NCBI RefSeq assembly: GCF_003236295.1
Contig: NZ_POTW01000070.1
Location: forward strand, 1-36,009
Reading direction: 5' to 3'
Source: Jiangella anatolica
GTDB taxonomy: Bacteria; Actinomycetota; Actinomycetes; Jiangellales; Jiangellaceae
Length of the DNA: 36,009 nt
Within the stretch, counting starts at the first letter, position 1. Every line of letters begins with the position of its first letter. The notes beneath the pieces are model-generated. The model did not search any database. It saw nothing but the letters and a program-made list of their open reading frames with translations, and was not told the DNA's origin. Both the position numbers and the translations under genes were made by a program. This document shows, one piece after another, positions 1 through 36,009 of this stretch.

Positions 1-65
1 GCGGCGGCCTGCCCGGCGGCGGCCAGCGAGGCGCGCAGTGCTTCGACGTACTGGGTGAGCTCCAT
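1..65 (-). CDS. N-terminus of an unrecognised small protein (runs off window edge)
   Basis: Only the first 21 or so codons are present, beginning MELTQYVEALRASLAAAG; the rest lies beyond base 1. The start is ATG at 65-63. A -10-like hexamer CAGGAT (77-72) lies exactly 6 nt upstream and there is no good Shine-Dalgarno sequence, so the mRNA may be leaderless. From memory, this N-terminus resembles small actinobacterial proteins annotated as HicB-like or ribbon-helix-helix DNA-binding proteins, but 21 residues cannot prove it. The gene follows the Fe-S oxidoreductase on the same strand. The intervening 110 bp is filled by a repeated octamer array that probably controls this gene. Start call fairly confident; function open. 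Confidence 0.5.
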   Translation of the reverse strand, partial: MELTQYVEALRASLAAAGQAA

Positions 66-170
66 GACGCCATCCTGGCGTCATGATGGCGTCACGTCAA
101 GCGTCATCGTGACGCCGCCTTGACGGCAGGCAGCGTCACGCGACGCCACGAATGGCGTCACGTGACGTCA
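65..170. promoter_or_regulatory. Helically phased array of ten TGACGCCA/TGGCGTCA-type octamers
   Basis: Ten copies of an octamer or its reverse complement begin at 65, 76, 87, 99, 110, 121, 131, 141, 153 and 163, giving spacings of 10-12 bp, about one helical turn. Copies at 65, 76, 87 and 153 are exact TGACGCCA or TGGCGTCA. That at 163 is the palindrome TGACGTCA. The others match at 6-7 of 8 positions. Orientation is mixed. The array fills the gap between the oxidoreductase stop codon and the start of the partial gene, covering its presumed promoter. Spacing on one DNA face suggests cooperative binding of a multimeric repressor, as with MetJ-type ribbon-helix-helix proteins; the binding protein is unknown. 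Confidence 0.75.
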
Positions 171-175
171 GAAGG

Positions 176-2314
176 TCAGGAACCGCGCTTGACGGCGGCG
201 AGCAGCAGCTGGGCGACGTCGAGGACCTCGACGCCTTCGCCGCGGCCGTCGGCCTGCGCCTCGGTGAGGCCGTCGGAGAGCATGACCCGGCAGAACGGGC
301 AGCCCACCGCGATGGCTTCGGCGCCGGTGTCGAGTGCCTCGGTGGTGCGGGCGGTGTTGATGCGGGTGCCGATGCGTTCTTCCATCCACATGCGGGCGCC
401 GCCGGCGCCGCAGCAGAAGGAGTTCTGCTGGTTGCGTGGCATCTCACGCAGCTCGACCCCCGGCAGCGCACCGACCAGCTCCCGCGGCGGCGTGTAGACC
501 TGGTTGTGCCGGCCGAGGTAGCAGGGGTCGTGGTAGGTGACCGCCCGGCCGGCGATCTGGGCGTCGCCGGCGGGCGCGACGGGGGTCAGCCGGCCCTCCC
601 GCACGAGGCGGTTCAGCAGCTGGGTGTGGTGCACCACCTCCAGCTCCAGCCCGAGCTGGGCGTACTCGTTCTTGATCGTGTTGAAGCAGTGCGCGCAGGT
701 CGACACCACGCGCACGGCTCCGGACTCGCGCAGCACGTCGATGTTCTGCGCCGCCAGCTGCTGATAGAGGAACTCGTTGCCCGAGCGGCGGGCCGGGTCG
801 CCGGTGCAGGTCTCCCCGTCACCCAGGACCGCGAACGACACCCCGGCGGTGTGCAGGAGTTCCGCGACGGCCTGGGTGGTCTTCTTCGCCCGGTCCTCGA
901 ACGCGCCCGCGCAGCCGACCCAGAACAGCCACTCCACCTGATCCAGCGAGTCGACCTCGACACCGACCCGCGGCACCTCGAACGACAGCCCCGCGGCCCA
1001 GTCCATCCGCTTGGAGGCGTTGACGCCCCACGGGTTGCCGGCCTTCTCCAGGTTCTTGAACAACCCGTTCAACTCGCTGGGGAACTCGGACTCGATCAGC
1101 GTCTGGTAGCGGCGCAGGTCCAGGATGTGGTCGACGTGCTCGATGTCGACCGGGCACTGGTCCACGCACGCCCCGCACGTCGTGCACGACCACAACACGT
1201 CCGGGTCGATCACTCCGCCCGCTTCCACGTCGCCCACGAGCGGCCGCTCGGTCTCGGCGTGGGCCGACGCCGGCGCGGTGTCGGGGTCGAGCAGGTACGG
1301 CGCCTTCGCGTACGCGTGGTCGCGCAGCGCGGTCACGAACAGCTTCGGCGACAGCGGCTTCTCGGTGTTCCACGCCGGGCACTGCGACTGACACCGCCCG
1401 CACTCCGTACACGTGGAGAAATCGAGCAGGCCCTTCCAGGAGAAGTCCTCGACCTTCCCCACACCCAGCGACGCGTCGTCGGGCAGGTCGTCCAGCGCCT
1501 CGAAGTCCACCGGCGCGCCGTTCACCATCAGCGGCTTCGCCGCCCCCAGCGCCGGCCCCCCCTCGGGGTCGCGCTTGAACCAGATGTTGAAGAACGCCAG
1601 GCCGCGGTGCCACGCCACGCCCATCGTCAGGTTCCAGGCGATGACGGTGAAGAACAGCCACGACACGGTGATCTTCAGCGCCGCGACCACGTGCACCGTC
1701 AGCTCGGCGTCCGGCGTGGCGACCGAGTCGAACCAGGAGCCGATGAACGCCGTCAACGGGAAGTGCCACACATCCCCGTGCCCGTACAGCCGGTACTCCA
1801 GCCCACGCAGCACCAGGATGCTCACCGCGATCGTCGCGATCGTGAACTCCACGTAGTACGCCTGCCAGAAGTTCGACCCGAAGAACCGCGACCGCCGGCC
1901 CAGCCGCCGTGGATGCGACCGCTGCCGGATCACCGTCAGCACCACGATGCCGATCAACGTCAGCCACGCGATCGCCTCGGTCGCCCACTCGAACGGGATC
2001 CAGTGCCCGATCAGCGGCAACGCGAAGTACGCGTCGAACAACTGCCCATACGCCGTCACCAGCGTGAAGAACAACGCGAAGAACCCGACCATCACGAACC
2101 AGTGCGCCGCGGCCACCACCGGGCGCTTGGCCATCTTCGTGTGCCCGAGGAACTCGCGCACCAGCTGCCGGGTCCGCCCCGACGGGTTCCCCTTCCGGCC
2201 CGGCTCCGGCCCGCCCAGCCGGATCACCCGCACCATCCGGACCACCGCGTCGGTGAACACCACCAACGCCAGCACCGACACGCCCAGCGCGACGACCACG
2301 GCAACGTACTGCAT
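176..2314 (-). CDS. Membrane-bound (Fe-S) oxidoreductase, EtfD-like / heterodisulfide reductase-related
   Basis: This 712-residue protein has about five hydrophobic segments in its first 240 residues, resembling the nitrate reductase gamma-type cytochrome b domain. Two 4Fe-4S motifs follow, CTECGRCQSQCP near residue 305 and CTTCGACVDQCP near residue 382. The C-terminal half carries two cysteine-rich CCG domains (HDPCYLGRH, then CCGAGGARMW, then GCPFC). This is the layout of mycobacterial Rv0338c (EtfD), which passes electrons from EtfBA, reduced by acyl-CoA dehydrogenases, into the quinone pool. That role is inferred from the architecture. A good ribosome site (AAGGAGG) precedes the ATG. A TTACT-N4-AGTAA palindrome upstream suggests control by a fatty-acid or other acyl-responsive repressor. 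An HdrD- or GlpC-like role is the alternative. Confidence 0.85.
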   Translation of the reverse strand: MQYVAVVVALGVSVLALVVFTDAVVRMVRVIRLGGPEPGRKGNPSGRTRQLVREFLGHTKMAKRPVVAAAHWFVMVGFFALFFTLVTAYGQLFDAYFALPLIGHWIPFEWATEAIAWLTLIGIVVLTVIRQRSHPRRLGRRSRFFGSNFWQAYYVEFTIATIAVSILVLRGLEYRLYGHGDVWHFPLTAFIGSWFDSVATPDAELTVHVVAALKITVSWLFFTVIAWNLTMGVAWHRGLAFFNIWFKRDPEGGPALGAAKPLMVNGAPVDFEALDDLPDDASLGVGKVEDFSWKGLLDFSTCTECGRCQSQCPAWNTEKPLSPKLFVTALRDHAYAKAPYLLDPDTAPASAHAETERPLVGDVEAGGVIDPDVLWSCTTCGACVDQCPVDIEHVDHILDLRRYQTLIESEFPSELNGLFKNLEKAGNPWGVNASKRMDWAAGLSFEVPRVGVEVDSLDQVEWLFWVGCAGAFEDRAKKTTQAVAELLHTAGVSFAVLGDGETCTGDPARRSGNEFLYQQLAAQNIDVLRESGAVRVVSTCAHCFNTIKNEYAQLGLELEVVHHTQLLNRLVREGRLTPVAPAGDAQIAGRAVTYHDPCYLGRHNQVYTPPRELVGALPGVELREMPRNQQNSFCCGAGGARMWMEERIGTRINTARTTEALDTGAEAIAVGCPFCRVMLSDGLTEAQADGRGEGVEVLDVAQLLLAAVKRGS

Positions 2315-2355
2315 GCGGGCTCGGCCTCCTTGCCGGTGGGACGGTTCTCGCGTAC

Positions 2356-2373
2356 TAGATTACTCGCCAGTAA
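2356..2373 (-). promoter_or_regulatory. Probable operator/promoter of the Fe-S oxidoreductase gene
   Basis: The palindrome TTACT-CGCC-AGTAA occupies 2360-2373 in the 62-bp gap between dcd and the oxidoreductase. On the minus strand a -10-like TAATCT (2361-2356) overlaps its proximal arm, so a bound repressor would block the promoter. Similar TTACT/AGTAA palindromes occur, as far as I recall, before fatty-acid catabolism genes in actinobacteria under TetR-type repressors. That assignment is inference. Confidence 0.5.
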
Positions 2374-2376
2374 CCG

Positions 2377-2955
2377 CTACTCGATCGGGGTCCGGTGGAA
2401 GCTCAGGTACGACCGGCTGGGCGTCGGGCCACGCTGGCCCTGGTAGCGCGAGCCGTGCCGCTCCGACCCGTACGGCTCGTCGGCCGGCGACGAGAGCTGG
2501 AAGAAGCACAGCTGGCCGATCTTCATGCCCGGCCACAGCTTGATCGGCAACGTCGCGACGTTGGACAGCTCGAGCGTGACGTGCCCGGTGAAGCCCGGGT
2601 CGATGAACCCGGCCGTGGAGTGCGTCAGCAGGCCGAGCCGGCCCAGGCTGGACTTCCCCTCCAGCCGCGCCGCGACGTCGTCGCCCAGCGTCACCGTCTC
2701 GTAGGTGGAGGCCAGCACGAACTCGCCGGGGTGCAGCACGAACGGCTCACCGCCGTGCGGCTCGACCATGCGGGTGAGGTCGGGCTGCTCCTCGGCCGGG
2801 TCGATGTGCGGGTAGCGGTGGTTCTCGAACACGCGGAAGTACCGGTCGAGCCGGACGTCGATGCTCGACGGTTGGATCATCTCCGGGTCGAACGGGTCGA
2901 GCGTGACCCGCTTCGACTCGACGGCAGCTCGGATGTCGCGGTCGGAGAGCAGCAT
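2377..2955 (-). CDS. dcd: dCTP deaminase (bifunctional dCTP deaminase/dUTPase type)
   Basis: The 192-residue protein matches the actinobacterial Dcd family over its full length. It starts [17 protein letters not shown], has the trimer-type core [20 protein letters not shown] near residues 110-130, and the HVTLELSN segment with the catalytic glutamate. The tail [13 protein letters not shown] closes over the nucleotide. It converts dCTP to dUTP; mycobacterial homologues also hydrolyse to dUMP, supplying dTMP synthesis in the cytosol. The ATG at 2955 has no Shine-Dalgarno, but a TAGTGT hexamer lies 6 nt upstream, so a leaderless mRNA is likely. It is divergent from the toxin-antitoxin pair and upstream of the Fe-S oxidoreductase, which has its own promoter. 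Confidence 0.96.
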
Positions 2956-3041
2956 GTGGGGACACTACCGACCGAGCCGATGGCACGGCACCCGGACTCC
3001 GGGGACTTGCAGATCGCTGGAGTTAGCAGCAGAATGCATGC

Positions 3042-3275
3042 ATGACTTCGATCACGATTCGCGACGTCCCCGAAGAGACCAGGGACGAGCTGGCGGCGAG
3101 GGCCGCTCGCAGCGGACGGTCGTTGCAGGAGTACGTCCGGCTGCAGCTGATGGAGCTCGTACGCCGGCCCGAGCCTCATGACCTGCTCGCCTCCGTTCGT
3201 GAGCGCAAGCGAGCCACTGGCTCCAGGCTCAGCGCGACCGAGATCCTCTCTGACCGAGACGCCGATCGGCGGTGA
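3042..3275 (+). CDS. vapB: VapB/FitA-like ribbon-helix-helix antitoxin
   Basis: This 77-residue protein begins MTSITIRDVPEETRDELAARAARSG, the beta strand plus two helices of a FitA/VapB-type ribbon-helix-helix DNA-binding domain. The C-terminal 35 residues are the flexible part expected to bind and mask the toxin. The stop codon overlaps the toxin start by 4 nt (GTGA), so translation is coupled. The start has CAGAAT 6 nt upstream and a TTGCAG element 17 bp further up, fitting a leaderless promoter that the VapBC complex could autorepress. The repeated GCATGC at 3036-3046 around the start is a possible operator. Confidence 0.85.
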   Translation: MTSITIRDVPEETRDELAARAARSGRSLQEYVRLQLMELVRRPEPHDLLASVRERKRATGSRLSATEILSDRDADRR

Positions 3276-3691
3276 CGATCGTCGTCGACGCCGGCCTCGT
3301 CGTGTCCGCGCTGGTGGACAGCGGCCCGGAAGGCACCTGGGCGGAGGACCTGCTCACGGACCGGCCGCTGGCGGCGCCTCACCTGATGCCGGTCGAGGCC
3401 GCCAGCATCCTGCGCCGTGCCGCGCTCGCCGGCGCCATCAGCGACGACACCGCCTCTATGGCCTACACCGACCTGCAGGCGCTGCGGGTCGAGTTGTTCC
3501 CTCTCGCCCCGTTCGCGGGCCGCATCTGGGACCTGCGCGGCAACGTCACGTCGTACGACGCCTGGTACGTGGCGCTGGCCGAACACCTGGACTGCCCGCT
3601 CGCGACGCTGGACACCAAGCTCGCCGCGGCGCCCGGCCCACGGTGCTCCTTCACCACGCCCGGCGCAAGCGCTCAGCCGTCCGGGGGCTGA
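3272..3691 (+). CDS. vapC: VapC-type PIN-domain ribonuclease toxin
   Basis: The 139-residue product has the PIN nuclease acidic set: Asp in VVDAGL near residue 6, Glu in MPVEAASILRR near 43, Asp in SYDAWYVALAE near 95 and Asp in LATLDTKLA near 113. Family members cleave tRNA or rRNA in a Mg-dependent way to stop growth when the antitoxin is degraded. Translation starts at GTG (3272), overlapping the antitoxin stop. The gene looks intact. Its last 19 bp overlap the 3' end of the convergent channel gene, so transcription of the two could interfere. Toxin activity and target are inferred from the family. Confidence 0.87.
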   Translation: MTIVVDAGLVVSALVDSGPEGTWAEDLLTDRPLAAPHLMPVEAASILRRAALAGAISDDTASMAYTDLQALRVELFPLAPFAGRIWDLRGNVTSYDAWYVALAEHLDCPLATLDTKLAAAPGPRCSFTTPGASAQPSGG

Positions 3692-4311
3692 CGGCGGTAG
3701 GCCAGCGGTGCGCGCCATCGGTTCCGGACGGCGAGGGCCCGCAGCGCGAACGTCACGACGCTGGCCGCGACCCCCGTCCACACCGACAGCGCGTCCACCC
3801 ACCACAGCACGGCGACGGCGGCCGCGCCGGCCATCGCGGGCAGCGCGTAGATGTCGTCGTCGCGGAACACCGACGGCACCTCGCGTGCCACGACGTCGCG
3901 CAGCAGGCCGCCACCGACCGCCGACGTCACCCCGAGCAGCACCGCCGACACCGCCGGCACGCCCGCGGCCAGCGCCTTCTCCGTGCCGGTGACGCAGAAC
4001 AGGCCGAGCCCGGCCGCGTCGAACAGCAGCAGCGTGCGCCGGAACCGCGAGACGTGCGGGAAGAACAGGTAGACGACGGCGGCGGCGAGCACCACGGGCA
4101 GCAGGTACACCGGGTGCTCGAGCGCCGCCGGCCGGACCCCGATGATCAGGTCCCGGATCACCCCGCCGCCGAGCCCGGTCGCCCCGGCCAGCAGCGCGCT
4201 CGCGACGATGTCGAATCCCTTGCGGGCCGCCAGCAGGGCGCCGGTGACCGCGAAGAAGAACACTCCCACGAGGTCGAGCGCGAGCTGGGTCCGCTCCGCG
4301 AAGATCTCCAC
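3673..4311 (-). CDS. TRIC-type cation channel / UPF0126 membrane protein
   Basis: This 212-residue protein consists almost entirely of membrane helices arranged as two repeats. Each repeat contains a glycine-rich motif followed by Arg-Asp: GATGLGGGVIRDLI near residue 45 and TSAVGGGLLRDVV near 130. This is the signature of prokaryotic TRIC channels (YicG/UPF0126), homotrimeric pores for monovalent cations in the cytoplasmic membrane. The start is GTG at 4311, with GATGCT 6 nt upstream. It lies 36 bp after the ABC permease on the same strand and may be read from that operon, though nothing shows a functional link. The 3' end overlaps the toxin gene by 19 bp. Confidence 0.9.
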   Translation of the reverse strand: MEIFAERTQLALDLVGVFFFAVTGALLAARKGFDIVASALLAGATGLGGGVIRDLIIGVRPAALEHPVYLLPVVLAAAVVYLFFPHVSRFRRTLLLFDAAGLGLFCVTGTEKALAAGVPAVSAVLLGVTSAVGGGLLRDVVAREVPSVFRDDDIYALPAMAGAAAVAVLWWVDALSVWTGVAASVVTFALRALAVRNRWRAPLAYRRQPPDG

Positions 4312-4347
4312 CGCACCAGCATCGGGCCTCCGGCGCCCCGAGCGCAG

Positions 4348-5655
4348 CTACCCGGTGCGCAACGCGGTGATCGGCTCGACGGCGGCCGCTCGCCAGGCCG
4401 GGTACGCGCCGGCGACCAGCCCGATCAGCCCGCCGAGGAACGGGGCCACCAGCGCCAGCCGGACGTCCAGCAACGGCGTCCAGTCCCGCACCACCGACAC
4501 CCCGATCGTCGCCAGCACCCCGATCGTCGACCCGATCAGCCCGCCGAGGAACCCGACGATCCCGCTCTCGACCAGGAACTGGCCGGCCACGTGCGTCCGG
4601 CCGGCCCCGACCGCGCGGCGCAGCCCGATCTCCGAGACCCGCTCCAGCACGGACAGCAGCGTGACGTTCGCGATGCCCAGGCCGCCGACCAGCAGCGACA
4701 GCCCGCCGAGCGCCAGGAACAGTCCGTTCACGTCGGCCGACACGCTGTCGCGCAGGGCGCCCGGAGGGGGCGGCGCGGTCACGTCGAGCAGGTCGGGGTT
4801 GTTCGGGTCGACGGCGATCGGCGCCTGCTCGCCGATCAGCTGCGCCGCGCCGAGGTCGGTCCGGATCTCCACCGTCTGCGGCGCCTGCAGGCCGTAGAGC
4901 TCGCGCGCCGTCGTCATCGGCATGATCACCGAGTCCTGCAGTTCCGACCGGTAGTCGACGGCGTCCAGGATCCCGATCACGGTGAACGCGCGGTCGCCGA
5001 TGAAGATCGACGGCTGCGAGTCCACCCGGTTGATGCCCAGCCGGTCCGCGGCGTACCGGCCCAGGACGACGACGGCGTCGCCACGCGCGTCGTGCCCCTC
5101 GTCGAAGAACCGGCCGCCGGACAGCCTCCCGCCGAGCGCCTCGAACAGGCCCGCCGACGCGGCCGCGACCGGCACCGTCTGCTCCTGCGTCCCGTACGGC
5201 ACGCCGCGCACCGGATCCTGGCCCACGTCGACGGTGGCGAACGTGCCGGCCGACGCGACGCCGGCCAGCCGTTCCAGCCGTTCGGGCGCGTCCCACGGCA
5301 ACTGCGTCAGCGCCATCTCGCCGTCCGGGCCGTCGGCCTCGCCCGGCTCGACGGTGACCCGGGTCGCCGCGACCTCGTCGAACCGGTCGGAGATCTGCCC
5401 GGCCGCCGTCTGGCCGAGCCCGATCGTCGCCACCAGCGCGGCGATGCCGAGCACGGTGCCCAGCGTGGTCAACGCGAGTCGCGACGGCCGGGCGGCCACT
5501 CCGGCGAGGGCCTCGGCCAGCAGATCGCGCAGCGTCATCCGGCGACCGCGCCGGGTCGGCCGCAGCCGCCCGCCCGCTCGTCGCCGCCGGAATCCGGGCA
5601 CGCGCAGCCTCGGCCGGCGCAGCCGTCCCAGCCCTGGCGGCCGCCAGCGCCTCAT
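4348..5655 (-). CDS. MacB/FtsX-like ABC transporter permease
   Basis: The 435-residue protein has the MacB layout. An Arg/Pro-rich cytosolic leader is followed by a first membrane helix (LALTTLGTVLGIAALVATIGL), a large extracytoplasmic MacB_PCD-like domain of about 225 residues, and three C-terminal helices (FtsX domain) starting near LFLALGGLSLLVGGLGIANV. Such permeases do not carry substrate through the membrane but transmit ATPase motion to periplasmic partners. The ATG at 5655 overlaps the ATPase stop as ATGA, which supports this start. A second possible start, MTLRDLLAEAL at 5538, would remove the basic leader. It is the last of four coupled genes and works with the ATPase and adaptor encoded upstream. 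Confidence 0.92.
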   Translation of the reverse strand: MRRWRPPGLGRLRRPRLRVPGFRRRRAGGRLRPTRRGRRMTLRDLLAEALAGVAARPSRLALTTLGTVLGIAALVATIGLGQTAAGQISDRFDEVAATRVTVEPGEADGPDGEMALTQLPWDAPERLERLAGVASAGTFATVDVGQDPVRGVPYGTQEQTVPVAAASAGLFEALGGRLSGGRFFDEGHDARGDAVVVLGRYAADRLGINRVDSQPSIFIGDRAFTVIGILDAVDYRSELQDSVIMPMTTARELYGLQAPQTVEIRTDLGAAQLIGEQAPIAVDPNNPDLLDVTAPPPPGALRDSVSADVNGLFLALGGLSLLVGGLGIANVTLLSVLERVSEIGLRRAVGAGRTHVAGQFLVESGIVGFLGGLIGSTIGVLATIGVSVVRDWTPLLDVRLALVAPFLGGLIGLVAGAYPAWRAAAVEPITALRTG

Positions 5656-6347
5656 GCGACCACCCCGGCCGTCGCGACGTCTGACATGACCCCGTCGACG
5701 ATGCGGACCCGCCGCTGTGCCCGCGCGCTGACGCCGTCGTCGTGCGTGATGACGGCGAGCGTGAGGCCCTCGGCGTGCAGTTCGTCGAAGAGGTCGAGCA
5801 CCGATGCGGCGTTGCCCGAGTCCAGGTTGCCGGTCGGCTCGTCGGCCAGTAGCAGGCTGGGCCGCGCGACCAGGGCACGGGCGATCGCGACCCGCTGCCG
5901 CTCGCCGCCGGACAGTGTGAGCGGGTCGAAGTCGAGGCGATGCCCCAGCCCGACCCGCTCCAGCGTCTCCCGGGCCCGCTCGGTCCGCTGCCGCCGCGGG
6001 GTGCGCTGATAGAGCATCGCCAGCTCCACGTTCTCCAGCACGGTGCGGTGCGGCAGCAGGTGGAAGGCCTGGAACACGAAACCGATCCGCTCGCCGCGCA
6101 CCCGGGTCCGGCGCCGCTCGGACAGCGTGCTCACGTCGACGCCGTCGAGCAGGTAGGTCCCGTGCGACGGCCGGTCCAGCAGCCCGAGCAGGTGCAGCAA
6201 CGTGGACTTGCCCGAGCCGGACGGCCCGATGATCGACAGGTACTCCCCCTCGCCGATGCTGAGGTCGACGTCGCGCACGGCCTCGACCCGCGGCGGCCCG
6301 GCGAAGACGCGGCCGATCCCAATCATCTCGACCACCGGCGGCGTCAC
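5652..6347 (-). CDS. ABC transporter ATPase, MacB/LolD class
   Basis: This 231-residue cytosolic ATPase has Walker A GPSGSGKST near residue 42, a Q-loop GFVFQAFHLLPHRTV, the signature LSGGERQRVAIARAL near 140, Walker B LLLADEPTGNLD and the H-loop in VITHD. The Gln-rich signature and length are typical of ATPases that power MacB/FtsX-like permeases. It starts at GTG, overlapping the adaptor stop by 4 nt (GTGA), and its own stop overlaps the permease start (ATGA), so expression is stoichiometrically linked. It presumably drives the mechanotransmission cycle of the lipoprotein-adaptor-permease system. All catalytic motifs are intact. Confidence 0.95.
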   Translation of the reverse strand: MTPPVVEMIGIGRVFAGPPRVEAVRDVDLSIGEGEYLSIIGPSGSGKSTLLHLLGLLDRPSHGTYLLDGVDVSTLSERRRTRVRGERIGFVFQAFHLLPHRTVLENVELAMLYQRTPRRQRTERARETLERVGLGHRLDFDPLTLSGGERQRVAIARALVARPSLLLADEPTGNLDSGNAASVLDLFDELHAEGLTLAVITHDDGVSARAQRRVRIVDGVMSDVATAGVVA

Positions 6348-7693
6348 TCCTCGCCCCCGTCGCTCTCCTCGTCGTCGGCGTCGCCGACGACCACCAGGTC
6401 GCCCGCCGCGAGGCTGCCGTCGACGGCCGTGACCTGGGCGTAGCCCTGCGCGGTCAGGCCGACCTCGACCTCGACCAGCTCGGCGACGCCGTCGCGCATG
6501 ACCTCGACCCGGGACTCGCCGCCCGGTCCGGCGGTGAGCGCCGCCAGCGGCACCGCGAGCACCTCGCCGTCGGTGCTCTCGATCGGCACGGTGATGCGGA
6601 CGTTCTGCCCGCGCAGCGCCTCGGACTGCTCCGGCGTCAGCTCGCCGGGCGCGATGGTCACGTCGTAACCGGTGGCGCCCTCGCCGGTGGCCTCCTCGAT
6701 CGCGGTGATCGTGCCCGGCACCTGCTCGCCGTCGGGCGTCTCGATGGACACCGCCTGGTCGACGGCCAGCAGGTCGAAGTCGGCGTCGTCCACGTTCGCC
6801 GTCACCACCAGCGACGCGCCGCTGACGGTCATGACGGCGCCGTCGACCTGGCCACCGCGGCGGACGTTCACCTCGTCGACGCGGCGCGGCAGGCTCGCGA
6901 TAAACACGACCTCCGATGCCGGCAGCGGAGTGCCGGCGGCGAACGCGGCCTCGTCGCGAGCGGTCTGCGCCTCGGCGAGCTGCTCCTCGGCGTCGTCCAG
7001 GGCGTCCTGCAGCGCGTCGGTGTCGACCGGGGCACCCTCTGGCGTGTCGCCGGCCCCGTCCTCGGCCTCTTCGAGCGCCTCCTCGGCATCCTCGACCGCG
7101 TCCTCGGCCTGGTCGACCTGGTCGTTGGCCGCGTCCAGCTCCGACTGCGCCTGCGGGTCCGGCTCCGGCGGCTCGTAGCCGATCCGCTCGAACAGCTCCG
7201 CGACGGCGTTGCCCGTCGAGGACGTGTACTCGTCGTCGACCTCGCCCGGATCCAGCCCGAGCCGGTCCAGCACCGCCTCCAGCTGGGCGACGTCCGGCCC
7301 GCTCATGCCCGGCCGCAGCGACCGGTACATCGGCAGCTCGCCGGCCAGCGCGATCAGCGGCCGCCCCACGATCTCCAGCAGCGCCGCACCCTCGGCGATC
7401 TCCGCGCCGACCGCCGGGACCTGCCCGGTCACGATCGGCGGCGTCTCCAGCCCGCCGGTCTCCGGCGTGACGGCGACGGCGCCGGCCGCCGTCACGTCCC
7501 CGCGGGTCACGACCTCGCTCTCCAGCGTGCGCAACTCAACGGGGACCGTGACCTCGGAGGCCTCGGGGGCGGCCGTCCGCGCGATGGCGTCGGCGGGCGA
7601 GGTGATGCGGGTGCCGGCGTAGATGCCGGCACCCAGGGCGATGACGGCAGTGCCGCCGACGATGAGCAGGGTCCGGCTGCGGGACCGGCTCAC
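6344..7693 (-). CDS. HlyD/MacA-type membrane-fusion adaptor with peptidoglycan-binding-like domain
   Basis: The 449-residue protein has one N-terminal membrane anchor (LLIVGGTAVIALGAGIYAG), then a biotinyl-lipoyl-like strand region. Residues of about 120-172 (RPGMSGPDVAQLEAVLDRLG) resemble a peptidoglycan_binding_1 domain. A very acidic coiled coil follows at about 176-250, then the second half of the barrel and a C-terminal domain with repeated strands. Insertion of a wall-binding-like domain before the hairpin is common in Gram-positive adaptors of MacAB/YknXYZ-like systems and suggests anchoring to the wall. Start GTG at 7693 overlaps the lipoprotein stop (GTGA). The adaptor likely bridges permease and lipoprotein outside the membrane. 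Confidence 0.88.
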   Translation of the reverse strand: MSRSRSRTLLIVGGTAVIALGAGIYAGTRITSPADAIARTAAPEASEVTVPVELRTLESEVVTRGDVTAAGAVAVTPETGGLETPPIVTGQVPAVGAEIAEGAALLEIVGRPLIALAGELPMYRSLRPGMSGPDVAQLEAVLDRLGLDPGEVDDEYTSSTGNAVAELFERIGYEPPEPDPQAQSELDAANDQVDQAEDAVEDAEEALEEAEDGAGDTPEGAPVDTDALQDALDDAEEQLAEAQTARDEAAFAAGTPLPASEVVFIASLPRRVDEVNVRRGGQVDGAVMTVSGASLVVTANVDDADFDLLAVDQAVSIETPDGEQVPGTITAIEEATGEGATGYDVTIAPGELTPEQSEALRGQNVRITVPIESTDGEVLAVPLAALTAGPGGESRVEVMRDGVAELVEVEVGLTAQGYAQVTAVDGSLAAGDLVVVGDADDEESDGGEE

Positions 7694-8856
7694 CCGACGC
7701 CACCGGCGTTACCCGCCGGGCCCTCCGCCATCGCGTCGCGATAGCGCTCCAGCTCGTCCCGGTGCTGCTCGACGAACTCCTCCTCGAAGCCCCACGCGAC
7801 CTCGCGCCGGACCTCGCCGAACCCGTCCTGCTCGCACTCGTAGTCGGCGGTCGCGACAGCGATCTCGTACTCCTGCAACTCGGCCAAGGCCGCCTCGTCG
7901 ATCTCGGGCAGCTCGCCGCCCTCGCCGCCGATGCTGACGCTCGGCTCGTCCTCCTCCGGCGCGTCGGTGGGCGCCTCGTCGTCCCAGCCGTACAGCTCGC
8001 TGAGCCGGTCCATGACCGCCGACTCGGGGTCGTCGGGACCCTCGAACTCGCTGTAGCCGGCCTCGGCCATGCAGGCGGCCCATTCCTCGGCCGCCTCGGT
8101 GATGCGCGGGTCGCTCTCGATCCGCTGCCGCAGCGCGTCGAGGTCCTCGAACAGGCCCTCGAACTCGCTCATGTCCGGCCCCATCATCATGCCGTCGTCC
8201 TCGCCGTAGACCTCGGCGCGGGCCTCGCCGTGGCAACCCTGCTGCAGCGGTGCCTGCGGCGCGCCGGACGCGCCCTCCTGCGGCGAGATCGCCACGCCGC
8301 CGCCACCGTCGGCCACCTCGACGCCATCGCCCCAGAGCACGCGGTAGTACTCCTCCAGCGCGCCCTCGGACAGGCCGTCGCGGATCTCCTGGTTCGGGTC
8401 GACCCATTCCTGTTCCTTCTCCGGGTTCATGAGCGTCGTGTATCCGTAGCCGTACTCGCGGGCGAACTCGTCCGGCGGCAACGCGTACGCCTCGGCGAAC
8501 GGGTCCTCGCCGGTGTCGCCGGCCATCGGGTCGACCGGGATGTACTCGAAGCCGGCCTCCTCCATGCAGGCGGCGACCAGCTCCTCGACCTGGCGCAGCT
8601 TCTGGCGCTCGTCCTCGTCCATCTCGGCGGCGGAGACGGCCATCGTCACGGCCCCGCCGCTGATGAGGCCGGAGTTCTCCCCCAGGTACTCCTCCAGCGG
8701 GCTCAGCTCCTCGCCGTCGCCCGACTGGTCCGCGGAGTCGCCGTTCGTCCCGTCGTTCTGGCCGTCGCCACCGTCGTCGTCGCCGCAGCCGGCCAGGGCC
8801 AGCCCGGCGACGCACGCGAATGCCAGCAGCCGGGCCCGTGCACGCCAATTCGTCAT
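7690..8856 (-). CDS. Secreted lipoprotein with two CM-x2-AG cysteine modules
   Basis: The 388-residue protein has a lipoprotein signal (MTNWRARARLLAFACVAG, lipobox LALAGC, lipid-bearing Cys24) followed by an acidic Gly/Asp linker. The mature part is strongly acidic and contains two similar units, AACMEEAGFEY (Cys97) paired with a later Cys208, and WAACMAEAGY (Cys262) paired with Cys341. I infer two disulfide-stabilised repeats. The neighbouring kinase sensor has the same Cys arrangement. The ATG at 8856 is preferred: upstream in-frame codons run into the divergent promoter and the regulator gene, the signal peptide begins here, and CACCCT lies 6 nt upstream. First gene of the ABC operon; probably a substrate-binding or sensing partner. 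Exact function unknown. Confidence 0.85.
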   Translation of the reverse strand: MTNWRARARLLAFACVAGLALAGCGDDDGGDGQNDGTNGDSADQSGDGEELSPLEEYLGENSGLISGGAVTMAVSAAEMDEDERQKLRQVEELVAACMEEAGFEYIPVDPMAGDTGEDPFAEAYALPPDEFAREYGYGYTTLMNPEKEQEWVDPNQEIRDGLSEGALEEYYRVLWGDGVEVADGGGGVAISPQEGASGAPQAPLQQGCHGEARAEVYGEDDGMMMGPDMSEFEGLFEDLDALRQRIESDPRITEAAEEWAACMAEAGYSEFEGPDDPESAVMDRLSELYGWDDEAPTDAPEEDEPSVSIGGEGGELPEIDEAALAELQEYEIAVATADYECEQDGFGEVRREVAWGFEEEFVEQHRDELERYRDAMAEGPAGNAGGVG

Positions 8857-8877
8857 GGCAGAAGGGTGCGAAGTGGG

Positions 8878-8896
8878 CTGTGAAGAACCTGTGAAG
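8878..8896 (-). promoter_or_regulatory. Tandem CTGTGAAG repeats, likely response-regulator site for the ABC operon
   Basis: CTGTGAAG occurs at 8878-8885 and again at 8889-8896, an 11-bp period typical of tandem OmpR/PhoB-family sites. The pair covers about -22 to -40 relative to the lipoprotein start, where a -35 element would lie, and no good -35 is visible. This fits activation by the divergently encoded response regulator; binding is inferred. Confidence 0.6.
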
Positions 8897-8924
8897 GAGC
8901 CGTCAGATCCGCGCTCTTCATAGC

Positions 8925-8941
8925 TTCCTGACAGGTTCCTG
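8925..8941 (+). promoter_or_regulatory. Tandem TTCCTG repeats before the response-regulator gene
   Basis: TTCCTG occurs at 8925-8930 and 8936-8941, again with an 11-bp period. The pair sits immediately upstream of a weak -10-like CACACT (8943-8948) and 15 bp before the regulator ATG. It may be a second, autoregulatory binding site of the OmpR-type regulator, or the site of another factor since the half-site differs from CTGTGAAG. Confidence 0.45.
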
Positions 8942-8956
8942 CCACACTCGAATGTC

Positions 8957-9661
8957 ATGGGAGCCCGGATCCTCGTGGCCGAGGACGACGTCAAACAGGC
9001 CGAGCTCGTCCGCCGCTACCTCGAGCGCGAGGGTCACGCCGTCGTCATCACGCACGACGGACGGACGGCGCTGGACGAGGCGCGGCGGCGCCGGCCTGAC
9101 CTGCTCGTGCTCGACATCATGATGCCACGGGTCGACGGTCTGGACGTCTGCCGGATCCTGCGGCAGGAGTCCGACACCCCGATCATCATGCTGACCGCGC
9201 GGTCCACCGAGGACGACCTGCTGCTCGGCCTGGACCTCGGCGCCGACGACTACCTCACCAAGCCGTACAGCCCGCGCGAGCTGGTGGCCCGGGTCCGCAG
9301 CATCCTGCGCCGGGCGGACCGGCACCGGGCGCCCGACTCCCGGCTGCGCATCGGCGAGCTGGTGGTCGACACGGGCCGGCACCAGGTGTTCGTCGACGAC
9401 CGCGAGATCGACGTGACGCCGGCGGAGTTCAAGATCCTGGCCTGTCTCGCGGCCGAGCCGGGCCGGGTGTTCCCGCGGCAGAAGCTGCTGGAGGAGGCGT
9501 TCGGCTTCGACCACTACGCGCTGGACCGCACGGTCGACGTCCACGTCATGAACCTGCGCCGCAAGATCGAGGCCGATCCGGCGGCGCCCGCCTTCCTGCT
9601 GACGGTGTACGGCGTCGGCTACAAGATGGCTGACCGACCGGGGGTCCGCGATGCGTCGTAA
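8957..9661 (+). CDS. OmpR/PhoB-family response regulator
   Basis: The 234-residue protein has a receiver domain with acidic pocket Glu9/Asp10, phosphoacceptor Asp53 (LLVLDIMMPRVDG), the conserved Thr in IIMLTARS and Lys in TKPYSP. It is followed by a winged-helix DNA-binding domain ending RTVDVHVMNLRRKIE and VYGVGYKM. It overlaps the histidine kinase gene by 11 bp and is divergent from the lipoprotein-adaptor-ABC operon. Two direct-repeat pairs with 11-bp period lie between them. It most likely activates that operon when phosphorylated by its cognate kinase. The ATG at 8957 is the first sensible start; I see no strong Shine-Dalgarno. Confidence 0.95.
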   Translation: MGARILVAEDDVKQAELVRRYLEREGHAVVITHDGRTALDEARRRRPDLLVLDIMMPRVDGLDVCRILRQESDTPIIMLTARSTEDDLLLGLDLGADDYLTKPYSPRELVARVRSILRRADRHRAPDSRLRIGELVVDTGRHQVFVDDREIDVTPAEFKILACLAAEPGRVFPRQKLLEEAFGFDHYALDRTVDVHVMNLRRKIEADPAAPAFLLTVYGVGYKMADRPGVRDAS

Positions 9662-11696
9662 CCTGTTCGTCCGGCTGCTGGTGCTGTTCCTCGGCGTCGC
9701 GGTCATCTCCATCGCGGCGACCGCCTGGATCACCACCCAGAGCACCAGCCAGCGGCTGCGTGGCGAGTTCGAGCGGAGCCTCGAGGCCGACAACACCGTC
9801 TACCAGACACTGATCGCTTACGCGCAGAGCCACGACTCGTGGTCCGGCGTCGGCGCCATGGTCGACGACCTCGCGGCGATGACGGGCAACCGGGTCGCGC
9901 TGACCGACGCCGACGGCGACATCCTGGCCGACTCGGCCACCTCAGATGCCGGCGACTCGCCGCCGCTGCCGTCCACGCCGATCGCCGAGGTCGACCCGAT
10001 GGCTCCGTTGGCGGTCATGGCCGGCGGCGTCGCGGTGGCCGCCGCGTCGTCCACCGTCGACACGTGGATGCTCGAGGGCGAGGCGGAGGCCGGGGCCGGC
10101 GGCTCCGCGGCGCCGCCGGCCAGCCCCACGCCGACCGGCGCCACGACGCCGGCTCCGCTGAAGGAGACGGCGCCGCCCGGGGAGACGGTCACCATGCTGA
10201 CCGACGAGATGACCATCGTCGGCTCCGTCGGGCTGGAGGCAGCGGGGCCGGTCTGGCGCTTGACCGCGGCGGAGACGGCGAACCGCGAGCGGCTCGTCGT
10301 CGCGGCCAACGAGTGCCTGACGCAGGCCGGGGCCGACGAGCTGCTGGTCGGTCCCGACGGGAACGTCCTGCGGACCTACGTCGAGACGAGCGACGGGCCG
10401 GACCCGACGGCGCCGGCCACCGAGGCCCCGGTCGACGTGACCACGCAGCAGTGTGTGCCGCCGGAGTTGTTGAAGCCGAGCGAGGCCAGCATCGCCCTCA
10501 ACAGCGAGCAGGTGCGGCTGACCCAGGAGTGCCTCAGCGCCGCCGGCATCGAGGCCGACCCCATTCAGACCGAGAACGGCCTGCTCCAGCTCCGGGTCGC
10601 GAACGACGATCCGGCCATGCAGGGCATCGTGGCTGACTGCGACGCCACGGCGTACGAGCAGGCGATCGAGCCGTACCTCGCCGATCCGGCGCTGCTGTAC
10701 GTCGGCTCGACCGACCGGTTCAACGCGTTCTCCGGCGGCGGCTGGGTGCGCACGGCGCTCACCGGGCTCGGCGTGCTGGCCGCCGCCACGGGCGTCACCG
10801 TCCTCGCCGGGCGGCGGCTGTCGCACCCGATCCGCACCCTCACCGAGGCGGCCCAGCGGATGGCGTCGGGCGGACGCGGCGCACGGGTCCGTGTCACCGG
10901 CCGCGACGAGGTCGCCCAGCTGGGGCACGCCTTCAACGCGATGGCGTCGTCGATCGAGCAGAACGAGCGCCAGCGCAAGGCGATGGTCAGCGACATCGCG
11001 CATGAGCTGCGCACGCCGCTGGCGAACGTCCGCGGCTACCTCGAGGCGGCCGAGGACGGCGTCGTCCCGCTGGACCCGCAGCTGGTGTCGTCGCTGCTGG
11101 AGGAGTCCGCGCTGCTGCAGCGGCTGATCGACGACCTGCAGGACCTCGCCCTCGCCGACGCCGGCATGCTGCGCATCCACCGCGAGACCATCGACGTCGC
11201 CGACCTCGCCCGCCAGGTGGTCGCCGCCCACCAGCCGTCAGCCTCGGCGTCGTCGGTCGAGCTGGTCGTCGCCGCCCCGCCGTCCGTCCCCGCCGACGCC
11301 GATCCCGTGCGGCTGCGGCAGGCGCTGGGCAACCTGGTCGCCAACGCCGTCCAGTACTCCGGTTCCGGCAGCACCGTCCTGGTCAGGCTCTCCCACGACA
11401 TCATCACCGACGACGTCGTGCTCGCCGTCCGCGACGACGGGCCGGGGATCGAGCGCGAGCACCTGGAGCACCTGTTCGACCGCTTCTACCGCACCGACAC
11501 GTCGCGGACCCGGGCCACCGGCGGCAGCGGACTCGGGCTGGCGATCACCAAGCACCTGGTGGAGGCGCACGGCGGCACGGTGACGGTGTCGAGCATGGTC
11601 GGCGCCGGGTCGACGTTCACGATCCGGCTGCCGGCGCAGGCGCCCGAACCGGCCGAAGCGGGTGCCGCCTCGTCAGCCTCGCCGGCCCGGGGGTGA
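9651..11696 (+). CDS. Sensor histidine kinase with large Cys-rich extracytoplasmic domain
   Basis: The 681-residue kinase has a first membrane helix at about residues 7-29, an extracytoplasmic domain of some 330 residues, and a second helix near 365-387. A HAMP segment follows, then a HisKA domain with His451 (DIAHELRTPLANVRG) and an HATPase domain (N box VANAVQYS, G boxes DDGPGI and GSGLGLAI). The sensor contains ECLTQAG (Cys222) with Cys268, and ECLSAAG (Cys294) with Cys330, the same repeated Cys-AG pattern as the lipoprotein encoded across the divergent promoter. A low-complexity Ala/Pro/Thr linker precedes it. The start overlaps the regulator gene by 11 bp, so the pair is cotranslated. 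Ligand unknown; sensing of the lipoprotein or its substrate is inference. Confidence 0.93.
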   Translation: MRRNLFVRLLVLFLGVAVISIAATAWITTQSTSQRLRGEFERSLEADNTVYQTLIAYAQSHDSWSGVGAMVDDLAAMTGNRVALTDADGDILADSATSDAGDSPPLPSTPIAEVDPMAPLAVMAGGVAVAAASSTVDTWMLEGEAEAGAGGSAAPPASPTPTGATTPAPLKETAPPGETVTMLTDEMTIVGSVGLEAAGPVWRLTAAETANRERLVVAANECLTQAGADELLVGPDGNVLRTYVETSDGPDPTAPATEAPVDVTTQQCVPPELLKPSEASIALNSEQVRLTQECLSAAGIEADPIQTENGLLQLRVANDDPAMQGIVADCDATAYEQAIEPYLADPALLYVGSTDRFNAFSGGGWVRTALTGLGVLAAATGVTVLAGRRLSHPIRTLTEAAQRMASGGRGARVRVTGRDEVAQLGHAFNAMASSIEQNERQRKAMVSDIAHELRTPLANVRGYLEAAEDGVVPLDPQLVSSLLEESALLQRLIDDLQDLALADAGMLRIHRETIDVADLARQVVAAHQPSASASSVELVVAAPPSVPADADPVRLRQALGNLVANAVQYSGSGSTVLVRLSHDIITDDVVLAVRDDGPGIEREHLEHLFDRFYRTDTSRTRATGGSGLGLAITKHLVEAHGGTVTVSSMVGAGSTFTIRLPAQAPEPAEAGAASSASPARG

Positions 11697-11711
11697 GGTA
11701 TGCTCGGCGTC

Positions 11712-11733
11712 GTGCCGCCTCTGAGGGCGGCAC
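11712..11733 (+). terminator. Perfect 8-bp hairpin between kinase gene and tRNA-Gly
   Basis: GTGCCGCC (11712-11719) and GGCGGCAC (11726-11733) form an 8-bp stem with a 6-nt loop, 15 bp after the kinase stop and 2 bp before the tRNA. No T-tract follows. It could end kinase transcription, as in many GC-rich actinobacterial hairpins, or be the 5' leader of the tRNA precursor. A TATGCT -10-like hexamer at 11699-11704 would start transcription near the hairpin, favouring the second reading. Confidence 0.45.
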
Positions 11734-11735
11734 AC

Positions 11736-11809
11736 GCGGGTGTAGTTCAATGGTAGAACTCCAGCTTCCCAAGCTGATAACGCGGGTTCGATTCCCGTCA
11801 CCCGCTCCA
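11736..11809 (+). tRNA. tRNA-Gly, anticodon CCC, CCA encoded
   Basis: The cloverleaf is clear. The acceptor arm GCGGGTG pairs with CACCCGC, the D arm is GTTC/GAAC, the anticodon loop TTCCCAA contains CCC, and the T arm carries GGTTCGATTCC. The body is 71 nt (11736-11806), with discriminator T and genomically encoded CCA at 11807-11809. The outermost anticodon-stem pair is a C-A mismatch. It reads GGG codons. A methyltransferase ORF starts 3 nt after the CCA, so the two may share one primary transcript. tRNA genes are common integration sites, but I see no repeat of its 3' end in the window. Confidence 0.96.
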
Positions 11810-11812
11810 CTC

Positions 11813-12475
11813 ATGAGGACGCGCCTGCTCGAAGCCCTCGCTCGCGTCAATCGGCGTCACTCGTGGTCGCACAACGACGCCTACGCGCCCTTCGTGCTCT
11901 ACCACGCCTGGCGCGGACGACGCGCCGGCGCCGTCACGGCCCTCGACATCGGCTGCGGCACTGGCGGATTGCTTCGCCGGCTCGCGCGCGTCCTGCCGGA
12001 GGTCACCGGGATCGAGCCCGACCCCGGCACGGCGAAGAAGGCGGCCGCGTCCACGAGGGACCTTTCCAACGTCACGGTCGTTCAATCGGCCTTCCCCACC
12101 AGCGAGCACGCTCGCTTCGACGTCGTCTCGATGGTCGCCGTGCTCCATCACCTCCCCCTGCACCAAGGCATTCGCGCGGCACAAGAGGTCGTAGCCCCAG
12201 GTGGCAGGCTGATCATCGTCGGCTGCCACCGCGACGAGCCACGCTCGGGGTGGTGGCTCGAACTCGTCTCGGTGCTGCTGAACCAGCTCATCGGTCTGGT
12301 CCTCCACCCGCGGCGCGCCTCTGAACTCCCCGAGAACATGACGGCGCCCGTGGCGGCACCGGCCGACTCATACACAGAGATCAGGGCGGACGTGCACGCA
12401 TCGCTTCCCGGCGTCAAGGTTCGCCGCGGCCTCTTCTGGACGTACACCGCCGTCTGGCTCGCACCGCCGAGCTGA
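11813..12475 (+). CDS. Class I SAM-dependent methyltransferase
   Basis: The 220-residue protein has SAM motif I ALDIGCGTGGLL near residue 45, the acidic residue after the second strand (VTGIEPDPG), and a motif IV/post-motif region FDVVSMVAVLHHLPL followed by VVAPGGRLIIVG. This is a Methyltransf_11/25-type fold; the substrate is unknown. The reading frame stays open upstream through the tRNA, but translating that part gives the well-known spurious tRNA-derived peptide, so ATG at 11813 is chosen. The start is 3 nt after the tRNA CCA, with no room for a Shine-Dalgarno sequence outside the tRNA. RNase processing of the tRNA would leave a nearly leaderless mRNA. Third-position GC seems somewhat lower than its neighbours, which may hint at transfer. 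Confidence 0.85.
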   Translation: MRTRLLEALARVNRRHSWSHNDAYAPFVLYHAWRGRRAGAVTALDIGCGTGGLLRRLARVLPEVTGIEPDPGTAKKAAASTRDLSNVTVVQSAFPTSEHARFDVVSMVAVLHHLPLHQGIRAAQEVVAPGGRLIIVGCHRDEPRSGWWLELVSVLLNQLIGLVLHPRRASELPENMTAPVAAPADSYTEIRADVHASLPGVKVRRGLFWTYTAVWLAPPS

Positions 12476-12484
12476 CCTCGGCGC

Positions 12485-12772
12485 TCACACCTCGACGAAG
12501 AGGGTGATCGTCACGACGTCGCCGACGTGGAGGTCCTCGCCGCGGCGGACGACGTCCTTGAGGGGGACGACGTAGCCGCCGTCCTTCGGGAACAGCGACG
12601 TGGTCCAATCGGTGCCGCCGATGCGGGCCCGGACGGGGATCATCCCCCAGCCGTACGAGACCATCGCCGCGGCCTCGGCCAGCTCCGCGCTCTCGTCGGC
12701 CGGCACCGTCACGAAGTGGAACGGCGCCGGGCCGCGCCAGTGCCAGATCTCACCGGTGAACTCCAGTTCCAC
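12485..12772 (-). CDS. DUF1905 domain protein
   Basis: This 95-residue protein (MELEFTGEIWHWRGPAPFHFVTVP to GDVVTITLFVEV) is a single DUF1905 domain, a small double-psi-barrel-like fold of unknown function. The WHWRGPAPFHFVTVP and SLFPKDGGYVVPLK segments are typical. The start is GTG at 12772, 10 bp after the GH16-like gene on the same strand, so they probably form an operon. In other bacteria DUF1905 is often fused or adjacent to YdeI/OmpD-associated domains; no such domain is present here. No membrane segment or signal. Confidence 0.88.
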   Translation of the reverse strand: MELEFTGEIWHWRGPAPFHFVTVPADESAELAEAAAMVSYGWGMIPVRARIGGTDWTTSLFPKDGGYVVPLKDVVRRGEDLHVGDVVTITLFVEV

Positions 12773-12782
12773 GACCGCGAGC

Positions 12783-13532
12783 CTAGACGGCTTGCAGCGG
12801 CTGGCCGCTCACGTGCGTCACGATCAGCTCCGGGACCTCGTCGGCGGAACCACCACGTGCGGGGAAGTCGAACACGCCGAGCATCAGCTGCATCGGATAG
12901 TCCGGCGCCTGGTGCACCACGCGGACGACCCGGCCGTCGACGCTGAAGGTGACGCGGCCGGGCCGCCAGTCGACGCCGTAGAGGTGGAACTCGGCGACGT
13001 CCAGGTCCAGCCAGGGCGCCTCGAAGTCCTCGCGCAGCAGCGGGTCGCGGAACGCGTGCACGCCCATGCCGACGTCGTGCGCCGCCGAGCCGAACACCTC
13101 CATGACGCAGATCTCGCCGGACCGCTCCGGCCGGTCCTCGATGCCGGACAGCCAGAACGCCACCATCGACCGCTCGGAGACGACCCCGCGCAACCGGGCC
13201 TCGAACCGTCCATAGGTCGGCGTGTAGCCCCAGAACGGCGGCTGCTCCTCGCGCACCGTCAGCCCCGGCACGAACGGCTGCTGCCCGACGGTGCCGCCCA
13301 CCGGCCCGGAGAACGCGCCGGTCTGCACCGCCGACACCCGCAGCGGCGGCTCGTGCCGGTCGGCGCACCACATCCCCTGCGACGGCGGGATCCACAGCCG
13401 CAGCTCGCCGCCGGACACGGAGTACGTCGCGGCCGACTCGGCGCGGGAGCTCCAGTGCGAGAGGTAATAAGGAAACCAGAGACCGGTGTCCAGATCGTCG
13501 CCGTCGAACCGTTCGTCCACGTACGTGGCCAT
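12783..13532 (-). CDS. GH16-like beta-jellyroll protein with altered catalytic motif
   Basis: The 249-residue protein resembles glycoside hydrolase family 16 (laminarinase/lichenase fold). It has FDGDDLDTGLWFPYYLSHW at the N-terminus, YGRFEARLRG, and later FHLYGVDWRPGRVTFSVDGR, which are usual GH16 landmarks. The active-site strand, normally ExDxxE, reads GEICVMEVFG, so the central Asp is Cys while both Glu positions remain. There is no signal peptide, so it would act in the cytosol unless exported otherwise. It may be a degenerate enzyme or a sugar-binding protein. The ATG at 13532 has TACGAT 6 nt upstream, suggesting a leaderless mRNA. It is divergent from the SARP regulator with only 32 bp between start codons. 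Confidence 0.75.
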   Translation of the reverse strand: MATYVDERFDGDDLDTGLWFPYYLSHWSSRAESAATYSVSGGELRLWIPPSQGMWCADRHEPPLRVSAVQTGAFSGPVGGTVGQQPFVPGLTVREEQPPFWGYTPTYGRFEARLRGVVSERSMVAFWLSGIEDRPERSGEICVMEVFGSAAHDVGMGVHAFRDPLLREDFEAPWLDLDVAEFHLYGVDWRPGRVTFSVDGRVVRVVHQAPDYPMQLMLGVFDFPARGGSADEVPELIVTHVSGQPLQAV

Positions 13533-13564
13533 GCCCGGATCGTAGCCGTGGTTAGGGTGGGCGG
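13533..13564. promoter_or_regulatory. 32-bp divergent promoter with two leaderless-type -10 hexamers
   Basis: Minus strand: TACGAT (13544-13539) ends 6 nt before the GH16-like ATG. Plus strand: TAGGGT (13553-13558) ends 6 nt before the SARP ATG. Neither gene has a Shine-Dalgarno sequence. The two -35 regions must lie within the opposite gene or its -10, so the promoters probably compete for RNA polymerase. Confidence 0.6.
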
Positions 13565-16500
13565 ATGCGTTTCGGTGTCCTCGGCCCAGTGACCGTCTGG
13601 ACCGACGACGGCGAGCAGGTCACGGTGCCGGGAGCGAAGGTGCGGGCGCTGCTCGCCGTCCTGCTGGCGCACCGGGGCCGGACGGTGCCGGCGGACCGGC
13701 TGGTCGAGGACGTGTGGGGCGACGACGTGCCGGGGAGCCCGGCCGCCGCGCTGCAGGTGCGGGTCTCGCAGCTGCGCAAGGCGCTCGACGACGCCGAGAC
13801 GGGGGCCCGCGAGCTGGTCGTCTCCCGGGCGCCCGGCTACGCGCTGGAGACCGACGCCGTCGACGTCGCGCGGTTCGACGAGCTGGTCGAACAGGCCGCC
13901 GGCGCGGATCCACGGCGGAGCCGGGACCTGCTGACGCAGGCGCTGGCGCTGTGGCGCGGCCCGGCGCTGGCCGACTTCGCCGACCATGAGTTCGCCCGCA
14001 CCGTCACCGCCGGCTGGGAGGAGCGCCGGCTGGCCGCCGTCGAGCTGCTGGCGCAGGCCCGGCTGGACCTCGGCGAGCACACCGTCCTGGCCGCGGAGCT
14101 CGCCGGCCCCGTCGCCGACCACCCGTTCCGGGAGCGGCTGCGCGCGATCCACCTGCACGCGCTCTACCGGGCCGGGCGGCAGCAGGAGGCGCTGGCCGGC
14201 TACGAGGAGTTCCGCCGCGGTCTCGCCGACGAACTGGGGCTGGATCCGGGGCCGGAGCTGACCGCGCTGCACCAGGCGATCCTCGAGCAGGACCCGCGGC
14301 TGAGCCCGTCGCAACGCGCCACCAACCTGCCCGCCCCGGCGCCGCTGATCGGCCGCGACGACGCCGTCGGCGAGCTACGCGAGCTGCTGGGCAAGGAGCG
14401 CCTCGTGACGCTGACCGGGCCGGGCGGCGTCGGCAAGACCCGGCTGGCGACGACGGCGGCGCACCCACTGGCCGGCGACTACGACGACGGCGGCTGGCTG
14501 GTCGAGCTGGCCGCGCTGGAGCGACCGCAGCCCAAGCGCGCCGTCGACGACATCGCCGAGCTGACGATGGCCGTGCTCGGCGTCCGCGACGCCGCCGAGC
14601 CGGGCGAGCGGCCGGCGACGCCGGTGGACCGGCTGGCCGAGGCGCTGCGGGACCGGCGGCTCCTGCTCGTGCTGGACAACTGCGAGCACCTCGTCGAGCA
14701 CGCCGCCGCGCTCGCCGGCCGGCTACTGCGCGACGTGCCGGGCCTGACGGTGCTGGCCACCAGCCGGGAGCCGCTCGGGCTCAGCGGCGAGGTGCTGTGG
14801 GAGGTCCCGCCGCTCGACCTGCCCGCCGCGACCGAGCTGTTCGTCGCCCGCGCGGCGACGTCGGCCCGCGGGTTCACGCTCGACGCCGACAGCGGCCCGG
14901 TCGTGGCCCAGCTGTGCCGCCGGCTGGACGGCATCCCGCTCGCGCTGGAGCTGGCCGCCACCCGGGTCCGCGCGCTCGGCGTGCACACGCTGCTGGAACG
15001 CCTCGACGACCGGTTCCGCGCGCTGGGCAGCGGCCCGCGCGACCGGCCGGCCCGGCAGCGCACGCTGGCCGCGGCGATCGACTGGAGCTGGAACCTGCTG
15101 GAGCCGGACGACCAGGTCGTGCTCCGGCGGCTGGCCGTACACGCCGACGGCTGCACGCTGGCCGCCGCGGAGGCCGTCTGCGCCGACGGCGACCTCGACG
15201 TGCTGGACTCGCTGGTCCGGCTCGTCGACCGGTCGCTGGTCGTGGTCGACGAGCGGGCCGGCGGACCGCGCTACCGGCTCCTGGAGTCCGTCGCCGCGTA
15301 CGGCGTCAACCGGCTGCACGAGGCCGGCGAGCACGCCGTCGTCCGCGCCCGGCACACCCGCCACTACACCGGCCTGGCCGAGCGGGCCGACGCGGAGCTG
15401 CGCGGTCACGGTCAGGGCGAGTGGCTGCGCACGCTCGACGCGGAGTCGGCCAACCTCCGCGCGGCACTGGACACCGCCGAGCGCCTGGGCGACGCCGAGC
15501 TGGCGCTGCGCCTGACCAGCGCGCTGACCTGGTACTGGCTGCTGCGCGGACGGCTCACCGAGGGCCGCCGGGCGCTGGAGACGGCGCTGGCGGTCCCCGG
15601 CGACGCGCCGCCCGGCCTCCGCGGCCGGGCGCTGAGCTGGCGCACCGGCATCGGCGTCATGCAGGGCGACCAGGAGGACTGGCTGGAGCGCTGCGAGGCG
15701 GCGCTACGTGCGTTCGACGATGCCGGGGACGACGCCGGGCAGGCCCGCGCGGAGTGGTTCCTGTGCCACGCGACGTTCGACCTCGGCGACGCCGCCGTCA
15801 CCGAGCGGCTGCTCGGCCGGGCGACGGCGGGGTTCGCCGCGACCGGCGACCGCTGGGGCGAGGCGGCCACGCTGATGCTGCGGGCGCGGCTCGCGCACCT
15901 GCACGGCGACCCGGCGGCGATGGACGAGGCCGCCTCCGCCTCCGCGCGCATCTTCACCGAGCTCGGCGACGACTGGGGCGTCCTGCAGGCCACCGACTGG
16001 CTGATCGGGCAGGCCGACCTCACCGGCGACTACGAGCAGGCGCTGCGGCTGTGCGCCGACGCGCTGCCGCGGGCGGAGGCGCTCGGCCTGTGGGCGGAGG
16101 TCGGCGCCGTGCTGTCCTGGCAGGCCTGGATCGGCGTGCAGACCGGCGACCCCGTCGGCGCGCGGGCCCACGCCGAGCGGGCGGTGCGGCTGGCCGCCCA
16201 GTACGGCAGCCACGCGGCGCAGGTGTTCGCGACGATCGGGCTGGCCTACGCCGCCCGCCGCAGCGGTGACCTGGACACCGCCGAGGAGCTGCTGACCCGG
16301 CTGCTGCGCAGCGCCGAGGAACAGGCCGAGACGGCCGGTATCGCGTTCTACGCGCCGATGGTGCTCAACGAGCTCGGCCTGCTCGCCGCCGACCGCGACG
16401 ACCCGGCCGCGGCGCTCGCGCTACACCTGCGCGCCCACGACGTCGGCGTCGAGGTGACGGGGGGCCGGGGCTCGACGGCCGCGCTGCTCGGGGCGGCCGC

Positions 16501-16732
16501 GGCGCTGGCCCTGGCCGGTGCGGCCCACGACGCCGCCGTCGTGCTCGGCGCCGCCGAAGCGACCCGGGAGGCCGACGGCTTCCCGCTGTCGCCGGCCGAG
16601 CAGAGCGAGGCGGACCGCGTCGTGGCGCTGGTCCGGTCGGCGCAGGACGAGGCCGCGTTCACAGCCGCCCGTGCGGAGGGCGCCGCGCTCAGCAGCGCGG
16701 CCGCCCGGGACTTCGCCGGACGGCCGCGCTAG
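13565..16732 (+). CDS. AfsR/SARP-type transcriptional regulator (BTAD + NB-ARC-like ATPase + TPR)
   Basis: The 1055-residue protein starts with a winged-helix OmpR-like DNA-binding domain (MRFGVLGPVTVWTDDGEQ to PGYALE, about 1-100) and a BTAD helical domain (about 100-245, ending FRRGLADELGLDPGPELTALH). A STAND-type ATPase follows, with P-loop LTGPGGVGKTRLA near residue 285 and Walker B LLLVLDNCEHL near 366. The last 450 residues are helical TPR-like repeats. This is the AfsR family of large ATP-dependent activators, often acting on secondary-metabolism or stress genes. No biosynthetic cluster is in view, so its target is unknown. The divergent GH16-like/DUF1905 pair is the nearest candidate. 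Start supported by TAGGGT 6 nt upstream. Confidence 0.93.
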   Translation: MRFGVLGPVTVWTDDGEQVTVPGAKVRALLAVLLAHRGRTVPADRLVEDVWGDDVPGSPAAALQVRVSQLRKALDDAETGARELVVSRAPGYALETDAVDVARFDELVEQAAGADPRRSRDLLTQALALWRGPALADFADHEFARTVTAGWEERRLAAVELLAQARLDLGEHTVLAAELAGPVADHPFRERLRAIHLHALYRAGRQQEALAGYEEFRRGLADELGLDPGPELTALHQAILEQDPRLSPSQRATNLPAPAPLIGRDDAVGELRELLGKERLVTLTGPGGVGKTRLATTAAHPLAGDYDDGGWLVELAALERPQPKRAVDDIAELTMAVLGVRDAAEPGERPATPVDRLAEALRDRRLLLVLDNCEHLVEHAAALAGRLLRDVPGLTVLATSREPLGLSGEVLWEVPPLDLPAATELFVARAATSARGFTLDADSGPVVAQLCRRLDGIPLALELAATRVRALGVHTLLERLDDRFRALGSGPRDRPARQRTLAAAIDWSWNLLEPDDQVVLRRLAVHADGCTLAAAEAVCADGDLDVLDSLVRLVDRSLVVVDERAGGPRYRLLESVAAYGVNRLHEAGEHAVVRARHTRHYTGLAERADAELRGHGQGEWLRTLDAESANLRAALDTAERLGDAELALRLTSALTWYWLLRGRLTEGRRALETALAVPGDAPPGLRGRALSWRTGIGVMQGDQEDWLERCEAALRAFDDAGDDAGQARAEWFLCHATFDLGDAAVTERLLGRATAGFAATGDRWGEAATLMLRARLAHLHGDPAAMDEAASASARIFTELGDDWGVLQATDWLIGQADLTGDYEQALRLCADALPRAEALGLWAEVGAVLSWQAWIGVQTGDPVGARAHAERAVRLAAQYGSHAAQVFATIGLAYAARRSGDLDTAEELLTRLLRSAEEQAETAGIAFYAPMVLNELGLLAADRDDPAAALALHLRAHDVGVEVTGGRGSTAALLGAAAALALAGAAHDAAVVLGAAEATREADGFPLSPAEQSEADRVVALVRSAQDEAAFTAARAEGAALSSAAARDFAGRPR

Positions 16733-16754
16733 CTGACGGTGACCTGGGTGCGGA

Positions 16755-17291
16755 TCACTTGGGCGCGTAGACGCCCACGATGATGCCGGAGTCGAACACG
16801 GTCTGGTCGACCAGCTTCAGGTGCGCGAGGTCGAGGCCGTCACCCAGCCGGTCGCCGCCACCGGCGATGACCGGGAACGTCCAGAAGTGGTACTCGTCGA
16901 CGAGCTTGTTCTCCAGCAGCGTGCGGTCGAACTCGCCGGTGCCGTACTTGATGATGTTCTCGCCCGGCTGCTGCTTGAGCGCGGCGACCGCCTCGGCGAC
17001 GTCGCCCTCGAGGACGGTCGAGTTCCACTCCAGCTCGCCAGTCAGGGTGCGCGACGCCACGTACTTGGGCAGTGCGTTCAGGCGGTCCGCGAACGGGTCG
17101 CCGGCCCGCGACAGCCACGCGTCCTTGAAGCCCTCGTAGGTCACCCGGCCGAGCAGCATCGCGTCCGAGCCGTAGACCAGCTTGGCGTTGTAGTCGTTGT
17201 GCTGCTCGTCCCAGTACGGCTGGCCCCACACCTGCGGGTCGGAGATGGAGCCGTCGATCGTCGTGAAGGTCGACTCGATGATCTTGCGCAT
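16755..17291 (-). CDS. Dihydrofolate reductase-family protein (RibD C-terminal domain)
   Basis: The 178-residue protein (MRKIIESTFTTIDGSISDPQ, then MLLGRVTYEGF, later VIAGGGDRLGDG) is a stand-alone RibD_C/DHFR-like domain of the YyaP/YwjB type. Such proteins are probably NADPH-dependent reductases of unknown substrate. LGRVTYEGF corresponds to the nucleotide-binding helix start. The frame stays open far upstream, but GGAGGACATC directly before the ATG at 17291 and the family start support this choice. It is divergent from the DUF1801 gene (126 bp). A truncated paralogue fragment lies at 19270. Confidence 0.9.
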   Translation of the reverse strand: MRKIIESTFTTIDGSISDPQVWGQPYWDEQHNDYNAKLVYGSDAMLLGRVTYEGFKDAWLSRAGDPFADRLNALPKYVASRTLTGELEWNSTVLEGDVAEAVAALKQQPGENIIKYGTGEFDRTLLENKLVDEYHFWTFPVIAGGGDRLGDGLDLAHLKLVDQTVFDSGIIVGVYAPK

Positions 17292-17417
17292 GATGTCCTC
17301 CGGTTGTGTCGTCGTTTCTCGATGCCCACCACCATGCCGGTATCGCCTTACGGTTTCCTTCAGGTCCCGCTTCAGCGACCGCACAGGGGGTATGCCAGGA
17401 GGCGGAGGTGCAACGCC

Positions 17418-17792
17418 ATGACCACTCACCCCGGCCAGATCGACGTCTGGCTCGACCACCTGCCCGCCGACCGCCGCGACGAGGCCGTTCAGCTCGCCGA
17501 CCAGGTCCGCGCCGCCGCGCCAGAGCTCGACGAGGCGATCAAGTGGAACCGGCTGACCTTCACGGCAGGCGGCGACTGGCACCACTGGGTGTGTGCCGTC
17601 GCCGCGACGAAGCGCGCCGTCAGCCTGTCGTTCCACAAGGGCTCGCTGCTCGACGACCCGGACGGCCTGCTCACGGGCGACGGCCAGTACCTGCGGGGCG
17701 TGTCGCACGCGCGGGCCCACGCCGAGCCGGCCGCCGTGGCGGCACTGGTGCGCCAGGCGGTGGCCCGGCAAAAGGACATGCTTCCCGGCTGA
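17418..17792 (+). CDS. DUF1801 domain protein
   Basis: This 124-residue protein has the DUF1801/YdhG-like fold: an N-terminal helix (IDVWLDHLPADRRDEAVQLADQV), the ELDEAIKWNRLTF segment and a C-terminal strand region LSFHKGSLLDDPDGLLTGDGQYLRGV. Family members are small cytosolic proteins, some resembling the iron-chaperone frataxin, with no settled function. The start is ATG at 17418, behind an AGGAGGCGGAGG purine stretch that serves as ribosome site. It precedes the acetyltransferase gene by 21 bp on the same strand, but that gene seems to have its own leaderless promoter. No membrane segments. Confidence 0.88.
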   Translation: MTTHPGQIDVWLDHLPADRRDEAVQLADQVRAAAPELDEAIKWNRLTFTAGGDWHHWVCAVAATKRAVSLSFHKGSLLDDPDGLLTGDGQYLRGVSHARAHAEPAAVAALVRQAVARQKDMLPG

Positions 17793-17813
17793 CGGAACTG
17801 ACACAATCCGGCC

Positions 17814-18566
17814 ATGCCCGGAGATCTGATCATCGAATCGCGGGACCAGCGGCCGGAACTGGCCGCGTTGGTGGGGCAGCTGCCGCAGCTGTGGCCGACG
17901 TTCATGGAGCACGACCCCACGGCCGACCTGTACTACGCCGACGTCCAGCGGAACCATCCGGAGCACGTGCTGATGGCGTACGAGCCGCCGGACACCCCGG
18001 TCGCCCTCGCCTACACCGTCCCGTTCGAGTTCGGCGGCACACACCGCGAACAGCTGCCCGACGACGGCTGGGACGGCGTCATCCGCTGGGCGGCGCTCGA
18101 CCGCGACCGTGGCACCAAGCCCACCCTGGTGTCGGCGCTCGAGATCGTCATCCGGCCCGACCGGCGCGGTCAGGGCCTCGCCGCCGTCATGCTCCAGGCC
18201 ATGCGCGACAACGTCCGCCGGCTGGGCTTCACCGAGCTGGTCGCGCCGGTGCGGCCGAGCGCGAAGCACCTGGAGCCGCACACGCCGATGAGCGAGTACG
18301 CCTACCGCACCCGGCCCGACGGGCTGCCCGCCGACCCGTGGCTACGGGTGCACGCACGGGCCGGCGCGACGATCGTCAAGGTGGCGCCGCGGTCGATGGT
18401 CATCACCGGCACGCTGGCCGAGTGGCGCGAGTGGACCGGGCTGCCGTTCGACGCGTCCGGCGACGTCGTCGTCCCGGAGGCGCTGGTCCCGGTGCGCTGC
18501 AGCGTCGAGCACGACCACGCGGTGTACGTCGAGCCCAACGTCTGGATGCGCCACCCGCTGGAGTGA
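17814..18566 (+). CDS. GNAT-family N-acetyltransferase
   Basis: The 250-residue protein contains the GNAT acetyl-CoA pyrophosphate loop in VIRPDRRGQGLAAVMLQAMRDNV near residues 120-140, preceded by the strand TLVSALEIVIR. The acceptor is unknown. The N-terminal 60 residues include QLPQLWPTFMEHDPTADLYY. The C-terminal 80 residues (WLRVHARAGATIVKVAPRSM) are longer than a minimal GNAT domain. The ATG at 17814 has CACAAT 6 nt upstream and no Shine-Dalgarno, suggesting a leaderless mRNA separate from the DUF1801 gene. It ends 5 bp from the convergent unknown gene, leaving no space for a terminator. Confidence 0.87.
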   Translation: MPGDLIIESRDQRPELAALVGQLPQLWPTFMEHDPTADLYYADVQRNHPEHVLMAYEPPDTPVALAYTVPFEFGGTHREQLPDDGWDGVIRWAALDRDRGTKPTLVSALEIVIRPDRRGQGLAAVMLQAMRDNVRRLGFTELVAPVRPSAKHLEPHTPMSEYAYRTRPDGLPADPWLRVHARAGATIVKVAPRSMVITGTLAEWREWTGLPFDASGDVVVPEALVPVRCSVEHDHAVYVEPNVWMRHPLE

Positions 18567-18571
18567 CGGCG

Positions 18572-19183
18572 TCAGCGGTCGGCCTGGTGGTACTCCAGGC
18601 CGTCACCGGACGGCAGCAGGTACGCCGCCCAGCGTTCGGCCGGTGGGCGGCCGCCCAGCGACCGGGCCGACGTCAGGCCGGCGACCTCGGGACCGATCAG
18701 CGCCAGCCGGAACGGCACCGCCGCGTGCACCTCGGCGCCGATGCCGGCCAGCCAGCGGTCCAGCGGCCGCCGCCACAGCAGCGAGTCGCCGCCGCGGAAC
18801 GGGAACGCCGCGCTGCGCGGCTCGGCCAGGTCCAGCGCGCCCACGGGGATGAAGAACACCAGCCAGTCGGCGCCCGAGCGCTGCCGGACCGCGCGGGCGC
18901 CGCACACGACGGTGCGCCGCCGCGGCAGCGCCACCTGCCCGGCCAGCCGGCCGTGCCGCTGCAGGGCGGCCGCGGTGCAGGGCGAGTCGGTCCACGTCCC
19001 CGGCTCGGCCCGGACGGCGGCCTGGCAGCCGACGACGCCCGCGGCCTCCCACAGGGCCGTCAGCGCCGCGTCCAGCCGTGCGTCGTCGCGCTCGCCCAGT
19101 TCGATGGCCAGCTCGTATGCGCCGCCCAGCCAGAGCGCGTCGTCATGCAGATCGGAAGCGTCGGCCGCCACGTGGATCATCAT
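18572..19183 (-). CDS. Hypothetical protein, no recognised domain
   Basis: This 203-residue protein (start MMIHVAADASDLHDDALWLGGAYELAIELGER) has coding-like third-position GC. It contains a helical N-terminal half and a strand-rich centre (RRRTVVCGARAVRQR, ADWLVFFIPVGALDL), followed by WRRPLDRWLAGIGAEVHAAVPFRLALIG. No signal peptide or membrane helix is evident, and I do not recognise the family. The start is uncertain: two adjacent ATGs (19183 and 19180) are preceded only by a weak GCCGGA, and the frame stays open to 19279. The ATG pair is chosen because upstream residues are Arg/Pro-rich and overlap the promoter of the divergent DHFR-like fragment. Confidence 0.65.
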   Translation of the reverse strand: MMIHVAADASDLHDDALWLGGAYELAIELGERDDARLDAALTALWEAAGVVGCQAAVRAEPGTWTDSPCTAAALQRHGRLAGQVALPRRRTVVCGARAVRQRSGADWLVFFIPVGALDLAEPRSAAFPFRGGDSLLWRRPLDRWLAGIGAEVHAAVPFRLALIGPEVAGLTSARSLGGRPPAERWAAYLLPSGDGLEYHQADR

Positions 19184-19269
19184 TCCGGCTGGACGGTCCC
19201 GGGGGGACGGTTTCGGACAACTCGGGCCACCGTCTTGTCGCCGGCGCGTCCTCGGGCCACCGTGAGGCC

Positions 19270-19560
19270 ATGTCCGCATCCGTGCTCTTCATGTCCGTGT
19301 CCGTCGACGGCTACATCGCCACCCCGGACGACTTCCTCGGCGGCCCCGGGGGTCACCGGCTCCATGACTGGTTCGCGCCCGGCGGCACGTTCGCCGAGGT
19401 GACCGGCCCTGCGGCCGACGTGACGGCCGAGATGGGCGGTGGCGGCGCGGTCGTCACCGGGCGGCGCACCGCCGAGCTGATGGACCACTGGGGCGGCACC
19501 TCAACGGCAGCCGATCTTCGTCGTCAGCCCTCCAAGCGACCCATCTGCGCTACCGGGTGA
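19270..19560 (+). pseudogene. Truncated, frameshifted DHFR-family (RibD C-terminal) gene remnant
   Basis: The first 76 or so codons (MSASVLFMSVSVDGYIATPD, then GAVVTGRRTAELMDHWGG) match the N-terminal half of DHFR-like RibD_C proteins of about 190 residues. After HWGG the frame turns to unrelated residues and stops at 19560. The expected next strand reappears in another frame as QPIFVVS (about 19507-19530), showing a frameshift. The C-terminal half is then missing because the convergent dinB 3' end begins at 19565. It keeps a leaderless-type CACCGT 6 nt before ATG, so transcription may persist. A functional short protein of 96 residues is possible but unlikely. Confidence 0.7.
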
Positions 19561-19564
19561 GGTA

Positions 19565-20761
19565 CTAGTCGGGCAGCATCGGCATGACGAGGCCCTCGTC
19601 CTTGTTCAGCAGCACGGCGCGGGTGACCGCGCGGGTGCCGAACCGGTTGCGCACCTCGTCGACGGTGGCGTCGAGGGTGGCGCCGCCGTGCCGGTCGATC
19701 GGCAGCGGCAGCTGCAGCGGGTCGTCGTCCTCGAGGTTGCTCAGCGCGACACCGACCAGCGTCAGCCCGCGCCGTTCGATCGTCGGCGCGACCCCGGCGA
19801 TGAGATTGCGGACGACGGTGAGCAGCTGGCCCGTGTGCGACGTCGGCTCGGACAGCGTGTGCGAGCGGGTCGCCCGCGTGTAGTCGTCGAAGCGCAGCCG
19901 CAGCACGACGGTGCGGCTGACGCGGTGGGCGGCCCGCAGCCGCCGGGTCACCCGGTCGACGATGCCGACGACGACGGCGTCCAGCTCGGCCGGGGTGCGC
20001 CGCCAGCTGCCGAGCGCGTGCTGCGACCCGATCGAGTGCCGCCGCTGCCCGACGACGACGCGCCGCGGGTCGCGGCCGATCGCCAGCGCGTGCAGGTGCC
20101 GGCCGGCCGCCGGCCCGACGATCGCGACCAGCGACCGCTCGGCCAGCCGGGCGACGTCGCCGACGGTGTAGACGCCGCGCTGGCGCAGCTTGACCGACGT
20201 CTTCTCGCCGACGCCCCACAGTCGCTCGATCGGCAGCGGATGCAGGAAGGCCAGCTCCCGGTCCGGCTCGACCACCAGCAGGCCGTCCGGCTTGGCGACC
20301 GCGCTGGCCACCTTGGCCAGGAACTTCGTGCGGGCGACGCCGACGGTGATCGGCAGGCCGACCTGGCGCAACACCTCGCGGCGCAGCCGGGCGGCGATCT
20401 CGGGCGGCGAGCCGGAGATCTTCGCCAGCCCGCCGACGTCGAGGAACGCCTCGTCGATGGAGAGCCCCTCGACCAGCGGCGTCGTCTGCCGGAACACCTC
20501 GAAGACCGCCTCGCTGGCCGCGGAGTAGGCCGACATCCGCGGCGAGACGACGACGGCGTCCGGGCACAGCCGCCGCGCCTGCCGGCCGCCCATCGCCGTC
20601 CGCACGCCGCGCGCCTTGGCCTCGTAGCTGGCCGCGAGCACCACGCCCATGCCGACGATGACGGGCTTGCCGCGCAGGTCGGGATCGTCGCGCTGCTCGA
20701 CCGACGCGTAGAACGCGTCGAGGTCGGCATGCAGGATCGTCGCGCGACTTGCCACGAACAC
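19565..20761 (-). CDS. dinB: DNA polymerase IV (Y family)
   Basis: The 398-residue protein has the Y-family palm residues: Asp13 in ILHADLDAFYASVE and the SIDEAFLD motif near residue 100. The steric-gate region follows the first motif. Downstream are helix-hairpin-helix parts (IERLWGVGEKTSVKLRQRGV) and a little-finger domain. It performs error-prone translesion synthesis on damaged templates. No clear beta-clamp motif is obvious at the tail, which ends GLVMPMLPD. The start is taken as GTG at 20761 because relatives begin MFV; GTG at 20755 is an alternative. A perfect SOS box overlaps both starts, so LexA repression is very likely. Confidence 0.94.
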   Translation of the reverse strand: MFVASRATILHADLDAFYASVEQRDDPDLRGKPVIVGMGVVLAASYEAKARGVRTAMGGRQARRLCPDAVVVSPRMSAYSAASEAVFEVFRQTTPLVEGLSIDEAFLDVGGLAKISGSPPEIAARLRREVLRQVGLPITVGVARTKFLAKVASAVAKPDGLLVVEPDRELAFLHPLPIERLWGVGEKTSVKLRQRGVYTVGDVARLAERSLVAIVGPAAGRHLHALAIGRDPRRVVVGQRRHSIGSQHALGSWRRTPAELDAVVVGIVDRVTRRLRAAHRVSRTVVLRLRFDDYTRATRSHTLSEPTSHTGQLLTVVRNLIAGVAPTIERRGLTLVGVALSNLEDDDPLQLPLPIDRHGGATLDATVDEVRNRFGTRAVTRAVLLNKDEGLVMPMLPD

Positions 20762-20768
20762 ATGTTCG
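20755..20768 (-). promoter_or_regulatory. LexA/SOS box over the dinB start
   Basis: CGAACACATGTTCG matches the actinobacterial/Bacillus-type SOS box GAAC-N4-GTTC with extended CG flanks. It covers the GTG start codon at 20761. LexA bound here would block the promoter and the start of a short-leader or leaderless mRNA. Confidence 0.88.
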
Positions 20769-20813
20769 CATCGATTCTCTCACTGGCCAAGACCTCCGAC
20801 AGCTCATTCGGCC

Positions 20814-20849
20814 TTGACAAATAGTTTTGTCGGTGACACGCTACTCGGC
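20814..20849 (+). promoter_or_regulatory. Promoter and palindromic operator of the ArsR-SRPBCC-hydrolase operon
   Basis: A consensus -35 TTGACA (20814-20819), a 17-bp spacer and CACGCT (20837-20842) place the transcription start at or next to the ATG at 20850. The palindrome GACAAA-TAGT-TTTGTC (20816-20831) overlaps the -35 and spacer and is the likely autorepression site of the regulator encoded next. Confidence 0.72.
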
Positions 20850-21443
20850 ATGCAGGACGTAGCAGTGATCGAGGACCCCGCCGCGGCGGAGGCGTCCCTG
20901 GACCCGATGCGCACCCGGCTGCTGGCGGCGCTCGCCGAGCCGGGCTCGGCCACCATGCTGGCCGCCCGCGTCGGCCTGGCGCGGCAGAAGGTGAACTACC
21001 ACCTGCGCACGCTGGAGCGGCACGGCCTGGTCGAGCTGGTCGAGGAGCGGCGCAAGGGCAACGTCACCGAGCGGGTGCTGCAGGCGACGGCGGCGTCGTA
21101 CGTCATCTCGCCGGTCGCGCTCGCGGCCGTGCAGCCCGACCCGGGCCGGTCGCCGGACAAGCTGTCCGCGCGCTGGCTGCTCTCGCTGGCGTCGAAGCTG
21201 GTCCGCGACGTGGGCCTGCTCATCACGGCATCGACGAAGGCGCGCCAGCGCGTCGCGACGTTCGCCATCGACGGCGAGGTGCGCTTCGCCTCCGCCGACG
21301 ACCGCGCCGCGTTCGCCGAGGAGCTGGGCGGCGCCGTCACCGCGCTCGTGGCCAAGTACCACGACGAGAACGCCGCAGGCGGGCGCACGCACCGCGTCAT
21401 CGTCGCCGTCCACCCGAGCGTCGACACACCGAAGGAGTCCTGA
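20850..21443 (+). CDS. ArsR-like helix-turn-helix repressor
   Basis: The 197-residue protein has a winged helix near residues 20-80 (MRTRLLAALAEPGSATMLAA, then LARQKVNYHLRTLERHGLVE, with wing EERRKGNVTERVL). The C-terminal 110 residues form an additional helical/strand region with KARQRVATFAIDGEVRFAS, probably for dimerisation or ligand sensing. It has no obvious metal-binding Cys pattern. The gene is followed after 2 bp by an SRPBCC protein and 26 bp later by a hydrolase, a known ArsR-SRPBCC-type arrangement. It likely represses its own operon through the GACAAA/TTTGTC palindrome. The start is set by a strong promoter ending just before ATG 20850. Confidence 0.88.
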   Translation: MQDVAVIEDPAAAEASLDPMRTRLLAALAEPGSATMLAARVGLARQKVNYHLRTLERHGLVELVEERRKGNVTERVLQATAASYVISPVALAAVQPDPGRSPDKLSARWLLSLASKLVRDVGLLITASTKARQRVATFAIDGEVRFASADDRAAFAEELGGAVTALVAKYHDENAAGGRTHRVIVAVHPSVDTPKES

Positions 21444-21445
21444 TC

Positions 21446-22174
21446 ATGGGTCACCGGTTCGAGTCCGCCGAGCAGGCCGACCTCGACGCCACGCCCGAGC
21501 AGGTGTGGGACGCCATCGCGACCGGCCCCGGCATCGAGTCGTGGTTCATGGGCCGGGCCGACGTCGAGCCGGGCCCCGACGGCGCCGTCCGCATCGACTT
21601 CGGCGGCTACGCGCCGACGCACGACATCACCGCGTGGGAGCCTGGAAAGCGACTGGCCTACGGCGGCGAGCCCGCGTCCGACGGCCGGTTCGTCGCTTAC
21701 GAGTTCCTGCTCGAGGGCCGCGACAAGGGCAGCACCACACTGCGCGTCGTCACCAGCGGCTTCCTCCCGGGCGAGGACTGGGCCGACGAGTTCGAGGCGA
21801 TGTCGCGCGGCCACGAGCTGTTCTTCCGGACGCTGTTCGAGTACGTCACGCACTTCGCCGGCCGCACCGCCACACCGGTCACGGCGTTCGGCCCGCCGGT
21901 CGCCGACTGGGAGGACGCCTGGGCCGCGCTGCATGCCGAGCTCGGCGTCACCGCACCCGTCGAGGCCGGCGACGCGGTCCGGCTGCAGGGCGTCGACGGT
22001 GTCGTGTACTTCGTCAACGCCGACACGCTCGGCATCCGCACCGCTGACGCGCTGTTCCGGTTCGTCAAGGGGTTCCGCGGCCCGATGGTCGCGTCCCACC
22101 ACGTCTTCGCCGACGGCGCACACGAGCACACCGAGGCCGCCTGGCAGGCCTGGCTGACCCGCGTCCTCGGCTGA
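21446..22174 (+). CDS. SRPBCC/AHSA1-family protein
   Basis: This 242-residue protein starts with the AHSA1/START-like signature ESAEQADLDATPEQVWDAIATGPGIESWFMGRADVEPGPDG. A strand-rich hydrophobic cavity domain follows, ending near residue 145 with FEYVTHFAGRT. The remaining 95 residues (PVADWEDAWAALHAELGV, then FVKGFRGPMVASHHVF) form a second, SRPBCC-like extension. Such proteins bind hydrophobic small ligands or help stress responses; no ligand can be named. It begins 2 bp after the repressor stop and its ATG lies behind AAGGAGTCC, so it is cotranslated. It may bind the compound that the downstream hydrolase processes. Confidence 0.87.
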   Translation: MGHRFESAEQADLDATPEQVWDAIATGPGIESWFMGRADVEPGPDGAVRIDFGGYAPTHDITAWEPGKRLAYGGEPASDGRFVAYEFLLEGRDKGSTTLRVVTSGFLPGEDWADEFEAMSRGHELFFRTLFEYVTHFAGRTATPVTAFGPPVADWEDAWAALHAELGVTAPVEAGDAVRLQGVDGVVYFVNADTLGIRTADALFRFVKGFRGPMVASHHVFADGAHEHTEAAWQAWLTRVLG

Positions 22175-22200
22175 TCCCACCCGACAAGGAGAGTTCGCCC

Positions 22201-22998
22201 ATGTCCACCGTCACCTCCGCCGACGGCACCACCATCGCCTACACCAAGGTCGGCTCCGGCCCGCCGCTGATCCTCGTCGACGGCGCCCTGTGCTACCGCG
22301 ACTTCGGCCCGATGGCCGCACTCGCCGACGCCCTGGCCGCGACGTTCACCGTCTACTTCTACGACCGTCGCGGCCGCGGCGAGAGCGGCGACACCGCGCC
22401 GTACGCCGTCGAGCGGGAGGTCGAGGACCTGGAGGCGCTGATCGCCGAGGCCGGCGGCGAGGTGTATCTGTACGGCTGCTCGTCCGGCGCGGCGCTGGCG
22501 CTGGAGACGGCGAAGCGGCCGGGCTCCGGCGTCACGAAGCTCGCGCTCTACGAGCTGCCGGCCGTCACCGACGACACCGGGAAGCCGTGGGCGCCGGACC
22601 TGCTGGCGCGCACCGACGAACTGGTCGCGGCGGGCCGCCGCAGCGACGTCGTCAAGCTGTTCATGAAGACCGTCGGCACGCCGTCGATCGTCATCGCGAT
22701 CATGCGGCCCACCAAGGTGTGGAAGAAGCTGTCGGCCGTCGCGCACACGATCCCGAACGACTACCGCGTGCTCGGCGACACCGGCTACGGCAAGCCGTTC
22801 CCGGCCGACCGGTGGTCCGCGGTGACGCAGCCGGCGCTGGTCATGGACGGCGGCAAGAGCCCGGAGTACATGCGCAACAGCCAGCGCCGGCTGGCCGAGG
22901 TGCTGCCGAACGCGCAGCACCGGACCCTGCCCGGCCAGACCCACATGGTGAAGGCGGCCGCACAGGTCCCGGTGCTGACGGAGTACTTCAGCTCCTGA
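22201..22998 (+). CDS. Alpha/beta-fold hydrolase
   Basis: The 265-residue protein has an oxyanion-hole region (PPLILVDGALCYRDFGPMA), a strand-turn FYDRRGRGESGDT and nucleophile elbow GCSSG with Ser94. A likely acid lies in LVMDGGKSPEYM and the catalytic His in PGQTHMVKAAA. It is a cytosolic esterase or related hydrolase without signal peptide; substrate unknown. AAGGAGAG precedes the ATG. It is the third gene of the repressor-SRPBCC-hydrolase operon, suggesting a small hydrophobic inducer that it degrades. The last 11 bp overlap the convergent exporter gene. Confidence 0.88.
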   Translation: MSTVTSADGTTIAYTKVGSGPPLILVDGALCYRDFGPMAALADALAATFTVYFYDRRGRGESGDTAPYAVEREVEDLEALIAEAGGEVYLYGCSSGAALALETAKRPGSGVTKLALYELPAVTDDTGKPWAPDLLARTDELVAAGRRSDVVKLFMKTVGTPSIVIAIMRPTKVWKKLSAVAHTIPNDYRVLGDTGYGKPFPADRWSAVTQPALVMDGGKSPEYMRNSQRRLAEVLPNAQHRTLPGQTHMVKAAAQVPVLTEYFSS

Positions 22999-24403
22999 CC
23001 ACCTCCGCCGTCCGCTCACCCGCGGCCGGAGCCGTCGTCGTCCGCCGGGCCGGCAGCAGCAGCCCGGCGGCGGCGCCGGCGACGGCCAGCAGGCAGGCGC
23101 CGGTCAGCGCGGCCGCGAACCCGTCGGTGAACGCCGCCGGCGACTCGTAGCCGCCACGGGCGGCGAACACCGCGACCAGGACGGCGATGCCGAACACGCC
23201 GCCCAGCTGGCGCAGCATGGTGTTCGCGCCGGCGGCCTTGCCGATCATGTCCGCGGGCACAGCGCCGACGGCGGAGTTCTGCGTGGCCGGCATCGCCATC
23301 GCGATCCCGATGCCGGCGACGACCAACGGCGGAACCATCTCGGCGTAGGCCAGGTCCGGCGCGACGACCAGCGCCAGCCAGCCGAACCCGGCCGCCTGCA
23401 GCGCCAGTCCACCGGCCAGGAACGGACGCTCGCCGAACCGGTCGACCAGCGCACCCGCGATCGGCGCCACGATCATGAGGCAGCCCGTCCACGGCATCAG
23501 CCGCAGTCCGGCCTGCAGCGGCGAGTGCCCCTGCGCGACCTGCAGGAACTGCGCGATCAGGAACAGCGTCCCGAACAGCGACGCGACCAGCAGGAACCCG
23601 GCCCCGTTGGCGGCCGAGAACGCCCGCGACCGGAACAGCCGCATCGGCAGCATCGCGTGCGCCTTCCGCCGTTCCCACCCGACGAACGCCACCAACAGCA
23701 CCGCGCCGAGCACCAGCGTCGTCACGACCTCGGCGCTGGCCCAGCCCGCTTCGTTGCCGCGGACCAGCCCCCACACCAGACCGAGCGCCGACCCGGTCGC
23801 CAGGACCAGCCCGGCGAGGTCCAGCGAGGAGTCCGCGCCGTGGCTCTCCTCGATCCGCGTGAGCGCGAACGGCAGCACGACCAGCCCGAGCGGCACGTTC
23901 AGCCAGAAGATCCACTCCCAGGACAGCCCCTCGGTGATCGCGCCGCCCAGCAGCGGGCCGCCGACCACCGACAGGCCGGTCACCCCCATGAAGATGCCCA
24001 GCGCCTGGCCGCGGCGCTCGGGCGGGAAGGCGGCGCTGAGCAGCGCGAGCGACAACGGCATCAGCAGCGCGGCGCCGGCGCCCTGCGCGATGCGGGCGAC
24101 GATCAGCCAGCCGACGCCCGGCGCCAGCGCGCAGGCCGCCGACGCCACGGTGAACGCCACCAGGCCGACGACGAACATGCGGCGGCGGCCGTAGCGGTCA
24201 CCCAGCGCCGACCCCGTCAGCAGCAGCACCGCCAGGCTGACGTTGTAGGCGTTGACGGTCCATTCCAGTTCCTCCAGCGTGGCGCCGAGATCGTCCCTGA
24301 TGGTGCTCAGGGCGACCGTGACGATCAGCGTGTCCAGTGCCACCATCAGTGAGGCGATCGAGGTGAGGGCCAGGACCCAGCCCCGGTGCGAGCGCGCGCT
24401 CAT
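22988..24403 (-). CDS. MFS drug exporter, DHA2 (EmrB/QacA) family, 14 TM
   Basis: This 471-residue protein has about 14 membrane helices. Motif D1-like LDTLIVTVALSTIRDDL follows helix 1, motif A GDRYGRRRMFVVG lies in the 2-3 loop, and the exporter motif C GVTGLSVVGGPLLGGAI is in helix 5. It is a proton-driven antiporter expelling drugs or metabolites through the cytoplasmic membrane. The ATG at 24403 has GAAAGGAG 7-8 nt upstream, preferred over an in-frame ATG at 24442. The gene is divergent from the ECF sigma factor (113 bp) and convergent with the hydrolase, overlapping by 11 bp. Substrate unknown. Confidence 0.92.
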   Translation of the reverse strand: MSARSHRGWVLALTSIASLMVALDTLIVTVALSTIRDDLGATLEELEWTVNAYNVSLAVLLLTGSALGDRYGRRRMFVVGLVAFTVASAACALAPGVGWLIVARIAQGAGAALLMPLSLALLSAAFPPERRGQALGIFMGVTGLSVVGGPLLGGAITEGLSWEWIFWLNVPLGLVVLPFALTRIEESHGADSSLDLAGLVLATGSALGLVWGLVRGNEAGWASAEVVTTLVLGAVLLVAFVGWERRKAHAMLPMRLFRSRAFSAANGAGFLLVASLFGTLFLIAQFLQVAQGHSPLQAGLRLMPWTGCLMIVAPIAGALVDRFGERPFLAGGLALQAAGFGWLALVVAPDLAYAEMVPPLVVAGIGIAMAMPATQNSAVGAVPADMIGKAAGANTMLRQLGGVFGIAVLVAVFAARGGYESPAAFTDGFAAALTGACLLAVAGAAAGLLLPARRTTTAPAAGERTAEVVRS

Positions 24404-24516
24404 CACGACTCCTTTCGTCACCCAGGCAGATCCGCGTGCCACCCGGAACTCGTCGCGATGACTTCTCGGCGCGGCGCGGATCAGTACTGGGGAGGACGCT
24501 CCAAGGAGGAGGATCG

Positions 24517-25518
24517 ATGACCGTGACGACCGAGGCGCGGGCCGACGAGTTCGCCCGGCAGACCGACCCGTACCGACGGGAGCTGCTGGCGCACTGCTAC
24601 CGCATGCTCGGCTCGCTGCACGACGCCGAGGACACCGTCCAGGAGACCTACCTGCGGGCGTGGCGCGGCTACGACGGGTTCGAGGGCCGGTCGTCGCTGC
24701 GGACCTGGCTGTACACGATCGCGACCCGGGCCTGCCTGCGCGCGCTGGAGACCCGCGGCCGGCGTGCGCTGCCGTCGGGCCTGGCCGGGCCGGGCGGCGA
24801 CCCGGACGCGCCGCTGGCGCCGCCGCTCACGGACGTGCCCTGGCTGGAGCCGTTCCCGGACGCCGTCGCCGACCCGCTGTCCGGCGACCCCGCCGCGATC
24901 GCCGTCGGCCGCGAGAGCACCCGACTGGCGCTGGTCGCGGCGCTGCAGTACCTGCCGGCGCGGCAGCGGGCGGTGCTGATCCTGCGCGACGTGCTGCGCT
25001 GGCGGGCCGCCGAGGTGGCCCGGCTGCTGGACACGACGACGACGGCGGTCAACAGCGCACTGCGGCGGGCCCGGGCGCAGCTGGCCGAGTTGAGGGTCGA
25101 CGGCGTCGACGGCGTCGGGCCGGAGCCGTCCGACGCGGGGCAGCGGGACCTGCTCGACCGCTACGTGGCCGCGTTCGAGCGTGCCGACATCGACGGGCTG
25201 GTCCGGCTGCTGGCCCGCGACGCGGTGCTGGAGATGCCGCCGCACGCCACCTGGTTCCGCGGCGCCGAGGCCATCGGCCGGTTCCTGGCCCCGCGGCTCG
25301 GCGCACCCGGCGACATGCTGACGCTGCCGACCCGGGCCAACGGGCAACCGGCGCACGCGATGTACAACCGCGGCTTGGACGGCGTGCACCGAGCGCACGG
25401 GCTGGTGGTGCTGACGCTGGCCGGCGAGCGGATCGACCGGCTGACGGTGTTCCTGGAGCCGGAGCTGGTCAGGGCGTTCGGTCTGCCCGCCGTCCGAGCT
25501 GCCGGCGCCACCAGTTGA
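24517..25518 (+). CDS. ECF RNA polymerase sigma factor with C-terminal SnoaL-like domain
   Basis: The 333-residue protein has sigma region 2 (LLAHCYRMLGSLHDAEDTVQ, then RAWRGYDGFEGRSSLRTWLY) and, after a Pro/Gly linker, region 4 (ALQYLPARQRAVLILRDVL, WRAAEVARLLDTTTTAVNS). Residues of about 205-330 (LLDRYVAAFERADIDGLVRLLA) are a SnoaL/NTF2-like domain. In such ECF groups (TIGR02960/SigX5-like, ECF41/56-type) the tail modulates activity in place of a separate anti-sigma factor. The ATG at 24517 follows AAGGAGGAGG. The divergent exporter could be a target. Its 3' end overlaps the DUF1992 gene by 50 bp. Confidence 0.92.
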   Translation: MTVTTEARADEFARQTDPYRRELLAHCYRMLGSLHDAEDTVQETYLRAWRGYDGFEGRSSLRTWLYTIATRACLRALETRGRRALPSGLAGPGGDPDAPLAPPLTDVPWLEPFPDAVADPLSGDPAAIAVGRESTRLALVAALQYLPARQRAVLILRDVLRWRAAEVARLLDTTTTAVNSALRRARAQLAELRVDGVDGVGPEPSDAGQRDLLDRYVAAFERADIDGLVRLLARDAVLEMPPHATWFRGAEAIGRFLAPRLGAPGDMLTLPTRANGQPAHAMYNRGLDGVHRAHGLVVLTLAGERIDRLTVFLEPELVRAFGLPAVRAAGATS

Positions 25519-26050
25519 GCCACGTGTAGGGACTGAGCGGGTTGCCGCGGTTGCGGCGGGCCTCCTCGGCCGCGGCCCGTGCCTCCGCCGCCGCTCGCTC
25601 GGCCGCGGCGGCTCGCTCGGCGCGCACCTGCTGCTCGGCGGCCAGCCGCTCGGCCCGCGCCGTCCGCCACTGCGCGACGACGGTGTCCGGGTCGGCCAGC
25701 GCGACCGGGATGTTCGGCCCGGACGGTGCCCGCAGCCACTCCTTGATGCGCTCGTTCAGCTCGTCGACGACCGCGCGGACGGCCTGCTCGGACTGGACGT
25801 CGCGGAGCGTCTCGGGCAGCTGGTGGATCTCTTTGCGCAGCCGCAGCGGCGTCGGCAGCAGCGAGTCGATGGACTCGCCCTCGCGGGCCAGCTTCTCGCG
25901 GATCCAGCCGTACTCGTCGCCGGGACGGCGCGGCGGCAGCGGCTTGCCGGCCAGCGGGAGGTCGTCGAACTCGCCGCGCGCCTCCGCCTCACGGATCTGC
26001 TTGTCGATCCACGACTCGAAGCCCATGCCGGGCGGTTTGCGTTCCGCCAT
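25469..26050 (-). CDS. DUF1992 (DnaJ-C28-like conserved domain) protein
   Basis: The N-terminal 70 residues (GFESWIDKQIREAEARGEFD, then LPLAGKPLPP) are the DUF1992 domain, also found in DnaJ homologue C28. A coiled coil rich in Ala, Arg and Glu follows at about 125-165. The tail SPYTWLNWWRRQLGRR is basic and aromatic and could contact membrane or nucleic acid. Function is unknown; a scaffold or chaperone-linked role is often guessed. The start is ATG at 26050. It ends inside the convergent sigma factor gene (50-bp overlap) and follows the MarR-GNAT gene by 3 bp on the same strand, so the two are likely cotranscribed. Confidence 0.9.
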   Translation of the reverse strand: MAERKPPGMGFESWIDKQIREAEARGEFDDLPLAGKPLPPRRPGDEYGWIREKLAREGESIDSLLPTPLRLRKEIHQLPETLRDVQSEQAVRAVVDELNERIKEWLRAPSGPNIPVALADPDTVVAQWRTARAERLAAEQQVRAERAAAAERAAAEARAAAEEARRNRGNPLSPYTWLNWWRRQLGRRADRTP

Positions 26051-26053
26051 GCC

Positions 26054-26941
26054 TCATTGTCGCAGGAGCGATTTCTCGAACCAGTGGTGGGCGTAGGGCT
26101 CGTCGTTGAACGCGGGCACCTCGGTGTAGCCGGCGGACCGGTACAGCGCGATCGCCTCCGTCAGCGCCGCGTTCGTCTCCAGCCGGACGGCGGGCGCGTG
26201 CTGCTCGGCGGCACGGCGCTCCAGCTCGGCCAGAAGGCGGCGGCCGAGTCCCAGCCCGCGGGCCGGCTCGGCGACCCACATGCGCTTCAGGTGCGCGGGC
26301 TCGGCGCCGTGGAACAGCAGCACGCCGCACCCCACCGGCGTCGCGTGCAGCATGGCGATCAGGAGCAGGCCGTTCGGTAGGCGCAGGTCGGCCGGATCGG
26401 CGCGGATGCCTCGGTCGAGGGAGAACCCCCCGTCGAACCGCGCGTCCAGCTCCGCCGCGTAGGCACGCAGGCAGTGCTGGGCGACCGGGTCGTCCGGGTC
26501 GGTCACCGCGAACCGCACGATCGCCGCCGTCAGCAGCCGCTCGACGTCGGCCATCGCCGCGACCAGCCGCTCGCGCTGGCGATCCGGCAGCGTCTGGAGC
26601 AGCTCGGCGGCGAGGGCGTTGCTGCGCTCGTCGAGCAGGTCCCGCTCGGCCCGGCCGGCCTCGGTCAGCCGGGCCAGCGTCACCCGCCGGTCGGCCGCGC
26701 TGCGCTCCGTCGTCACCAGGCCGGCCGCCTCCAGCGAGCGCAGCAGCCGGCTGACGTAGCCGGAGTCGAGGTCGAGCTCGGTGCGCAGCGACCGCACGTC
26801 TCGTCCGTCGCCGATCTCCCACAGCAGCCGCGACTCCCCCACCGGCCGGTCGCGGGCCAGGTACCGATCGTTCAAGACCCCGGCCTGCTGCGTCACGACC
26901 CGGTTGAACCGCCGGACCTGCGCCACCATCGTCTCGTCCAT
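26054..26941 (-). CDS. MarR winged-helix regulator fused to GNAT acetyltransferase
   Basis: The 295-residue protein has a MarR domain at about 1-140 (LRTELDLDSGYVSRLLRSLE, wing SAADRRVTLARLTEAGR) and a GNAT domain at about 150-290 with acetyl-CoA loop VAEPARGLGLGRRLLAELE and a typical end ALYRSAGYTEVPAFN. Such fusions are widespread in actinobacteria; the acetyl acceptor is unknown. The ATG at 26941 has TAGAGT 6 nt upstream. A TGACT-CT-AGTCA palindrome directly at its promoter, shared with the divergent dehydrogenase gene, is its probable operator, so it likely controls itself and that dehydrogenase. DUF1992 follows 3 bp downstream. Confidence 0.92.
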   Translation of the reverse strand: MDETMVAQVRRFNRVVTQQAGVLNDRYLARDRPVGESRLLWEIGDGRDVRSLRTELDLDSGYVSRLLRSLEAAGLVTTERSAADRRVTLARLTEAGRAERDLLDERSNALAAELLQTLPDRQRERLVAAMADVERLLTAAIVRFAVTDPDDPVAQHCLRAYAAELDARFDGGFSLDRGIRADPADLRLPNGLLLIAMLHATPVGCGVLLFHGAEPAHLKRMWVAEPARGLGLGRRLLAELERRAAEQHAPAVRLETNAALTEAIALYRSAGYTEVPAFNDEPYAHHWFEKSLLRQ

Positions 26942-26986
26942 TCTCTGACTCTAGTCAGATGATTCGCCTGGCTCTAGAGTCCTGCC
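26942..26986. promoter_or_regulatory. Symmetric divergent leaderless promoters with MarR-type palindrome
   Basis: Identical -10 hexamers TAGAGT lie 6 nt before each start codon: 26953-26948 on the minus strand and 26975-26980 on the plus strand. The inverted repeat CTGACT-CT-AGTCAG (26945-26958) includes the minus-strand -10 and lies at the -35 position of the plus-strand promoter. A second short palindrome CTCTAGAG is at 26972-26979. One repressor could shut both promoters. Confidence 0.7.
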
Positions 26987-27742
26987 ATGGCCGAACTGGA
27001 TCTGAGCGGACGGCGGGCGCTGGTCACCGGCGGCGGCAGCGGCATCGGCGCCGCTGTGGCCCGGCGGCTCGGTGCGGCCGGCGCGCGCGTCATCGTCGCC
27101 GACATCGACGGCGAACGGGCGGCGTCGGTGGCCGCCGACTGCGCGAGCGGCGAACCCTGGCAGGTGGACCTCGCCGACACCGCCGAGTTGGCGTCCGTCG
27201 AGCTCGATGTCGACGTCCTCGTCAACAACGCCGGCATCCAGCACGTCGCACGGCTGGAGGAGTTCCCGCCGGACCGGTTCGCGTTCATGCTGCGGCTCAT
27301 GCTGGAGGCGCCGTTCCTGCTGATCCGGGCCGCGCTGCCGCGGATGTACGCGCGCTCATGGGGCCGGATCGTCAACGTGTCCAGCGCACACGGCGTGCGG
27401 GCCAGTCCGTTCAAGTCCGCCTACGTCACGGCCAAGCACGGCCTGGAGGGGCTGTCGAAGGTGACGGCACTGGAGGGCGCGCCGCACGGGGTGACGTCGA
27501 ACTGCGTCAACCCCGGCTACGTGCGCACGCCGTTGGTGGAGGCGCAGATCGCGGACCAGGCGCGGGTGCACGGCCTGCCCGAGGACCGCGTCGTCAGCGA
27601 GATCCTGCTGGCCAACGAGGCGATCAAGCGGCTGATCGAGCCGGACGAGGTCGCCGAGGCGGTCGCCTACCTGACGAGCCCGGCCGCGCAGTCGATCACC
27701 GGCACCGACCTCCTCCTCGACGGCGGCTGGTCCGCACGCTAG
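26987..27742 (+). CDS. Short-chain dehydrogenase, 3-hydroxybutyrate dehydrogenase-like
   Basis: This 251-residue SDR has the NAD-binding GGGSGIG motif near residue 16, an Asp pair after strand 2 (VADIDGE) favouring NAD, and the NNAG motif. Catalytic Ser is in NVSSAHG and YxxxK in SAYVTAKHG. The C-terminal part (NPGYVRTPLVEAQIADQA, then NEAIKRLIEPDEVAEAVAYL) closely follows D-3-hydroxybutyrate dehydrogenases, which interconvert 3-hydroxybutyrate and acetoacetate. It is divergent from the MarR-GNAT gene and shares its operator region. The stop codon TAG lies in an 18-bp repeat found again at the end of the next intact gene. Confidence 0.9.
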   Translation: MAELDLSGRRALVTGGGSGIGAAVARRLGAAGARVIVADIDGERAASVAADCASGEPWQVDLADTAELASVELDVDVLVNNAGIQHVARLEEFPPDRFAFMLRLMLEAPFLLIRAALPRMYARSWGRIVNVSSAHGVRASPFKSAYVTAKHGLEGLSKVTALEGAPHGVTSNCVNPGYVRTPLVEAQIADQARVHGLPEDRVVSEILLANEAIKRLIEPDEVAEAVAYLTSPAAQSITGTDLLLDGGWSAR

Positions 27743-27754
27743 ACCGACGTGCCG
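27737..27754. repeat. 18-bp direct repeat, copy 1 (left of GIY-YIG relic)
   Basis: CGCTAGACCGACGTGCCG is identical to 28238-28255, in the same orientation and 501 bp away. Weaker similarity continues for about 20 bp to the right in both copies. This copy contains the stop codon of the 3-hydroxybutyrate dehydrogenase-like gene. Confidence 0.9.
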
Positions 27755-27766
27755 GCGGCGCAGGTG

Positions 27767-28230
27767 TCAGCGCGAAAGGACCGGCAGGCTGCGTGCGAGC
27801 GCACGCTGATCGGCTCGGGCCTGGGACAGGACCGCACGGAATGCGCCGTCCCGGTTCTGGTCGAGGTTGAGCGGCAGGGTGAGGCGGCCGATCAGCTCGC
27901 TCTCGAGCAGCCAGGGCGACGCTGTCGGCAGCCAGCAGACACGAGCGTGCCGTCCGATCCACTCCGAGAGCACCTGCTCACCGTCGCTGAACGTCATGCA
28001 ACGTCCCCTTGCTCTCCGGCCGGCTCGGCGAGATACCCACGTACAGCAGCGCCTCGGACGCCAGTGCATGGCAGCCCTCCACGGGCACGCCGGGCGGCGC
28101 CTCGTCGAAGTACCAGGCGTACACGCCCGCCTGCCGAGGCACCGGGGACGGCCCGCGTGAGCACGTCGTCGCGGGAGTAGAGCCGCTCGGGCTCCAGCAG
28201 GAACCCGAGGTCGTCCTGGTCGGCACTCAA
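27767..28230 (-). pseudogene. Disrupted GIY-YIG nuclease-family gene
   Basis: Three frames each carry part of one actinobacterial GIY-YIG family protein. From 28230 the first part reads MSADQDDLGFLLEPERLYSR to VLTRAVPG. A one-base shift near 28140 leads to RQAGVYAWYFDEAPPG and ALLYVGISPSRPESKG. A deletion at about 28000, with a further shift, leads to MTFSDGEQVLSEWIGRHARV and LPLNLDQNRDG, ending at 27767. By comparison with relatives I recall, about 40 residues between the YVGIS and MTFSDGE parts are missing, including the segment with the conserved arginine helix. It cannot make a working nuclease. It lies between two copies of an 18-bp direct repeat. Confidence 0.82.
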
Positions 28231-28237
28231 GACGGCC

Positions 28238-28255
28238 CGCTAGACCGACGTGCCG
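28238..28255. repeat. 18-bp direct repeat, copy 2 (right of GIY-YIG relic)
   Basis: Identical to 27737-27754. Here the sequence encodes, on the minus strand, the last residues GTSV and the TAG stop of the alpha/beta hydrolase. The repeat pair therefore joins the ends of two convergent genes, with the GIY-YIG relic in between. Confidence 0.9.
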
Positions 28256-29115
28256 ATGGCGTAGGCGATGAGGCGAACAGCCTGCGGCTCGAACAGGACG
28301 GTGTAGTGGTTGACGCCGCCGGCGGGGATGACGCGGACCGTCGGAGGCAGGTCGGCCGCGGCGATGCGCTCGGCGTCGAGCAGGCCCTGCGGCTCGTCCA
28401 GGAGCCCGCGCGCCGCGTAGAGCAGCGTCGCCGGGACGGTGCCGTCGCGCAGCGAGCGCAGCACGGTGGGGTCGGCCAGCAGGTCGGCGCCGTCGGCGCG
28501 GACGGCGTCGAGCACGCACGACGAGCGGCGCTCGCCGTCGGGGCCGACGAGGTCGTGGCGCAGGTACGCCGTCAGCAGGTCGCCGTACGAGGCGTCCAGG
28601 CCGGGGCCGATGGCGGGGTGCTCGCGCCAGAAGTCCAGGTACGCCGCCTCGTCGGCGAACGTCATGCCCAGCCGCGTCATCGCCGGGCCGAGCACCTGCT
28701 CCAGCGCCTCGTCGATGTCGCCTGGCGGCGCCGGGAAGCCGACGCCGCCGTCGACCAGGACCAGCGACGACACGCGGTCCGGGTGCAGGTACGCCGTCAG
28801 CGCCGCGGCGTAGGCGCCCATCGAGTGGCCCAGCAGGATCACCGACTCCACCCGGGCCGCGTCGAGCACGGCGACGACGTCGGCGGCGTGCGCGGCCAGC
28901 CCCCACGGCCCGCGGATGGACCGGCTGTCGGCGCGGCCGCGCAGGTCCGGCGCGAGCAGCCGGACCTCGCCGTCCAGCGCCGCCGCGACGGCGCCGAAGG
29001 CCAGCGCGTTCGCGGTGATCCCATGCAGCGCCATGACGACGGGCGCGCCCGGCCGGCCGCGGCCCAGCTCGTGCACCGCGAGCGTCCCCCCGTCGACCGC
29101 GACCCCCAGCGTCAT
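28240..29115 (-). CDS. Alpha/beta-fold hydrolase
   Basis: The 291-residue protein has the oxyanion-hole motif MALHGITANALAF near residue 30 and the LLAPDLRGRADS loop. The nucleophile elbow is GHSMGA with Ser98, the probable acid lies in VRADGADLL or ARGLLDEPQ, and the catalytic His is in GGVNHYTVLFEP. It is a cytosolic hydrolase (esterase, lactonase or C-C hydrolase); substrate unknown. Its ATG overlaps the stop of the upstream hydrolase by 4 nt (ATGA), so the two are coupled. It is the last gene of the four-gene minus-strand operon and ends in the 18-bp repeat next to the GIY-YIG relic. Confidence 0.9.
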   Translation of the reverse strand: MTLGVAVDGGTLAVHELGRGRPGAPVVMALHGITANALAFGAVAAALDGEVRLLAPDLRGRADSRSIRGPWGLAAHAADVVAVLDAARVESVILLGHSMGAYAAALTAYLHPDRVSSLVLVDGGVGFPAPPGDIDEALEQVLGPAMTRLGMTFADEAAYLDFWREHPAIGPGLDASYGDLLTAYLRHDLVGPDGERRSSCVLDAVRADGADLLADPTVLRSLRDGTVPATLLYAARGLLDEPQGLLDAERIAAADLPPTVRVIPAGGVNHYTVLFEPQAVRLIAYAIGTSV

Positions 29116-30170
29116 CGGCCGTCCAGCCCGTCGACCAGCGCCGCGACGAACTCGTCCGGCTTCTCGATGTGCGGGCTGTGCGCGGTGTCGTCCATGACGG
29201 TCTCGGTGCTGACGCCGCCGGCGGCGCGGTAGGCGTCGAGGACGGCGCGGGTCTGCGCGACCATCGGCTGCGCCGGCGCGACGTCGTCGCCCGGCCAGCC
29301 CGGTACGGCGCCGATCGAGCCGAGGTAGGCGAGGTCGAACAGCGACGTGTCGGAGACGATGACGTCGTCGGAGCCGCGGATCCAGTGGATCGGCGGCTTC
29401 GGGTCGATGGCGTCCAGCCCGTCCAGCCGCAGGTGCGTCGGCGCCATCGTGTTGAGCACGCCGCGCGTGCCGGGGCCGACGCCGGGCCAGGCGTCGGCGG
29501 GCACGGAGTCGCCGGGGTAGTGGTCGTCGCCGACGGCCGTCGTCAGCATCGACTCGACGTAGGCGTCGGCGTGCTCGGGCACGAACGGCGGCTTCACGTA
29601 CGACGACAGCATGACCTGACGGGGCGACAGCGGACCGTCGTCGCCGCGGTCGCCGTCGCGCAGGCGGGCCACGAACTCGGGGTTGGCCGCGCCACCGCCG
29701 GAGCCGGCCGCCGACGGGTCGGCCAGCGCGCCGGCCGCGCCGCGGGTGCCGCCGAACCCGTACGGCGACACCGGGTTGACCAGCGTGACCGACCGGTACC
29801 GGGCCGGCGCGTCCAGGATCAGCTGCAGCACGACCGCGCCGCCCATGCTCCAGCCGACCAGGTGCGCGTCGTCCAGCCCGAGCAGCTCGAGCAGCCCGGC
29901 GACGTCGTCGGCGTAGTCTCGGACCCCGCCCGTCGCGTCGACCGGCAGCGTCTCGGTGCCGCCGAAGCCGCGCAGGTCGACCGCGACCGGCCGGAACCGG
30001 TCCGGCAGCCGGAGCATCGCCGGCTGCCAGAACACGCTGGACGACACGTTGCCGTGCACGAACACCACCGGCTCCCCGGAGTCGCGGTCCTCCAGGGTGA
30101 GTGTGTTGACGGTGAGCCGCGGCGTCGCGTGACGGTGCTCCGTCACCCCCGGCATGAGCATGGATGTCAT
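29112..30170 (-). CDS. Alpha/beta-fold hydrolase (long type)
   Basis: This 352-residue protein has HGNVSSSVFWQP (oxyanion region) near residue 42, VAVDLRGFGGTE and nucleophile elbow GWSMGG with Ser108. A large cap follows at about 150-260, rich in Gly (AAGSGGGAANPEF), with acid in HWIRGSDDVIVSD and His in DDTAHSPHIEKPDEF. The cap makes it longer than its downstream neighbour. The start is ATG at 30170 behind AGGAGGGGGCT, rather than the in-frame ATG at 30194. It is third in the SDR > Gfo/Idh > hydrolase > hydrolase operon, which looks like a catabolic set for an unknown substrate. Confidence 0.9.
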   Translation of the reverse strand: MTSMLMPGVTEHRHATPRLTVNTLTLEDRDSGEPVVFVHGNVSSSVFWQPAMLRLPDRFRPVAVDLRGFGGTETLPVDATGGVRDYADDVAGLLELLGLDDAHLVGWSMGGAVVLQLILDAPARYRSVTLVNPVSPYGFGGTRGAAGALADPSAAGSGGGAANPEFVARLRDGDRGDDGPLSPRQVMLSSYVKPPFVPEHADAYVESMLTTAVGDDHYPGDSVPADAWPGVGPGTRGVLNTMAPTHLRLDGLDAIDPKPPIHWIRGSDDVIVSDTSLFDLAYLGSIGAVPGWPGDDVAPAQPMVAQTRAVLDAYRAAGGVSTETVMDDTAHSPHIEKPDEFVAALVDGLDGR

Positions 30171-30225
30171 AGCCCCCTCCTCAGGCCAGATCATGCCCTA
30201 CGTCCGGGTTGATCGCCCGGGGCCA

Positions 30226-31203
30226 TTACTCGGTGGGAAAGTGCAGCCCGATCTGCCGGCGGATCTCGTCGAGCGTCTCCATGATCGCGACCGTCTCGTC
30301 CAGCGGCATGACGTCGCTCTCGGTGGCGCCTTCGCGCAGCAGCCGGCCGACCTCGACCGCCTGGTGACGCAGCCCGCCGCCGACACGCGGCTGCTCGAAC
30401 CGCTCCGGCTGCGACGACGTCGGCCGCAGCAGCGAGAACGAGGTCGGCGCGTACCAGACGTCGTCGATCTCCAGCCGCGCCTGGGTGCCGGTGATGACCG
30501 CCCGGTTCGCCGTCCGCGCTCGCAATGTCGTGGTGACGACGGCGTGCGCGCCGCTCGCATAGGTGAAGACGGCCGACGTCTGCGCGTCGACGCCGGCCGG
30601 GGTGAGCGTCCCGGCCGCACTGACGCCGTCGGGGCGGCCCAGCACGTACGACGTCAGCGACACCGGGTAGATGCCGAGGTCGAGCAGCGCGCCGCCGCCG
30701 AGGTCGAGGCGCTGCAGCCGATGCGCCGCGTCGGCCGGGATGGCCTGCCCGTGGTCGGCGACGACCGTCGTGATCTCACCGAGCACGCCGGAGCGCAGCA
30801 GCTGGTCGATGCGGCGGAAGTGCGGCAGGAACCGGGTCCACATCGCCTCCATCAGGAACAGCCCGCGCTCGCGCGCCAGCGCGACGAGGTCGCGGGCCTC
30901 CGCGCCGGTGACGGTGAACGGCTTCTCGCACAGCACCGGCTTGCCGGCCTCCAGCGCCAGCCGGACGTTCGCGGCGTGCGCCGTCTGGGGTGTCGCCACG
31001 TAGACCACGTCGACGTCGGGGTCGTCGACGAGCTTCTCGTAGGAGCCGTACGCCCGTGGGACGCCGAGCCGGCCGGCGAAGCCGCTCGCGCTCTCGTCGC
31101 TGCGCGACCCGACGGCGACCACCTCGGCGTCGTCGACCAGCTGCAGGTCACGAGCGAACGATGCGGCGATGCCGCCGGTGCCCATGATGCCCCACCGGAT
31201 CAT
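30226..31203 (-). CDS. Gfo/Idh/MocA-family oxidoreductase
   Basis: The 325-residue protein has an N-terminal Rossmann fold with GIMGTGGIAASFARDL, the nucleotide-linked VYVATPQTAHAANV and the hallmark CEKPFTVT near residue 95. A C-terminal alpha/beta dimer domain follows (GGGALLDLGIYPVSL). Family members oxidise or reduce sugars, dihydrodiols or similar alcohols with NAD(P). The segment ERGLFLMEAMWTRFLPHF is typical of the dihydrodiol dehydrogenase-like subgroup. The ATG at 31203 follows GAGGGGAG and lies 10 bp after the SDR stop, showing an operon. Substrate not predictable. Confidence 0.92.
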   Translation of the reverse strand: MIRWGIMGTGGIAASFARDLQLVDDAEVVAVGSRSDESASGFAGRLGVPRAYGSYEKLVDDPDVDVVYVATPQTAHAANVRLALEAGKPVLCEKPFTVTGAEARDLVALARERGLFLMEAMWTRFLPHFRRIDQLLRSGVLGEITTVVADHGQAIPADAAHRLQRLDLGGGALLDLGIYPVSLTSYVLGRPDGVSAAGTLTPAGVDAQTSAVFTYASGAHAVVTTTLRARTANRAVITGTQARLEIDDVWYAPTSFSLLRPTSSQPERFEQPRVGGGLRHQAVEVGRLLREGATESDVMPLDETVAIMETLDEIRRQIGLHFPTE

Positions 31204-31213
31204 GCGTCTCCCC

Positions 31214-32128
31214 TCAGCGATACCCCGTGACGTCGGCGGGCCTGCCGGCGTCCTGGACCTCGACGAGGTACCGCCAGGCGTCCGGCCGGCTCCCGTCGAC
31301 GTCGGTGAAACCATAGACCTGGGCCAGCTGGCCGCTGGACAGCGACCGCCCGTTCCAGCGCGCGACCTGCGGGTCGGCGGCCAGCGCCGCCACCGCCCGC
31401 CCCACGAACGCCGGGGTCTCCGAGATCGCGAAGTGCGGCTCGGACTCGAGGGCGTCGCGCCAGTTCTCCTCGGTGACCCCGTAGTGGCGCAGCATGATCT
31501 CCGACCGCAGCCACCCGGGCGTCAGCGCGACCGCCGTCGCTCCGAGCGCCCGCACCTCCTCGGCCTGGGCGAACGCCAACCGCAGCACCGACGTCTTGGC
31601 GAGGTCGTAGAAGAACGACACCCGGTAGTGGGTTGCGTTGTACTCGGCGGTCCCGTCCGTCATCTCGACGACCAGCCCGCCCGGCCGCCGGAGCAACAGC
31701 GGCAGCGCGAAGTGACTGGTGATGATGTGGGTGTCGACGGCGAGCCGGAGCATCCGCAGCCCCTTCTCCAGCGAGTGCTCCCACAGCTTGTCCGTCCAGC
31801 TGAACAGCTGCTCGCCGCCCCAGATGTCGTTGACCAGCACGTCCAGCCGGCCCTGCTCGGCGTCGATGCGCCGCACCAGCGCCCGCACCTGCTCGGGGAC
31901 CAGGTGGTCGACCTGCACCGGGATGCCGATGCCGCCGGCCGCCGTGACCAGCTCGGCGGTCTCCTCGATTGTCTCCGGCAGGTCCTGCTCGGAGCGCTGC
32001 TCCCTGGTCGTGCGAGCGGTGCAGTAGACGGTCGCGCCGGCCGCGCCCAGCTCGACGGCGGTGCCCCGGCCCGCGCCACGGGAGGCGCCGGCGACGAGCG
32101 CGACCTTGCCCTGAAGTGTGGTGTCCAT
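31214..32128 (-). CDS. SDR-family oxidoreductase (DHRS1-like)
   Basis: The 304-residue protein has the cofactor motif GASRGAGRG near residue 15 and an Arg-rich strand-2 end (YCTARTTREQ) favouring NADP. The segment VLVNDIWGGEQLFSW replaces the usual NNAG. YxxxK is present (FFYDLAKTSVL), but the usual catalytic Ser 13 residues before Tyr is not evident; the region reads EMTDGTAEYN. It is long for an SDR and similar to DHRS1-like proteins, whose substrates are poorly known. The ATG at 32128 has CACGGT 6 nt upstream. A 17-bp palindrome at the -35 position suggests a TetR-type repressor. First gene of the operon with Gfo/Idh and two hydrolases. Confidence 0.88.
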   Translation of the reverse strand: MDTTLQGKVALVAGASRGAGRGTAVELGAAGATVYCTARTTREQRSEQDLPETIEETAELVTAAGGIGIPVQVDHLVPEQVRALVRRIDAEQGRLDVLVNDIWGGEQLFSWTDKLWEHSLEKGLRMLRLAVDTHIITSHFALPLLLRRPGGLVVEMTDGTAEYNATHYRVSFFYDLAKTSVLRLAFAQAEEVRALGATAVALTPGWLRSEIMLRHYGVTEENWRDALESEPHFAISETPAFVGRAVAALAADPQVARWNGRSLSSGQLAQVYGFTDVDGSRPDAWRYLVEVQDAGRPADVTGYR

Positions 32129-32151
32129 GGCGCCACCGTGCGCCCGAGTCA

Positions 32152-32168
32152 CTGACACGCAGTGTCAG
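32152..32168 (-). promoter_or_regulatory. 17-bp palindrome upstream of the SDR operon
   Basis: CTGACAC-GCA-GTGTCAG has perfect 7-bp arms. It covers about -24 to -40 relative to the predicted leaderless start at 32128, the -35 region. Size and symmetry suit a TetR-family operator; no such regulator is encoded in the window. Confidence 0.6.
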
Positions 32169-32214
32169 CGATCCCGTACACCGGGCACCGCCCGCGTGGG
32201 CCGAGCGGCGGCGT

Positions 32215-32339
32215 GATCCGCCGGATGCCGCCCTTGGCACGCCGGGGCGTTCCACAAACCCGACATTCCCGGCGCGCCACGTCGCCCCCAGCGTGCCAAG
32301 CACAACGCGGGAACGGGCCGACGTCGGGTGACGCGGATC
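32215..32339. repeat. Nested inverted repeats in the kdpE-SDR intergenic region
   Basis: The 241-bp gap (32129-32369) holds no gene. CTTGGCACGC (32233-32242) pairs with GCGTGCCAAG (32291-32300). Inside it, GGGGCG (32244-32249) pairs with CGCCCC (32283-32288), giving a long stem with about a 33-nt loop. Outside it, GATCCGC (32215-32221) pairs with GCGGATC (32333-32339). Alternative pairs CCCGAC/GTCGGG (32259-32264, 32323-32328) and TTCCCG/CGGGAA (32266-32271, 32308-32313) could compete with the main stem. Possible roles are a kdpE terminator, a structured leader or ncRNA, or a small palindromic repeat element. Confidence 0.55.
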
Positions 32340-32369
32340 GTCGCCGGCTGGGCGTCCTCAACCGGAGCC

Positions 32370-33065
32370 TTACAGGTCGTCCGGGAGCTGGAAGCGGTAG
32401 CCGAGGCCGGGCTCGGTGATGAAGTAGCGCGGCGCCGACGGCTCGGGCTCCAGCCGCTGGCGGATCTGCGTCATGAACACCCGCAGGTAGTTCGTCTCTG
32501 TCCCGTACGCCGGGCCCCAGACCTCCCGCAGCAGCTGCTCGTACGTCACCAGCCGGCCGCGGTGGCGCACCAGCACCTCGACGATGTGCCACTGGCGGGG
32601 CGTGAGGCGGACGGCGGCGCCGTCGCGCAGGACCCGCTTGGCGGCGAAGTCGATGGTGAAGTCCTCCGTCGCCAGGACGGCGTCGCCGTCGGGGAGGACG
32701 GCCCGGCGGGTGGCGGCGCGTAGCCGGGCGAACAGCTCGTCCATGCCGAACGGCTTGGTGACGTAGTCGTCGGCGCCGAGGTCGAGCGCCTCGACCTTGG
32801 CCGCCTCGGTGCCCCGCCCGGACAGCACGACGATCGGGACGGACGACCAGCCGCGGATGCCGCGGACGACGTCGAGGCCGTCCATGCTGGGCAGCCCGAG
32901 GTCGAGGATGACGGCGTCGGGGTGGTTGCGGGCGGCCAGCTGCAGCGCCTGCTCGCCGGTGCCGGCCAGATCGGCGGTGTATCCCCGCGCCTTGAGGTTC
33001 AGCGCGAGGGTCTTGCGGATGCCGGCGTCGTCGTCGACCACCAGCACCCGACCTGCCGACTCCAT
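32370..33065 (-). CDS. kdpE: KdpE response regulator
   Basis: The 231-residue protein has a receiver domain with Asp11-13, phosphoacceptor Asp55 (DAVILDLGLPSMDG), VVLSGRGTEAAKVEAL and the TKPFGMDEL lysine. A winged-helix domain follows (RLTPRQWHIVEVLVRHRGRL, then ETNYLRVFMTQIRQRLEPEP and TEPGLGYRF). These features, notably NYLRVFMTQIRQRLE, are those of KdpE, which turns on the high-affinity K+ ATPase kdpFABC under K+ limitation. It has TACGAT 7 nt before the ATG. It faces away from kdpD across only 36 bp, whereas kdpD and kdpE usually form one operon. kdpFABC is not in the window. Confidence 0.93.
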   Translation of the reverse strand: MESAGRVLVVDDDAGIRKTLALNLKARGYTADLAGTGEQALQLAARNHPDAVILDLGLPSMDGLDVVRGIRGWSSVPIVVLSGRGTEAAKVEALDLGADDYVTKPFGMDELFARLRAATRRAVLPDGDAVLATEDFTIDFAAKRVLRDGAAVRLTPRQWHIVEVLVRHRGRLVTYEQLLREVWGPAYGTETNYLRVFMTQIRQRLEPEPSAPRYFITEPGLGYRFQLPDDL

Positions 33066-33101
33066 GGCGCCGATCGTAGCCGGGCAGGTCAGACTGGTGT
33101 C
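33066..33101. promoter_or_regulatory. 36-bp divergent kdpE/kdpD promoter region
   Basis: TACGAT (33078-33073, minus) lies 7 nt before the kdpE ATG and CAGACT (33090-33095, plus) lies 6 nt before the kdpD ATG. No Shine-Dalgarno is visible for either. The two RNA polymerase footprints must overlap, so the genes may be antagonistically or alternately transcribed. Confidence 0.55.
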
Positions 33102-35708
33102 ATGGGACGCGGGCAGCTGCGGATCTACCTGGGCGCCGCGCCGGGCGTCGGGAAGACGTACGCCATGCTCGAGGAGGCGCACCGGCGCCGGGCCCGCGGC
33201 ACCGACGTCGTGATCGGCGTGGTCGAGCCGCACGGGCGCGCCCGGACGGCGGAGCTGATCGCCGGCCTGGAGGTCGTGCCGCGCCGCACGATGACCTACC
33301 GCGGCGCCACGTTCGAGGAGCTGGACGTCGACGCGGTCCTGCGCCGCGACCCGGAGGTCGTGCTGGTCGACGAGCTGGCGCACACGAACGTGCCCGGCTC
33401 GCGGAACGCGAAGCGCTGGCAGGACATCGAGGAGCTGCTCGCCGCCGGCATCACGGTGCTGTCGACGGTGAACATCCAGCACCTGGAGTCGCTCAACGAC
33501 GTTGTCGAGCGGATCGCCGGCGTGCCCCAGCGTGAGACCGTCCCGGACGAGGTGGTGCGCCGGGCCGACCAGGTCGAGCTGGTGGACATGACGCCGGAGG
33601 CGCTGCGCCGGCGGATGGCTCACGGCAATGTCTACGCGCCCGAGCAGGTCGACGCGGCGCTGGGGAACTACTTCCGGGTCGGCAACCTGACGGCGCTGCG
33701 CGAGCTGGCGCTGCTGTGGCTGGCCGACCAGGTCGACGACCATCTGGACCGGTACCGCGCCGACCACCACATCGACGACACCTGGGAGGCACGCGAACGC
33801 GTCGTCGTCGCACTGACCGGCGGCGCCGAGGGCGAGACGCTGATCCGGCGGGCCACCCGCATCGCCGCCCGCGGCAAGGGCGCGGACCTGATGGCCGTGC
33901 ACGTCCTGCGCAGCGACGGACTGGTCGGCGCCGACCCGACGCTGCTGGCCCGGCAGCGGCTGCTGGTCGAGAGCCTCGGCGGCACCTACCACCAGGTGCT
34001 AGGCGACGACGTCCCGGCCGCGCTGATCGAGTTCGCCCGCGGCGTGAACGCCACCCAGCTGGTGCTCGGCGCCAGCCGCCGCGGGCGCCTCGCGCACTTG
34101 TTCTCGCGCGGCGTCGCGCTCACGACGATGTCGTTGTCCGGCTCGATGGACGTCCACCTGGTGCCGCACCGGCAGGCCGGCCGCGGCCGGACCGCCGCCC
34201 TCGGCAGCCCGCTGTCGCGGCGCCGCCGGCTGGCCGGGTACGCGCTGGCGGTGGTCGGGCTGCCGCTGCTCGTGCTCGCCGTCCGGCTGCCGGGCAGGGA
34301 CGTGTCGCTGGCGACCGGCGAGCTGTTGCTGCTGGCGATGGTGATCGCGGCGGCGCTGGTCGGCGGCATGTGGCCGGCCCTGCTGGCGGCCGTCGCCGGG
34401 TTCGCGCTGCTGAACTGGTTCTTCACCGAGCCGATCCATTCGTTCGAGATCAGCCAGGTCGAGAACATCGTGGCGCTGGCGGTGTTCCTGCTGGTCGCGG
34501 CCTCGGTGAGCATCGTCGTCGACACCGCGGCGCGACGCACCCGTGAAGCGGCCCGGGCCAGCGCCGACGCGCAGAGCCTGGCCGCCGTCGCCGGCAGCAT
34601 GGTCGGCAATCCGCGGCCGCTGATCGGCCTGCTGGAACGGCTGCTGGAGACGTACGGGCTGACGTCGGTGACGCTGCTGGAGCGCGCCGCGGACGCGTCC
34701 AGGCTGCCGGGCAGCCAGGAGGACCCGTCCATCTGGTCGGTCGTCGCGTGCGTCGGCGAACGGCCCAGCCTGACCCCGGCCGACGGCGACGTCGAGGTGC
34801 CGATCGACGACACGCTCTCACTGGCGCTGCGCGGACCGGCGCTGCCCGCCGAGGACCGCCGGGTGATCGAGGCGTTCGCCGCGCAGGCCGCGCTGGCGCT
34901 CCGGCAGGAGCGGCTGACCAGCGAGGCGGCGTCGGCCGGCGTGCTGGCCGAGGCCGATCGGATGCGGACCGCGCTGCTGGCCGCCGTCGGCCACGACCTG
35001 CGCACCCCGCTGGCCGCCGCCAAGGCCGCCGTCACCAGCCTGCGCAGCGACGAGGTCCAGTTCGACGACGATGACAGGGCCGAGCTGCTGGAGACCGCGG
35101 ACGAGTCGCTGGACCGGCTCACCGCGCTGATCACGAACCTGCTCGACCTCAGCCGGCTGCAGGCGGGCGTCCTCGGCGTCTCGCTGCGCCCGACGGCGGC
35201 CGAGGGCAGCGTCGCGCGCGCCCTCGACGAGCTCGGCGAGCCGGCGCGGAAGGTGACGGTCGACCTGCCGGCCGGCCTGCCGCGGCTGGCCGCCGACCCG
35301 GCGCTGCTGGAGCGGGTGCTGGTCAACGTGATCGGCAACGCGCTGCGGTTCAGCCCGCCGGACCGGCCGCCCGTGGTGACGGCGCGCGCGGACGGCTCCG
35401 TGGTCGAGCTGCGCGTCGTCGACCACGGTCCGGGCATCCCGGCACCGCAGCGCGACCGGATGTTCGTCCCGTTCCAGCGGCTCGACGACAGCGGCACCGG
35501 CATCGGGCTCGGGCTGGCGCTGTCGCGCGGCCTCACCGAGGCGATGGGCGGCACACTCGTCCCCGAGACGACCGACGACGGCGGTCTCACCATGCGGCTG
35601 ACCCTCCCGGTCGAGCGCGCCGCCGCGGCGCCGGCTGGCAGAGTGGTGCTCGATGACGCCTCCGATGACACGCGCGGCGACGGCGTTCCTGGCCGCGCTC
35701 GACCCTGA
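33102..35708 (+). CDS. kdpD: KdpD sensor histidine kinase
   Basis: The 868-residue protein has the N-terminal KdpD domain (Walker A GAAPGVGKT, Walker B VVLVDELAHTN, about 1-215) and a USP-like domain to about 360 (QLVLGASRRGRLAHLFSRG). Four membrane helices (DUF4118, about 375-480) and a GAF-like domain follow. The kinase core carries His631 (VGHDLRTPLAAAKAAV) and HATPase boxes (NVIGNALRFS, DHGPGI, GIGLGLAL). KdpD senses K+ limitation, sometimes with c-di-AMP binding in the USP domain, and phosphorylates KdpE. ATG 33102 follows CAGACT by 6 nt. The last 56 bp overlap the DUF3500 gene start. Confidence 0.95.
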   Translation: MGRGQLRIYLGAAPGVGKTYAMLEEAHRRRARGTDVVIGVVEPHGRARTAELIAGLEVVPRRTMTYRGATFEELDVDAVLRRDPEVVLVDELAHTNVPGSRNAKRWQDIEELLAAGITVLSTVNIQHLESLNDVVERIAGVPQRETVPDEVVRRADQVELVDMTPEALRRRMAHGNVYAPEQVDAALGNYFRVGNLTALRELALLWLADQVDDHLDRYRADHHIDDTWEARERVVVALTGGAEGETLIRRATRIAARGKGADLMAVHVLRSDGLVGADPTLLARQRLLVESLGGTYHQVLGDDVPAALIEFARGVNATQLVLGASRRGRLAHLFSRGVALTTMSLSGSMDVHLVPHRQAGRGRTAALGSPLSRRRRLAGYALAVVGLPLLVLAVRLPGRDVSLATGELLLLAMVIAAALVGGMWPALLAAVAGFALLNWFFTEPIHSFEISQVENIVALAVFLLVAASVSIVVDTAARRTREAARASADAQSLAAVAGSMVGNPRPLIGLLERLLETYGLTSVTLLERAADASRLPGSQEDPSIWSVVACVGERPSLTPADGDVEVPIDDTLSLALRGPALPAEDRRVIEAFAAQAALALRQERLTSEAASAGVLAEADRMRTALLAAVGHDLRTPLAAAKAAVTSLRSDEVQFDDDDRAELLETADESLDRLTALITNLLDLSRLQAGVLGVSLRPTAAEGSVARALDELGEPARKVTVDLPAGLPRLAADPALLERVLVNVIGNALRFSPPDRPPVVTARADGSVVELRVVDHGPGIPAPQRDRMFVPFQRLDDSGTGIGLGLALSRGLTEAMGGTLVPETTDDGGLTMRLTLPVERAAAAPAGRVVLDDASDDTRGDGVPGRARP

Positions 35709-36009
35709 CCAGCTGGACCGGGCGCACGCGCCGTTCGACGCCGGCGACCGGCGCACGTTCACCTACCTGCCGCGGTCCCGGCCCGGCGTCGCGCTGGGCG
35801 ACCTGGGCGACGGCGCCCGATCGGCGGCACTGGAGCTGCTGGCCGGCGGGCTGTCGGCGGCCGGTCTGGCCGACGCGCGGGCGATCATCGACCTGGAGAC
35901 GGTGCTCGGCGCCGTGGAGCGGGCGGCCGGTGTGACGACGTGGCAGCGGCGGCAGCCGGGGCTGTACTGGTTCCGGGTGTACGGGACGCCGGGCGCGGCG
36001 ACGTGGGGG
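35653..36009 (+). CDS. DUF3500 domain protein (3' end outside window)
   Basis: An open frame runs from ATG 35653 to the end of the window (119 codons), beginning MTPPMTRAATAFLAALDPDQ. It continues with TFTYLPRSRPGVALGDLGDG, AALELLAGGLSAAGLADARAI and LYWFRVYGTPGAATWG. These match the N-terminal half of DUF3500 proteins (about 300 residues), whose function is unknown. It overlaps kdpD by 56 bp in another frame, so it is probably cotranslated. A second ATG at 35665 is possible. Full length and product remain unseen. Confidence 0.82.
   Translation, partial: MTPPMTRAATAFLAALDPDQLDRAHAPFDAGDRRTFTYLPRSRPGVALGDLGDGARSAALELLAGGLSAAGLADARAIIDLETVLGAVERAAGVTTWQRRQPGLYWFRVYGTPGAATWG

Follow-up and report, generated by a model that had tools for sequence, protein, structure and literature searches.

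Ribbon-helix-helix (RHH) proteins that repress their own genes from tandem sites are already known, and MetJ and Arc are among them. MetJ has the RHH fold and its met boxes are tandem 8-bp palindromes (AGACGTCT) that abut at 8 bp, while in the Arc operator, which consists of two half-sites, the RHH units follow each other at a distance of about one helical turn. According to a review, the RHH protein omega of pSM19035, a regulator of plasmid addiction and partition, sits as dimers on promoter arrays of short repeats, here 7-bp heptads, and has been proposed to polymerise along the array (PMC4803016). ParR is described as wrapping arrays of about 10-bp repeats and as repressing its promoter (PMC5016525). 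In actinobacteria, a survey of phage-shock-protein partners has reported a Toastrack transport operon that includes a transcription factor of the RHH type, and Toastrack has been proposed there to be a sub-membrane signalling scaffold (PMC11237479). This is probably the operon that we have analysed, and since the survey reports it, the pairing of RHH and Toastrack genes is already known. Operators, promoters, a leaderless start and phasing are not described in the parts of that paper that were available. No description of the array presented below, or of an operator for its operon, was found in the literature searched, a search whose scope left out most subscription papers and all supplements. 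What sets the present array apart from the known systems is the lattice of 8-bp sites and 3-bp spacers, its apparent identity with promoter and start codon, its variable phased extension and the breadth of its conservation.

The array lies at one end of a 36,009-nt window, the whole stretch of DNA that was analysed, which is a complete contig of a 7.0-Mb Jiangella genome and ends inside the RHH gene. Ten octamers begin at 65, 76, 87, 99, 110, 121, 131, 141, 153 and 163, with a mean step of (163-65)/9 = 10.9 bp. Counted from site 65 to site 163 they differ from TGRCGYCA at 0, 0, 0, 2, 1, 1, 2, 1, 0 and 0 positions, so that five are exact, three have one mismatch and two, those at 99 and 131, are weak. 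All are read here on the minus strand, the strand of the RHH gene (1-65, the first 21 codons, cut at the contig end). Because this partial gene starts with the ATG at 65-63, the first octamer, which we call the core site at -7 (65-72, TGGCGTCA), contains the A of the start codon as its final base. The core sites at -18 (76-83) and at -29 (87-94) both read TGACGCCA. Further upstream follow a weak site with two mismatches that overlaps the inferred -35 element (99-106), two sites with one mismatch each (110-117 and 121-128), one with two mismatches (131-138), one with a single mismatch (141-148) and two exact sites (153-160 and 163-170), the last of which is the full palindrome TGACGTCA. The array thus ends shortly before the stop codon (176-178, minus strand) of the upstream neighbour, a gene in the same direction (176-2314, minus strand) which, from its sequence features, is probably (Fe-S) heterodisulfide-reductase-like and which lies outside the system. 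An earlier note on this DNA had stated that the array fills the gap between two genes. It does lie between them, but its first site reaches into the start codon.

The ten phased octamers proposed in that note were borne out at their positions. If sites with up to two mismatches are chained at steps of 10-12 bp, none of 2000 dinucleotide shuffles of the array region and none of 1231 tiles from the rest of the window reach ten sites, the longest chains being three and four, respectively. When sites must be exact, or may have a single mismatch, the observed chain shrinks to three, a length that is still absent from all 2000 shuffles and all 1231 tiles. Single octamers show no excess across the whole window. 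The signal of the array is clustering and spacing, not octamer abundance. Steps outside the 10-12 class give shorter chains, and in the class of 7-9 bp no chain exceeds two sites.

This spacing sets the array apart from the operators with which it had been compared. The earlier note had named MetJ and omega as models, and in this respect the likeness did not hold, since the sites here repeat at 11 bp and those of MetJ and omega abut at 8 and 7 bp. The met box AGACGTCT and the array octamer TGACGTCA do have a common GACGTC core; however, the neighbours here are a reductase-like gene and a DUF4097 gene, not known methionine genes, and the lack of chains longer than two sites at 7-9 bp rules out abutting boxes of the MetJ type. 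An omega-type operator is ruled out by the 8-bp sites at an 11-bp step, in contrast to contiguous heptads; the array is moreover apparently chromosomal, has 3-bp spacers and contains a start codon. Arc shares the RHH spacing of about one turn with the array, but has two half-sites only.

The RHH gene was detected in 21 of the 22 genomes that made up a family-level sample, in 101 of 296 genomes of a class sample, from which two weak or partial matches (G205 and G291) were not taken into the locus set, and in 61 of 396 genomes of a phylum sample, several of these only marginal. At least 508 loci were confirmed, of which 80 were kept as named loci; L133 was excluded throughout as its start is misplaced. 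An information profile over 115 non-redundant loci (2 of 181 loci had under 110 bp of upstream sequence and were left out) has peaks at -29 to -22, -18 to -11 and -7 to +1, together with a TTG near -35. The octamer shared by the three peaks is TGRYRYCA, which is identical to its own reverse complement. Core sites were counted with at most one mismatch to this octamer and one base of register slack for the two upstream sites. By this count the core is complete in 79 of 111 non-redundant loci, two sites are present in 31 and none in one (L139), whereas among 1717 control positions at least 100 bp upstream three sites never occur and two sites occur twice. Without slack the numbers for 115 loci are lower (three sites in 64, two in 34, one in 4, none in 13), because a minority of loci have their lattice one base out of register; both upstream core sites are displaced in this way in 14 of 176. 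In this redundant set of 176 loci, in which some species occur twice and from which five loci with the strand motif RINFRPP (L070, L122, L124, L140 and L146) are omitted, three sites are present in 139, two in 36 and none in one, and the steps are exactly 11 bp in 143. The phylum sample contributed 22 loci (L263-L284); 17 were examined, L272, L281 and L283 being interrupted or partial and L280 and L282 being repeats, and 6 of the 17 are without a visible core at the starts chosen. Absence of phased octamers upstream of orthologues had been named as the finding that would speak against the array, and the proposal came through this comparison because most of the orthologous upstream regions examined carry them. 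The ten-site array was generalised only in part: phased octamers recur, but conservation covers a unit of three sites, and the count of ten reflects an extension particular to the lineage. Judged from sequence, the same arrangement recurs in many distantly related actinobacteria. In 53 loci with the strand motif RVNLR the letters of the core differ by position, being mostly TGGCGCCA at -29, TGGTGCCA at -18 and TGGCGTCA at -7, which suggests graded affinities.

Outside this core the number of sites varies, while their phase is kept. In the 12 Jiangella genomes the chain that starts at the ATG comprises 6 to 10 sites with at most two mismatches, a length that none of 200 shuffles reaches in any of them. 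Nine family loci outside Jiangella have chains of 3 to 15 sites, four of them the core only, and one chain of four is equalled by 67 of 200 shuffles. The longest chain, 15 phased sites of up to two mismatches at L056 (G020), exceeds the ten of the window. Outside Jiangellaceae, perfect sites upstream of the core are found in 69 of 104 non-redundant loci within 170 bp. Those within 90 bp lie 42-46, 53-56, 63-67, 74-77 and 85-87 bp from the site at -7, and none falls between these distance classes. The best period of the upstream sites is 10.55 bp (vector length 0.83, n = 80 sites in the 104 loci). This period is the DNA helical repeat and gives the strongest support for phasing, so that the proposal of helically phased sites holds across genera.

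The core sites appear to coincide with the -35 and -10 elements of a leaderless promoter. In the window the putative -35 element is TTGACG (95-100, minus strand), and 17 bp from it lies the putative -10 element CAGGAT (72-77, minus strand), which runs from the end of the site at -18 across the 3-bp spacer to the first base of the site at -7. The transcription start would be the ATG at 65-63. Leaderless bacterial genes, common in actinobacteria, are reported to carry a TANNNT signal that precedes the start by about 12 bp (PMC3160421). In the family, 107 of 115 loci have a TTG at -36 or -35, compared with 67 of 2280 control positions. xAxxxT is found at -12 to -7 in 99 of the 115 (35 of 2280 control positions) and a Shine-Dalgarno-like motif in one (47 of 456 control 12-mers), two figures that are not independent of the octamers, because the octamers occupy those positions. 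The -35 and -10 elements occur together in the right geometry in 93 loci and in 3 of 2280 control positions. At the level of the family both features of leaderless genes, the -10 signal and the lack of a Shine-Dalgarno motif, are thus present. The family hexamer is CANNNT, built like that of the window across the spacer between two octamers, from the end of one to the first base of the other, and its own first base is usually C, not T. The window, which is not among the 115 loci, shows the -10 geometry, but also has AGGA, a Shine-Dalgarno-like string, at -11 to -8; this could be a weak Shine-Dalgarno sequence in this genome only. A generic sigma-70 promoter scan found no promoter at this array.

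The product of the partial gene is, on the evidence of profiles and of a structure model, an RHH protein of the MetJ/Arc superfamily. That the gene downstream of the array encodes such a protein had been guessed from its first residues; Pfam profiles of its relatives uphold this, and structure comparison does so weakly. Completion of the gene succeeded in part. The C-terminal RHH part of the split gene was located at another contig end (G000:C110:86589-86816), whereas residues of about 22-87, which end in a proline-rich linker, have no match in the assembly of this genome. Full-length homologues in the congeners examined have 163-167 residues; a proline-rich linker joins their N-terminal helical part to the C-terminal RHH domain, after which comes a tail with GWVR as its last residues. 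Pfam HicB (PF05534) matches 18 of 19 diverse members and RHH_1 matches 9 of 19 at E <= 0.01; the RHH domain of a congener tested on its own falls just below the gathering cut-offs. In a model of the J. muralis protein the RHH domain has helices at 114-126 and 131-143, and the DNA-binding strand is not among the assigned elements. Residues 104-150 of this model align with AtaR, CopG, Arc, PutA and AmrZ at Z 5.0-5.4, values that are modest on their own, and an unrelated chain scores Z 5.0 on the N-terminal part, which is modelled as helices 4-19 and 23-58 and strands 62-69 and 72-79. Foldseek against solved structures gave no hit at E <= 0.001 (best E 0.57), phmmer against PDB sequences gave no significant match (best 0.38), and a search of NCBIfam gave none above cut-off. 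Many members of the family end in GWVR or a similar GW tail after a variable stretch, in a region of low model confidence; the tail is possibly a partner-binding peptide.

The gene that follows the RHH gene is a DUF4097 (Toastrack) gene in all eight loci tested by Pfam. In addition, twelve loci were inspected by eye and two crude motif scans were run, which detected a Jiangella-like motif in 23 of 181 loci and another motif in 78 of 182. In the genome of the window, the open reading frame after the RHH gene on C110 resembles, by eye, the DUF4097 proteins of congeners. An ABC ATPase-like reading frame comes next in four of six loci inspected by eye (L158, L161, L176 and L180) and was not seen in L148 and L221. 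On the upstream side, the array and the RHH gene follow the same reductase-like gene in 10 of 11 other congeners; in the eleventh, G005, the RHH gene is near a contig end and no intact copy of the reductase-like neighbour turned up. The array remains beside the RHH gene even at loci where the reductase-like gene is more distant. A scan of the 12 Jiangella genomes with a sequence model of the core, in which 150 first-look candidates per genome were scored and E-values are rough, placed all matches with E < 0.04 at the RHH locus itself or close by, at a distance of up to about 550 bp. In one genome only was such a match off the locus, at a distance of about 520 bp, and the weaker matches look like chance. 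Since only the RHH locus is significant in each Jiangella genome, the array looks dedicated to its own operon in these 12 genomes.

Two known gene systems could be set aside on the basis of these neighbours. ParR works with the ParM motor, and none was seen beside the RHH gene; ParMRC partition does not fit the DUF4097 partner in the eight loci tested, nor the ABC ATPase-like frame that comes next in four of six loci inspected. HicB-family antitoxins (PF05534) have the same C-terminal RHH domain and are the best Pfam family for the protein described here, but the loci examined do not form a HicAB toxin-antitoxin pair: the next gene is DUF4097 in all eight tested, the upstream neighbour in Jiangella is reductase-like and no HicA was seen beside the gene.

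Taken together, we consider it quite probable that the array is the operator of an autorepressing actinobacterial RHH-Toastrack operon. RHH dimers would bind each 8-bp pseudo-palindrome through their beta-ribbon, and the spacing of 11 bp would align adjacent dimers along a single helix face, which would let occupancy spread from the three core sites to the weaker upstream sites, which would add cooperativity. Since both promoter elements (-35 and -10) and the start of a leaderless transcript would lie under the core sites, the bound array would exclude RNA polymerase and limit the level of the RHH protein itself. Repression is probably relieved by the co-encoded Toastrack protein or the N-terminal domain of the RHH protein acting as sensor, which is a guess. 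Binding, repression, cooperativity, the transcription start and the signal are all steps that we infer.

The RHH protein could also bind the array and activate, or switch between activation and repression depending on its concentration, as reported for omega. The review cited above describes omega as able either to activate or to repress the promoter of its own gene (PMC4803016), and the upstream sites of the array differ in number between loci and occupy positions where activators are often found. However, these upstream sites are optional, and the conserved ones cover -35 to +1, where a bound protein would block the polymerase; we therefore regard activation as unlikely.

Autorepression by the RHH protein finds further support in a covariation between protein and sites. 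In the strand motif R-x-[N/S/T]-x-R the middle residue tracks the third base of the half-site. Among 126 non-redundant loci, a set whose search pattern admits RINFRPP and from which L275-L279 and L284 were dropped (uncertain start or no core seen), N is paired with a majority of TGG half-sites in 47, and in 59 S or T is paired with a majority of TGA, with 6 loci discordant and 14 tied. There is no consistent difference between S and T. A Pagel-type comparison on the tree prefers dependent over independent change (LR 40.3, p about 4e-8), although likelihood tests of this type are prone to over-call when there are few origins. Parsimony counts 7 changes of the strand residue, and an independent-pairs test on supported branches had one usable pair only, because of which the covariation rests on these approximately seven changes and on the likelihood test. 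We therefore read the link between strand residue and half-site as a strong association with limited independent replication.

It is this associative character of the link between RHH protein and sites that leaves some room for a different regulator as the owner of the sites, with the RHH protein acting elsewhere. The sites accompany the RHH gene across families, though, and do so also where the reductase-like neighbour is further off; the strand residue covaries with the half-site letters, and the 12 Jiangella genomes hold no second significant array. Ownership by another regulator thus seems to us slightly less plausible still than activation. Very improbable is a function of the repeats as RNA hairpins, for instance at the 3' end of the transcript of the upstream gene. 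The folding of the strand does beat shuffled sequences (z -5.9), but palindromic octamers fold by construction, a terminator scan of the array found no terminator-like site, the array stays with the RHH gene when the upstream gene is further off, and the spacing of loose sites tracks the 10.5-bp DNA helix, which RNA pairing does not need. A centromere like that of ParR and parC, brought to mind by an RHH protein and about ten repeats near 11 bp (parC of plasmid R1 has ten 11-bp repeats), is the least credible reading, as each Jiangella genome has a single significant locus at an ordinary promoter, the partner was DUF4097 wherever tested and no ParM-like neighbour was noticed by eye at six loci.

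If the array is indeed the operator of an autorepressing operon, a widespread Toastrack operon gains a regulator and an operator. The loci would then offer a natural series of 3 to about 15 phased sites in which array length can be related to RHH cooperativity, and a natural protein-DNA code, with one strand residue per base pair, for the study of recognition. A more far-reaching version, which we put forward tentatively and regard as rather doubtful, holds that in a conserved actinobacterial circuit operator, -35, -10, transcription start and ATG form one lattice of 8+3 bp, that the RHH protein makes a filament whose length depends on how many upstream sites there are and tunes the promoter, that the Toastrack protein strips the filament on envelope stress and that N for TGG and S or T for TGA constitute a code.

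Some single loci deserve mention. Two copies of the RHH gene occur in G252 (L090/L092), G268 (L079/L100), G282 (L104/L114) and G249 (L111/L121). At two loci, L036 and L037, an octamer begins with the TGA stop codon of the reductase-like gene. L036 (G009) also has a second trio of octamers at about 171-200, at the stop codon of the reductase-like gene and about 520 bp before the array of the RHH gene, which looks like the outcome of an insertion into a single long array.
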